From the NCBI GenBank assembly GCA_016870995.1, contig VFZU01000051.1, forward strand, positions 1-38,853: DNA of 38,853 nt, read 5' to 3'. Below, in pieces: positions 1-38,853 of the stretch. Position 1 is the stretch's first letter. The number at the start of each line of letters is the position of its first letter. The translations under genes and the position numbers were made by a program. A model generated the notes under the pieces. The model had not been told where the DNA came from. It was given only the letters and a program-made list of their open reading frames with translations, and made no database searches. The DNA is from Acidobacteriota bacterium (GTDB lineage: Bacteria; Acidobacteriota; Terriglobia; Bryobacterales; Bryobacteraceae).

Positions 1-69
1 CTTGTTCGTGCTCGCCCCAGCTTCCAGGATCCGCGCGATCTCTTCATTGCTGTACCGCTTCTTCTTCAT
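1..69 (-). CDS. IS3-family-like transposase OrfA, N-terminal fragment
   Basis: An open frame starts with ATG at 67-69 on the minus strand and runs off the window edge after 23 codons. It begins MKKKRYSNEEIARILEAG, which resembles the helix-turn-helix start of IS3-family OrfA proteins (Lys/Arg-rich start, then an E-E-I-x-x-I-L pattern). A good Shine-Dalgarno sequence, AGGAGAG, lies just upstream at about 73-80. The fragment is too short to name a subgroup. OrfA would bind the element's ends, and a second frame, OrfB, normally supplies the DDE integrase; it is not in the window. Confidence 0.6.
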   Translation of the reverse strand, partial: MKKKRYSNEEIARILEAGASTNK

Positions 70-135
70 TGATCTCTCCTTTCCTCTTGAAAGATCCTAT
101 GATTTCCGCTGGTACGATTTTAGGGCGCCAGGTCA
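1..135 (-). mobile_element. End of an IS3-like insertion sequence (partial)
   Basis: The first 135 bases look like the 5' end of an insertion sequence read on the minus strand. It carries the first codons of a transposase subunit and ends in a terminus that begins TGACCTGGCGCCC, a form common at IS3-family tips. The boundary at about 135 is fixed by the host gene: the S41 peptidase frame runs into the terminus and stops 16 bases later at a TAA inside the element. The rest of the element, its other inverted repeat and any target duplication lie outside the window. Confidence 0.65.
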
Positions 136-2924
136 CCCTCAGTGAAATCCTCCGCGTCCGACAAGCTATGCTGATTCGTCAAAAGAATCGTCGGCAAATC
201 CAGCGCCCTCTGCCCCAATGCGGTTCGATTCGGCGAGGCAATGCTATCGCCCCGTTCGCGCATCGTAAAGTAACTCTTCCGCGCCAGCACATCGATGGCA
301 TAAACATTCACAAACCCGCCATTGTTATTGCGCACATCGATCACTACACCCTTCCGCGAATGCGCCACCGCATCCAGATCCAGATAGAACTGATGCAACG
401 ACTCCTCGCTCATATCGGGGATGTGCACATAAGAAAGCTTGCCCTCGGACAACTTGTCCACCAGCGCTCGCGATGCATCCACCCAAGCCTTGTAGCGAAG
501 CTGCTTCTCGGCCGACACCGAGATCGGTCGCACTGTGAACGTTTTGCCGTCCAGCGTCAATATCGTCTTCTTGCCTGAGCTGAACTCCAGCTGCTCATCG
601 AGATTCGTCACCGGCGCGCCATTGATCGCCGTCAGCGTCATCCCCGCGGCAATGCCTCCCGCAAGAGCCGCCGGCCCTAGTGGGATCACCGTTTGCACCT
701 TCAGGCCTGCATCGAAATCAAGCCCCAGCCGGCCATGATTCGTCGTCGCGGCCGAGCCCAGGCTGTAGCCAAGATGAGAAGCATTCAACTCCCCAATCAT
801 CAAATTCAAAGCACGCCGAAACTCCTCCGGGCTACGCGCGGCCTGCACCGGCCGTTCGAATCGTTCTCGAGTCGCCGCCCAGTCAATGCCATGAAACTTC
901 TCGTCATAGAAGTGCGCATTCAGATACGACCACACTTCGCTGAATACCTCACGCTGATCGGATTCAAAATCCACAACCAGCTCCGCGGTGGCCGCAATCG
1001 ACTTCGGCGTCCTGGTGTCTAGCGGAATCGCCGCCAGCCGCCCCTGATCGAGAAAATACACTTCCTTCGAATCGCTCGAAAACTGCGGGCTCGACTTCGA
1101 CCCAGGCGTGCTCGTCAGTTGCCGCGGCACCATTGGCCCCTGCCGCGTCGGATCAATCGACACCGTGTAGAGCTGCACTTGCCCACCTGCTTGCGCTGTA
1201 AACACCAGCGTCTTGCCATCAGGGCTCACCGCAAACGCCCCAGTATCCAGATCAAGCGGCAACAACGTCGCCCGCCGCCCGATGTTGTCCCAATCGATAA
1301 TCACTGTCGGCTTCTTGTCATCCTTCTTGGCTGGCGTCTCAAACAGGCTGTCGAAGCGATCCTCTCGCAAAGGCGTGCCCTTAATGCGCAAGTCGATCTT
1401 CACAATGTGCGACGTCTCCGTCCTCTGGTTGGTCGAGAAATACAGACTCTCTCCATCCGGAGCCCACGTCACATTTGAGGAATTCATATTCGGCAGAAAG
1501 CTCGCCGCCTTCGATTCGCCGCCGGCCGCCGGCACGATCAGCACATTGCGAAAGTTCTTATCGCCTTTCGCAATATAGGCAATGTATTTCGAATCGGGCG
1601 ACCAACTGGGCTGATACTGTCCATCGAGCGGCGGCAACCCAAACCGGGCCTTTGCAACCTGCCGCGATTGTTTCCTCTCTACCTCGTAAACCATCAGTTC
1701 CTGCCCGTTGCGAATGTAGGAAATGCCCTTCCCATCCGGTGACCAACGCGGCAATGAATGAACACCCACGCCCGACGTCACTGGAGTCTCAGCCTTCTTC
1801 GCAAAATCGTAAAAGTAAATCTGCGAATTGCTCCCTTGCTCCGTTCGATAGGCAAGCCGCGTGGAATCCGGAGCCCACGCCAACCCAGACTCAGGCCCCG
1901 CGCTACGCGTCACTCGAAATGCTTCGCCTCCATCCCGTGCACTCGTCGCAAACACTTCCCCTCGTGCAACAAACGCCAGCTTCTTGCCATCCGCCGACAG
2001 TGCTGGGTTGCTGAACCCCTGTGACAACACCCTGCGCTCTGGCACCTGTGTCGCCGGCAAACCTCGCAACGTAATCGGCAGTTCGCCCACCTTGTTGTTT
2101 GCCAGATCCAGGCGATGCAGCTTGAAGTTCCTCTCAAACACAATCGCCTTGCCCGAATAGCTAATCGAGGGCCAAAGCAAACGGCCTGTCGTGAAGGCCG
2201 TCAGCGCCTTCGGCTTCTGCCCGGGGATCAGGCTATAGAGATTCTCATGATTGCCCTCATCGGCCATGTAGTAGAGCGTCTTCCCATCCGCGCTCCACAT
2301 CGGCCAAAGGTGCTTCGCCCCGCGCGGCATCAACTTTGTGGGCATCTGATTCTCGCGCTGCAGCCATAGCTCCGATTCATCCAGATGCGAGTGCCCATGC
2401 CTCCACCACTGCGTCGCTGAGTTGCCGCGTGCCACAAACGCAAGGCTCTTCCCGTCAGGATGCGGCGCAGCAAAAAACTCGCTTGTATACTGCGTGGCCA
2501 CCACGCGCTCCGGCGTCCCGCCCGTCGCCGCAACCCGGTAGATGTCATTCATCCCCGAGATCTCGCGCGAGCTCGAGTGATAGTAAACATACCGCCCATC
2601 GTGCGACCACGCATTGAGATTCTCGATGCCGCCATCAAAGGTCAGCCGTCGCAGTTGATTCGTATCAAGCTCAAGCAAGTAAATGTCGCCCGCGCCGGTG
2701 CGCGTCGATTGAAACGCAAGGTACTTCCCATCCGGCGACGGAATCGGCCGCGAGTCATCTGCCGGGTGCGAAACCAGCAAGCTCGCCTCTCCTCCCTGAT
2801 CCGGCGCACGCCAGATATCTCCCCCAGAAGAAAAGTAGATCTCCGCACGATTCGGCGCAAGATAAGGCTCAGCAAAGTTCTGAGCGTGAAGGGTCGTCAC
2901 CAGCAAAAGCAGCAGAGCGCGCAT
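120..2924 (-). CDS. Tricorn-like S41 peptidase, 3' end cut by an IS
   Basis: The frame encodes 934 residues. A short signal peptide (MRALLLLLVTTLHA) predicts export. Residues about 20-640 form a TolB/WD40-like beta-propeller region with repeated SPDGK-type turns. A tricorn core-like helical segment follows, then a PDZ-like segment near 745-785 and an S41 serine-protease domain near the end with the motif HSLSDAED, in which Ser922 is the likely nucleophile by alignment to tail-specific proteases. The protein ends abnormally at TEGDLAP: after the Glu-Gly codons the frame enters an insertion-sequence terminus and stops. Homologues continue for tens of residues that complete the catalytic domain, so the product is probably inactive. 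It starts 3 bases after the stop of the radical SAM gene, so the two share an operon. Confidence 0.85.
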   Translation of the reverse strand: MRALLLLLVTTLHAQNFAEPYLAPNRAEIYFSSGGDIWRAPDQGGEASLLVSHPADDSRPIPSPDGKYLAFQSTRTGAGDIYLLELDTNQLRRLTFDGGIENLNAWSHDGRYVYYHSSSREISGMNDIYRVAATGGTPERVVATQYTSEFFAAPHPDGKSLAFVARGNSATQWWRHGHSHLDESELWLQRENQMPTKLMPRGAKHLWPMWSADGKTLYYMADEGNHENLYSLIPGQKPKALTAFTTGRLLWPSISYSGKAIVFERNFKLHRLDLANNKVGELPITLRGLPATQVPERRVLSQGFSNPALSADGKKLAFVARGEVFATSARDGGEAFRVTRSAGPESGLAWAPDSTRLAYRTEQGSNSQIYFYDFAKKAETPVTSGVGVHSLPRWSPDGKGISYIRNGQELMVYEVERKQSRQVAKARFGLPPLDGQYQPSWSPDSKYIAYIAKGDKNFRNVLIVPAAGGESKAASFLPNMNSSNVTWAPDGESLYFSTNQRTETSHIVKIDLRIKGTPLREDRFDSLFETPAKKDDKKPTVIIDWDNIGRRATLLPLDLDTGAFAVSPDGKTLVFTAQAGGQVQLYTVSIDPTRQGPMVPRQLTSTPGSKSSPQFSSDSKEVYFLDQGRLAAIPLDTRTPKSIAATAELVVDFESDQREVFSEVWSYLNAHFYDEKFHGIDWAATRERFERPVQAARSPEEFRRALNLMIGELNASHLGYSLGSAATTNHGRLGLDFDAGLKVQTVIPLGPAALAGGIAAGMTLTAINGAPVTNLDEQLEFSSGKKTILTLDGKTFTVRPISVSAEKQLRYKAWVDASRALVDKLSEGKLSYVHIPDMSEESLHQFYLDLDAVAHSRKGVVIDVRNNNGGFVNVYAIDVLARKSYFTMRERGDSIASPNRTALGQRALDLPTILLTNQHSLSDAEDFTEGDLAP

Positions 2925-2927
2925 GCT

Positions 2928-3866
2928 TCAGGATAGTTGCACCAACTCCGGCTTCGCCAGCACTTCATCATGAAATGCATCGCAACCAATACAAAGGTTG
3001 GCGTAATCTCCCACCCGGGACTTCTCCAGAAACTTCTCTTCGCTCCATCCATGGCTTAACCCCATCAACTGCGGCTGCCCCTTCGAGATCGCTTCATAGA
3101 TCGGGTTACTCCGCTTCGACGCGAGAATCTCCTCAAGCGTCTGTTTCAACAAATTCCCCACCGGCAGCTTCGTCTTGATGCAACAGGGATACACATTGCC
3201 CTGCGGGTCGATCGACACTTCCCCGCCCGCCTTGCGCGACTCGAGAAAGTTCAACCCACCAGACCATTGGTTGCAGAAGTTATCCGCCATCGTGGCCGTC
3301 GAGAGATGATTCGCAAACGCCCTTCCCCGAGGCCACAACTTCCCGATCCATTGCTCCGGCTGCGCCCCAAACGAATTACACTCCAGCCCCGCGTCTCGCA
3401 AGATCCCAGTCGCCTTTCTTTCCAGCGCCTGCTGTGCTTCCACCGTCTCAAGCCCGGCATGAAATGCATCGATCCCCGACACCGAAACGTTGTCCACCCC
3501 AAGCTGCTTCAATTCTGACGCAATCTTCGGCGTCACCAGATCACCCGTCGTCTGTACAATAATCCGCAACCCGCCCTGATCACGATATTTCGCCCGCAAC
3601 CTCTCGATACCCGCATAAAGCACCGGCTCGCGTACCGCCTCAAGTAAGATTTCCCCACCCGCAAGAATGATCTTCCCTTGCCGCTCTTCTGGGTCGAAGT
3701 ACGTCATGCGCTCCGGCAGATGATCGATGATGCGCGGCATGTTGCTCACGCTTTCGCTCACCACCGCCTTCAACTCTTCGCCATAATAGGGGCGAAAGCG
3801 GTCTTCGTAGCAATGTACGCATGTCCGGTGGCAGAGCCAGGTCATGACGTAGTAAATCGATTCCAT
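2928..3866 (-). CDS. Radical SAM protein with SPASM-like C-terminal cysteines
   Basis: I place the start at the ATG at 3866 (312 residues). The open frame extends 50 codons further upstream, but that stretch lies inside the divergent GHL10 gene and has no family resemblance. The radical SAM cluster motif is C12-x3-C16-x2-C19 (CHRTCVHC), and a GGE segment follows, as in many family members. The C-terminal third has further cysteines (FCNQW, YPCCIK, CIGC), suggesting a SPASM-like auxiliary iron-sulphur cluster. SPASM proteins often modify peptides or mature enzymes, but no substrate is visible here and I cannot name one. The next gene downstream encodes the S41 peptidase, which makes a shared peptide substrate possible but unproven. 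Confidence 0.82.
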   Translation of the reverse strand: MESIYYVMTWLCHRTCVHCYEDRFRPYYGEELKAVVSESVSNMPRIIDHLPERMTYFDPEERQGKIILAGGEILLEAVREPVLYAGIERLRAKYRDQGGLRIIVQTTGDLVTPKIASELKQLGVDNVSVSGIDAFHAGLETVEAQQALERKATGILRDAGLECNSFGAQPEQWIGKLWPRGRAFANHLSTATMADNFCNQWSGGLNFLESRKAGGEVSIDPQGNVYPCCIKTKLPVGNLLKQTLEEILASKRSNPIYEAISKGQPQLMGLSHGWSEEKFLEKSRVGDYANLCIGCDAFHDEVLAKPELVQLS

Positions 3867-3868
3867 AT

Positions 3869-5014
3869 ATGCGTTTGATGATACTTCGATCTCTGATGTT
3901 GTTTGGTCTCGCTGGCGTACTTCCAGCCGGTGAATTGCGTGGCGTGTGGGTTGCTCGCGATTCTCTCGGCTCACGCGAAGCGCTGCAGAGAACGATCGAA
4001 CGCCTCGCCGATGCAAACTTCAACGCCGTCTTCGTCAACGTCTGGTCTCGCGGCTATCCACTTTGGCCCAGCAAAGTCTTCGAGCGGGAAACAGGAATCT
4101 CAATCGATCCCGAATTCCGCGGTCGTGATGTCATCGCCGAGTGTCTCGAGTTCGCCACTCCCCTCGGCCTCGCCTGCGTCCCCTGGGTCGAATACGGTTT
4201 TGTCGCCGGCTACTCCGGCTACCACCCCGGCGAATCGAAAAAAGGCCCAGTTTTTGATCGGCACCCGGAATGGCTCGCCCAAACCCGCTCGGGCCAGGAC
4301 GCCTTCCCCGTCAGCGGAACCCGCGAGTTCTTCTTCTGGCTCTCCCATACCAACCCTGAGGCTCAAGCCTGGCTGATCGACATGATGGTCGAAATCGCCA
4401 CCAACTACAAGGTCGATTCCATCGAATTCGACCGCGCCCGCTACCCGCAGCTCGACTGCGGCTACGACGCAGTCACCCGCGCCCTCTACGCCAAAGAGCA
4501 CGATGGTGCCGAGCCACCCACCAACCCCGCCGATCGCGCCTGGCTCCGCTGGCGGGCCCGCAAACTCAATGACTTCGTCAAGGAACTGTCACGCAAGGTC
4601 AAGGCCGTCGATTGGCGAATGACCATCACTAATGCCCCGATTACCTACCCTTATGGCTTCGAGATGTTCGCGCAGGAATACCCAGTCTGGATGAAGGAAG
4701 GCGCTGTCGATTACGCCAGTCCTCAAATCTATCGGGCCGATCTGGCAACGTACGTCCGCGAACTGGATAACAACCTCCGCTTTGTCGAAGACAAGTCCCG
4801 TCTGGTTCCCGGAATTGACGTCACGAATTCGAAATCCGCCGAAATCCTGATCGACATGATCAAGGCCACCCGCGAGCGGGGTCTCCCCGGTGTTGTGATT
4901 TGGTACTATAGCGGCGTGGTTGGTACTGGATCGTTAGAGAAATTGAAGGAGACAGTGTTCGCGGACAAAGCAGCTCTACCTTGGCGGTCGTCGCAAATCA
5001 ACGCGCCGAACTAA
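3869..5014 (+). CDS. GHL10 (DUF187/YngK-like) glycoside-hydrolase-like protein
   Basis: The protein has 381 residues with a signal peptide at the N-terminus (LMLFGLAGVLPAGELRGVWV), so it should be exported. The ELRGVWV start of the mature protein, the N-A-V-F-V-N-V-W-S-R-G pattern and the VDSIEFDRARYP segment fit the GHL10 family, a TIM-barrel family proposed to cleave polysaccharides or peptidoglycan. The SPQIYR segment matches the region before the family's C-terminal barrel strands. The start could be the ATG at 3869, 3878 or 3896; all lack a convincing Shine-Dalgarno site. The 3869 start lies 2 bases from the start codon of the divergent radical SAM gene, so each gene's upstream control must overlap the other's coding sequence. 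Substrate unknown. Confidence 0.82.
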   Translation: MRLMILRSLMLFGLAGVLPAGELRGVWVARDSLGSREALQRTIERLADANFNAVFVNVWSRGYPLWPSKVFERETGISIDPEFRGRDVIAECLEFATPLGLACVPWVEYGFVAGYSGYHPGESKKGPVFDRHPEWLAQTRSGQDAFPVSGTREFFFWLSHTNPEAQAWLIDMMVEIATNYKVDSIEFDRARYPQLDCGYDAVTRALYAKEHDGAEPPTNPADRAWLRWRARKLNDFVKELSRKVKAVDWRMTITNAPITYPYGFEMFAQEYPVWMKEGAVDYASPQIYRADLATYVRELDNNLRFVEDKSRLVPGIDVTNSKSAEILIDMIKATRERGLPGVVIWYYSGVVGTGSLEKLKETVFADKAALPWRSSQINAPN

Positions 5015-5021
5015 GATCATT

Positions 5022-5039
5022 CCTTAGAACCCTCTAAGG
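5022..5039. other. Perfect 7-bp inverted repeat between genes
   Basis: CCTTAGA, then ACCC, then TCTAAGG form a perfect seven-base-pair hairpin with a four-base loop, 7 bases after the GHL10 stop codon and 11 bases upstream of the candidate -35 box of the response regulator. No T-run follows, so it is not a standard intrinsic terminator. It could be an operator or a weak transcript end. Confidence 0.4.
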
Positions 5040-5050
5040 TAAACCAAGCA

Positions 5051-5079
5051 TTGAAAAAGTACTAGCCAGTCCTTACGAT
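5051..5079 (+). promoter_or_regulatory. Candidate sigma-70 promoter of the response regulator
   Basis: TTGAAA at 5051-5056 and TACGAT at 5074-5079 are separated by 17 bases, close to the housekeeping consensus. The gene start follows about 35 bases later, with GGAGGG at 5099-5104. The 7-bp inverted repeat at 5022-5039 lies just upstream. Confidence 0.5.
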
Positions 5080-5113
5080 CGAAGCAGGTCCAAGAACTGG
5101 AGGGATGTCAGTC

Positions 5114-5902
5114 ATGCCTGAAATGAGCTACGCCGTGCTTGAAGCCGAACTACCACCTATGCTCGAAGAAACAACAAAACGGAAGATCCGGATCGTCCTC
5201 GCTGACGATCACCCGATTGTTCGGGATGGACTGAAGAAAATGCTGTCTCTCGAGAGCGACCTTGAGGTCGTGGGCGAAGCAAATGACGGCCGCGAGGCCC
5301 TGGAGCAGATCCAGATGCACGAGCCGGATATCCTTCTGCTCGATTTGAGAATGCCCAACCTCGATGGCTTGGGTGCACTACAAACTCTTCAGCATATCAA
5401 CCGTAAGACCCGTGTGATTATCCTCACGGCCAGCGAAGACAAGAACGAATTCGTCCAGGCCATGAAGCTCGGTTGCAGCGGTATCGTGTTGAAGCAAACC
5501 GCCCCGGAGTTGATCGTCAAGAGCATCCGTAAGGTCAACGACGGTGAAATCTGGCTCGATTCTCACACCACTGCGGCTGTCATGCGCCAGTTCGCCACCG
5601 TCGGTGGAGAATCCCACACCACCACCCGCGAAACTATCGGCTCCTCCGGCAGCAGTACTTCCTCGCACTCAAGCCAGGGCAAAGTGCGCGAGCGCAGCCC
5701 CTTGAGCGCCCGCGAACGCGAAATCGTCGGCTTGGTCGCCCAAGGCTACAAGAACAAAGAAATGGCCGAAAAGATGTTCATCAGTGAGCAGACGGTGAAA
5801 AACCATCTCCACAACATCTTCGACAAGCTCGGCGTCAGCGACCGTCTCGAACTCGCTCTCTACGCGATCCACAAAGGTCTCCACCTCGGCGGCGACAAAT
5901 AG
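5114..5902 (+). CDS. NarL/FixJ-type response regulator (REC-LuxR), orphan
   Basis: The product is a two-domain response regulator. The receiver domain (about residues 23-145) has the acidic pair in LADDH, the phospho-acceptor Asp77 in LLDLRMP, the Thr of ILTAS and the Lys of VLKQ. A Ser/Thr/Gly-rich linker follows, and a LuxR-type helix-turn-helix fills the C-terminus (LSAREREIVGLVAQGYKNKEMA, then ISEQTVKNHLHNIFDKL). An ATG at 5105 is also in frame, but GGAGG (5099-5103) is only one base from it and ten bases from the ATG at 5114, so 5114 is the better start; the residue numbers above use it. No histidine kinase is adjacent, so its partner and target genes are unknown. Confidence 0.93.
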   Translation: MPEMSYAVLEAELPPMLEETTKRKIRIVLADDHPIVRDGLKKMLSLESDLEVVGEANDGREALEQIQMHEPDILLLDLRMPNLDGLGALQTLQHINRKTRVIILTASEDKNEFVQAMKLGCSGIVLKQTAPELIVKSIRKVNDGEIWLDSHTTAAVMRQFATVGGESHTTTRETIGSSGSSTSSHSSQGKVRERSPLSAREREIVGLVAQGYKNKEMAEKMFISEQTVKNHLHNIFDKLGVSDRLELALYAIHKGLHLGGDK

Positions 5903-5944
5903 CGCCTCAGCCCGCGCCCACCCTCTGGGTGTTAGCGTGGCAGC

Positions 5945-8900
5945 ATGGTAGCTGTGTTATTGATTCTTTCGTTCGCTGACCTCAAGCAGGATGCCGTCAT
6001 TGCCGGCTTCCGCGCCAAGGCCCTTTACAAGAACGGCATGGACCAGGCCATGGGTGGCCGCTTCATCCACGAAAAGACCGGCTTTACCCTCGATCTCATC
6101 GAGATCCAAACTGTCCCCCAAAGCTACGTCTGCGTCCACACCCATCCCACTTCCAATATGGGCGAGCCCCACACCCAGGAGCATCTCCTCCTCGGCAAAG
6201 GCAACGTCGGCCGCGCCGTCGCCGCCAAAGAATCCATGTCGATGGTTGAATCGACAGCCTTTACCCAACAGCTCAAAACTTGCTATCCCTTCGCTGCCAA
6301 CGCCGGCGTTGCATCCTTCTTCGAGCATTTCGAGCGATCCACGCACGCCCTGCTCAACCCCGACTACACCGACGAAGAAATCCGTCGCGAAGTCCGCAAC
6401 TTCGGCGTCAAGCCCGGCCCGGACGGCAAGCTTGAACTCGAGGAAAAAGGCACCATATACGCCGAAATGGTCAGCTCCAGCTCACAGCCCGGCTACAAGG
6501 CCTACCGTGCCATGGGCCGCCTGCTGCTCGGCCTTGAGCACCCGATGAGCTTCGATTCCGGCGGCGACCCCAAGTACATCCGCGAGATGAAGCCCGAGCA
6601 CATCCGCCGCTTCCACGCCGCCAACTACCATCTCGCCAACATCGAGATGATTACGAGCCTTCCCAAAGGCATGCCACTCGAAGAAGCCCTCGGCAGCTTC
6701 GACCGCATCCTCGTCAAGCTCCAGGGCAATCGACCCGTCCGCCCCGCCTCGACACTCAAAGATCTCCCCGCTCCCAGACCCGCCGCTGCGGGCTCAATCG
6801 AGATTGTCGAGTTCCCCTCAAAGAATCTTTCCCAGCCCGGCCCCGCCCAAATCGCCTGGCCGCTCCTGCCGCGCTTCGACATCAAAGACGAAGCACTGGC
6901 CGACCTCTTTGCCCAGGCCTTCGGCGGCGACCCTTCCACCAATCTCTACAAGCTCTTCATCGATTCAAAGACCCGCAAAACCGACATCGGCGCACGCTCT
7001 GCCGCCATGGGCTTCGATAACGAAACCTACGCCGGCTTCTCGATTTACGTCCCCGATCTCGCATCAGCCCAGGCCACTCCCGAGCGCCTCCGCGAAATCG
7101 AAACCCTCGTCAAAGCAGAGCTGGCAAGAGTCGCAAGCTGGCCCGACAACTCCCCGGATCTCCTCGAATTCAACGCCCGCATTCAAGCCAACATCCTCCG
7201 CCTCAAGCGAACTAGCGACAAGCTCACCAGTTCCCCGCCCGGCTTCGGCGGCCGCATGAGCCAAAGCATCTGGCCCAACCTCCTACGCGACTTAAACCTC
7301 GAACCCGGCTTCGAAAAATCCCTCCTGCAAAAAGACCTCTTCGCCTGGCTCGACACCGTCCTCGCCAGCGGCAAGAACATCTGGCGCGATCGCATCACTG
7401 CCTGGAAGCTCCTCGACACGCAAACCTACGCCGTTGCTGCACGAGCCTCTGCCACCCTCATCGAGAAGGAAGAAGCCGAATACGGCCAGCGCATCGCAGC
7501 CGAAGTGGAACGCCTCAAACAGGCTTACTCCGTCTCAAGCGATCAAGAAGCCATCCGCCGCTATCGCGACGAATACGATGCAGCCTCGGCCGAACTCGAC
7601 CGCGTCCAAAGCATGGACGCCCCCACGAAGTTCATGGATCAACCACCCATGACTCTCGACGATCAGCTCGATTACACCGTCAAGCAAGTCTCAGGCGGCA
7701 TCCCGCTCGTCACGGGCAAGTTCGCTGGCATGAGCAGCGCAACCATCGGCCTCGCCCTCAACGTCCGCGAACTGCAGGGCCGCCAGTGGATCTACGCCGC
7801 CATCCTCCCTTCACTTCTAGGCATCACCGGCGTCACAAAAGACGGCGAAACTCTCAGCTACGAAGACGCCATGCAACGCATGCGCCGCGAGATCCTCGGC
7901 GTCGGCGTTTCTTACTCAAGCAACCCCACCACCGGCCGGATGGAACTCAACATCACCGGCGCAGGCAACAACCTCGCAGAATCAAAAGCCGCCCTCGACT
8001 GGATGCGTGCCACCCTGTTCGCCCCCAACTGGTCCGCCAGCAATCTCAGCCGCATCCGCGACGTCGTCGATCAAACCATCAACGCCCTCCGCTCCACCAT
8101 GCAGCGCAGCGAAGAGAGTTGGGTGCAGGGCCCAGCCATGGCCTGGACTTATCAGGACGACGCCCTCTACTTCGGCTCCAGCAGCTTCCACGCCCAATTG
8201 CATCACCTCCATCGCCTCCGCTGGATGCTCAAGGATCCCGCCGACAACACCGTCCACGACGCAATCCTCGCGATGCTGACCTCACTCGAAAAGGTCTCTC
8301 ACCTGGTTTCAAAGGCAACCATGGATGAGCTCGTTCAAAAGCTGCCCGACTCCGCCAAGGCTCTCGGCGAAGACGCCGCCAAAGACCTGCTCTATCTCGA
8401 GAATGAACTCCCCGAATCCTCTCGCGATGCCGACTGGAAGTATCTTCTCCGCATCACCCGCGAAGACTTCCTCTCTCCGGCAACCCAGGCCCTTGCCGAG
8501 CTTGAAGCCGTCAGAAAACTCCTTCTCAAGCGCGGCAACGCCCGCATGCATCTCACCGCTTCACCCGAGAATGTGAGTGCACTCGAACCACTCCTCGCCG
8601 GCCTCGTCTCTGGCCTCTCAGAGGCCGCCCCCGGCCCAGCCGCCCCCAAGCAACCTCGCGGCATCGCCAAGCGCGTCATGGCCCGCGAGAAGCTCGAATC
8701 TGAACCTCAATTCGTTGCCCTGCTCGCTCCCAACATGGCCGGCGGCGTCCACCTGCACTCAGTCCCCGGCGTCGGCGTGCGCGACCTCAACGAAGAATCC
8801 GCACTCAAGTTTCTCGCCTACCGTTTGTACAGCGGCAGTGGCCCTCACGGCGTCTTCATGAAGACCTGGGCCGCCGGCCTCGCCTATTCGAACGGCCTTC

Positions 8901-9373
8901 GCACCAGCGCCTTTGAAGGCCGCAACCACTACTACGCCGAACGTACCCCCGAGCTCCCCCAAACGCTCAAGTTCGTCATCAGCGAACTCAAGAACGCCCC
9001 CAAAGAGAAATCGCTTGCCGAATATGCGCTGGCCCAGGTCTTTGCCGGCACCCACGCTGGCGGCAGCTTTGAATCCCGCACCAGCGCCATGGCTGCCGAT
9101 CTGGCAGACGACTGGGGTCCTGAAGTAGTCCGCGCCTTCCGCGCGAATGTGCTCAAGATCCGCACCCGCCCCAACCTCGAACGCGAACTCCGCGACCGCA
9201 TGGACGCACTTTACGCCGAAGTTTTACCCGGCTACGATGGTCCGGTGAAACGGAATCCCCGCGCCACCTACTACGTCATCGGCCCTGAAAAACAAATCGC
9301 ATCCTGGGAAGCCTACCTCGGCGAAAAAGTCACCCGGCTGTATCCGCGCGATTACTGGGTGGTGGTCGAATGA
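5945..9373 (+). CDS. M16C zinc metallopeptidase (PreP/Cym1-like)
   Basis: This 1142-residue protein has the inverted zinc motif HTQEH at residues 76-80 (zinc ligands His76 and His80, catalytic Glu79). A downstream third ligand, Glu174 (IYAEM), lies at nearly the same spacing as in presequence protease. Length and layout (four roughly 250-residue M16 units in one chain, central hinge) fit M16C enzymes such as PreP, which degrade unstructured peptides inside a closed chamber. The first residues, MVAVLLILSFA, could be a short signal peptide, which would place the enzyme in the periplasm. The stop overlaps the next gene's ATG (ATGA), so the following hydrolase is translationally coupled. Confidence 0.88.
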   Translation: MVAVLLILSFADLKQDAVIAGFRAKALYKNGMDQAMGGRFIHEKTGFTLDLIEIQTVPQSYVCVHTHPTSNMGEPHTQEHLLLGKGNVGRAVAAKESMSMVESTAFTQQLKTCYPFAANAGVASFFEHFERSTHALLNPDYTDEEIRREVRNFGVKPGPDGKLELEEKGTIYAEMVSSSSQPGYKAYRAMGRLLLGLEHPMSFDSGGDPKYIREMKPEHIRRFHAANYHLANIEMITSLPKGMPLEEALGSFDRILVKLQGNRPVRPASTLKDLPAPRPAAAGSIEIVEFPSKNLSQPGPAQIAWPLLPRFDIKDEALADLFAQAFGGDPSTNLYKLFIDSKTRKTDIGARSAAMGFDNETYAGFSIYVPDLASAQATPERLREIETLVKAELARVASWPDNSPDLLEFNARIQANILRLKRTSDKLTSSPPGFGGRMSQSIWPNLLRDLNLEPGFEKSLLQKDLFAWLDTVLASGKNIWRDRITAWKLLDTQTYAVAARASATLIEKEEAEYGQRIAAEVERLKQAYSVSSDQEAIRRYRDEYDAASAELDRVQSMDAPTKFMDQPPMTLDDQLDYTVKQVSGGIPLVTGKFAGMSSATIGLALNVRELQGRQWIYAAILPSLLGITGVTKDGETLSYEDAMQRMRREILGVGVSYSSNPTTGRMELNITGAGNNLAESKAALDWMRATLFAPNWSASNLSRIRDVVDQTINALRSTMQRSEESWVQGPAMAWTYQDDALYFGSSSFHAQLHHLHRLRWMLKDPADNTVHDAILAMLTSLEKVSHLVSKATMDELVQKLPDSAKALGEDAAKDLLYLENELPESSRDADWKYLLRITREDFLSPATQALAELEAVRKLLLKRGNARMHLTASPENVSALEPLLAGLVSGLSEAAPGPAAPKQPRGIAKRVMAREKLESEPQFVALLAPNMAGGVHLHSVPGVGVRDLNEESALKFLAYRLYSGSGPHGVFMKTWAAGLAYSNGLRTSAFEGRNHYYAERTPELPQTLKFVISELKNAPKEKSLAEYALAQVFAGTHAGGSFESRTSAMAADLADDWGPEVVRAFRANVLKIRTRPNLERELRDRMDALYAEVLPGYDGPVKRNPRATYYVIGPEKQIASWEAYLGEKVTRLYPRDYWVVVE

Positions 9374-10173
9374 CGCGCCGCGCACTCCTCGCCGCCCCGG
9401 CCCTCTGCGCTCAGGACATCCTCGAGCGCAAGCCGCCTGCGGCTGACCTCCGCATTCCCTACGGCAAGAACGAGTTCCAGTTCGGCGACCTTCGCATCCC
9501 ATCAGGCAAAGGCCCCTTCCCCGTCGTGGTCAACTTCCACGGCGGCTACTGGCGCGCCGCCTACAACCTCGAACACAACGGTCATCTCTGCGAAGCTCTG
9601 CGTGCCAAAGGCATCGCCGCCTGGTCGCTCGAGTACCGCCGTGTCGGCAATCCCGGCGGCGGCTGGCCCGGCACCTTTGAAGACGCCCGCGCCGGTGCAG
9701 AATTCCTGAAGCAAGTCGCCGCCAAGCATCCGCTCGACCTCAAGCGCACCATCGTCATGGGCCACTCCGCCGGTGGTCATCTCGCCCTCTACGTCGCCCA
9801 CGAGCTCGCCTGGCTCAAAGGCGCGATTTCTCTTGCCGGCGTCGTCGATCTCCGCCGCGGCGTGGAACTCAAGCTGGGCCGCGAACAAGTCAAGGTCTTC
9901 ATGGGAGGCACACCGGAAGAAGTCCCAGACCGCTACAAACTCGGCTCCCCCATCGAGCGCATCCCCATGCGCTGTCCAACTGTTCTCATTCACGGCACAA
10001 AAGACACCGTGGTTCCTCCCGAGATCTCCGAGCGCTACGCCGCCGCAGCCCGCAAAGCAGGCGACAAAGTAAAACTCGACCTCACACCCAATGGCCACTT
10101 CGAACTCATCGATCCCCTCACCCCCGATTGGAAAGTCGTCGAGCGTCGTGTATCAGAACTACTTGCTGGCTAG
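9370..10173 (+). CDS. Alpha/beta hydrolase with HGGYW motif (kynurenine-formamidase/esterase-like)
   Basis: The 267-residue protein is an alpha/beta hydrolase. His57-Gly-Gly-Tyr-Trp61 is the oxyanion-hole motif, Ser133 in GHSAGGH is the nucleophile, and Asp212 (HGTKDTVVP) and His243 (PNGHFEL) complete the triad. HGGYW is the motif noted in arylformamidase (kynurenine formamidase) and related carboxylesterases. The N-terminus, MTRRALLAAPALCAQ, looks like a short twin-arginine or Sec signal, which would be unusual for a cytosolic formamidase. Its ATG overlaps the M16 peptidase stop. A kynureninase-like gene lies convergently about 0.7 kb away, giving mild support to a kynurenine role, but a generic secreted esterase is equally possible. 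Confidence 0.82.
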   Translation: MTRRALLAAPALCAQDILERKPPAADLRIPYGKNEFQFGDLRIPSGKGPFPVVVNFHGGYWRAAYNLEHNGHLCEALRAKGIAAWSLEYRRVGNPGGGWPGTFEDARAGAEFLKQVAAKHPLDLKRTIVMGHSAGGHLALYVAHELAWLKGAISLAGVVDLRRGVELKLGREQVKVFMGGTPEEVPDRYKLGSPIERIPMRCPTVLIHGTKDTVVPPEISERYAAAARKAGDKVKLDLTPNGHFELIDPLTPDWKVVERRVSELLAG

Positions 10174-10863
10174 ACTCAACGTCACGCTACTGGCGCTCTG
10201 CGCTTGCGCCTCGGCGCAGCCAGCCGATTACAACCCCCTCTACGCCAGTGGCTCAGCCGTGTTCACGAAGGAACCCAATGCCCTTCTGGTCGAAGCAATT
10301 CGGGATCGGCCCCCCGGTCGAGCGCTCGACGTCGGCATGGGGCAAGGACGCAACGCTCTGTTTCTGGCGAAGAAGGGATGGGAAGTCACCGGATTCGATT
10401 CAGCCGATGAAGGCATCCGCCTGGCAAAAGCACAGGCCTCTCAACTGGGTCTCAAGCTCGATGCTCAAGTCACCACATCGTGCTCACTTACGAACCCACC
10501 AAAGCGATCGCTCCAAAAGTAGCGGCAGCCTTAAGGTCTGGCGGGATTGTCGTCGTGGAAGACCGGCACATCGACACGATGCGCGTTTAGCCACCGGGAC
10601 ATTCCGCGACAACGAGTTGCTCTCTCTTTGCCGGGCTCCGTGTTCTGCGTTATGAAGATGTTTGGGCTCAACCCGATTGGAGCGTTAAAAAGCTCAAAGA
10701 GCGTCTGGTCAGGCTCGTGGCAGAGAAGCCCCTTTCGAAATTCGAAGGTTGTGTTTGGGAAGGCAAGAGCCTCCCCGCCGGCAGCTCCGCTTGTTGGGAC
10801 GGCATCTCTTTGCGCTGCGAATCCGCTGGCTGGAAGTTAACTCGAGAAAAATGCTCTCAGTGA
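10148..10863 (+). pseudogene. Decayed class I SAM-dependent methyltransferase
   Basis: Three segments in different frames together resemble one methyltransferase. The first (GTG at 10148 to about 10470) has a hydrophobic leader and the SAM-binding motif ALDVGMGQGRNALFLAKKGW. It then jumps by what looks like a deletion plus frameshift to IVLTYEPTKAIAPKV...SGGIVVVEDRH, which meets a TAG at about 10588. A stretch GTFRDNELLSL is readable only in another frame, and the C-terminal part (LRVLRYEDVWAQPDW to a TGA at 10861-10863) returns to the second frame. At least two frameshifts, one internal loss and one stop are needed to explain this. The start overlaps the end of the upstream hydrolase gene. 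No product is expected. Confidence 0.8.
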
Positions 10864-12014
10864 GACAGTAGTTCCGCAGCAGCCTTGATCGCCGCAATCG
10901 TCTGCCCCAACTCCTCATCGGTCGTATAAAAGTGCGGCGCAATACGAATCCCCGCTCCCGGCCGGTAGTCCACCAAAATGTCGTTGCGCAATAACTCCGC
11001 GGTCACAGCCTTCCCGTTCGGCACATCAAAGATCACCACGCCGCCGCGCTCCTTTGCGTTCTCAATCCCGTTAAACTTCAACCCGGCTTCCTTCGCCTGT
11101 TCAATCAACAACTGTGTCTGCCGCTGGCTCTTCTCGCGAATCGCAGGCACGCCAATTTGCTTCACAATCTCATAGCCTGACATCGCGGCGTACAGCGCCG
11201 GGATCGCGGGCGTCCCATTCAAGAATCGCGTCGCATCATCGGCAAACTCAATCGGCCCCGGCGTAAACGCAAACGGTTCCTTATGCGCCATCCACCCCGT
11301 CGCCGCCGGTTCGAGCGTCTTGATGTGATCGAGCCGAATATACAAATACGCCGCCCCAGGCCCGCCGCAAAGCCACTTCACGCTTCCTCCAGTCGCGAAG
11401 TCGACATTCAGCTCTCTTACGCTAAACGGCACCGTGCCGCAACTCTGATAGGTATCAGCAAGAACCATCGCCCCCACGCGATGCGCCTTCTCCACAATCG
11501 CCGCAAGATTCTGCAGATACGAACTGCGAAACGTCACGTGCGAAACGCTCACCAGCAGCGTCTCTTCATCAATCGCCGCAAGCAGTTTCTCAAGCGGCAC
11601 CGTCTTGCTATCGTCCGATTCCACCTCTACGACGCGCACTCCATAACGCGGCCAGTGATGAAAGATGTAGTGGTTCGAAGGAAAGTTCAAACTCTCCGTC
11701 ACCAGCTTGTTACGCTTCCCACTCCAATCCAGCGCACTCAACACAATCTGCTGCGTGATCGAAACGTTCTGATGCATCACCACGCTCCCCTGCGGTGCGT
11801 CGATAATCTCTGCGATCAGATTGCCAACCGTGATCGGCATGTCCCACCATCCCTCACGCCACGCGCGAATCGATCGATCACTCCACTCGTCGGCAAATTG
11901 CTTCAACCGATCTCGCGTGCGCCTCGGCATCGCGCCCAGCGAGTGGCTGATCATGTGGACGGTATGCGAAAGAGTCGGAAACTCTTCGCGCCATTTCAAA
12001 AGCGGGTCATGCAC
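10857..12014 (-). CDS. Kynureninase-like class V aminotransferase-fold PLP enzyme
   Basis: The 385-residue protein is a fold-type I PLP enzyme. Lys213 in the segment GGSVKWLCGGPGAAYL is the expected cofactor lysine, and this segment resembles the S-Y-K-Y-L-x-x-G-P-G region of kynureninase. Asp187 in LADTYQSCG is the expected pyridine-ring partner. Kynureninase splits kynurenine into anthranilate and alanine; other class V enzymes such as cysteine desulphurases or isopenicillin-N epimerase-like proteins share the fold, so the substrate is not certain. The start overlaps the end of the amino-acid permease gene by 8 bases, which suggests that the permease imports this enzyme's substrate. Its 3' end overlaps the methyltransferase remnant convergently. 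Confidence 0.78.
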   Translation of the reverse strand: MHDPLLKWREEFPTLSHTVHMISHSLGAMPRRTRDRLKQFADEWSDRSIRAWREGWWDMPITVGNLIAEIIDAPQGSVVMHQNVSITQQIVLSALDWSGKRNKLVTESLNFPSNHYIFHHWPRYGVRVVEVESDDSKTVPLEKLLAAIDEETLLVSVSHVTFRSSYLQNLAAIVEKAHRVGAMVLADTYQSCGTVPFSVRELNVDFATGGSVKWLCGGPGAAYLYIRLDHIKTLEPAATGWMAHKEPFAFTPGPIEFADDATRFLNGTPAIPALYAAMSGYEIVKQIGVPAIREKSQRQTQLLIEQAKEAGLKFNGIENAKERGGVVIFDVPNGKAVTAELLRNDILVDYRPGAGIRIAPHFYTTDEELGQTIAAIKAAAELLSH

Positions 12015-13302
12015 GCTTTAATTTTCCTATGAAAGCGTGGATCGGGAAGCTCACGGCCATAATCCCGAATACCGCCAGCACCGGCATCGGGCTTTGCGAC
12101 GCAAGACTCCAAAGAAAGAACAGCGTCCCAGCCAGAAACAGCAACGGCGTCACCGGATAACCCAGCATCCGGTAAGGCCGCGCCAAATCCGGCTGCTTCG
12201 TCCGCAACCGCATCAACCCCATGACAGCGATCGCATAGTAAATCCAAGCCGCGCTGATCGCGAGCTGCAAGATCATCCCCAGGTTTGAGCTGAACAGCAC
12301 CATCAGGCTCGACACCGCGGCATGCACCGCCATCGATCGCGCTGGCGTTTGAAATCGCGAATCAATCGAGTCCAGTCCCGGCAGAAATAGCCCATCCTTC
12401 GATTGCGCGTAGTACATCCGAGACGCCGTCAGCGCGAGGCCATTCACCGTGCCGATAATCGCCAGCAAGATCACGATCGCGATCGCAGTCGCGCCAGGCT
12501 TGCCCGCGACGCGCCCAGCCACATCCGCTCCAATCTGCCCGCTCGATTGCAGCTCCGGAATCGAGAGCACTCGCAGATAAGCGAAATTCACCATCAGATA
12601 CAAAGCAACGACGGCCGCAAAACTGATCGCAAACGCGCGCGGCAAGTCTCTCGAGGGGTTTCGCATCTCACCCGCCACAAACCCCGCGTAGCTCCATCCT
12701 TCGTAGCAAAAGAAGCAAGTCGCCAGCGCCGCCGCAAACGCCCCAGCCGGCACATCCACGGCGGGAGAAGCCGCGGGCGTCGGTGCAAAAAAACTCAACC
12801 CAATCAACCCCAGCAACGCGAGGATCTTCGCTGTATTCGTAGTGTTCTGCAACGCCACGGCCGCCTTGGTGGAAAAGGCCCCAATCGCGCCAATCCCCAG
12901 AATCAGCCCAATCGTGATTCCCGGATTCAGCCCAGGATCCACCGGCACAATCGCGTTGAGATACCTCGCGAACCCGGCGGCAACATACGCCGTCGCACCC
13001 GAAAGCAAAGCGAACAAGTGCACCCAGCCGCAAGAGAACGCCACGGCCGGCCCAAACGCCTCGCGCAAGTAAATGTACAGCCCGCCCGTCTTGGGCAACA
13101 TCGCACTCAGCTCCGCAAACGCCAGCGCTCCGCAAAACACCAGGCTGCCCGACAGCAACCAAGCGAGTATCATCGCATTCGAAGACGGCAACACCCGCGC
13201 CAGATCCTGCGGCGTCACAAAGATCCCCGCTCCGATCACAACCCCGACAACAATGCTGGCCGCGTCCAGCCAGGAAAGTTCACGCTTGAGTTCATTGGGC
13301 AT
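12007..13302 (-). CDS. APC-family amino-acid permease
   Basis: I choose the ATG at 13302 (431 residues, starting MPNELKRELSWLDA), because the longer frame's extra 46 residues are polar, unlike the family, and lie inside the divergent gene. The first membrane segment carries the APC motif VVIGAGIFVTPQDLA. About twelve hydrophobic segments follow, with the conserved helix 6 region FCYEGWSYAGFVAGEMRNPSRDLPRA. It resembles the L-type exchanger (LAT-like) branch of the amino acid-polyamine-organocation superfamily in the inner membrane. It forms an operon with the overlapping kynureninase-like gene. Its start is only 17 bases from the start of the divergent dehydrogenase gene. Confidence 0.9.
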   Translation of the reverse strand: MPNELKRELSWLDAASIVVGVVIGAGIFVTPQDLARVLPSSNAMILAWLLSGSLVFCGALAFAELSAMLPKTGGLYIYLREAFGPAVAFSCGWVHLFALLSGATAYVAAGFARYLNAIVPVDPGLNPGITIGLILGIGAIGAFSTKAAVALQNTTNTAKILALLGLIGLSFFAPTPAASPAVDVPAGAFAAALATCFFCYEGWSYAGFVAGEMRNPSRDLPRAFAISFAAVVALYLMVNFAYLRVLSIPELQSSGQIGADVAGRVAGKPGATAIAIVILLAIIGTVNGLALTASRMYYAQSKDGLFLPGLDSIDSRFQTPARSMAVHAAVSSLMVLFSSNLGMILQLAISAAWIYYAIAVMGLMRLRTKQPDLARPYRMLGYPVTPLLFLAGTLFFLWSLASQSPMPVLAVFGIMAVSFPIHAFIGKLKRA

Positions 13303-13319
13303 GGTGATATTCTCTACCC

Positions 13320-14387
13320 ATGTCAACTGAATCGCGTAATTCTCTTTCGCGCCGCGATGTGATTTCCGGCGTTTCCTTGCTGGCAGCCAGCCAGGTGCTA
13401 GGCGCTCAATCCGGCGAGCCCCTTCGCATCCTCGTGACAACCGGGTTTGATCCGAAAGAACTCGAGCAGTTGACCAAGGCCGCCGTCGGCCGCAAAGTGG
13501 AAATCATTGTGGCCAAGGGCCGCGACGACCTTCGCGCAAAGCTCCCGCAAGCCGAAGTGTTATACGGCGCCATCACTGCCGCCGAGATGGATTCCGCCCC
13601 CAAACTCAAATGGATTCAGGCCGCCGGAGCCGGCATGGAAGGCTTCGACAAAAAGGTTCTTGCCTCACCCATCACCGTCACCAACATGGCCCGCGTCTTC
13701 GCCCCAGGCATCGCAGACACCGCCATGGGTCTGCTGCTTTGCATCTCACGCGGCATCAGCACTTACTACATGCCCCAGTTCTACAAGCGCCAGTGGAAAG
13801 AAGTCGGCACCATCAAGTCTCCCGACCACATCGAACTCGCCGGACGCACCATGGGCATCGTCGGCATGGGAGGAATCGGCTCTGAGATCGCCAAGCGCGC
13901 CCACTACGGCTTCGGCATGAAGGTCTGGGCCACCGACCCCAAGCCCATGCCCAAGCCCGACTACGTCGAAATCCTCCGCGAACCCGGCTGGTTCCCGGAG
14001 ATGGCCAAACAAGTCGACGTGCTCGTCAGCGCCGCCCCACACACCGCCAAAACAGAACGCATGTTCAACGAAGAAATCTTCCGCTCCATGAAGAAGGGCT
14101 CCATCTTTATCGCCATGTCCCGTGGCAAACTCTTCGACGACATGGCCCTCGTCAAGGTCCTCAAAGAAGGCCACCTACGCGGTGCGGGCCTCGATGTATT
14201 CCCAATGGAACCCATCCCCTCCACCCATCCGATCTTCGATTGCACCAACGTCGTCATGACTCCTCATACCTCTGGCTGGGGCGTCGAGCGGCAGGAACGC
14301 CTTGTCGCTCACTTCGCAGAAAACATCCGCCGCTACACCTTGGGCGAGCCGCTCCTCGCCGTTGTCGATAGAACCACCGGATACTAG
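13320..14387 (+). CDS. D-2-hydroxyacid dehydrogenase with a twin-arginine-like signal
   Basis: The 355-residue protein is a D-isomer-specific 2-hydroxyacid dehydrogenase: an N-terminal substrate-binding part, a Rossmann domain with GIVGMGGIGSEIAKRA (GxGxxG), the substrate Arg in MSRGKLFDD, a Glu in the DVFPMEPIP segment and the catalytic His in MTPHTSGW. These would support NAD(P)-dependent reduction of 2-keto acids. Unusually, it begins with SRRDVISGVSLLAASQVLGAQ, a twin-arginine motif followed by a hydrophobic stretch and an Ala-x-Ala-like cleavage region, predicting export of the folded enzyme with its cofactor. Homologous dehydrogenases are normally cytosolic. It is not in an obvious operon. 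Confidence 0.88.
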   Translation: MSTESRNSLSRRDVISGVSLLAASQVLGAQSGEPLRILVTTGFDPKELEQLTKAAVGRKVEIIVAKGRDDLRAKLPQAEVLYGAITAAEMDSAPKLKWIQAAGAGMEGFDKKVLASPITVTNMARVFAPGIADTAMGLLLCISRGISTYYMPQFYKRQWKEVGTIKSPDHIELAGRTMGIVGMGGIGSEIAKRAHYGFGMKVWATDPKPMPKPDYVEILREPGWFPEMAKQVDVLVSAAPHTAKTERMFNEEIFRSMKKGSIFIAMSRGKLFDDMALVKVLKEGHLRGAGLDVFPMEPIPSTHPIFDCTNVVMTPHTSGWGVERQERLVAHFAENIRRYTLGEPLLAVVDRTTGY

Positions 14388-14392
14388 CCGGC

Positions 14393-14443
14393 ATGGCGTG
14401 ATACGCCGCCGTCGACATCGGCAGCAACTCCATCCGCTTATTA
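14393..14443 (+). other. Blocked 5' end of the ppx-like gene: in-frame TGA as codon 3
   Basis: ATG GCG TGA TAC GCC GCC GTC GAC ATC GGC starts at 14393. After the TGA the frame encodes YAAVDIGSNSIRLL, the conserved phosphate-loop start of Ppx/GppA enzymes, directly continuous with the long frame from 14444. No ATG, GTG or TTG occurs between the TGA and 14444. A single change from CGA (Arg) to TGA would convert a normal start, M-A-R-Y-A-A-V-D, into this state. Confidence 0.75.
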
Positions 14444-15967
14444 GTGGCCGAAGCCGCGCAGGACGGTGGTTTCGTCAGACTGGCCGAAGACCGTCAGGTC
14501 ACGCGCCTCGGCGAAAGCGTCTTTACTCATGGCGTCTTGAGCGAAGATGCGATCCGCATCTCTGAAGCAGTCCTCTCTCGTTTCCGCGCCACCATCAACA
14601 AGCTTGGTGGCGCAGAAACCCGCGCTGTGGCAACCAGCGCCACTCGGGACTGCCGCAATCAGGATGACTTCCTCCGTCGCGCTCAAGCCGCCTTCGGCGG
14701 ACCCATCGAGATCATCAGCGGCATTGAAGAAGCCCGCCTCATCAACCTTGGCGTCCATGCAGTTTGGCCGCAAGACGATCAACCCGTTCTGATCATCGAC
14801 GTCGGCGGCGGCAGCGCCGCATTCGTCCTCATGCAATCGGGCGGCATGCTCGAAGGCGATTCCAGACCCCTCGGCGCCGTACGTCTCAAGGAAGTCTTCC
14901 TCGACAAGGACCCTCCACGCCGCGACCAGATCCTGCGCCTCCAGGAATTCATCGACGAAAAACTCGAACTTGTCGTCAGGCGTCTCGGCCGCCAGGCGTT
15001 TGTCAAAGGCATCGCCACCTCGGCCAGTGCCGCCGCCATCATTTGCGCCGTCAATGGAATCGCTCGTGCCGATCGCGCCACAGCTGATCGTAAAATGGCC
15101 ACTCAAGAACAAGTCCGCCGCCTCTATCGCGATCTCATCACCATGCCCTTCGAACAGCGCCGCAAGATCCCCGGCATCGGTCCTCGGCGCGCAGAAATCG
15201 TCGTGGCCGGTGTGGCCGTGTTCCTTCGCGCTATGGAACCTTTCGACCTGCCTGCCCTCTACTACTCAAACGCCGGCGTTCGCGAAGGCATCGTCGCCGA
15301 TCTCAGAACACGCAGCGGTGTCGCAATCCGCAGCGTCATGCCCGATGAGCAGCGCCGCGTCGTTGAATCCTTCGCCAAGCGCTACGGCATCTCTCTCGCC
15401 CACGCAAAGATCACTGCCTCCTTCGCCGTCGAGTTGTTCAAACGCCTCGAAAGTCTCCACCATCTTGAGCCCCGCTACGCCCGCCTTCTCGAAGCCGCCT
15501 GCCACCTGCTCGATGTTGGCCATTACGTCAGCGACACCGGCCACCACAAGCACTCCCGCTATCTGGTCCGCCACGCCGATATCCCCGGCTTCACAGAAGA
15601 CGAAAAGCAATTCATCGCCCTGCTCTGCCAATTCCATCGCAAGAGCCTCCCGGCCAGCCGCCACCCTGAAGTCGCCGCTCTTTCCCCTCAACAGCGGCGC
15701 ATCTTGGAATTACTTATTCCCTTCGTCAGAATCGCCGACGCCCTCGACCGCAGCCGCGACCAGCAAGTCCGTCTCGCCCGCTGCGAACTCAAAGGAGACT
15801 CAGTCGTCCTCACACTCGAAGCCGAACCCGGCAAGGACTACGCGCTTGAAGAATGGGCAGTCGAACGCAGTGGTGCGGCTTTCAAGGCCGTCTATCAACG
15901 CAACCTCGTCGTCGCCAGAGACTCAAAGAATCCGGCTTCACACCGACAGACAGCTTTGGTAAACTAA
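14444..15967 (+). CDS. Ppx/GppA family exopolyphosphatase/pppGpp phosphatase
   Basis: The open frame encodes 507 residues from a GTG codon, and the true protein very probably began about 17 codons earlier (see 14393-14443). The N-terminal actin-like ATPase domain holds TRAVATSATRDC, the SGIEEARL segment and the second phosphate loop LIIDVGGGSAAFVL. A C-terminal HD-like domain follows, with HLLDVGHYVSDTGHHKHSRY and CQFHRK. The family hydrolyses polyphosphate or removes the 5' phosphate of pppGpp. If translation really begins at 14444, the first phosphate loop (DIGSNS) is lost and the product should be inactive. tRNA-Gln begins 13 bases after the stop codon. Confidence 0.88.
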   Translation: MAEAAQDGGFVRLAEDRQVTRLGESVFTHGVLSEDAIRISEAVLSRFRATINKLGGAETRAVATSATRDCRNQDDFLRRAQAAFGGPIEIISGIEEARLINLGVHAVWPQDDQPVLIIDVGGGSAAFVLMQSGGMLEGDSRPLGAVRLKEVFLDKDPPRRDQILRLQEFIDEKLELVVRRLGRQAFVKGIATSASAAAIICAVNGIARADRATADRKMATQEQVRRLYRDLITMPFEQRRKIPGIGPRRAEIVVAGVAVFLRAMEPFDLPALYYSNAGVREGIVADLRTRSGVAIRSVMPDEQRRVVESFAKRYGISLAHAKITASFAVELFKRLESLHHLEPRYARLLEAACHLLDVGHYVSDTGHHKHSRYLVRHADIPGFTEDEKQFIALLCQFHRKSLPASRHPEVAALSPQQRRILELLIPFVRIADALDRSRDQQVRLARCELKGDSVVLTLEAEPGKDYALEEWAVERSGAAFKAVYQRNLVVARDSKNPASHRQTALVN

Positions 15968-15980
15968 AATTTCTTCACCG

Positions 15981-16055
15981 CTGGGAGATCGTCTAACGGT
16001 AGGACAGCAGATTCTGACTCTGCTTATCGGGGTTCGAATCCCTGTCTCCCAGCCA
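15981..16055 (+). tRNA. tRNA-Gln (anticodon CTG)
   Basis: The 75-base sequence folds as a cloverleaf. The acceptor arms CTGGGAG and CTCCCAG pair fully. The D arm contains TAACGGTAGGAC. The anticodon stem GCAGA/TCTGC closes the loop TTCTGAC with anticodon CTG (reads CAG, glutamine). The T arm contains GGTTCGAATCC. The CCA end is encoded at 16053-16055. It follows the ppx-like gene by 13 bases, so it either has its promoter inside that gene or is processed from its transcript. Confidence 0.95.
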
Positions 16056-16063
16056 ATTCCTCT

Positions 16064-16960
16064 CTAATTCCTCCAGTTCAACCCCACCGCATCCAATTGA
16101 ATCCGGCTAATCCGATCCCGCGCGCTCATCTCCAATTCGATGATCCCGAACATCCCGCTGCCCCTTACATCCGCATAAACCCGTCGGCCATCGCGACGAT
16201 CGACCCGGCCAAAGAATTCGATGTTGCCATCTTCGCTCTGAAAGCTGATGCTGACCTGCCCGTTGCTTGCGATATTCACGCGAGCTCGATCCAGGCGGCG
16301 CGTGCTCCCGTTACGGTCTCGGTAGCTACCAGAGCTACGCCCGCCGCCCTCGAAATCGAAGTTGGCATTCGAGATCCATCCACTGCCATTGCCCCAGCCG
16401 TTATTCCAGCCATTGTTCCAACTGCTGTTCGAATCATTCTCGTACCCGCCGCTCCCCGGCCGATTCCCTCCACCAATGTAGCCTCCGCCTCCAGGACGGT
16501 TGCCGGGGCGATTGTTGTTGTCGTTACCAAAGATACTGCCGCCGCCTCCGCCGCCAAACCCGCCCCCGCTGCCACGCCAGAAGATATCGAACGTATAGCC
16601 TTGCCCACCGCCCTTGTTGTCTTCGATTCGCACGATCGCCCGCCCGCCATTCTCAGCCGACCGCAGCAATTCCTGCCGCCCTCGTCCGTCGATCCCCTTG
16701 AACCGGAAGTCCACCGGCCGATTCGGCATCGCCTGGTTGCAAACGAACCGCCGGATTGTAGCTGGCGACCCGTTAATGGTTCGGATCGACATATTGCTGC
16801 CGAAGATATCCACTTCCGCCACATCGTCCACCCACACTTCGATTGTGCATTTCCCTTCACCTCCACCTCCACGGATGTCAGCGCTGCGTTGATCGGTAAC
16901 ACTTTGCCCATTCAGGCTCACGATGGAAAGGGTCGCGATAAAGAGAATTTGCTTTTTCAT
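16064..16960 (-). CDS. Secreted Gly/Asn-rich protein of unknown function
   Basis: I set the start at the ATG at 16960, giving 298 residues with a clear signal peptide (MKKQILFIATLSIVSLNGQS). The open frame runs 74 codons further upstream without family resemblance. Three regions are visible: an N-terminal domain of about 100 residues (KCTIEVWVDDVAEVDIFG ... RRFVCNQAMP, two Cys that could form a disulphide), a low-complexity Gly/Asn/Pro/Trp segment with NRPG and NNGW repeats at roughly 130-200, and a C-terminal beta-rich domain (VNIASNGQVSISFQSEDGNIEFFGRVDRRDGRRVYADV). The last part could bind a surface or a polymer, but I do not recognise the family. The stop codon lies 8 bases from the tRNA 3' end, convergently. 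Confidence 0.8.
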   Translation of the reverse strand: MKKQILFIATLSIVSLNGQSVTDQRSADIRGGGGEGKCTIEVWVDDVAEVDIFGSNMSIRTINGSPATIRRFVCNQAMPNRPVDFRFKGIDGRGRQELLRSAENGGRAIVRIEDNKGGGQGYTFDIFWRGSGGGFGGGGGGSIFGNDNNNRPGNRPGGGGYIGGGNRPGSGGYENDSNSSWNNGWNNGWGNGSGWISNANFDFEGGGRSSGSYRDRNGSTRRLDRARVNIASNGQVSISFQSEDGNIEFFGRVDRRDGRRVYADVRGSGMFGIIELEMSARDRISRIQLDAVGLNWRN

Positions 16961-17080
16961 GGCTTGGCTGACCACAAGTTTAACTGAGCCCCACACTGCT
17001 TGCCGAAAAGCACCACCCTCATAATCCACACAAAAGTGTTTGTTGTCGAATGCATAAATTCTTTTGAGAAGGGATTCATT

Positions 17081-17108
17081 TTGGAACCAGATTTTATTGG
17101 TGTATGCT
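17081..17108 (+). promoter_or_regulatory. Candidate sigma-70 promoter of the cNMP/DUF294 operon
   Basis: TTGGAA at 17081-17086 and TATGCT at 17103-17108 are separated by 16 bases and lie about 60 bases upstream of the ATG at 17166. The 205-base divergent region 16961-17165 must also hold the promoter of the minus-strand secreted protein; I see no second strong match there. Confidence 0.35.
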
Positions 17109-17165
17109 CGGTGGTCACTCGTCTCTGACACGCCCCTGTTCGCCCCGTTCGTTTGCTCCAAACAA

Positions 17166-18743
17166 ATGAAAACTTCCGTCATCCGTCAACGCGTGGCTGA
17201 CTTCCTTCGCTGCCATGTCCCTTTCGATTCCTTGGCCCCGCAAGACCTCCTCGACCTTGCAGGCAGCGGCAAGGTGAGGTTCCATCAAAGCGAAGAATAC
17301 GTCCAGATGAAAGGGGACAAGCCCAACCCGCTGATATGGGTTGTCCAACAGGAACGTCTGGAGGTGATGCGGGAATCGGCAGGCAGCGAGGCCCTCGTTG
17401 ATGTTTTGGGTGAAGGGGATTTGATTGGCCTCGAACAATTTTCGGGCGATGGCATTTGCCAGCACTCCATACGAACGCTGGGAGACGTTCTCCTCTATGG
17501 TGTCGATGCCAAAGCCTTTCAGGCCTTGTCAAAACGCTACGTCGAGGTTCAACGGTTTCTTCAGGCCGGCTTTTCCATCGAGACACAGCTCGGCCTCAAG
17601 CGCACTTCCTGGCTCGATGCCGAACCGCCTCCCTCCAGCTTTCTCGCCGCCCGCGCAAAACGCCTGCAGCTTTCCGCCCAACAAGAGCTGAGTTCTCCGA
17701 TCGAAACTCGTCGCTTCCTCACGGAGATGTTGCACCGCGAGGTCGACACAGTAAAGATCTCAGGCAGTGCGAAAGTAGTCAGATCTTCTGATATCGCTTT
17801 GTTCTGCGGCTACGATCCCCCACGCTTGGTCCGTGAAATCGAAGCCTCTGATTCCCAGGAAGAATTGGAGCCTCTGCTCAGGCTCTCCCGGCGCATGGTA
17901 CGCGAAGCCATGGCCGAGCCTCAGGATATTGCTGATTGCCACTTGATAGCCTCTGCGATCACAGATAGCGCCATCAAGGCTGCGATCCGCATAGCCGACG
18001 CCCAATCAAGCCTCTGCTGGACCGTTTTCGGTGCGGCCGCGCGCATGGATCTGCCCTACCCGCAACTGCCATCACTCGCTTGCATCGGCGACGGCGAGCC
18101 CGCCGTGGCATCTTCGCTGCGCACCTTTGGCCTGCCTGGCCAGGAGATGCCTTGGCCACAAGGCCTGGAGCGTCCTCGCTCTCTCGACGACTGGCTCAAC
18201 TTCTTCTCACAAACTCTTGCCGATCCGCTGGAAAACTCGATTTATCTTCGCCGCGAGTGGTTCGACATGCGAGCCGTCGGCAGCGCACCGGCCATGGCTG
18301 ATAAATTACAAAGCCACATCGCGGCCCAGCTCAAAGACAATGAACTTGCAATTGCGCTGCTGGCCAACGATACCCTCGATCATCTGCCGCCATTGACCTT
18401 CTTTGAAGGCCTCGTCGTAGGGCTCGATGGTTCCCGCCGTGAGAGTTTTGATATCGAAAAAACCATCGTCGAGCCCATCGCCGATGCCGCGCGAGTCTTC
18501 GCCCTCGCCACCGGCCGGCTCGAACGTCCGTCAACCCTTGAGAGGCTTAAAGATGCCGGCGAATTCTTTCGTGAAGCGGCCGAGGCCTTTCGCATTGGCG
18601 TCCACCACCAAGCCTTGGCAGGCAGCCGCATGATCCATCCCGGCAAGCTCGGCAAACTCGATCAAAAACTTCTCAAAACTGCGATTGCTTCCGTGCAGCG
18701 TTTGTTGGCCCATACCGTGCGCACATTTGTGGAGGGGCAGTGA
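17166..18743 (+). CDS. cNMP-binding/DUF294 signalling protein with degenerate nucleotidyltransferase site
   Basis: From the ATG at 17166 the protein has 525 residues; the extra 34 residues of the longer frame span the likely promoter. Residues about 10-125 form a cyclic-nucleotide-binding-like beta barrel (DVLGEGDLIGLEQFSG). The middle and C-terminal parts match the DUF294 nucleotidyltransferase and its C-terminal helical partner (ATGRLERPSTLERL). Typical relatives also have a CBS pair between these parts and are about 600 residues long; here it is missing. The nucleotidyltransferase motif, normally G-S-x-G-R then D-x-D, reads GAAAR (289-293), and no D-x-D follows in PYPQLPSLACI, so catalysis is unlikely. 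The stop overlaps the next gene's GTG (GTGA); DUF294 proteins are often paired with a DnaQ-like exonuclease, as here. Confidence 0.82.
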   Translation: MKTSVIRQRVADFLRCHVPFDSLAPQDLLDLAGSGKVRFHQSEEYVQMKGDKPNPLIWVVQQERLEVMRESAGSEALVDVLGEGDLIGLEQFSGDGICQHSIRTLGDVLLYGVDAKAFQALSKRYVEVQRFLQAGFSIETQLGLKRTSWLDAEPPPSSFLAARAKRLQLSAQQELSSPIETRRFLTEMLHREVDTVKISGSAKVVRSSDIALFCGYDPPRLVREIEASDSQEELEPLLRLSRRMVREAMAEPQDIADCHLIASAITDSAIKAAIRIADAQSSLCWTVFGAAARMDLPYPQLPSLACIGDGEPAVASSLRTFGLPGQEMPWPQGLERPRSLDDWLNFFSQTLADPLENSIYLRREWFDMRAVGSAPAMADKLQSHIAAQLKDNELAIALLANDTLDHLPPLTFFEGLVVGLDGSRRESFDIEKTIVEPIADAARVFALATGRLERPSTLERLKDAGEFFREAAEAFRIGVHHQALAGSRMIHPGKLGKLDQKLLKTAIASVQRLLAHTVRTFVEGQ

Positions 18744-19366
18744 GCTGGTCCGATTCCACACCCGTCGAACAGGTTCGCTTTGTCGTTCTTGACACCGAAA
18801 CCACTGGATTCGATGCAAGGCGCGACCGCATCATCACCATTGGCGCTCTCGCCATCGTGAATGGTGAAATGCTGCTTGAAGACAGCTTCGAGGTCATGCT
18901 GCCGATCGCATACAACAACTCCTCGGTAACGGTTCACGGCATCACCCGAGACCAGGCCCGCGAAGGCATGGACGAAGACGAGGCCCTCAAGCTGTTCTTC
19001 GACTACTTGGGCGACGGCGTCATTGTCGGCCACCACATCGGCCACGACATCGAAGCGCTCAACGTCGCAGGGGAACGCCATTTCGGCATGCGCGTCACCA
19101 ACCGCCGGATCGACACGATGGATCTCACTCTCATCCTCGAACGCGATGGTGCTTTCGCTGGGCGGCAACTCCCGCAAGGCTACACTCTCGATACTCTTTG
19201 CGAAATGTTCGGCGTAGCCGCTCACGATCGCCACACCGCCGGAGGCGATGCCTTCCTCACAGCTCAAGTCTTCCTTCGCCTTCTCAAGGCGGCCAGAAAC
19301 GTCGGCCGCATTACTCTCGCTGCCATCTCTGAACAATTCCTTGCCGATGATAAAGTGAGGCCATGA
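18740..19366 (+). CDS. 3'-5' exonuclease, DnaQ/DEDDh family
   Basis: The 208-residue protein starts at a GTG that overlaps the previous stop. Exo I has Asp18 and Glu20 in VLDTETTGFD, Exo II has Asp103 in GHHIGHDIEALN, and Exo III has His165 and Asp170 in HDRHTAGGDAF, giving a complete DEDDh set. These bind two metal ions and remove nucleotides from 3' ends. It is a stand-alone exonuclease domain rather than a polymerase fusion, and the pairing with a cNMP/DUF294 protein is the usual context of this subgroup, whose biological role is unclear. Its last bases overlap the start of galM (ATGA). Confidence 0.9.
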   Translation: MSWSDSTPVEQVRFVVLDTETTGFDARRDRIITIGALAIVNGEMLLEDSFEVMLPIAYNNSSVTVHGITRDQAREGMDEDEALKLFFDYLGDGVIVGHHIGHDIEALNVAGERHFGMRVTNRRIDTMDLTLILERDGAFAGRQLPQGYTLDTLCEMFGVAAHDRHTAGGDAFLTAQVFLRLLKAARNVGRITLAAISEQFLADDKVRP

Positions 19367-20424
19367 AGACAGCACTACTTTTCTTATCTCTTACAACGCT
19401 GTTGCTGGCGCAGACTCCGAAAACGTTCACCCTGAAAAACAAGGCGGGGATGGAAGCCGTAATCACAAACTACGGCGGGATCCTGATGAGCTTGAAGGTT
19501 CCCAATCGCGCCGGCAAACTGGAGGACGTAGTTCTCGGCTTCGACAAGCCTGAAGATTACATCGCCAAAAAGGAGCATCCCTATTTCGGCGCTCTGGTTG
19601 GCCGCTACGGGAATCGCATCGGCAAGGCTCAATTTACCGTCGACGGCAAAAATTACAAGCTAGCCGCAAACAACGGCCCCAACTCCTTGCATGGCGGCAT
19701 TGTTGGCTTCGACAAGAAATTCTGGACCGCCCGCCAAAGCGGCAATGTCCTCACCCTCGAACTGGTCAGCAAGGACATGGAAGAAGGCTTCCCCGGCGAG
19801 TTGCGCGTAAAGGTCACCTACACCCTGGCCGACAACAACTCCCTCCGCATCGACTATCTCGCCACAACCAATAAGCCCACCGTGTTGAACCTCACCAATC
19901 ACAGCTACTTCAACCTCGGTGGCAACGCCACCAAGCACGTCATGGGTCACGTACTCATGCTCAAAGCCTCCATGTTCACCCCAGTCGATAAGGACCTGAT
20001 CCCCACCGGTGAGTTGAAGTCCGTCGCTGGCACACCCTTCGATTTCACCAAGCCCACCCCCATCGGTTTTCGCATCGATCAACCCGACGAACAGCTTAAG
20101 ATGGGCGGCGGCTATGACCACAACTTCGTCTTCGACAAAGACATCACCGCGCAGCCTCAACTCGTGGCCGAAGTCTATGACCCAGCCTCCGGGCGCCTCA
20201 TGGATGTCCTCACCACCGAGCCCGGCGTGCAGCTATACACATCGAATTTCCTCGATGGTTCTATCTCAGGCAAGGGCGGAGTCAAATACGAAAAGCGCCA
20301 CGCATTTTGCCTTGAGACCCAGCACTTCCCCGATTCCCCCAACAAGCCGGCCTTCCCTTCAACCACCTTGCTCCCAGGCAGCACCTACAAGAGCGCAACG
20401 ATCTTTCAATTTCGTGTGAGGTAA
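19363..20424 (+). CDS. galM: Aldose 1-epimerase (mutarotase), exported
   Basis: The 353-residue protein has a signal peptide (MKTALLFLSLTTLLLAQ) and a galactose-mutarotase fold. Conserved points are GRYGNRIGKAQF, the substrate His in NSLHGG, the catalytic His in LTNHSYFNLGG and the catalytic Glu in CLETQHFPDSPN. The enzyme interconverts alpha and beta anomers of hexoses; the signal peptide places it outside the cytoplasm. Its ATG overlaps the exonuclease stop, an odd pairing that may reflect only operon packing. The final 30 or so codons exist in two further degenerate copies downstream (about 20647-20730 and 20989-21081). Confidence 0.93.
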   Translation: MKTALLFLSLTTLLLAQTPKTFTLKNKAGMEAVITNYGGILMSLKVPNRAGKLEDVVLGFDKPEDYIAKKEHPYFGALVGRYGNRIGKAQFTVDGKNYKLAANNGPNSLHGGIVGFDKKFWTARQSGNVLTLELVSKDMEEGFPGELRVKVTYTLADNNSLRIDYLATTNKPTVLNLTNHSYFNLGGNATKHVMGHVLMLKASMFTPVDKDLIPTGELKSVAGTPFDFTKPTPIGFRIDQPDEQLKMGGGYDHNFVFDKDITAQPQLVAEVYDPASGRLMDVLTTEPGVQLYTSNFLDGSISGKGGVKYEKRHAFCLETQHFPDSPNKPAFPSTTLLPGSTYKSATIFQFRVR

Positions 20425-20427
20425 GCC

Positions 20428-20589
20428 ATGGACGAAATCATCGAACCCATTGAGAAAGCCGCAGAAGCGGTTTCGCAAAAGATGACGGAAGTAGCCCGGG
20501 ATCTCCACAAGAATCTCGATGCCGAATCGGTTCTCGATGCGGCTCTTGATGTCGGATCCCTGGTCGCCGAGGTTCTTTCGAGCGACTAG
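20428..20589 (+). CDS. Small ORF, copy 1 (53 residues, unknown)
   Basis: ATG at 20428 is preceded by GAGGT (20418-20422) and lies 3 bases after the galM stop. The product begins MDEIIEPIEKAAEAVSQKM and ends ALDVGSLVAEVLSSD. It is acidic and predicted to be largely helical and amphipathic, without a signal peptide or cysteines. Copy 2 downstream shares its start (MDE-I-x-P-x-E-x-x-A-x-A-x-S). No function is recognised. Coupling to galM suggests it is translated. Confidence 0.55.
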   Translation: MDEIIEPIEKAAEAVSQKMTEVARDLHKNLDAESVLDAALDVGSLVAEVLSSD

Positions 20590-20738
20590 CTTCGCTTCCG
20601 GCGCACAGTGCTGAACACATCAGCCCCGAGCGACAAAGCGGAAGCCTATGAGTCGGCTCTCCCCTCCACCACCTCGCTCTCAGGCAGCACCCATCAGAGC
20701 TCTACTATTTCTCGATTTCGGGCAGCATAAGATCAGTC

Positions 20739-20927
20739 ATGGACGAAATGATTCAGCCTCTCGAGCAAATCGCCCACGCAACTTCAGAAGCCGCTTCCAA
20801 CTCGTCGAATGAAGCCAAGGGTAGTTCGGATGAATTCAAGCCGCCTAGCCTAATTGCCGAAGTTGGCTGGTTTGCCGTCGATTCGGTAGTGTCAGCTGCG
20901 GTAGAAGCCGTCTGGTTAATCATCTAG
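20739..20927 (+). CDS. Small ORF, copy 2 (62 residues, unknown)
   Basis: The product starts MDEMIQPLEQIAHATSEAAS, clearly related to copy 1, continues with a Ser/Asn-rich linker, and ends in a hydrophobic stretch (LIAEVGWFAVDSVVSAAVEA, then VWLII) that could be a membrane-associated helix. It starts 8 bases after the stop of the second galM-tail copy. The Shine-Dalgarno site is weaker than in copy 1. No function is recognised. Confidence 0.5.
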   Translation: MDEMIQPLEQIAHATSEAASNSSNEAKGSSDEFKPPSLIAEVGWFAVDSVVSAAVEAVWLII

Positions 20928-21082
20928 CGCCTTCGCGGCCGATCCAAACGGAGCAACTCCTCGTCAACTGCATGTGGGAAAATTTTCACGCCCCGATTCC
21001 CACAACAACCAAGCCTTCCCAACCACCTTGCTGCATTCGGGGAGCACTTGCAAGAGCTCGACCAATTTCAATTTCGCGCACG

Positions 21083-21199
21083 ATGAACTTCGGGATGAAA
21101 CGTTTAGCTGAGCCTCCTCGGAATTTCGCCGAAGTTTCGTCCTTCGTTGGTGAAGTCTCTGAGGCGATCGTTAGCGTTTTCTCGGCCGAACAAAGCTGA
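21083..21199 (+). CDS. Small ORF, copy 3 (38 residues, possibly decayed)
   Basis: ATG at 21083 sits in the position of the other two small-ORF starts after the third galM-tail copy, but the MDE start is lost (MNFGMKRLAEPPRNF). The end, AEVSSFVGEVSEAIVSVF, recalls the C-terminal hydrophobic part of copy 2 (AEVGWFAVDSVVSAAVEAVW). It overlaps the 3' end of the convergent adenylate kinase gene by 29 bases. It may be a remnant. Confidence 0.35.
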   Translation: MNFGMKRLAEPPRNFAEVSSFVGEVSEAIVSVFSAEQS

Positions 21200-21854
21200 A
21201 CGACTCTACTTCAAGCGATTGCCGGATCGAATCAAACACCGCATCCGGACTTTGATTCGCATCCACATGCACAACCTTCCCTGAACCCGGAATCTCGTAA
21301 AAATTGAGCACCGGGTCCGTCACCCGCTTATACGCATCCAGCCGGCACAACGCCGTAGCCACCGTATCGTCTTTGCGCTGGCATAGCTTCATGCCATCGT
21401 GATCGCAGTGAAACTTACGCTTCGGCGGCTTCGTGATTGTGTTGTAAATCGTTCCACAAACAGGGCAGCCCCATCGCGCACTCAACCGCCCAACCAGAAT
21501 TTCGTCCGGCACATCCATATGAATCAGAGTGGGAGCTTGAAACCCAAGTTGCTCCAGGATGTTGCTCAAGTGCGAAGCCTGCTCAACCGTTCTCGGATAC
21601 CCGTCAATCAGAAAACCGTCCCGGCAATCAGCCTCCGCGAGCCGTGCCTCAAGCAGTCGATTGACGATCTCGTCGGGCACCAGCTTCCCAGCCGCCAACA
21701 ACCCGTCGATATAGCGCCCCGTGTCGGAATGCGTTTCGCATTCCCGGCGCAACATATCTCCGGTCGAAATAGCAGGAATGCCAAGCCGGTCGCGTAACAG
21801 CGGCGACTGAGTTCCCTTACCGCAACCTGGCGGCCCGAACAATAGAAGTACCAC
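21171..21854 (-). CDS. adk: Adenylate kinase (nucleoside monophosphate kinase)
   Basis: The 227-residue protein starts at a GTG and has the P-loop GPPGCGKGTQ, the AMP-binding STGDMLRRE segment, the conserved DGYPRTVEQ and a long LID with zinc-type cysteines (CPVC and HCDHDG). It converts ATP and AMP to two ADP. The tail (SFSFVRPRKR) is longer than usual and overlaps small ORF copy 3 on the other strand. It is not beside secY or ribosomal protein genes, where the housekeeping adk often lies, so it may be a second copy; the window cannot show this. Confidence 0.88.
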   Translation of the reverse strand: MVLLLFGPPGCGKGTQSPLLRDRLGIPAISTGDMLRRECETHSDTGRYIDGLLAAGKLVPDEIVNRLLEARLAEADCRDGFLIDGYPRTVEQASHLSNILEQLGFQAPTLIHMDVPDEILVGRLSARWGCPVCGTIYNTITKPPKRKFHCDHDGMKLCQRKDDTVATALCRLDAYKRVTDPVLNFYEIPGSGKVVHVDANQSPDAVFDSIRQSLEVESFSFVRPRKR

Positions 21855-21976
21855 GTGATTACTCCGAAAAGACCCCGCATAAGAGCGGCTCTCTGAGAGT
21901 AAACCTAGTTTGCTCCGCCGTCAATGGTACGTTTCAGAATGATGACAACCGCCAAGCGGGTACAATGAGGGATTCC

Positions 21977-23626
21977 ATGCGCATTGCTCTCGCGCAAATC
22001 AACACTACAGTAGGCGACTTCGGCGCTAACCGCGCGAAGATCTTCGACTATGCACGCCGCGCCGCCGAGGCTGGTGCTCGTGTGGTGCTGTTCCCTGAAC
22101 TTTGCCTCACCGGCTATCCCCCACGCGATCTCGTCGAAAAGCCATCCTTCCTCGCCCGCGCTGAAGCCGAAGTCGCTCTCATCGCAGCAGAAACAGCCGA
22201 CCTTGCTCTGCACCTCATCATCGGCTCCGTTGCACCCTCCCACCAGGCCGCCGGCAAGAAAGTACTCAACACCGCGGTGGTCCTCTACCAGGGCCGCGAA
22301 GTCTTCCGTCAAACCAAGATGTTGCTGCCCACCTACGACGTCTTCGACGAGGGCCGCTACTTCTACTCCGCAGAATCGCAATCTCTGCTGCTGATCGACG
22401 GCACTCCTGTCGCTCTCACCGTCTGCGAAGACACCTGGAACCAAAAGCAGATCTTCGCGCAGCCCCTCTACGACCGCGATCCGATCAGCGAACTCAAAGC
22501 CCAGGGCGCACGCCTGCTACTCAGCATCAACGCCAGCCCCTTCGAAATCGGCAAACGCGACCTCCGCCGCGAATTGTTCCGCACCATTGCCCGTCAACAC
22601 GGCCTGCCCTGCGTCTACGTCAATTCCGTCGGTGGCAACGACCATCTCGTCTTCGACGGCTCCAGCTTCGCGATGGACGCGAGCGGTGAACTCATCGCCG
22701 AATCGCCCAGCTTCGCTGAAAACCTTAGCTATTGCGATCTCGACACGAGTGTTGGCGACCGCGCAGCCTCTCACCCTGACGAAATCGAAGCCGCCTATGA
22801 AGCCCTCGTCGTCGGCACTCGCGACTACGTGACCAAGTGCGGCTTCAAACGAGTCCTCATCGGTTTATCTGGTGGCATCGATTCCTCCATCGTCGCCTGC
22901 ATTGCCGTCGAAGCCTTCGGTCGCGAAAACGTCATGGGCGTCGGCATGCCCGGGCCGTATTCTTCCGACCACTCCCTCACAGACGCCCGCGAGATGGCCG
23001 AGCGCCTCGGCATCCGCTTTGAAGTCTCCTCCATCACGCCCGGCTACAACACGATGGTCGAGACCCTGCGCCCCCTGTTTGAGGGCTACCAGCCCGACGC
23101 TACCGAGGAAAACATCCAGAGCCGCCTTCGCGGCCTCACCCTCATGGCGCTCTCCAACAAGTACGGAGCGCTCGTCCTCACAACAGGCAACAAATCCGAA
23201 CTCGCCGTTGGCTATTGCACTCTCTACGGCGACATGTGCGGCGGCCTCGCCGTCATCTCGGACGTTCCCAAAACCATGGTCTACGATCTCTGCCGCGTCG
23301 CGAACCGGCGCCTCAGCGACCCCATCCCGGAGAACGTTTTCATCAAGCCGCCCTCGGCTGAACTCCGGCCCGATCAGACCGACCAGGATTCGTTGCCACC
23401 CTATGATGTTCTCGACCGGATCTTGAAGGGCTACATTGAGCGCTTCGAGTCTCCGTCGGAAATTGCCAAGCGGGAAGATCTTCCCCTCGATCTGGTGCGT
23501 GAGATCGCGAGGAAGGTAGACCTCAATGAATACAAACGCCAGCAGGCCGCACCGGGCCTCAAGGTAACGTCGAAGGCCTTTGGGATGGGCCGCCGCTTCC
23601 CGATCGCACAGCGATATCGGGAATAA
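21977..23626 (+). CDS. nadE: Glutamine-dependent NAD+ synthetase
   Basis: The start is the ATG at 21977 (549 residues), preceded by GAGGG at 21967-21971; the ATG at 21965 overlaps that site. The N-terminal nitrilase-like glutaminase domain has the triad Glu41 (FPELCLTGYPPRDL), Lys114 (RQTKMLLPTYDVFDEG) and Cys150 (VALTVCEDTWN). It releases ammonia that is passed to the C-terminal synthetase domain. That domain begins near residue 275 with the ATP pyrophosphatase motif SGGIDSS (298-304) and contains LTTGNKSELAVGYCTLYGDM. The enzyme makes NAD+ from deamido-NAD+. Full length, no abnormality. Confidence 0.95.
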   Translation: MRIALAQINTTVGDFGANRAKIFDYARRAAEAGARVVLFPELCLTGYPPRDLVEKPSFLARAEAEVALIAAETADLALHLIIGSVAPSHQAAGKKVLNTAVVLYQGREVFRQTKMLLPTYDVFDEGRYFYSAESQSLLLIDGTPVALTVCEDTWNQKQIFAQPLYDRDPISELKAQGARLLLSINASPFEIGKRDLRRELFRTIARQHGLPCVYVNSVGGNDHLVFDGSSFAMDASGELIAESPSFAENLSYCDLDTSVGDRAASHPDEIEAAYEALVVGTRDYVTKCGFKRVLIGLSGGIDSSIVACIAVEAFGRENVMGVGMPGPYSSDHSLTDAREMAERLGIRFEVSSITPGYNTMVETLRPLFEGYQPDATEENIQSRLRGLTLMALSNKYGALVLTTGNKSELAVGYCTLYGDMCGGLAVISDVPKTMVYDLCRVANRRLSDPIPENVFIKPPSAELRPDQTDQDSLPPYDVLDRILKGYIERFESPSEIAKREDLPLDLVREIARKVDLNEYKRQQAAPGLKVTSKAFGMGRRFPIAQRYRE

Positions 23627-23641
23627 GAGGGAGAAGCAATC

Positions 23642-26146
23642 ATGAATCGTTGGAACCCCGTGTTTCCAATTCTGGCCCTGGGCCTGATTGGAGTTTGCGC
23701 GTTGTTTTCGCAACCAGAAACAGCGAAAATCGTTGGCCCCCAGGAAGACGGCAGCGTCCTGCTGCCCACCGGCTGGAGAGTACGGCCCGCCGGCACCCAG
23801 ATCGAAACCGACACCTTCCCCATGGCCAGCGCCATGTCGCCGAACAAGAAGTTCCTGGCCGTCCTTCATGGCGGCTACAACCCACCCTCCGTTGTCCTCC
23901 TCGATCCAACCACCCTCAAACAGATTTCGAAACTCGACCTGCCCGACGCCTGGCTTGGCTTGTCCTTCTCACCCGACGGCAAGAGCCTCTACGTCGGTGG
24001 CGGCTCAAAGGCAATGGTCTACGCGATCAGCGTCGGCGCCAGTGGCGAACTCACCCGCACCGGCGATTGGAAACTCACTGAAGCCGCCCCCACCCACGAA
24101 GACTTCACAGGCGATGTCGCCGTCTCTCCCGACGGCCGCCTCCTCTACATCGCCATGCTCCACCGCAACTTCGTCGCGGTAATCAACCCCCAATCCGGCC
24201 GCGTCATCGATCGTTTTCAAACCGGCCGCCGCCCCTATCGCATCCTAGTCCATCCTGACAACAACAGTTTCTTCGTCTCGGCCATGGGCGATGCGGCCGT
24301 GCTCCACCACAAGGCTTCCGATGGCGTCATCCTCCAACGCGTCCGCGTCGGAAATCTCCCAATGGACATGGTCTGGCGCGGAGCAAAAACCCGCCTCGAA
24401 GAAGAGGACGAAAACAAACCTCAGCCCTGGGCCGCGCGCATCTTCGTCGCCTCAGCCAACACCAACTCGGTGCACGTCATTGCCGTCGCCGAATCCAAAG
24501 ACCTCAACGTCGTCGAGACAATCAACGTCTCGATGTCGCCCATGCAACCGGCCGGCTCCACGCCCAGTGCGATCGCTCTCAGCCCGGACGAAAAGAAGCT
24601 CTACGTCGTCTGCTCAGACCTCAATGCCGTCGCCGCCGTCGAGGTCGAAGGCAAGCGCTCCCTGGTCGAAGGCTTCATCCCCTCGGGCTGGTATCCCATC
24701 GCCGCCCGCTCCATGGGCGAAGATCGTTTGCTGATCTTCAACGGCCGCGGCGCTCGAAGCTTCGCCAACAGCATCAACGGCCCCAACCCCCTCAAGCGTC
24801 CCGCCCCGCTGCATCTCGGCGGCGCACCGGTCGCCTACGTTGGCCGCCTGCAACGCGGCTCCATCTCGGTCGTCACCGGCCTCGATCAGGAACGCATGCT
24901 CGCCTACACCGCTGGCGTCAAGCAGAACTCAAACTACCGCGACGAACAAACCTCCGAAAACTCCATCTCTTCGAACGTCATTCCGAAAGAAGTCGGCCAA
25001 CGCTCCCCGCTGATCGAGCATGTCATCTACATTCTCAAAGAAAACCGCACCTACGATCAGGTCCTCGGCGACCTCGGCAAAGGCAATGGAGACGCCTCGC
25101 TCACTCTCTTTGGCCGCGACATCACCCCCAACCACCACAAGCTCGCCGAAGAGTTCGTCCTGTTCGATAACTTCTACGTCAATGCCGACGTTTCCGCCGA
25201 CGGCCACAACTGGTCGACGGCCGCCATCGCCCCCGCCTACGTGCAACGCATGTGGCCCAATTCCTATGGCGGCCGCCGTAAGCACTACGACTACGAAGGC
25301 GGTGAAGTCGCCGCCAACGCCCCCGCCGGCCGCATCTGGCATAGCGCCCTCTCCGCCGGCCTGAAGGTTCGCAACTACGGCTGGTGGGGCAAGAACATCG
25401 CCAAGCCCGATAGCCCCCGTCAGATCGAAGTCATCTACGACCCCCAACTCGCCGCTCACACCGCCATGAACTACCGCGGCTTCGATCTCGAGTACCTCGA
25501 CATCGATCGCGCCAAAGTCTTCCTCGAAGACCTCAAACAGTTTGAAGCCACCGGCTCCATGCCCAACTTCATCACTCTCAAAATCGGCAACGATCACACC
25601 TCTGGCCTTTCGGCGAACAAGCTCTCGCCTCGCGCACAAGTCGCCGACAACGACATCGCCCTCGGCATGTTGGTCGAAGGAATTTCACGCTCGAAGTTCT
25701 GGTCTAAAACCGCCATCTTCGTCGTCGAAGACGACGCGCAAAACGGAGCCGATCACGTCGACTCCCACCGCTCGCCCGGCTATGTCATCAGCCCTTACAC
25801 TCGCCGCGGCATCCTCGACTCCACCATGTACAACACCACCTCCATGCTCCGCACGATGGAGTTGATCCTCGGTCTTCGCCCCATGACGGTCTACGACGCA
25901 AGCTCCACTCCCATGACCCGAGCCTTTGCCAATCAACCCAAGCTCGACCCCTACGCTGCGGTCAAAACCAACTACCCTCTCGACGAGCGCAACCCGGCCG
26001 CAGGCACTCTCGCCGCCCGCAGCGCCAAGCTCGATTTCGACGAGGCCGACGAAATTGACGACAACGAATTGAACCAGATTCTGTGGCTCGCGCTCAAGGG
26101 CTCCACGCCCCCTGCGCCAGTGCGGTCTCTTTTTGGAGGCCGTTAA
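23642..26146 (+). CDS. Secreted YncE-type beta-propeller/phosphoesterase fusion
   Basis: The 834-residue protein has an N-terminal hydrophobic signal (FPILALGLIGVCALFS). Residues about 50-420 form a YVTN/YncE beta-propeller with repeats such as SPDGKSLYVGG, SPDGRLLYIAM and SPDEKKLYVVC. From about 457 an alkaline-phosphatase-superfamily phosphoesterase domain follows, with KENRTYDQVLGD (467-472 at its core), DNFYVNADVSADGHNW and VEDDAQNGADHVDSHRSP, the last supplying likely metal-binding Asp and His. This layout is a known bifunctional YncE/alkaline-phosphatase-family type in acidobacteria. The substrate is unknown. It ends 6 bases before the GH57 gene. Confidence 0.87.
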   Translation: MNRWNPVFPILALGLIGVCALFSQPETAKIVGPQEDGSVLLPTGWRVRPAGTQIETDTFPMASAMSPNKKFLAVLHGGYNPPSVVLLDPTTLKQISKLDLPDAWLGLSFSPDGKSLYVGGGSKAMVYAISVGASGELTRTGDWKLTEAAPTHEDFTGDVAVSPDGRLLYIAMLHRNFVAVINPQSGRVIDRFQTGRRPYRILVHPDNNSFFVSAMGDAAVLHHKASDGVILQRVRVGNLPMDMVWRGAKTRLEEEDENKPQPWAARIFVASANTNSVHVIAVAESKDLNVVETINVSMSPMQPAGSTPSAIALSPDEKKLYVVCSDLNAVAAVEVEGKRSLVEGFIPSGWYPIAARSMGEDRLLIFNGRGARSFANSINGPNPLKRPAPLHLGGAPVAYVGRLQRGSISVVTGLDQERMLAYTAGVKQNSNYRDEQTSENSISSNVIPKEVGQRSPLIEHVIYILKENRTYDQVLGDLGKGNGDASLTLFGRDITPNHHKLAEEFVLFDNFYVNADVSADGHNWSTAAIAPAYVQRMWPNSYGGRRKHYDYEGGEVAANAPAGRIWHSALSAGLKVRNYGWWGKNIAKPDSPRQIEVIYDPQLAAHTAMNYRGFDLEYLDIDRAKVFLEDLKQFEATGSMPNFITLKIGNDHTSGLSANKLSPRAQVADNDIALGMLVEGISRSKFWSKTAIFVVEDDAQNGADHVDSHRSPGYVISPYTRRGILDSTMYNTTSMLRTMELILGLRPMTVYDASSTPMTRAFANQPKLDPYAAVKTNYPLDERNPAAGTLAARSAKLDFDEADEIDDNELNQILWLALKGSTPPAPVRSLFGGR

Positions 26147-26152
26147 AACCGG

Positions 26153-28246
26153 ATGCCGAAGATCTATCTGTCTTTTGTTTGGCACATGCACCAGCCCTTT
26201 TACAAGGACCTGGTGAGTGGCGAATACCGCCTGCCATGGACGCGGATGCACGCCCTCAAGGATTACTACGGGATGGTCAAAGTGCTTGAGGATTTCCCTC
26301 AAGTCCACCAGACCTTCAACCTCGTTCCATCCATGCTCGTGCAGCTCGACGAATACGCCCGCGGCGTCGCCGTCGACCCCTTCCTCCGCTGTGCCAACAA
26401 AGATACAGGCAGTTTGTCTGACGAAGAGCGTGAGTTCATCCTGCGCTACTTCTTCCAGGCCAACGTGCAGAAGATGATCTACCGCTATCCGCGCTATGCC
26501 GAGCTGTACGAAGCCTTCCTCGCCGCCGACGAGAATCCCCAGCGCGCGATGCGCACCTTCAACAACGCGGCCATCCGCGACCTCCAGGTGCTCTCTCAGC
26601 TCGCCTGGTTCGACGAAGAATTTCTCGAGAATGATCCCGTCATCCGCCAGCTCGTCGAGCAGGCCCGCGATTACTCCGCGCAAGACCAGGCCCAACTGGC
26701 CGCAAAGCAACTCGAGAAGCTCGGCATGGTGGCCGGCGTCTATCGCGAATTCGCCGCCAAACAGCAAATCGAAATCTCCGCCACACCCTTCTACCACCCC
26801 ATCCTTCCTCTCGTCTGCGACACACAGATTGCAGAAACTGCGCACCCCTACGTCCCGCTGCCGCCTCGCTTCCAGTACCCCGGCGACGCTCGCATCCAAC
26901 TGGAACGCGCCCGCGATTACATGACGAAGGAATTCGGCGCCGCCCCTGCGGGCCTTTGGCCCAGCGAAGGTTCCGTCTCCGATGAGGCCCTTTCTCTCGC
27001 CGCCGACACTGGCTTCAAATGGTTCGCCACCGACAATGGCGTTCTCGCTCGTACCATCCATCATCCCGGCACGCCTGAGGTCACCTACCGCCCCTACCTC
27101 TGGCATAGAGACGGCCGCCGGATGCATGGCCTCTTCCGCGACCACACCCTCAGTGACCTCATCGGCTTCGTCTACTCGCGCATGGGTGCAAAGCAAGCAG
27201 CCGATCATTTCCTCAACTCCATTCGCGCCAACTGCGCCCCGATCCTCAAGTCCGGTCGCGATGCACTGGTCCCTGTCATCCTCGATGGCGAGAACGCTTG
27301 GGAGTACTTCGATCTCTCGGGCCGCCCCTTCCTGCGCGAGCTTTACAGCCGCATCTCGAACGACCCCAACATGGAGGCCCTCACCGTATCCGAGGGCATC
27401 GCAAAGGTACCCGCCGAGAAGATCGATCACATCTTCCCCGCCTCCTGGATCAACTCCAACTTCGACATCTGGATCGGTGCCGAAGAAGACAACAAAGCCT
27501 GGGAATACCTGCTCCGCGCGCGCGAAACTTACGACCGCGTCAAGGACAGCGTCCGCCCCGAACAGCGCGAGCTCGCCTTTGAAGAACTCCTCATCGCCGA
27601 AGGCAGCGACTGGAACTGGTGGTACGGCCCCGAGCACTCATCAGCTAACCGTCCAGACTTCGACCGCCTCTATCGCGAGCACCTCGCCAACGTCTACCGG
27701 GCTCTCGAATTGAATCCGCCCGAAGAGCTCTCCAGGCCCATCCTCCGCGTCGACGTCAAGGCGAATCATCACACCCCGCGCGGCCCCATCCAACCAAAGA
27801 TCGACGGTGAAGTCTCCAGCTACTTCGAGTGGATGGGCGCCGGCACCTATTCGATCGACCAGCGCCAGGGAGCCATGCACGGCCAGCGCTTCCTGATTCA
27901 GGAACTCCATTACGGCTCCGACGGAGCTTGGCTGTTTCTGCGTATTGATTTCGTCAAGGGCTCAGACGAGACGCTCCGCGCCGCGGAGCTGCGCCTGCAG
28001 TTTCACGACACAGAGGTCACCGTCCCCCTCTCAGCCAGCTTTGAATCGGCCCCTCATGATTCCCGCCACATCCAGGCAAGCTTCGGCCACATCTTCGAGA
28101 TGCGCATCTCCCAGCGCTCCCTTGGCGCAGCGACACCGATCAGGTTCCAGGTCTCTGTTTGGAAGGCCGGCCTCCCCCTCGACGCCCTCCCACAACAAGG
28201 CACTCTCGAACTCCAAAGCCACGACCTCAACGAGTGGCTCGGCTAG
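26153..28246 (+). CDS. Glycoside hydrolase family 57 protein
   Basis: The 697-residue protein starts IYLSFVWHMHQPFYKD, the typical GH57 opening with its substrate-binding HMHQP. The catalytic nucleophile is Glu272 in GLWPSEGSVSDE and the acid/base is probably Asp378 in VILDGENAWEYF, in a (beta/alpha)7 barrel. A C-terminal beta-rich domain of about 130 residues follows. GH57 members act on alpha-glucans (amylase, branching enzyme, 4-alpha-glucanotransferase); which activity applies here cannot be told. No signal peptide is present, so it acts in the cytosol. It is probably co-transcribed with the preceding fusion gene. Confidence 0.92.
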   Translation: MPKIYLSFVWHMHQPFYKDLVSGEYRLPWTRMHALKDYYGMVKVLEDFPQVHQTFNLVPSMLVQLDEYARGVAVDPFLRCANKDTGSLSDEEREFILRYFFQANVQKMIYRYPRYAELYEAFLAADENPQRAMRTFNNAAIRDLQVLSQLAWFDEEFLENDPVIRQLVEQARDYSAQDQAQLAAKQLEKLGMVAGVYREFAAKQQIEISATPFYHPILPLVCDTQIAETAHPYVPLPPRFQYPGDARIQLERARDYMTKEFGAAPAGLWPSEGSVSDEALSLAADTGFKWFATDNGVLARTIHHPGTPEVTYRPYLWHRDGRRMHGLFRDHTLSDLIGFVYSRMGAKQAADHFLNSIRANCAPILKSGRDALVPVILDGENAWEYFDLSGRPFLRELYSRISNDPNMEALTVSEGIAKVPAEKIDHIFPASWINSNFDIWIGAEEDNKAWEYLLRARETYDRVKDSVRPEQRELAFEELLIAEGSDWNWWYGPEHSSANRPDFDRLYREHLANVYRALELNPPEELSRPILRVDVKANHHTPRGPIQPKIDGEVSSYFEWMGAGTYSIDQRQGAMHGQRFLIQELHYGSDGAWLFLRIDFVKGSDETLRAAELRLQFHDTEVTVPLSASFESAPHDSRHIQASFGHIFEMRISQRSLGAATPIRFQVSVWKAGLPLDALPQQGTLELQSHDLNEWLG

Positions 28247-28265
28247 CGTGTACTTTGCGCGATCC

Positions 28266-28283
28266 TGTGTACAGGTGAACACA
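28266..28283. promoter_or_regulatory. Operator-like palindrome of the toxin-antitoxin operon
   Basis: TGTGTACAGGTGAACACA is an 18-bp imperfect palindrome with 7 of 9 positions symmetric, ending 1 base before the antitoxin ATG. A further GTGTAC lies at 28248-28253, 19 bases upstream of the same hexamer in the palindrome, suggesting a second half-site. Ribbon-helix-helix antitoxins usually repress their own operon by binding such sites. Confidence 0.5.
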
Positions 28284-28284
28284 A

Positions 28285-28545
28285 ATGAGCACAGAAACCC
28301 TGACCATCCGCATCGATTCCGAAACCAAGCAAAAACTCGACCGCCTCGCCCAACAAACTAGCCGCACCAAGTCCTTCCTTGCGGCCGAGGCGATCACTGA
28401 ATTCGTAAACATGCAGTCTTGGCAAATTGGCCAGGTGCTGATTGGAATTGCAGATTGCGATTCCGGCCGCGTCGTTCCCCACGAGCAGGTTGAACAGTGG
28501 ATGAAGCGTTGGGGCAAGAAAAAGGAGTTGCCTCCTCCGCGATGA
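28285..28545 (+). CDS. Ribbon-helix-helix antitoxin (CopG/ParD-like)
   Basis: The 86-residue protein begins TETLTIRIDSETKQKLDRLA, the beta strand and first helix of a ribbon-helix-helix DNA-binding domain, with SRTKSFLAAEAITEFV as the second helix. The C-terminal part should wrap the toxin. Its stop overlaps the toxin start (ATGA), giving translational coupling. An operator-like palindrome abuts the start codon. Almost no leader separates the palindrome from the ATG, so translation may be leaderless. Confidence 0.85.
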   Translation: MSTETLTIRIDSETKQKLDRLAQQTSRTKSFLAAEAITEFVNMQSWQIGQVLIGIADCDSGRVVPHEQVEQWMKRWGKKKELPPPR

Positions 28546-28832
28546 AGATCGTTTGGACGGACCAGGCATTAGCCAACCTGATTTCCATTCGCGAATATAT
28601 CGCCGAAGGTTCCGAGCAGAATGCGATTGTTGTTTCCGAACGCATCCTAGAATGTGTGCGGCCATTGGCGACCCAGCCAGAAATCGGTCGGCGTGGAGAA
28701 GTACCTGGAACGAGACAGCTGGTTGTACCTCGCACCCCCTACGTGATTGTGTATCGAATTCGAGAAGGGGGTCTTCGCTTATTGGCTGTTTTGCACGGCC
28801 GACAACAAGGGCCAGAATCATTCGAGAACTAA
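28542..28832 (+). CDS. RelE/ParE-type toxin
   Basis: From the ATG at 28542 the protein has 96 residues, starting MKIVWTDQALANLISIREYI, the usual RelE/ParE-superfamily start. The middle has LATQPEIGRRGEVPGTRQLVV and the end has YVIVYRIREGGLRLLAVLHG, the conserved last strands, followed by RQQGP. ParE-like members inhibit DNA gyrase and RelE-like members cleave mRNA on the ribosome; the C-terminal pattern and the RHH antitoxin favour ParE-like, but this is inference. The longer frame from 28497 lies inside the antitoxin and is rejected. Confidence 0.86.
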   Translation: MKIVWTDQALANLISIREYIAEGSEQNAIVVSERILECVRPLATQPEIGRRGEVPGTRQLVVPRTPYVIVYRIREGGLRLLAVLHGRQQGPESFEN

Positions 28833-28838
28833 AACAAA

Positions 28839-28866
28839 AAAGCCCACCACTCTCGTGGCGGGCTTT
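28839..28866. terminator. Bidirectional intrinsic terminator
   Basis: GCCC-A-CCAC, loop TCTC, GTGG-C-GGGC form a strong hairpin extended by A-T pairs. On the minus strand it is followed by a run of six T, ending the TonB-dependent receptor transcript; on the plus strand by TTTCCTC, ending the toxin-antitoxin transcript. It lies in the only gap between these convergent genes. Confidence 0.85.
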
Positions 28867-28887
28867 CCTCATTACTACCGCTCGCGC

Positions 28888-31800
28888 TTAGAACTGATAC
28901 CGAAGCAGCAGAACAACACGCCGTCCACCACCATTGGTGTTCCATTGATTCAGGAACGCCGCGGAGCTAAACGTCGCATTCGGAATCCCGAAGTCTCGCG
29001 AGTTCGCCAGGTTGTAAAACTCAGCGCGCAAGTTCATCGAATGACCTTCCACCGGGATGCGGATTTTCTTGTTCAACACGAGGTCGACGTTCGCGATGCC
29101 GTCAGCGCGCATCACGTTGCGACCCGCATTGCCGATCGGGTTGGCAGCACTCAAGGGGCTGTACAGCGTCGAACGGACCGCAAACAGCTGTTCCACCTTC
29201 TGCCTTGAGATGTCCAGCGAAGTCGCGACATTCGGACGCAACGCGTTGCCGATCAACGCATCGATGCCCGACAGGCGGAAGCCAGGGTCATTACCCGCCA
29301 GCGGCGAGAACGGCGCACCCGACTGGAAGGTCAGGAAGCCGCCCAACTGCCAGCCACCGATCACGTGGCTGATCGGCTTCTTCTCATCACGTCCAACCGG
29401 AACTTCCCAGATCCCGTTGATCGAGAAGCGGTGCGGACGATCGTAAGTCGAGCGCCCTCGATCCCCACGACGGTTGAAGCTGTCCTGAGCCAGGGCAACC
29501 TCTCCGGCGACCGAAGCGTTAAAGATCTCGCTTTGATCGTCGATGAAAGTCGACCAGGTGTAGTGAGCCGAAAACTGATAGCCCTTCGAGAAACGCTTCT
29601 CAAGCGAAGTCTGCATCGAGTGATAAATCGAGCTGCCCGTATTGGCCCGCAGCCGGAGCACACCGCGCGTGTTATCCACACGCTGCGTGCCATTCGAACC
29701 AGGGATGGTCGGGTTGCCGTCAACGCTCTGGAACAAAGCCGTACCCTTCGTCGCGATATAGCCAACGTTCATTGCGTACCCGCCAGGCAGTTCACGCTGA
29801 ATCTGGGTGCTGAACTGTTCCGCATACGGCGACCGGAAGGTGTCGTTCACCAGCGTCCTCGGGATGTTCATCAGGTTCGCGGGCAGGGGGGCCGAATTGC
29901 CGCGCCGGATGCCGTCGATCGTCGCAAATGCGTTCGGCGAGCGCGCCGGCCGCTGCAGCACGTAAGTGAACGGCCAGGCCGAATAGATGTTCAGAAGGAT
30001 GTTGTTGAACGCGAAGTCATAGGTTCGCGAATAGCCTCCACGCAACACCGTCTTGTTATCGCCAAGCAGGCCACCCAGTGGGCCGCCGAACTTGCCGAAG
30101 CGATAGTTGAAGCCAAGGCGAGGCGCGAAATTGTTCGTATCCCGCTTCGGTCCCTTGTCGATCAAATAGCCAGGGTTGTTATTGTTCGCCGCCACAATCC
30201 GCTTGTTCTCGCTATCAAGCCAGCTAAACGGATTACCGGGAATCTCGTAGCGCAGACCATAGGTCAGCGTCAGGTTCCGCTTCACGCGCCATTCGTCCTG
30301 AATGAAGAAGAAGTTGTCGTAGTAGCGGTAGAACTGCCAGTTACGCAGCCCAGGCTGCAACTGATTGATCGCCTGCACCTGAGCAATGTCGTCCACGAAA
30401 TCCTGCAGGTTGTTGTACTGCAGACGGCCACGCAACGTGGGGTTGAATTCCGAGAACTGCTCAACGCGCCGCAGGTCGATTCCAGCCTTCAGTGAGTGGC
30501 TGCCAAAGATCCATCCAAAGTTATTCGCAATCTGATAGGTGTTCGTCACCTGCGCCTGCGGCAGGTTCACGCCAAGCCCAATCGCCGTCCGGCTGTCCGC
30601 CGCGTTAAAGCCCGCCAGGCCAAGCTGGTTGATTTCAATGCTCGGAATGTTCTGCGAATTCAGATCCGATGCCGTCGTTTGGTTGGCTTGCCGCTGCAGG
30701 TTCACCCGCAGTTCATTGAACTTCGTCGCCGACAGGGTGCTGGTCAGCACGCCATTGTAAGCTTGGCGGCGAGCCGGCACCAACGACGTCAGTCCTGCCG
30801 GTACGGCCTGTCCAGAGATCGTCACGCGGTCGTCGTACAGCACACGTCCCATCAGGTTATGCTTCTCGGTCAGACGGTGATCAATGCGACCACTCCACTG
30901 CCAGGTGTCCTGCTTGTTCGGCGCTGCGCCAGAGAGCGTACCCACCGGCACCACCACTTGACGCCCATCCGCATTCACTGTGAAAGACTGGCCAGTCGCC
31001 TGCTGGGCAGCGGGCAAAAAGGTCAACAATGCATTCACCTGCGGGCGACCCGCTGCGATCGATTGCAGCGCTGTGCGCCCTTCTGCGGTCGGTGCGCCAG
31101 TGATCGCCGTGCCTGAAGCAAATCGACGATCCGTCCAGCGCAGCAAGCTGCCGAAGAAGAACGTGCGGTCCTTCACGATCTTGCCGCCGAACGTGCCACC
31201 AAACTGGTTCTCAACGCGCCACGGCGCCCTCGGGAACGTCCGCTCGTCAAGGTTGGTTCTGCTGTTCAGCTTGTTGCCGTTGTAAGACCAGTAAGCCGTC
31301 CCGTGATATTGATTGGTCCCGCCCTTGGTGATGATGTTCACCACAGATCCTGCCGCACGGCTATACTCAGGCAGAAACTGATTCGTGATCAGCCGGAATT
31401 CCGCCACTACATCGGGATTATTGATTTCTTGAACAAGGCCAGACACCGACGCGTTGTTCGAATCCGCTCCATCGATCATGAAGTTGTTCGAGCGCGTCCG
31501 CATCCCGTTCACCGAAAAACTGGTGCCACCTGCTGCGAAGTTCGAGTTCCCGCTCGACAACTGGCTCACACCCGGCGCCTGCAGCGCAATGTTCAGGATA
31601 TTGCGGTTCGGTGCCAAAGGCAATTCCGCAATCCGCTTGGCATCGATATTGAATCCAACTTCGGCATTCGTTGTATTGATCAGCGGCGCTTCGGTCGAAA
31701 CGCTGATCACTTCGGTCGCCGTCGCCACTTGCAGCGTCACATTCAGTTCCGCTTGCTGGTTCAGCCTCAACGTAATCGGCCGGCGGACATACTTACCAAA

Positions 31801-32055
31801 GCCCGCCTTCTCGGCTACCAGTTCATATTCGCCAGGGGGCAACAACGGAATGCGGTAGCTTCCTGCGGCATTCGACGCGGTCGTGTAGGTCAGATTGGTC
31901 GCGATATTCCGCGCGGTGAGTTTCGTCTCGGAGACGATCGCGTTGCTCGCGTCGGTCACTAGGCCCAACATTTCTGAGGTGGTTTGCGCTGATGCAAAAG
32001 TCGCAGTCAGTGCCAGGAGAGAAAGCGGAAGAGAGATCCGTCTCATCAATTTCAT
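28888..32055 (-). CDS. TonB-dependent receptor, Oar-like with carboxypeptidase-regulatory domain
   Basis: The 1055-residue protein has a signal peptide (SLPLSLLALTATFASAQ), an N-terminal carboxypeptidase-regulatory-like beta sandwich (about 25-105, GLVTDASNAIVSETKLTARN ... LPPGEYELVAEKAGF), a plug domain (about 115-250, SVNGMRTRSNNFMIDGADSN, AGSVVNIITKGGTNQYHG) and a long beta barrel ending in the aromatic residue of VVLLLRYQF. This is the large Oar-like receptor class abundant in acidobacteria, probably importing oligosaccharides or peptides. No TonB, ExbBD or plug-specific partner gene is nearby. A second in-frame ATG three codons later is a possible start. It is single-gene and ends at the terminator at 28839-28866. 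Confidence 0.93.
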   Translation of the reverse strand: MKLMRRISLPLSLLALTATFASAQTTSEMLGLVTDASNAIVSETKLTARNIATNLTYTTASNAAGSYRIPLLPPGEYELVAEKAGFGKYVRRPITLRLNQQAELNVTLQVATATEVISVSTEAPLINTTNAEVGFNIDAKRIAELPLAPNRNILNIALQAPGVSQLSSGNSNFAAGGTSFSVNGMRTRSNNFMIDGADSNNASVSGLVQEINNPDVVAEFRLITNQFLPEYSRAAGSVVNIITKGGTNQYHGTAYWSYNGNKLNSRTNLDERTFPRAPWRVENQFGGTFGGKIVKDRTFFFGSLLRWTDRRFASGTAITGAPTAEGRTALQSIAAGRPQVNALLTFLPAAQQATGQSFTVNADGRQVVVPVGTLSGAAPNKQDTWQWSGRIDHRLTEKHNLMGRVLYDDRVTISGQAVPAGLTSLVPARRQAYNGVLTSTLSATKFNELRVNLQRQANQTTASDLNSQNIPSIEINQLGLAGFNAADSRTAIGLGVNLPQAQVTNTYQIANNFGWIFGSHSLKAGIDLRRVEQFSEFNPTLRGRLQYNNLQDFVDDIAQVQAINQLQPGLRNWQFYRYYDNFFFIQDEWRVKRNLTLTYGLRYEIPGNPFSWLDSENKRIVAANNNNPGYLIDKGPKRDTNNFAPRLGFNYRFGKFGGPLGGLLGDNKTVLRGGYSRTYDFAFNNILLNIYSAWPFTYVLQRPARSPNAFATIDGIRRGNSAPLPANLMNIPRTLVNDTFRSPYAEQFSTQIQRELPGGYAMNVGYIATKGTALFQSVDGNPTIPGSNGTQRVDNTRGVLRLRANTGSSIYHSMQTSLEKRFSKGYQFSAHYTWSTFIDDQSEIFNASVAGEVALAQDSFNRRGDRGRSTYDRPHRFSINGIWEVPVGRDEKKPISHVIGGWQLGGFLTFQSGAPFSPLAGNDPGFRLSGIDALIGNALRPNVATSLDISRQKVEQLFAVRSTLYSPLSAANPIGNAGRNVMRADGIANVDLVLNKKIRIPVEGHSMNLRAEFYNLANSRDFGIPNATFSSAAFLNQWNTNGGGRRVVLLLRYQF

Positions 32056-32164
32056 GTGCTACGTCCCAAGTGCTGATTGGCATTGGCCCAATTCGAGGTA
32101 CGAGAGGGCTCTGATATCAATTTGAGGGACAACCCATCCACCGGGATAGACGATTAGTCAAACG

Positions 32165-32176
32165 TTAATATATTAA
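32165..32176. other. AT-only perfect palindrome near the receptor promoter region
   Basis: TTAATATATTAA is a perfect 12-bp palindrome that overlaps the hemG stop codon and lies about 110 bases upstream of the TonB-dependent receptor start. TTGACT on the minus strand (32161 to 32156) lies directly beside it and could be a -35 box, but I find no good -10 at the right distance. Its role is open. Confidence 0.3.
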
Positions 32177-33555
32177 TTTTGGAATCCGTCCGCAGCTTCT
32201 TTCCCAGTTCTAATACAATCCGGAATCCCGATCCCGTGATACCCGTTACCTGCAAGAAACAAAAGGGGATAACCCTTCAATCGATCTTTCAATTCCTGTA
32301 TTGATTTCTTGTGGCCCACCTGGTACTGAGCCATCGATCTCGGCCATCGCGACACCTGAAATGCCACCGGCTCCACATCCAGCCCAAGCAGAGTCCGAAT
32401 GTCGTCCAGCACAGCCCTCTTTAGCTCAGGTTCAGCCCACCCAAGAACTGCTTCATTCCCAGCCCCACCCAGAAAGCAGCGCAACAACAACCGGTTCTCC
32501 GGCACCCTGTGGTTGAACTTCTGATCCACAAACGTGCAAGCCACCAAATGCCGGCGTTCCTTCTTCGGCACCAGAAATCCGAACGAATCAAACCGTTGCT
32601 TCACCTGCGCCCGGTCGTAAATCACCCCCACCGTCATCGAGCTCGAATACCCGATTCCACCCAACAACTTCGCGATCCCAGGGTCCAAACTCTCCAGCAA
32701 CTTCCCTGCCGCCCATGCCGGCGTGGCCACGATCAAATGCCGCGTCCGCAACACCTCATTCGGCAGCTGAACCAGATAATCCTCGCCCTCGCGCGTGATC
32801 GATTGCGCCTGCGTATGCAGCACCCGGCAATGTCCGGCAATACTCTTCTCCATCGCCGCCACCATCGATCCAAGCCCATGCTTCAACGTCTTGAAAAGCG
32901 TCGACCCACTGTTCTTCGGAGCCTTCGCCAGCCCCGCCAGAGTCCCCTTCGTCAAGCTGCCATACTTGGCTTCCATATCAGCAAATCTTGGCAACACGGA
33001 TTGAATGGAGAGCTGATAAGGGTCGCCACCATACACACCAGACAAGAGTGGCTCGGCAAGATAGTCCACCGCTTCTCGCCCATAGTGATCTTCGACAAAT
33101 TCCCCCACAGAACGATCCGGCGCATTCGCAACCGGACGATGAAGCAACTCAAGCCCCATCCGGATTTTCGTACCCCACGACAACAACGGACTCTTCGCCG
33201 TCGGCCAGATCCGCGTCGGCACCATCATCATCAGCCCGTCCGGCAGCGGCAGCATGCGGCCATTTTTCAAGATCCAAGTCGACCGCTGATGATCGTTCGA
33301 CCCAATCACATCCCCCGCCAATCCCAGTTCCCCAATCAGCGTCAACGCCTCTGGCTTAGCCGCAAGAAAACTATCAGGCCCACCTTCAAGCAGGCAGTCA
33401 GCAACACTTTGGGTCTGGATCACGCCCCCAAGTTGCGGAGCCGATTCGATCAGAATCGATGGCAGGTTGCGCTTGGCGAGATAGTAAGCGGCGGACAATC
33501 CGGAGATGCCGCCGCCAATGATAATCGAGGGTAGGTTGTTAGGGTCGGAACTCAC
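32173..33555 (-). CDS. hemG: Protoporphyrinogen oxidase (oxygen-dependent type)
   Basis: From the GTG at 33555 the protein has 460 residues (MSSDPNNLPSIIIGGGISGL); a TTG two codons upstream is an alternative. The N-terminus holds the FAD-binding GGGISGLSAAYYL and the ESAPQLGGVIQT segment. The middle has GVYGGDPYQLSIQSVLPRF, typical of the family, and the C-terminal AGNGYHGIGIPDCIRTGKEAA is the second FAD contact. It oxidises protoporphyrinogen IX to protoporphyrin IX, the penultimate haem step, and is of the HemY type, often labelled hemG or hemY. The start overlaps the 3' end of hemE. No ferrochelatase gene is adjacent. Confidence 0.92.
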   Translation of the reverse strand: MSSDPNNLPSIIIGGGISGLSAAYYLAKRNLPSILIESAPQLGGVIQTQSVADCLLEGGPDSFLAAKPEALTLIGELGLAGDVIGSNDHQRSTWILKNGRMLPLPDGLMMMVPTRIWPTAKSPLLSWGTKIRMGLELLHRPVANAPDRSVGEFVEDHYGREAVDYLAEPLLSGVYGGDPYQLSIQSVLPRFADMEAKYGSLTKGTLAGLAKAPKNSGSTLFKTLKHGLGSMVAAMEKSIAGHCRVLHTQAQSITREGEDYLVQLPNEVLRTRHLIVATPAWAAGKLLESLDPGIAKLLGGIGYSSSMTVGVIYDRAQVKQRFDSFGFLVPKKERRHLVACTFVDQKFNHRVPENRLLLRCFLGGAGNEAVLGWAEPELKRAVLDDIRTLLGLDVEPVAFQVSRWPRSMAQYQVGHKKSIQELKDRLKGYPLLFLAGNGYHGIGIPDCIRTGKEAADGFQN

Positions 33556-34561
33556 GGACAATCTGCACTACTGCCTTTACATTCTCAACGGGTGTTTCCG
33601 GGAGAATTCCATGTCCAAGATTGAAGATGTGTCCAGGCCGCGTCCCGGTGCGCTTCAGAATCTCGTGTACCTTCGCCTTCAACTCGGGCAGCGGAGCGAA
33701 CAACGCCGTCGGATCGAGATTGCCCTGCACCGCCGAGCGGTACGAGATATCCATCCACGCCTGATCAATGTTCATGCGCCAATCCACACCCATCACATCG
33801 CCGCCAGCTGCATGCAGTTCGCGAAAGAATCCAGAGCAGCCCGTGCCAAAGTGAATCACCGGCACGCTCGACGTACGAATGCGCTCGATCAAAGCCCGCG
33901 AGTAGGGCTGCACGTAGCGGACATAGTCGTCAGAGGCCAGCGCGCCCACCCAGCTATCGAACACCTGGATACAACGCGCACCGCTCGAAACCTGCATTAA
34001 CGCAAACGTACCCAGCACATCCACGATCTTGCCCATCAGCCGCCGCCACATCGTCTCATCGTGGTACATCAGCTTCTTGGTCTTCAGAAAAGTCTTCGAA
34101 GGTCCGCCTTCGATCATATAGCTGGCCAACGTAAACGGCGCACCCACAAAGCCGATCACCGGCACCTTACCGCCCAGCGTGCGCGTCACCAGTTGGATGC
34201 TCTCCCCAACGTAACCAAGGTCGTCCGTGTTCGAGGTCGAGAGTGAATCGATGTCCGTCGGCGTCTCCACCGGGTTGTCGATATGCGGACCTTCGCCGGC
34301 GCGAAACTCCAGCTTCAAACCCATCGGCTCCACCGGCAACAGCAAGTCAGCAAAAATGATCGCCGCGTCCACATCCAGCACTTCGATCGGCTGCAGCGTC
34401 ACCGCCGCCGCCAAATCCGGCCGCTTACAAATTTCAAGGATGCTGTTCTTGCTGCGGATGTCGCGGTACTGCTTCATGTATCGCCCTGCCTGGCGCATAA
34501 ACCAGACGGGTCGGACATCGGTGGAGCGGCGCCGGCAGGCGTCGAGGAAACGGGAGTTCAT
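33539..34561 (-). CDS. hemE: Uroporphyrinogen decarboxylase
   Basis: I choose the ATG at 34561 (340 residues), whose bases overlap the apbE stop (ATGA); the longer frame reads into apbE. The family start RPVWFMRQAGRYMKQYR (substrate Arg23 and Arg27 region) is present. Asp72 in IIFADLLLP aligns with the essential pyrrole-binding Asp. VIGFVGAPFTLASYMIEGGPSK, WVGALASDDY, HFGTGC and GHGILPETPVENV complete the signature. It decarboxylates the four acetates of uroporphyrinogen III to coproporphyrinogen III in the cytosol. hemG follows and overlaps. Confidence 0.96.
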   Translation of the reverse strand: MNSRFLDACRRRSTDVRPVWFMRQAGRYMKQYRDIRSKNSILEICKRPDLAAAVTLQPIEVLDVDAAIIFADLLLPVEPMGLKLEFRAGEGPHIDNPVETPTDIDSLSTSNTDDLGYVGESIQLVTRTLGGKVPVIGFVGAPFTLASYMIEGGPSKTFLKTKKLMYHDETMWRRLMGKIVDVLGTFALMQVSSGARCIQVFDSWVGALASDDYVRYVQPYSRALIERIRTSSVPVIHFGTGCSGFFRELHAAGGDVMGVDWRMNIDQAWMDISYRSAVQGNLDPTALFAPLPELKAKVHEILKRTGTRPGHIFNLGHGILPETPVENVKAVVQIVREFRP

Positions 34562-35586
34562 TGGAGCCAGTCGCATGTAGTTTCCCACTGCCGGCCAGGA
34601 GGCCCTGAGGGACAGTGGAATACACGCATTCCTTTCGGTTTGTGGCGGGCCGCCCAGTCGCGGCCGAGGATATAAATAGGCTTTGCCCACACTTCGGTGT
34701 CCAGAGCCTTCGGCGACACAACGGACACAGCCAACGCGCCCTCCGCCGGATAGCCATTGCGGGGATCCATGATGTGGCTATAGATCTTTCCGCCAGCCAT
34801 GAAAAACTTCTCGCTACTGCCTGAAGTCGCCATCGATTGGTCCTTCAAGGTCAGCTTTGCGACGATTCGGTCCTTGTAGTGAGGATGCCGTATGCTCACA
34901 GGCCATCCGGCTTCCCCGGGCGGCGTGCCAAGCGCGTACATGCTCGATCCGGCCGCCGTAATAAACGCACTCGTAATTCCGGCGTCTCGCAGAACCCCAA
35001 TCATCCGATCCACGGCATAACCCTTGCCAACGCCACCCGGATCCATCTCCGTCGACGGATTCAGGAAGCGCACCGTTTGCGCCTTGCGGTCGAGACTGAT
35101 GTTCTGATAACCCACTGCAGCCATGGCTACTCGTAACTCAGACCGGTGCGGAAATCGCCCGGATCCCTTAAAGAATCCCCAGCGCCTCATCAGCGGTCCC
35201 ACTGTGATATCGAATGTTCCCTCGCTGAGGCGGCTGTACTTCAGACACTTCTCAAGCAATTGATATAGTTCTTCGGAGACGGCCACCGGTCCTTGCCCGG
35301 CCAGTTGATTCACCTTCGACCATTCGCTGTCCCTCTTGTAGTTGGACAACAATCCGTCGATGCGCTTGGCTTCCTCGAGCGATTCCGTTACAGCTGCCTC
35401 CAGCTGGGTCCGGTTCTTGCCGTAAGCGGTAACCGTAAACACCCCGCCCATGCAATCCACGCTGGCTTCATACCGGAGGACTTCCTGGGCTCCAGTCTGG
35501 CTCCAACCCAAAACGACTAAGACTAAAAGTAGCACAGCACGTACAATTTGCGGGGTATTTCGCCTTTTATTCGTGCAATTTCTCAT
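34558..35586 (-). CDS. apbE: FAD:protein FMN transferase, ApbE family
   Basis: The 342-residue protein has an N-terminal signal or anchor (VRAVLLLVLVVLGWSQTGA), so it acts in the periplasm. Conserved ApbE points are MGGVFTVTAYG, the LSNYKRDSEWSKVNQ segment, the SEGTFDITVGPLMRRWGF motif, DPGGVGKGYAVDRM and YSHIMDPRNGYPAEG (flavin and metal-binding region). The usual A-D-x-x-A-T-A segment reads ALDTEVWAKPIYILG, a departure at a metal-binding site. ApbE attaches FMN covalently to Thr/Ser of targets such as Nqr or Rnf subunits; no target is visible nearby. The start overlaps the rbfA stop and the stop overlaps the hemE start. Confidence 0.9.
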   Translation of the reverse strand: MRNCTNKRRNTPQIVRAVLLLVLVVLGWSQTGAQEVLRYEASVDCMGGVFTVTAYGKNRTQLEAAVTESLEEAKRIDGLLSNYKRDSEWSKVNQLAGQGPVAVSEELYQLLEKCLKYSRLSEGTFDITVGPLMRRWGFFKGSGRFPHRSELRVAMAAVGYQNISLDRKAQTVRFLNPSTEMDPGGVGKGYAVDRMIGVLRDAGITSAFITAAGSSMYALGTPPGEAGWPVSIRHPHYKDRIVAKLTLKDQSMATSGSSEKFFMAGGKIYSHIMDPRNGYPAEGALAVSVVSPKALDTEVWAKPIYILGRDWAARHKPKGMRVFHCPSGPPGRQWETTCDWLQ

Positions 35587-35942
35587 GAGTCTTTGGGACG
35601 ACCGCGCTGAATCCGTTTCAATAGATGCTGCACACGTTCGCGCGAACCCAGATTTAGAGCAAGATTGAAATAGATCTCGGGCGTATGAAAAAGATCGATT
35701 CGGGCAGCCAGCTCTTTGCGCAAAAAGCCCTTTGTCGTCTTCAGCAGTTCAATCACTTTCTCTGCTTCTTCGCCTTGCGCGGGCACATGAACGCTAACCG
35801 CTACCTTTTTCATGTCCGGCGCAACCTGAACGTCGGTCACCTCGATCCCGGCCAAGCGCGGGTCTTCGAGTTCGTAAGCAATCATTTCGGTGAGCTCAAG
35901 GCGGATCGCCTCGGACACCCGTTCGTAGCGGCGGCCTTCCAC
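35583..35942 (-). CDS. rbfA: Ribosome-binding factor A
   Basis: The 119-residue protein starts at a GTG and reads RRYERVSEAIRLELTEMIAY, then DPRLAGIEVTDVQVAPDMKKVAVSV, and ends FHTPEIYFNLALNLGSRERVQHLLKRI, the RbfA single KH-domain pattern. It helps 30S subunit maturation. rbfA often follows infB and nusA and precedes truB; here neither is present, and it heads an overlapping group with apbE, hemE and hemG. The EthD-like gene ends 24 bases upstream, so it may be in the same transcript. Confidence 0.93.
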   Translation of the reverse strand: MEGRRYERVSEAIRLELTEMIAYELEDPRLAGIEVTDVQVAPDMKKVAVSVHVPAQGEEAEKVIELLKTTKGFLRKELAARIDLFHTPEIYFNLALNLGSRERVQHLLKRIQRGRPKDS

Positions 35943-35966
35943 AACTACATTATCTAGCCTGTTGCC

Positions 35967-36284
35967 TCAAATGGCCAACGTTTTGCTTACCTGAAGTTCC
36001 ACCGGAATATCCGTGTAGTTGGCAATGTCGTGCAGAATTTCTCCACCCACGCTGCCCATCGCCGCCTGAAACCCCTCGATCGACGCAAAATACAACCGGC
36101 AGACCACCCGATAATTCGGCGGTGCCCCAGCCGCCGCACCCGACAACCCCTCATCCACCTCAATCCGCTGCAAGCCATGCGGCGCAAGTAGGCGCTGGCA
36201 AAGCGGCAGATGCTTTTCGTAGTAATAAACAGGATCGAACCGGCCTTCGCCGGCTGCGGGATAAAACGCGGTAACGCAGATCAT
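35967..36284 (-). CDS. EthD-domain protein
   Basis: The 105-residue protein begins MICVTAFYPAAGEGRFDPVYY, then YEKHLPLCQRLL, and ends with SVGGEILHDIANYTDIPVEL. The F-D-x-x-Y-Y-x-x-K-H-x-P pattern and the ferredoxin-like length match EthD-type dimeric alpha-beta-barrel proteins, a broad family named from ether-degradation gene clusters whose members often have unknown roles. It starts 20 bases from the divergent ssb gene and is followed by rbfA. Function open. Confidence 0.75.
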   Translation of the reverse strand: MICVTAFYPAAGEGRFDPVYYYEKHLPLCQRLLAPHGLQRIEVDEGLSGAAAGAPPNYRVVCRLYFASIEGFQAAMGSVGGEILHDIANYTDIPVELQVSKTLAI

Positions 36285-36304
36285 GCTGTGTTAGCTTATG
36301 CTTA

Positions 36305-36787
36305 ATGCCACGCAGCGTCAACAAAGTCATCCTCATCGGCAATCTCGGCAAAGATGCCGAAACCAAGTTCACCGCCCAGGGCACCGCCGTCAGCAAATTC
36401 TCGATCGCCACTACGCGCCGCGTCAAGGACAATTCCACAGGCGACTGGAAAGACGAAACCGATTGGAGCAACGTCGTCCTCTTCAAAAACGAAGGCGTCG
36501 CCCAGTATCTGACGAAGGGCAAGCAAGTCTACGTCGAAGGCCGCCTGTCCAATCGCAGCTATGACGACAAAGACGGCAACAAGCGCTACGTCACCGAAGT
36601 GATCGCCGAAGAAGTCATGCTCCTCGGCGGCCGCGGTGGAGACTCCGGCGAAGGCGGTGGCGGCATGGTCAGCGCCCCGCGTAGCGCCATGCAACCTCGC
36701 AACGCGCCAGCAGGCAACGCCGCAAAGCCCGCCGGCAACTACGACGACTTCGACCCTGGCATCAGCGACGACGACGTGCCCTTCTAA
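36305..36787 (+). CDS. ssb: Single-stranded DNA-binding protein
   Basis: The 160-residue protein has an OB fold (about 1-105: SVNKVILIGNLGKDAETKFT, then WSNVVLFKNEGVAQYLTKGK, VYVEGRL), a Gly-rich flexible linker with several Met and Pro, and the acidic tip GISDDDVPF that recruits repair and replication proteins. Bacterial SSB normally acts as a tetramer. glnA starts 24 bases after its stop, suggesting shared transcription, an uncommon pairing. Confidence 0.95.
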   Translation: MPRSVNKVILIGNLGKDAETKFTAQGTAVSKFSIATTRRVKDNSTGDWKDETDWSNVVLFKNEGVAQYLTKGKQVYVEGRLSNRSYDDKDGNKRYVTEVIAEEVMLLGGRGGDSGEGGGGMVSAPRSAMQPRNAPAGNAAKPAGNYDDFDPGISDDDVPF

Positions 36788-36811
36788 CTTTTGTTTGCTA
36801 GTCTGGGCCTT

Positions 36812-38221
36812 ATGACTGCACAAGAAGTGCTGGACTTCGCCAAGTCGCATGAAGTCCAGCAGGTGGATGTCCGCTTCGCGGATATTCCCGGCCTCTCCCA
36901 CCACATCACTTACCCCATCAAGGAAGTCACCCTTGATAGTTTCGAAGCCGGCTTCGGCATCGATGGTTCTTCGATCCGCGGCTGGGCCGCCATCAACGAG
37001 AGCGACATGCTCCTCGTGCCCGACCCTTCCACGGCCTTCCTCGACCCCTTCACCGAGATCCCCACCCTCGTCATGAATGGCACCGTGATCGATCCAATCA
37101 CCCGCCAACACTACGAGCGCGACCCCCGCTGGATCGCCATGAAGGCCGAGAACTACCTCACTTCCACAGGCCTTGCCGACACCGTCTTCTTCGGTGCTGA
37201 AGCCGAGTTCTTCATCTTCGACAACGTCCGCTTCGACCAATCGATGCACGAAGGTTTCTATCACATCGATAGTGAAGAAGGCCGCTGGAACTCCGGCCGC
37301 CGCGAGAACAACCTGGGCTACCGGCCCCGCGTCAAAGAAGGCTACTTCCCCGTCCCGCCCACCGATCACTATCACGACCTCCGCGCCGAAATGGTCCAGG
37401 TCATGACCCAGTGTGGCCTCGAGATCGAATGCCACCATCATGAAGTCGCCACCGCCGGCCAGTGCGAAATCGACCAGCGCTTCAACACCATGGTCAAAAG
37501 CGCCGACAACATGATGCTCTACAAGTACATCGTGCGCAACGTCGCTTACCGCTACGGCAAGACGGTCACCTTCATGCCCAAGCCCCTCTTCGGCGACAAC
37601 GGCAGCGGCATGCACTGCCACCAGAGCCTTTGGAAAGACGGCAAACCCCTCTTCGCCGGCGAACTCTACGCAGGCCTCAGCCAGATGGCCCTCTGGTACA
37701 TCGGCGGCCTGCTCAAGCACGCCCGCGCCCTCAGCGCCATCATTGCCCCCACCACCAACAGCTACAAGCGCCTCGTCCCCGGCTACGAAGCCCCGGTCAA
37801 CCTCGCCTATAGCCGTCGCAACCGCTCCGCCGCCGTGCGCATCCCCATGTACTCATCCAGCGCCAAGGCCAAGCGCGTCGAGTTCCGGCCTCCCGATCCC
37901 AGCGCCAATCCTTACCTCGCCTTCTCCGCCATGCTCATGGCAGGCCTTGACGGAATCATCAACCGCATCGACCCCGGCGAGTCCCTCGACAAAGATATTT
38001 ACGACCTCTCCCCCGAGGAACTCAAAGCCGTCCCCTCCATGCCCGCCTCTCTCGACGAGGCCTTGGATTGCCTGGAGTCCGACTACGAGTTCCTCCTCAA
38101 GGGCGACGTCTTCACCGCCGAACTCATCGAGACTTACATCTCCTACAAACGCAGGTTTGAAGCCGAAGCCATTAGGCTGCGGCCCCATCCTTACGAGTTT
38201 CACCTCTATTACGATATTTAG
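36812..38221 (+). CDS. glnA: Glutamine synthetase type I
   Basis: I use the ATG at 36812 (469 residues), which gives the standard [11 protein letters not shown] start; an earlier TTG at 36791 is less likely. Landmarks are the [12 protein letters not shown] signature, metal-binding [28 protein letters not shown], the ATP-binding [19 protein letters not shown] and the [11 protein letters not shown] segment. Tyr397 in DIYDLSPEE is the position of the adenylylation tyrosine, so control by a GlnE-type adenylyltransferase is plausible. It makes glutamine from glutamate and ammonia as a cytosolic dodecamer. Its 3' end overlaps the convergent PEP-CTERM frame by 50 bases. Confidence 0.97.
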
Positions 38222-38729
38222 CCGCCAGCAGGACGCTGCTAGCCACCAACGCCCACGTCGAAGGCTCCGGCACTTCACCACTGCTTTGCTCGGCAGCGAG
38301 TTCAACCCGGTAGTTGTCCAGGCCATCCACAGCTGAAGTTGCTCTGCAACTTACAAAATTGCTCGGACACGTGCCACCTTGCTGGGCTCTATAGCCAAAG
38401 TAAATGACGGATCCACCTGCGCTGAAGTCCGGCCTGAGTGTTGGGTTTTCAAAATTCAACCAATCCGAGGCACTGGTGAAGTTCCAGTTCAACGTCTGGA
38501 AGCCGCCGAGAAGGGTCGGGCTAAGACTGCTATTAAACACGGAGTACGTAAGCCCGCCCTGAACAAGCGTTGGCCTCCAGAAAAGTGCCGCTGCAGTACT
38601 GAAGCCCGAACTGGAATAATTGCGAAGATCCATCGAGAAATTCATCCTAAAAACGGCGATTTGAGCCAGAGCTGAGCGGTCTAGGAACTTGTTGAAAAAC
38701 TCCCAGCGGCACCTGTGACGCGGGAGCAT
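38172..38729 (-). pseudogene. PEP-CTERM sorted protein, N-terminus replaced by IS
   Basis: The last part ([20 protein letters not shown], then YRNR) is a PEP-CTERM sorting signal: V-P-E-P, a hydrophobic helix, then basic residues. It marks an exported protein for exosortase processing at the envelope. The remaining extracellular part (about 110 residues) resembles simple beta-rich PEP-CTERM proteins of unknown function. The first codons of the frame (MLPRHRCRWEFFNKFL) derive from the insertion sequence end, and the natural signal peptide is missing apart from perhaps SALAQ. The product cannot be exported normally. The 3' end overlaps glnA. Confidence 0.7.
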
Positions 38730-38853
38730 TTTCGAGCATCTATGTTGTATGCGCGGAAACGACCAGAACCAGGCATCGCTGATCAGCTACGTGAGTCTTG
38801 AAGACCGGATAGCGCCGGAGCATCCGCTGCGCAAGGTGCGGGCGCTGGTGGAC
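38682..38853 (+). mobile_element. Left end of an IS5/IS1182-like insertion sequence (partial)
   Basis: A sequence of the form GGAACTTGTTGAAAAACTCC (about 38684-38703) resembles the terminal repeat of many IS5/IS1182-group elements and is followed about 45 bases later by a transposase start. The exact tip is uncertain by a few bases, because the other end and the target duplication are not in the window. The element lies within the 5' part of the PEP-CTERM gene. Confidence 0.6.
38749..38853 (+). CDS. IS5/IS1182-like transposase, N-terminal fragment
   Basis: Thirty-five codons are visible before the window ends, starting MRGNDQNQASLISYVSLEDR and continuing IAPEHPLRKVRALVD. The S-Y-V-S-L-E-x-R-I/V-x-x-x-H-P-L-R pattern is the characteristic start of a large group of DDE transposases. 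An in-frame upstream alternative is absent; another ATG at 38742 is in a different frame. Confidence 0.85.
   Translation, partial: MRGNDQNQASLISYVSLEDRIAPEHPLRKVRALVD

Follow-up and report, generated by a model that had tools for sequence, protein, structure and literature searches.

Probable double tandem duplication of a convergent galM-adk gap carrying a lineage-restricted small gene in an Acidobacteriota genome

Introduction

Partial tandem duplication can leave both genes that flank the duplicated stretch intact. Rearrangements in Salmonella chemostat cultures, duplications included, show microhomologies at their junctions (PMC3411829); at the locus presented below, the junctions between units are too diverged for microhomology to be called by eye. 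Taxonomically restricted small genes offer a second comparison, and ribosome profiling has found such genes in intergenic positions of E. coli O157:H7 (PMC5597208). The small ORF discussed here is likewise short, easily left unannotated, fast evolving and without relatives found beyond a narrow clade, whereas it is known from sequence alone, is fixed between two convergent genes and has been amplified in tandem in one genome.

The stretch of DNA analysed, referred to as the window, is a contig of 38,853 nucleotides (C51) from a 5.7 Mb draft assembly of an Acidobacteriota bacterium in 215 contigs. An earlier note on this DNA had proposed that a small gene was amplified twice together with a leader formed by the galM 3' end, and that the copies then diverged. 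Our preferred reading, to which we give a probability of about 0.75, is that the whole galM-adk gap was duplicated in tandem, twice, with a lineage-restricted and possibly coupled small gene and with the tails of both flanking genes. A literature search by title or abstract start found no paper on a galM-adk small-gene locus.

Results

Organization of the galM-adk locus

The galM gene (aldose 1-epimerase) occupies 19363-20424 on the + strand and matches PF01263 with E 3.4e-96, passing the curated cut-off (322.6 bits against 27). It also scores above the cut-off of PRK11055 (321.2 against 240) and under that of TIGR02636 (342.9 against 397.65). Judged by eye, its N-terminal stretch looks like a signal peptide and the product is probably exported. 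Convergent with galM lies adk (adenylate kinase, 21171-21854, - strand, PF00406 E 3e-44). The gap between them consists of three units in the window, each opening with ~30 terminal galM codons followed by a small ORF. Units 1 and 2 close with an antisense copy of the final ~40-50 nt of adk, and unit 3 enters the real adk. The repeat unit is small, about 300-340 bp, with the last ~34 codons of galM at its left end and the final ~13-16 codons of adk at its right.

Unit 1 begins with the real galM end, tail 1 (20323-20424). The putative ancestral small gene, sORF1 (20428-20589, + strand, 53 aa), begins 3 nt past the galM stop with GAGG upstream; homologues at the same site in four of seven congeners and its substitution pattern mark it as such. 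It is followed by the first detached adk 3' end (20587-20628, - strand), recognized by Smith-Waterman alignment and by a whole-unit profile. In unit 2, a galM 3' end with an open frame (tail 2, 20637-20730, + strand, start approximate), found by the repeat finder, Smith-Waterman alignment and nhmmer, leads to sORF2 (20739-20927, + strand, 62 aa), probably a live paralogue of sORF1, and then to the second detached adk 3' end (20925-20974, - strand, Smith-Waterman). Unit 3 contains galM tail 3 (approximately 20984-21086, + strand), detected by nhmmer with the galM tails of relatives, and sORF3 (21083-21199, + strand, 38 aa), a probable decayed copy identified from the ORF list, protein comparison and alignment.

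Three further observations concern the window. Beyond the sORF1 stop, the frame of tail 2 is open (20608-20730, from a GTG at 20608, 40 aa) and continues that of sORF1, so that a ribosome passing through this stop would join the tail peptide to sORF1. A 372-aa ORF on the - strand (16064-17182) has a long middle rich in glycine, asparagine and serine. A tRNA gene (15982-16052) is the sole Rfam match in the window at the gathering score.

The three galM tails and the two detached adk tails

Over 70 nt, the repeat finder placed the second and third galM tails at 77% and 60% ungapped identity to the first. When whole units were compared by Smith-Waterman against 1000 dinucleotide shuffles, units 1 and 2 scored 104 (best shuffle 44), units 1 and 3 scored 95 (best shuffle 45) and units 2 and 3 scored 54 (best shuffle 48). 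A whole-unit DNA profile, built solely from four single-copy relatives without the window and run on the + strand, matched 20323-20629 (E 1.2e-25), 20992-21086 (E 6.8e-9), 21181-21262 (E 6.2e-5) and 20652-20967 (E 8.2e-5); its best match on that strand of the window outside the locus had E 0.1. The relatives' galM tails used alone as an nhmmer profile recovered tail 1 (E 5.5e-14), tail 3 (E 3.6e-9, 31.1 bits) and tail 2 (E 0.021, 9.3 bits). The three consecutive galM-tail copies reported in the earlier note are real, beyond chance: the tails align significantly and are recognized from outside the genome. A search of the source genome for further copies of the repeat returned none, the matches besides itself being four short ones with E 0.1-0.4.

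The other end of the unit is marked by the adk tails in units 1 and 2, which were absent from the earlier account. These matches are short and were judged in 11 comparisons against single-letter shuffles, of which four had fewer than 10 in 1000 shuffles as good, two had 33 and 36, and five were null. Copy 1 matched the adk tail of relative L003 (score 35, 0/1000 shuffles as good), that of L002 (26, 6/1000), that of L004 (24, 33/1000) and the adk end of its own genome (22, 36/1000), and was null against L016 and against copy 2. Copy 2 matched its own adk end (39, 0/1000) and the L002 tail (30, 1/1000), and was not significant against L003, L004, L016 or copy 1; 556 of 1000 shuffles were as good as the match between the two copies. 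A profile of adk tails alone is too short to be informative, placing its best match in the window elsewhere (6398-6439, E 0.0084), ahead of the real adk end (E 0.022) and copy 1 (E 0.44), with copy 2 absent from its matches. In units 1 and 2 the whole-unit profile extends as far as model position 333; since its separate match at the real adk sets in at position 300, the final part of the match in those two units is adk-like.

In our judgement the adk tails in units 1 and 2 are very probably real. Both ends of the unit thus recur, the galM end firmly and the adk end by short and partly null comparisons, and the repeat appears to be the galM-adk intergenic stretch plus the tails of both genes. 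With adk tails present, the galM tail becomes one of two breakpoints inside the flanking genes. Breaks inside both genes explain why orphan galM tails stand without a galM while galM and adk are still whole.

Distribution among relatives

All eight genomes of the genus, including the source genome, have a galM match, and in all eight adk adjoins it convergently. Outside the genus, adk was beside galM in none of 22 fetched galM loci, which covered up to 1.5 kb on each side, some ended by contig ends, and were the best among the 175 genomes, out of 237 in the family, whose galM match reached E <= 1e-60. The galM-adk neighbourhood (18740-21854) therefore looks like a genus-level rearrangement.

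Homologous small ORFs stand behind galM in four of the seven congeners, one in each: L002 (49 aa), L003 (63 aa), L004 (55 aa) and L016 (68 aa). Counting units in these relatives, as the earlier note had advised, gave one apiece, since each galM tail matched only itself on the + strand of its own fetched locus; the amplification is seen in the source genome only. In L002, L003 and L004 the small ORF overlaps the galM stop by 1 nt (TAATG), and a purine-rich AAGGT lies within the last codons of galM. The distance grows to +3 nt in the window and to +15 nt in L016, where coupling would be doubtful. At the other end, the stops of the small ORF and of adk are at most 4 nt apart in all four relatives, abutting in L003 and L004, overlapping by 4 nt in L002 and 4 nt apart in L016. 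Lengths range from 49 to 68 codons, with start and stop staying in one frame.

No small ORF of this family was seen between galM and adk in the other three congeners, nor was an alignable non-coding ancestral sequence of the kind that would point to a de novo origin. The galM and adk frames overlap by 8 nt at their stops in G002 (L017:4555-4562), the two stops lie 37 nt apart in G005, and in G001 (L007:2563-2977) they are 415 nt apart with no relative of the small ORF inside. In a galM tree, the five carriers and G002 fall into a single supported group without a resolved internal order; the carrier pattern takes two changes, possibly one gain and one loss. An adk tree, in which no branch is starred, joins G004 to G001 and G005, both non-carriers (81/88). 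This speaks against a single group of carriers, and the species orders of the two trees conflict.

Searching for homologues in acidobacterial genomes, another suggestion of the earlier note, placed the family in this one genus at E <= 0.001. Of 237 family genomes, five had a match to the small-ORF profile (A1) at that threshold, all of the genus and including the source (all E <= 6.9e-17), and of 396 genomes in a phylum-wide sample one did, the source itself; the first pass of these searches scored at most 26 candidates per genome in the family and at most 16 in the phylum. Weaker matches (E 0.005-0.1) occurred in seven other family genomes and at one further place in the source genome. One in G027 lies antisense in an ORF that looks by eye like a methyltransferase, and the one in the source genome sits where an unrelated ORF ends; both were judged to be chance. 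With sORF1 alone as query, E 0.001 was passed in only 2 of 8 genus genomes (the source and that of L004), indicating that the small ORF changes fast. The gene thus appears taxonomically restricted to a narrow clade at E <= 0.001.

The small ORFs and their coding signal

The 53- and 62-aa ORFs starting at 20428 and 20739 are present as previously described, and their proteins align with a Smith-Waterman score of 53 (0 of 1000 residue shuffles as good). The sORF2 protein also matches that of L003 (score 45, 0/1000 shuffles) and showed no significant match to those of L004 and L016. Its start and stop lie at places homologous to those of sORF1; tail 2 ends with TAA 8 nt upstream, and no clear ribosome site was found ahead of its start. 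A small ORF in every unit, as first proposed, holds firmly for two of the three. The 38-aa ORF at 21083 exists, but it is an inner start of a 75-aa ORF from 20972, and its ATG is not the homologous one: copies 1 and 2 have ATGGACGAA where copy 3 has about CGGGATGAA, with two alignments placing the gaps differently. Its protein resembles those of sORF1 and sORF2 weakly (equalled by 34 and 25 in 1000 shuffles), its frame apparently slips one base ahead of the old stop in an alignment-dependent manner, and it ends 29 nt within adk. It is probably a decayed copy that has lost its inherited start.

Evidence for selection on a protein varied with the pair compared. Over the first 22 codons of L003 and L004, third positions take 13 of the 22 changes; the in-frame pN/pS of 0.22 rises to 1.6 and 3.8 once the frame is shifted. 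Other pairs gave 0.38 to 0.94 over these codons (0.94 for L004/L002), sORF1/sORF2 gave 0.53 in frame against 0.55 and 1.7 shifted, and the third-position excess reached p < 0.05 in 4 of 10 pairs. At full length the excess reached p < 0.05 in 9 of 15 pairs, in a protein-guided alignment that leans towards constraint. Full-length pN/pS was 0.48-0.88, against 0.05-0.21 for galM, and dN/dS was 0.33-0.67 in the 7 of 15 pairs that were unsaturated (8 were saturated). The best pair shows a clear coding-type pattern of substitution, the others a mixed one. Finally, an ORF running from the galM end and filling the gap arose in 1.8-7.8% of shuffles per gap and is present in all six real gaps, with the qualification that gaps were cut at the ORF's own stop and that the species are non-independent. 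Taken together, the small ORF is probably a gene.

All six full proteins are acidic (net charge -8 to -13). AlphaFold2 models, resting on a six-row alignment and of modest confidence, predict two helices in sORF1 (5-28 and 32-51, mean pLDDT 72.5) and in sORF2 (5-27 and 37-61, mean pLDDT 64.5). No credible match to the family, known from five species at one site, came from the four profile libraries searched: matches to Pfam and NCBIfam fell far below cut-offs, PADLOC gave no match to the six proteins (sORF3 left out), and the best PHROG result, the L016 protein against a tape-measure protein at E 0.0016, was taken as composition. A PDB sequence search with the six-row profile returned 11 sequences at E <= 1. 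The top three are designed proteins (E 5.1e-6, 4.1e-5 and 9.2e-5) and the rest have E 0.11 or worse; the designed-protein matches are taken as helix-like composition.

Fate and age of the copies

Compared with six relatives (a seventh row, L017, at 0.26-0.36, was one codon out of register and omitted), tail 2 is 75% identical to its own galM and 42-58% identical to the galM of the others. Being nearest to its own galM, it points to a lineage-specific duplication. Against four relatives, tail 2 shows 17.2-23.2 non-synonymous differences and galM's own tail 8.7-17.2, with tail 2 higher in all four rows, while synonymous differences are similar (11.8-15.5 and 12.8-14.1). Extra change at non-synonymous but not synonymous sites makes tail 2 look like debris and not like a kept peptide, and constraint on this peptide appears to be gone or weakened. 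This runs against the tail being retained as a needed leader. The tail 1/tail 2 pair has pN/pS 0.46 in frame against 0.65 and 1.47 shifted, a value that would also arise with one constrained branch.

With substitutions only, the chance that an ORF like sORF2 stays intact is 28% at 0.1 changed sites, 15% at 0.15, 9% at 0.2 and 5% at 0.25. These rates make the survival of sORF2 suggestive, not proof, and sORF2 is plausibly alive. Between tails 1 and 2, pS is roughly 0.42 (8 of 19 sites), close to the 0.46-0.53 found between the whole galM genes of L002, L003 and L004, which suggests that the duplication is not recent.

Discussion

The arrangement invites the reading that the galM 3' end is a needed leader, and that its copies were kept as a portable termination-reinitiation device for sORF2 and sORF3. 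Consistent with this, tail 2 stays open in the frame of the sORF1 stop until its TAA, 8 nt before sORF2, the small ORF overlaps the galM stop by 1 nt in three relatives, and the tail 1/tail 2 pair has its lowest pN/pS in frame. A tail is expected anyway, however, once one break falls inside galM as the other falls inside adk; the non-synonymous excess in all four rows indicates that the tail 2 peptide has ceased to be maintained, the tail 3 frame passes the sORF3 start without meeting a stop, and some 15 nt would suffice where about 90 nt are present. We therefore regard a retained leader as unlikely. Some role of a tail in starting translation is possible, for tail 2 in particular; nothing in the data points to tails 2 and 3 working as leaders. 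Similarly unlikely is a fuller version, in which a genus-restricted small gene arose in the convergent gap with galM's last codons and stop as its start signal and was amplified with that signal into a galM-sORF1-tail2-sORF2 chain, where translated tails would pass ribosomes on and sORF1 and sORF2 would be diverged helical partners.

That the small ORFs are not genes, the gap being spacer DNA that is open by chance and its likeness across species residual DNA homology, also seems improbable, if the least so of the alternatives. Their pN/pS far above that of galM would fit spacer, as would a coding signal that is absent or ambiguous in several pairs (sORF1/sORF2 included), the want of a known family, the missing ribosome site before sORF2 and the lack of the ORF in three of seven congeners. 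Chance does not readily account for the best-aligned pair, where a third-position excess and a low in-frame pN/pS are reversed in the other frames, nor for six of six gaps filled from the galM end to the adk end by ORFs that vary in length and yet keep start and stop in one frame. Bidirectional terminators are common between convergent genes, and an RNA element, either a terminator or a small RNA, could be sought in the repeat instead of a protein gene. Within the repeat stretch there is no Rfam match at the gathering score, the fold energies of five segments are ordinary (z -0.75 to +1.37), and the lone terminator-like site in a scan of 19200-22100 falls inside galM; together with the protein-type substitutions of the best pair, this makes an RNA element very improbable. 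An artefact of misjoined or chimeric reads, conceivable in a draft of 215 contigs, is hardly credible: between the copies, 23% and 40% of ungapped sites are different and there are indels as well, beyond what a slip in assembly could generate, and the outer genes are intact.

On the preferred reading, the double tandem duplication of the gap, an ancestor would have had one small gene filling the convergent galM-adk gap, beginning where galM stops and ending where adk stops. On the line leading to this bacterium, a tandem duplication with breaks inside the galM end and the adk end would have copied the gap with both tails, and a second round would have produced three units, with the complete galM in the first and the complete adk in the last. 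Since the outermost genes stayed whole, these duplications need not have cost anything. The small gene of copy 2 would then have been kept or not yet lost and that of copy 3 would have decayed, the extra galM and adk tails being passive debris from the breakpoints. The gene, the double amplification and the divergence proposed in the earlier note thus survive in our account, but its unit also carries the adk 3' end and its leader becomes a breakpoint. Both outcomes that would have told against the note, tails that do not align and close relatives all lacking a small ORF behind galM, failed to appear.

As for function, sORF1 would share the mRNA of galM and be translated after reinitiation or from the purine-rich site in galM's last codons, to give an acidic two-helix protein of roughly 50-68 residues. 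Its most likely role would be that of a small accessory protein pairing with itself or with another protein, and the two acidic helices suggest a small binding partner. If galM is exported and the small protein has no evident signal, both judged by eye, a joint complex of the two is less obvious.

The locus resembles coupled co-directional gene pairs, translated by termination-reinitiation, in the distance from galM stop to small-ORF start (-1 nt in L002, L003 and L004, where stop and start share TAATG, and 3 nt in the window) and in the purine-rich site within the upstream gene's last codons in L002-L004. It departs from them in the 15 nt of L016, and coupling is here read from sequence. The orphan tails derive from the end of an aldose 1-epimerase (GalM, PF01263), yet each amounts to about 30 codons cut off from the remainder of the enzyme, and GalM function would not be expected in them. 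The closest likeness is to partial tandem duplication, with breaks inside genes, outer copies that keep the full genes and a middle copy with tails only; the differences are a unit of about 300-340 bp, copies 23-40% diverged and one extra small ORF that is still open. What we see is a commonplace process at work on a narrow small-gene family absent from the libraries searched. The locus offers a readable case in which a lineage-restricted small gene in a convergent gap was copied without harm to its neighbours, and in which open and decaying copies of the small gene stand side by side. It also carries a warning: copies of a gene tail beside small ORFs need not be leaders, and in this instance the opposite neighbour gave the simpler cause.
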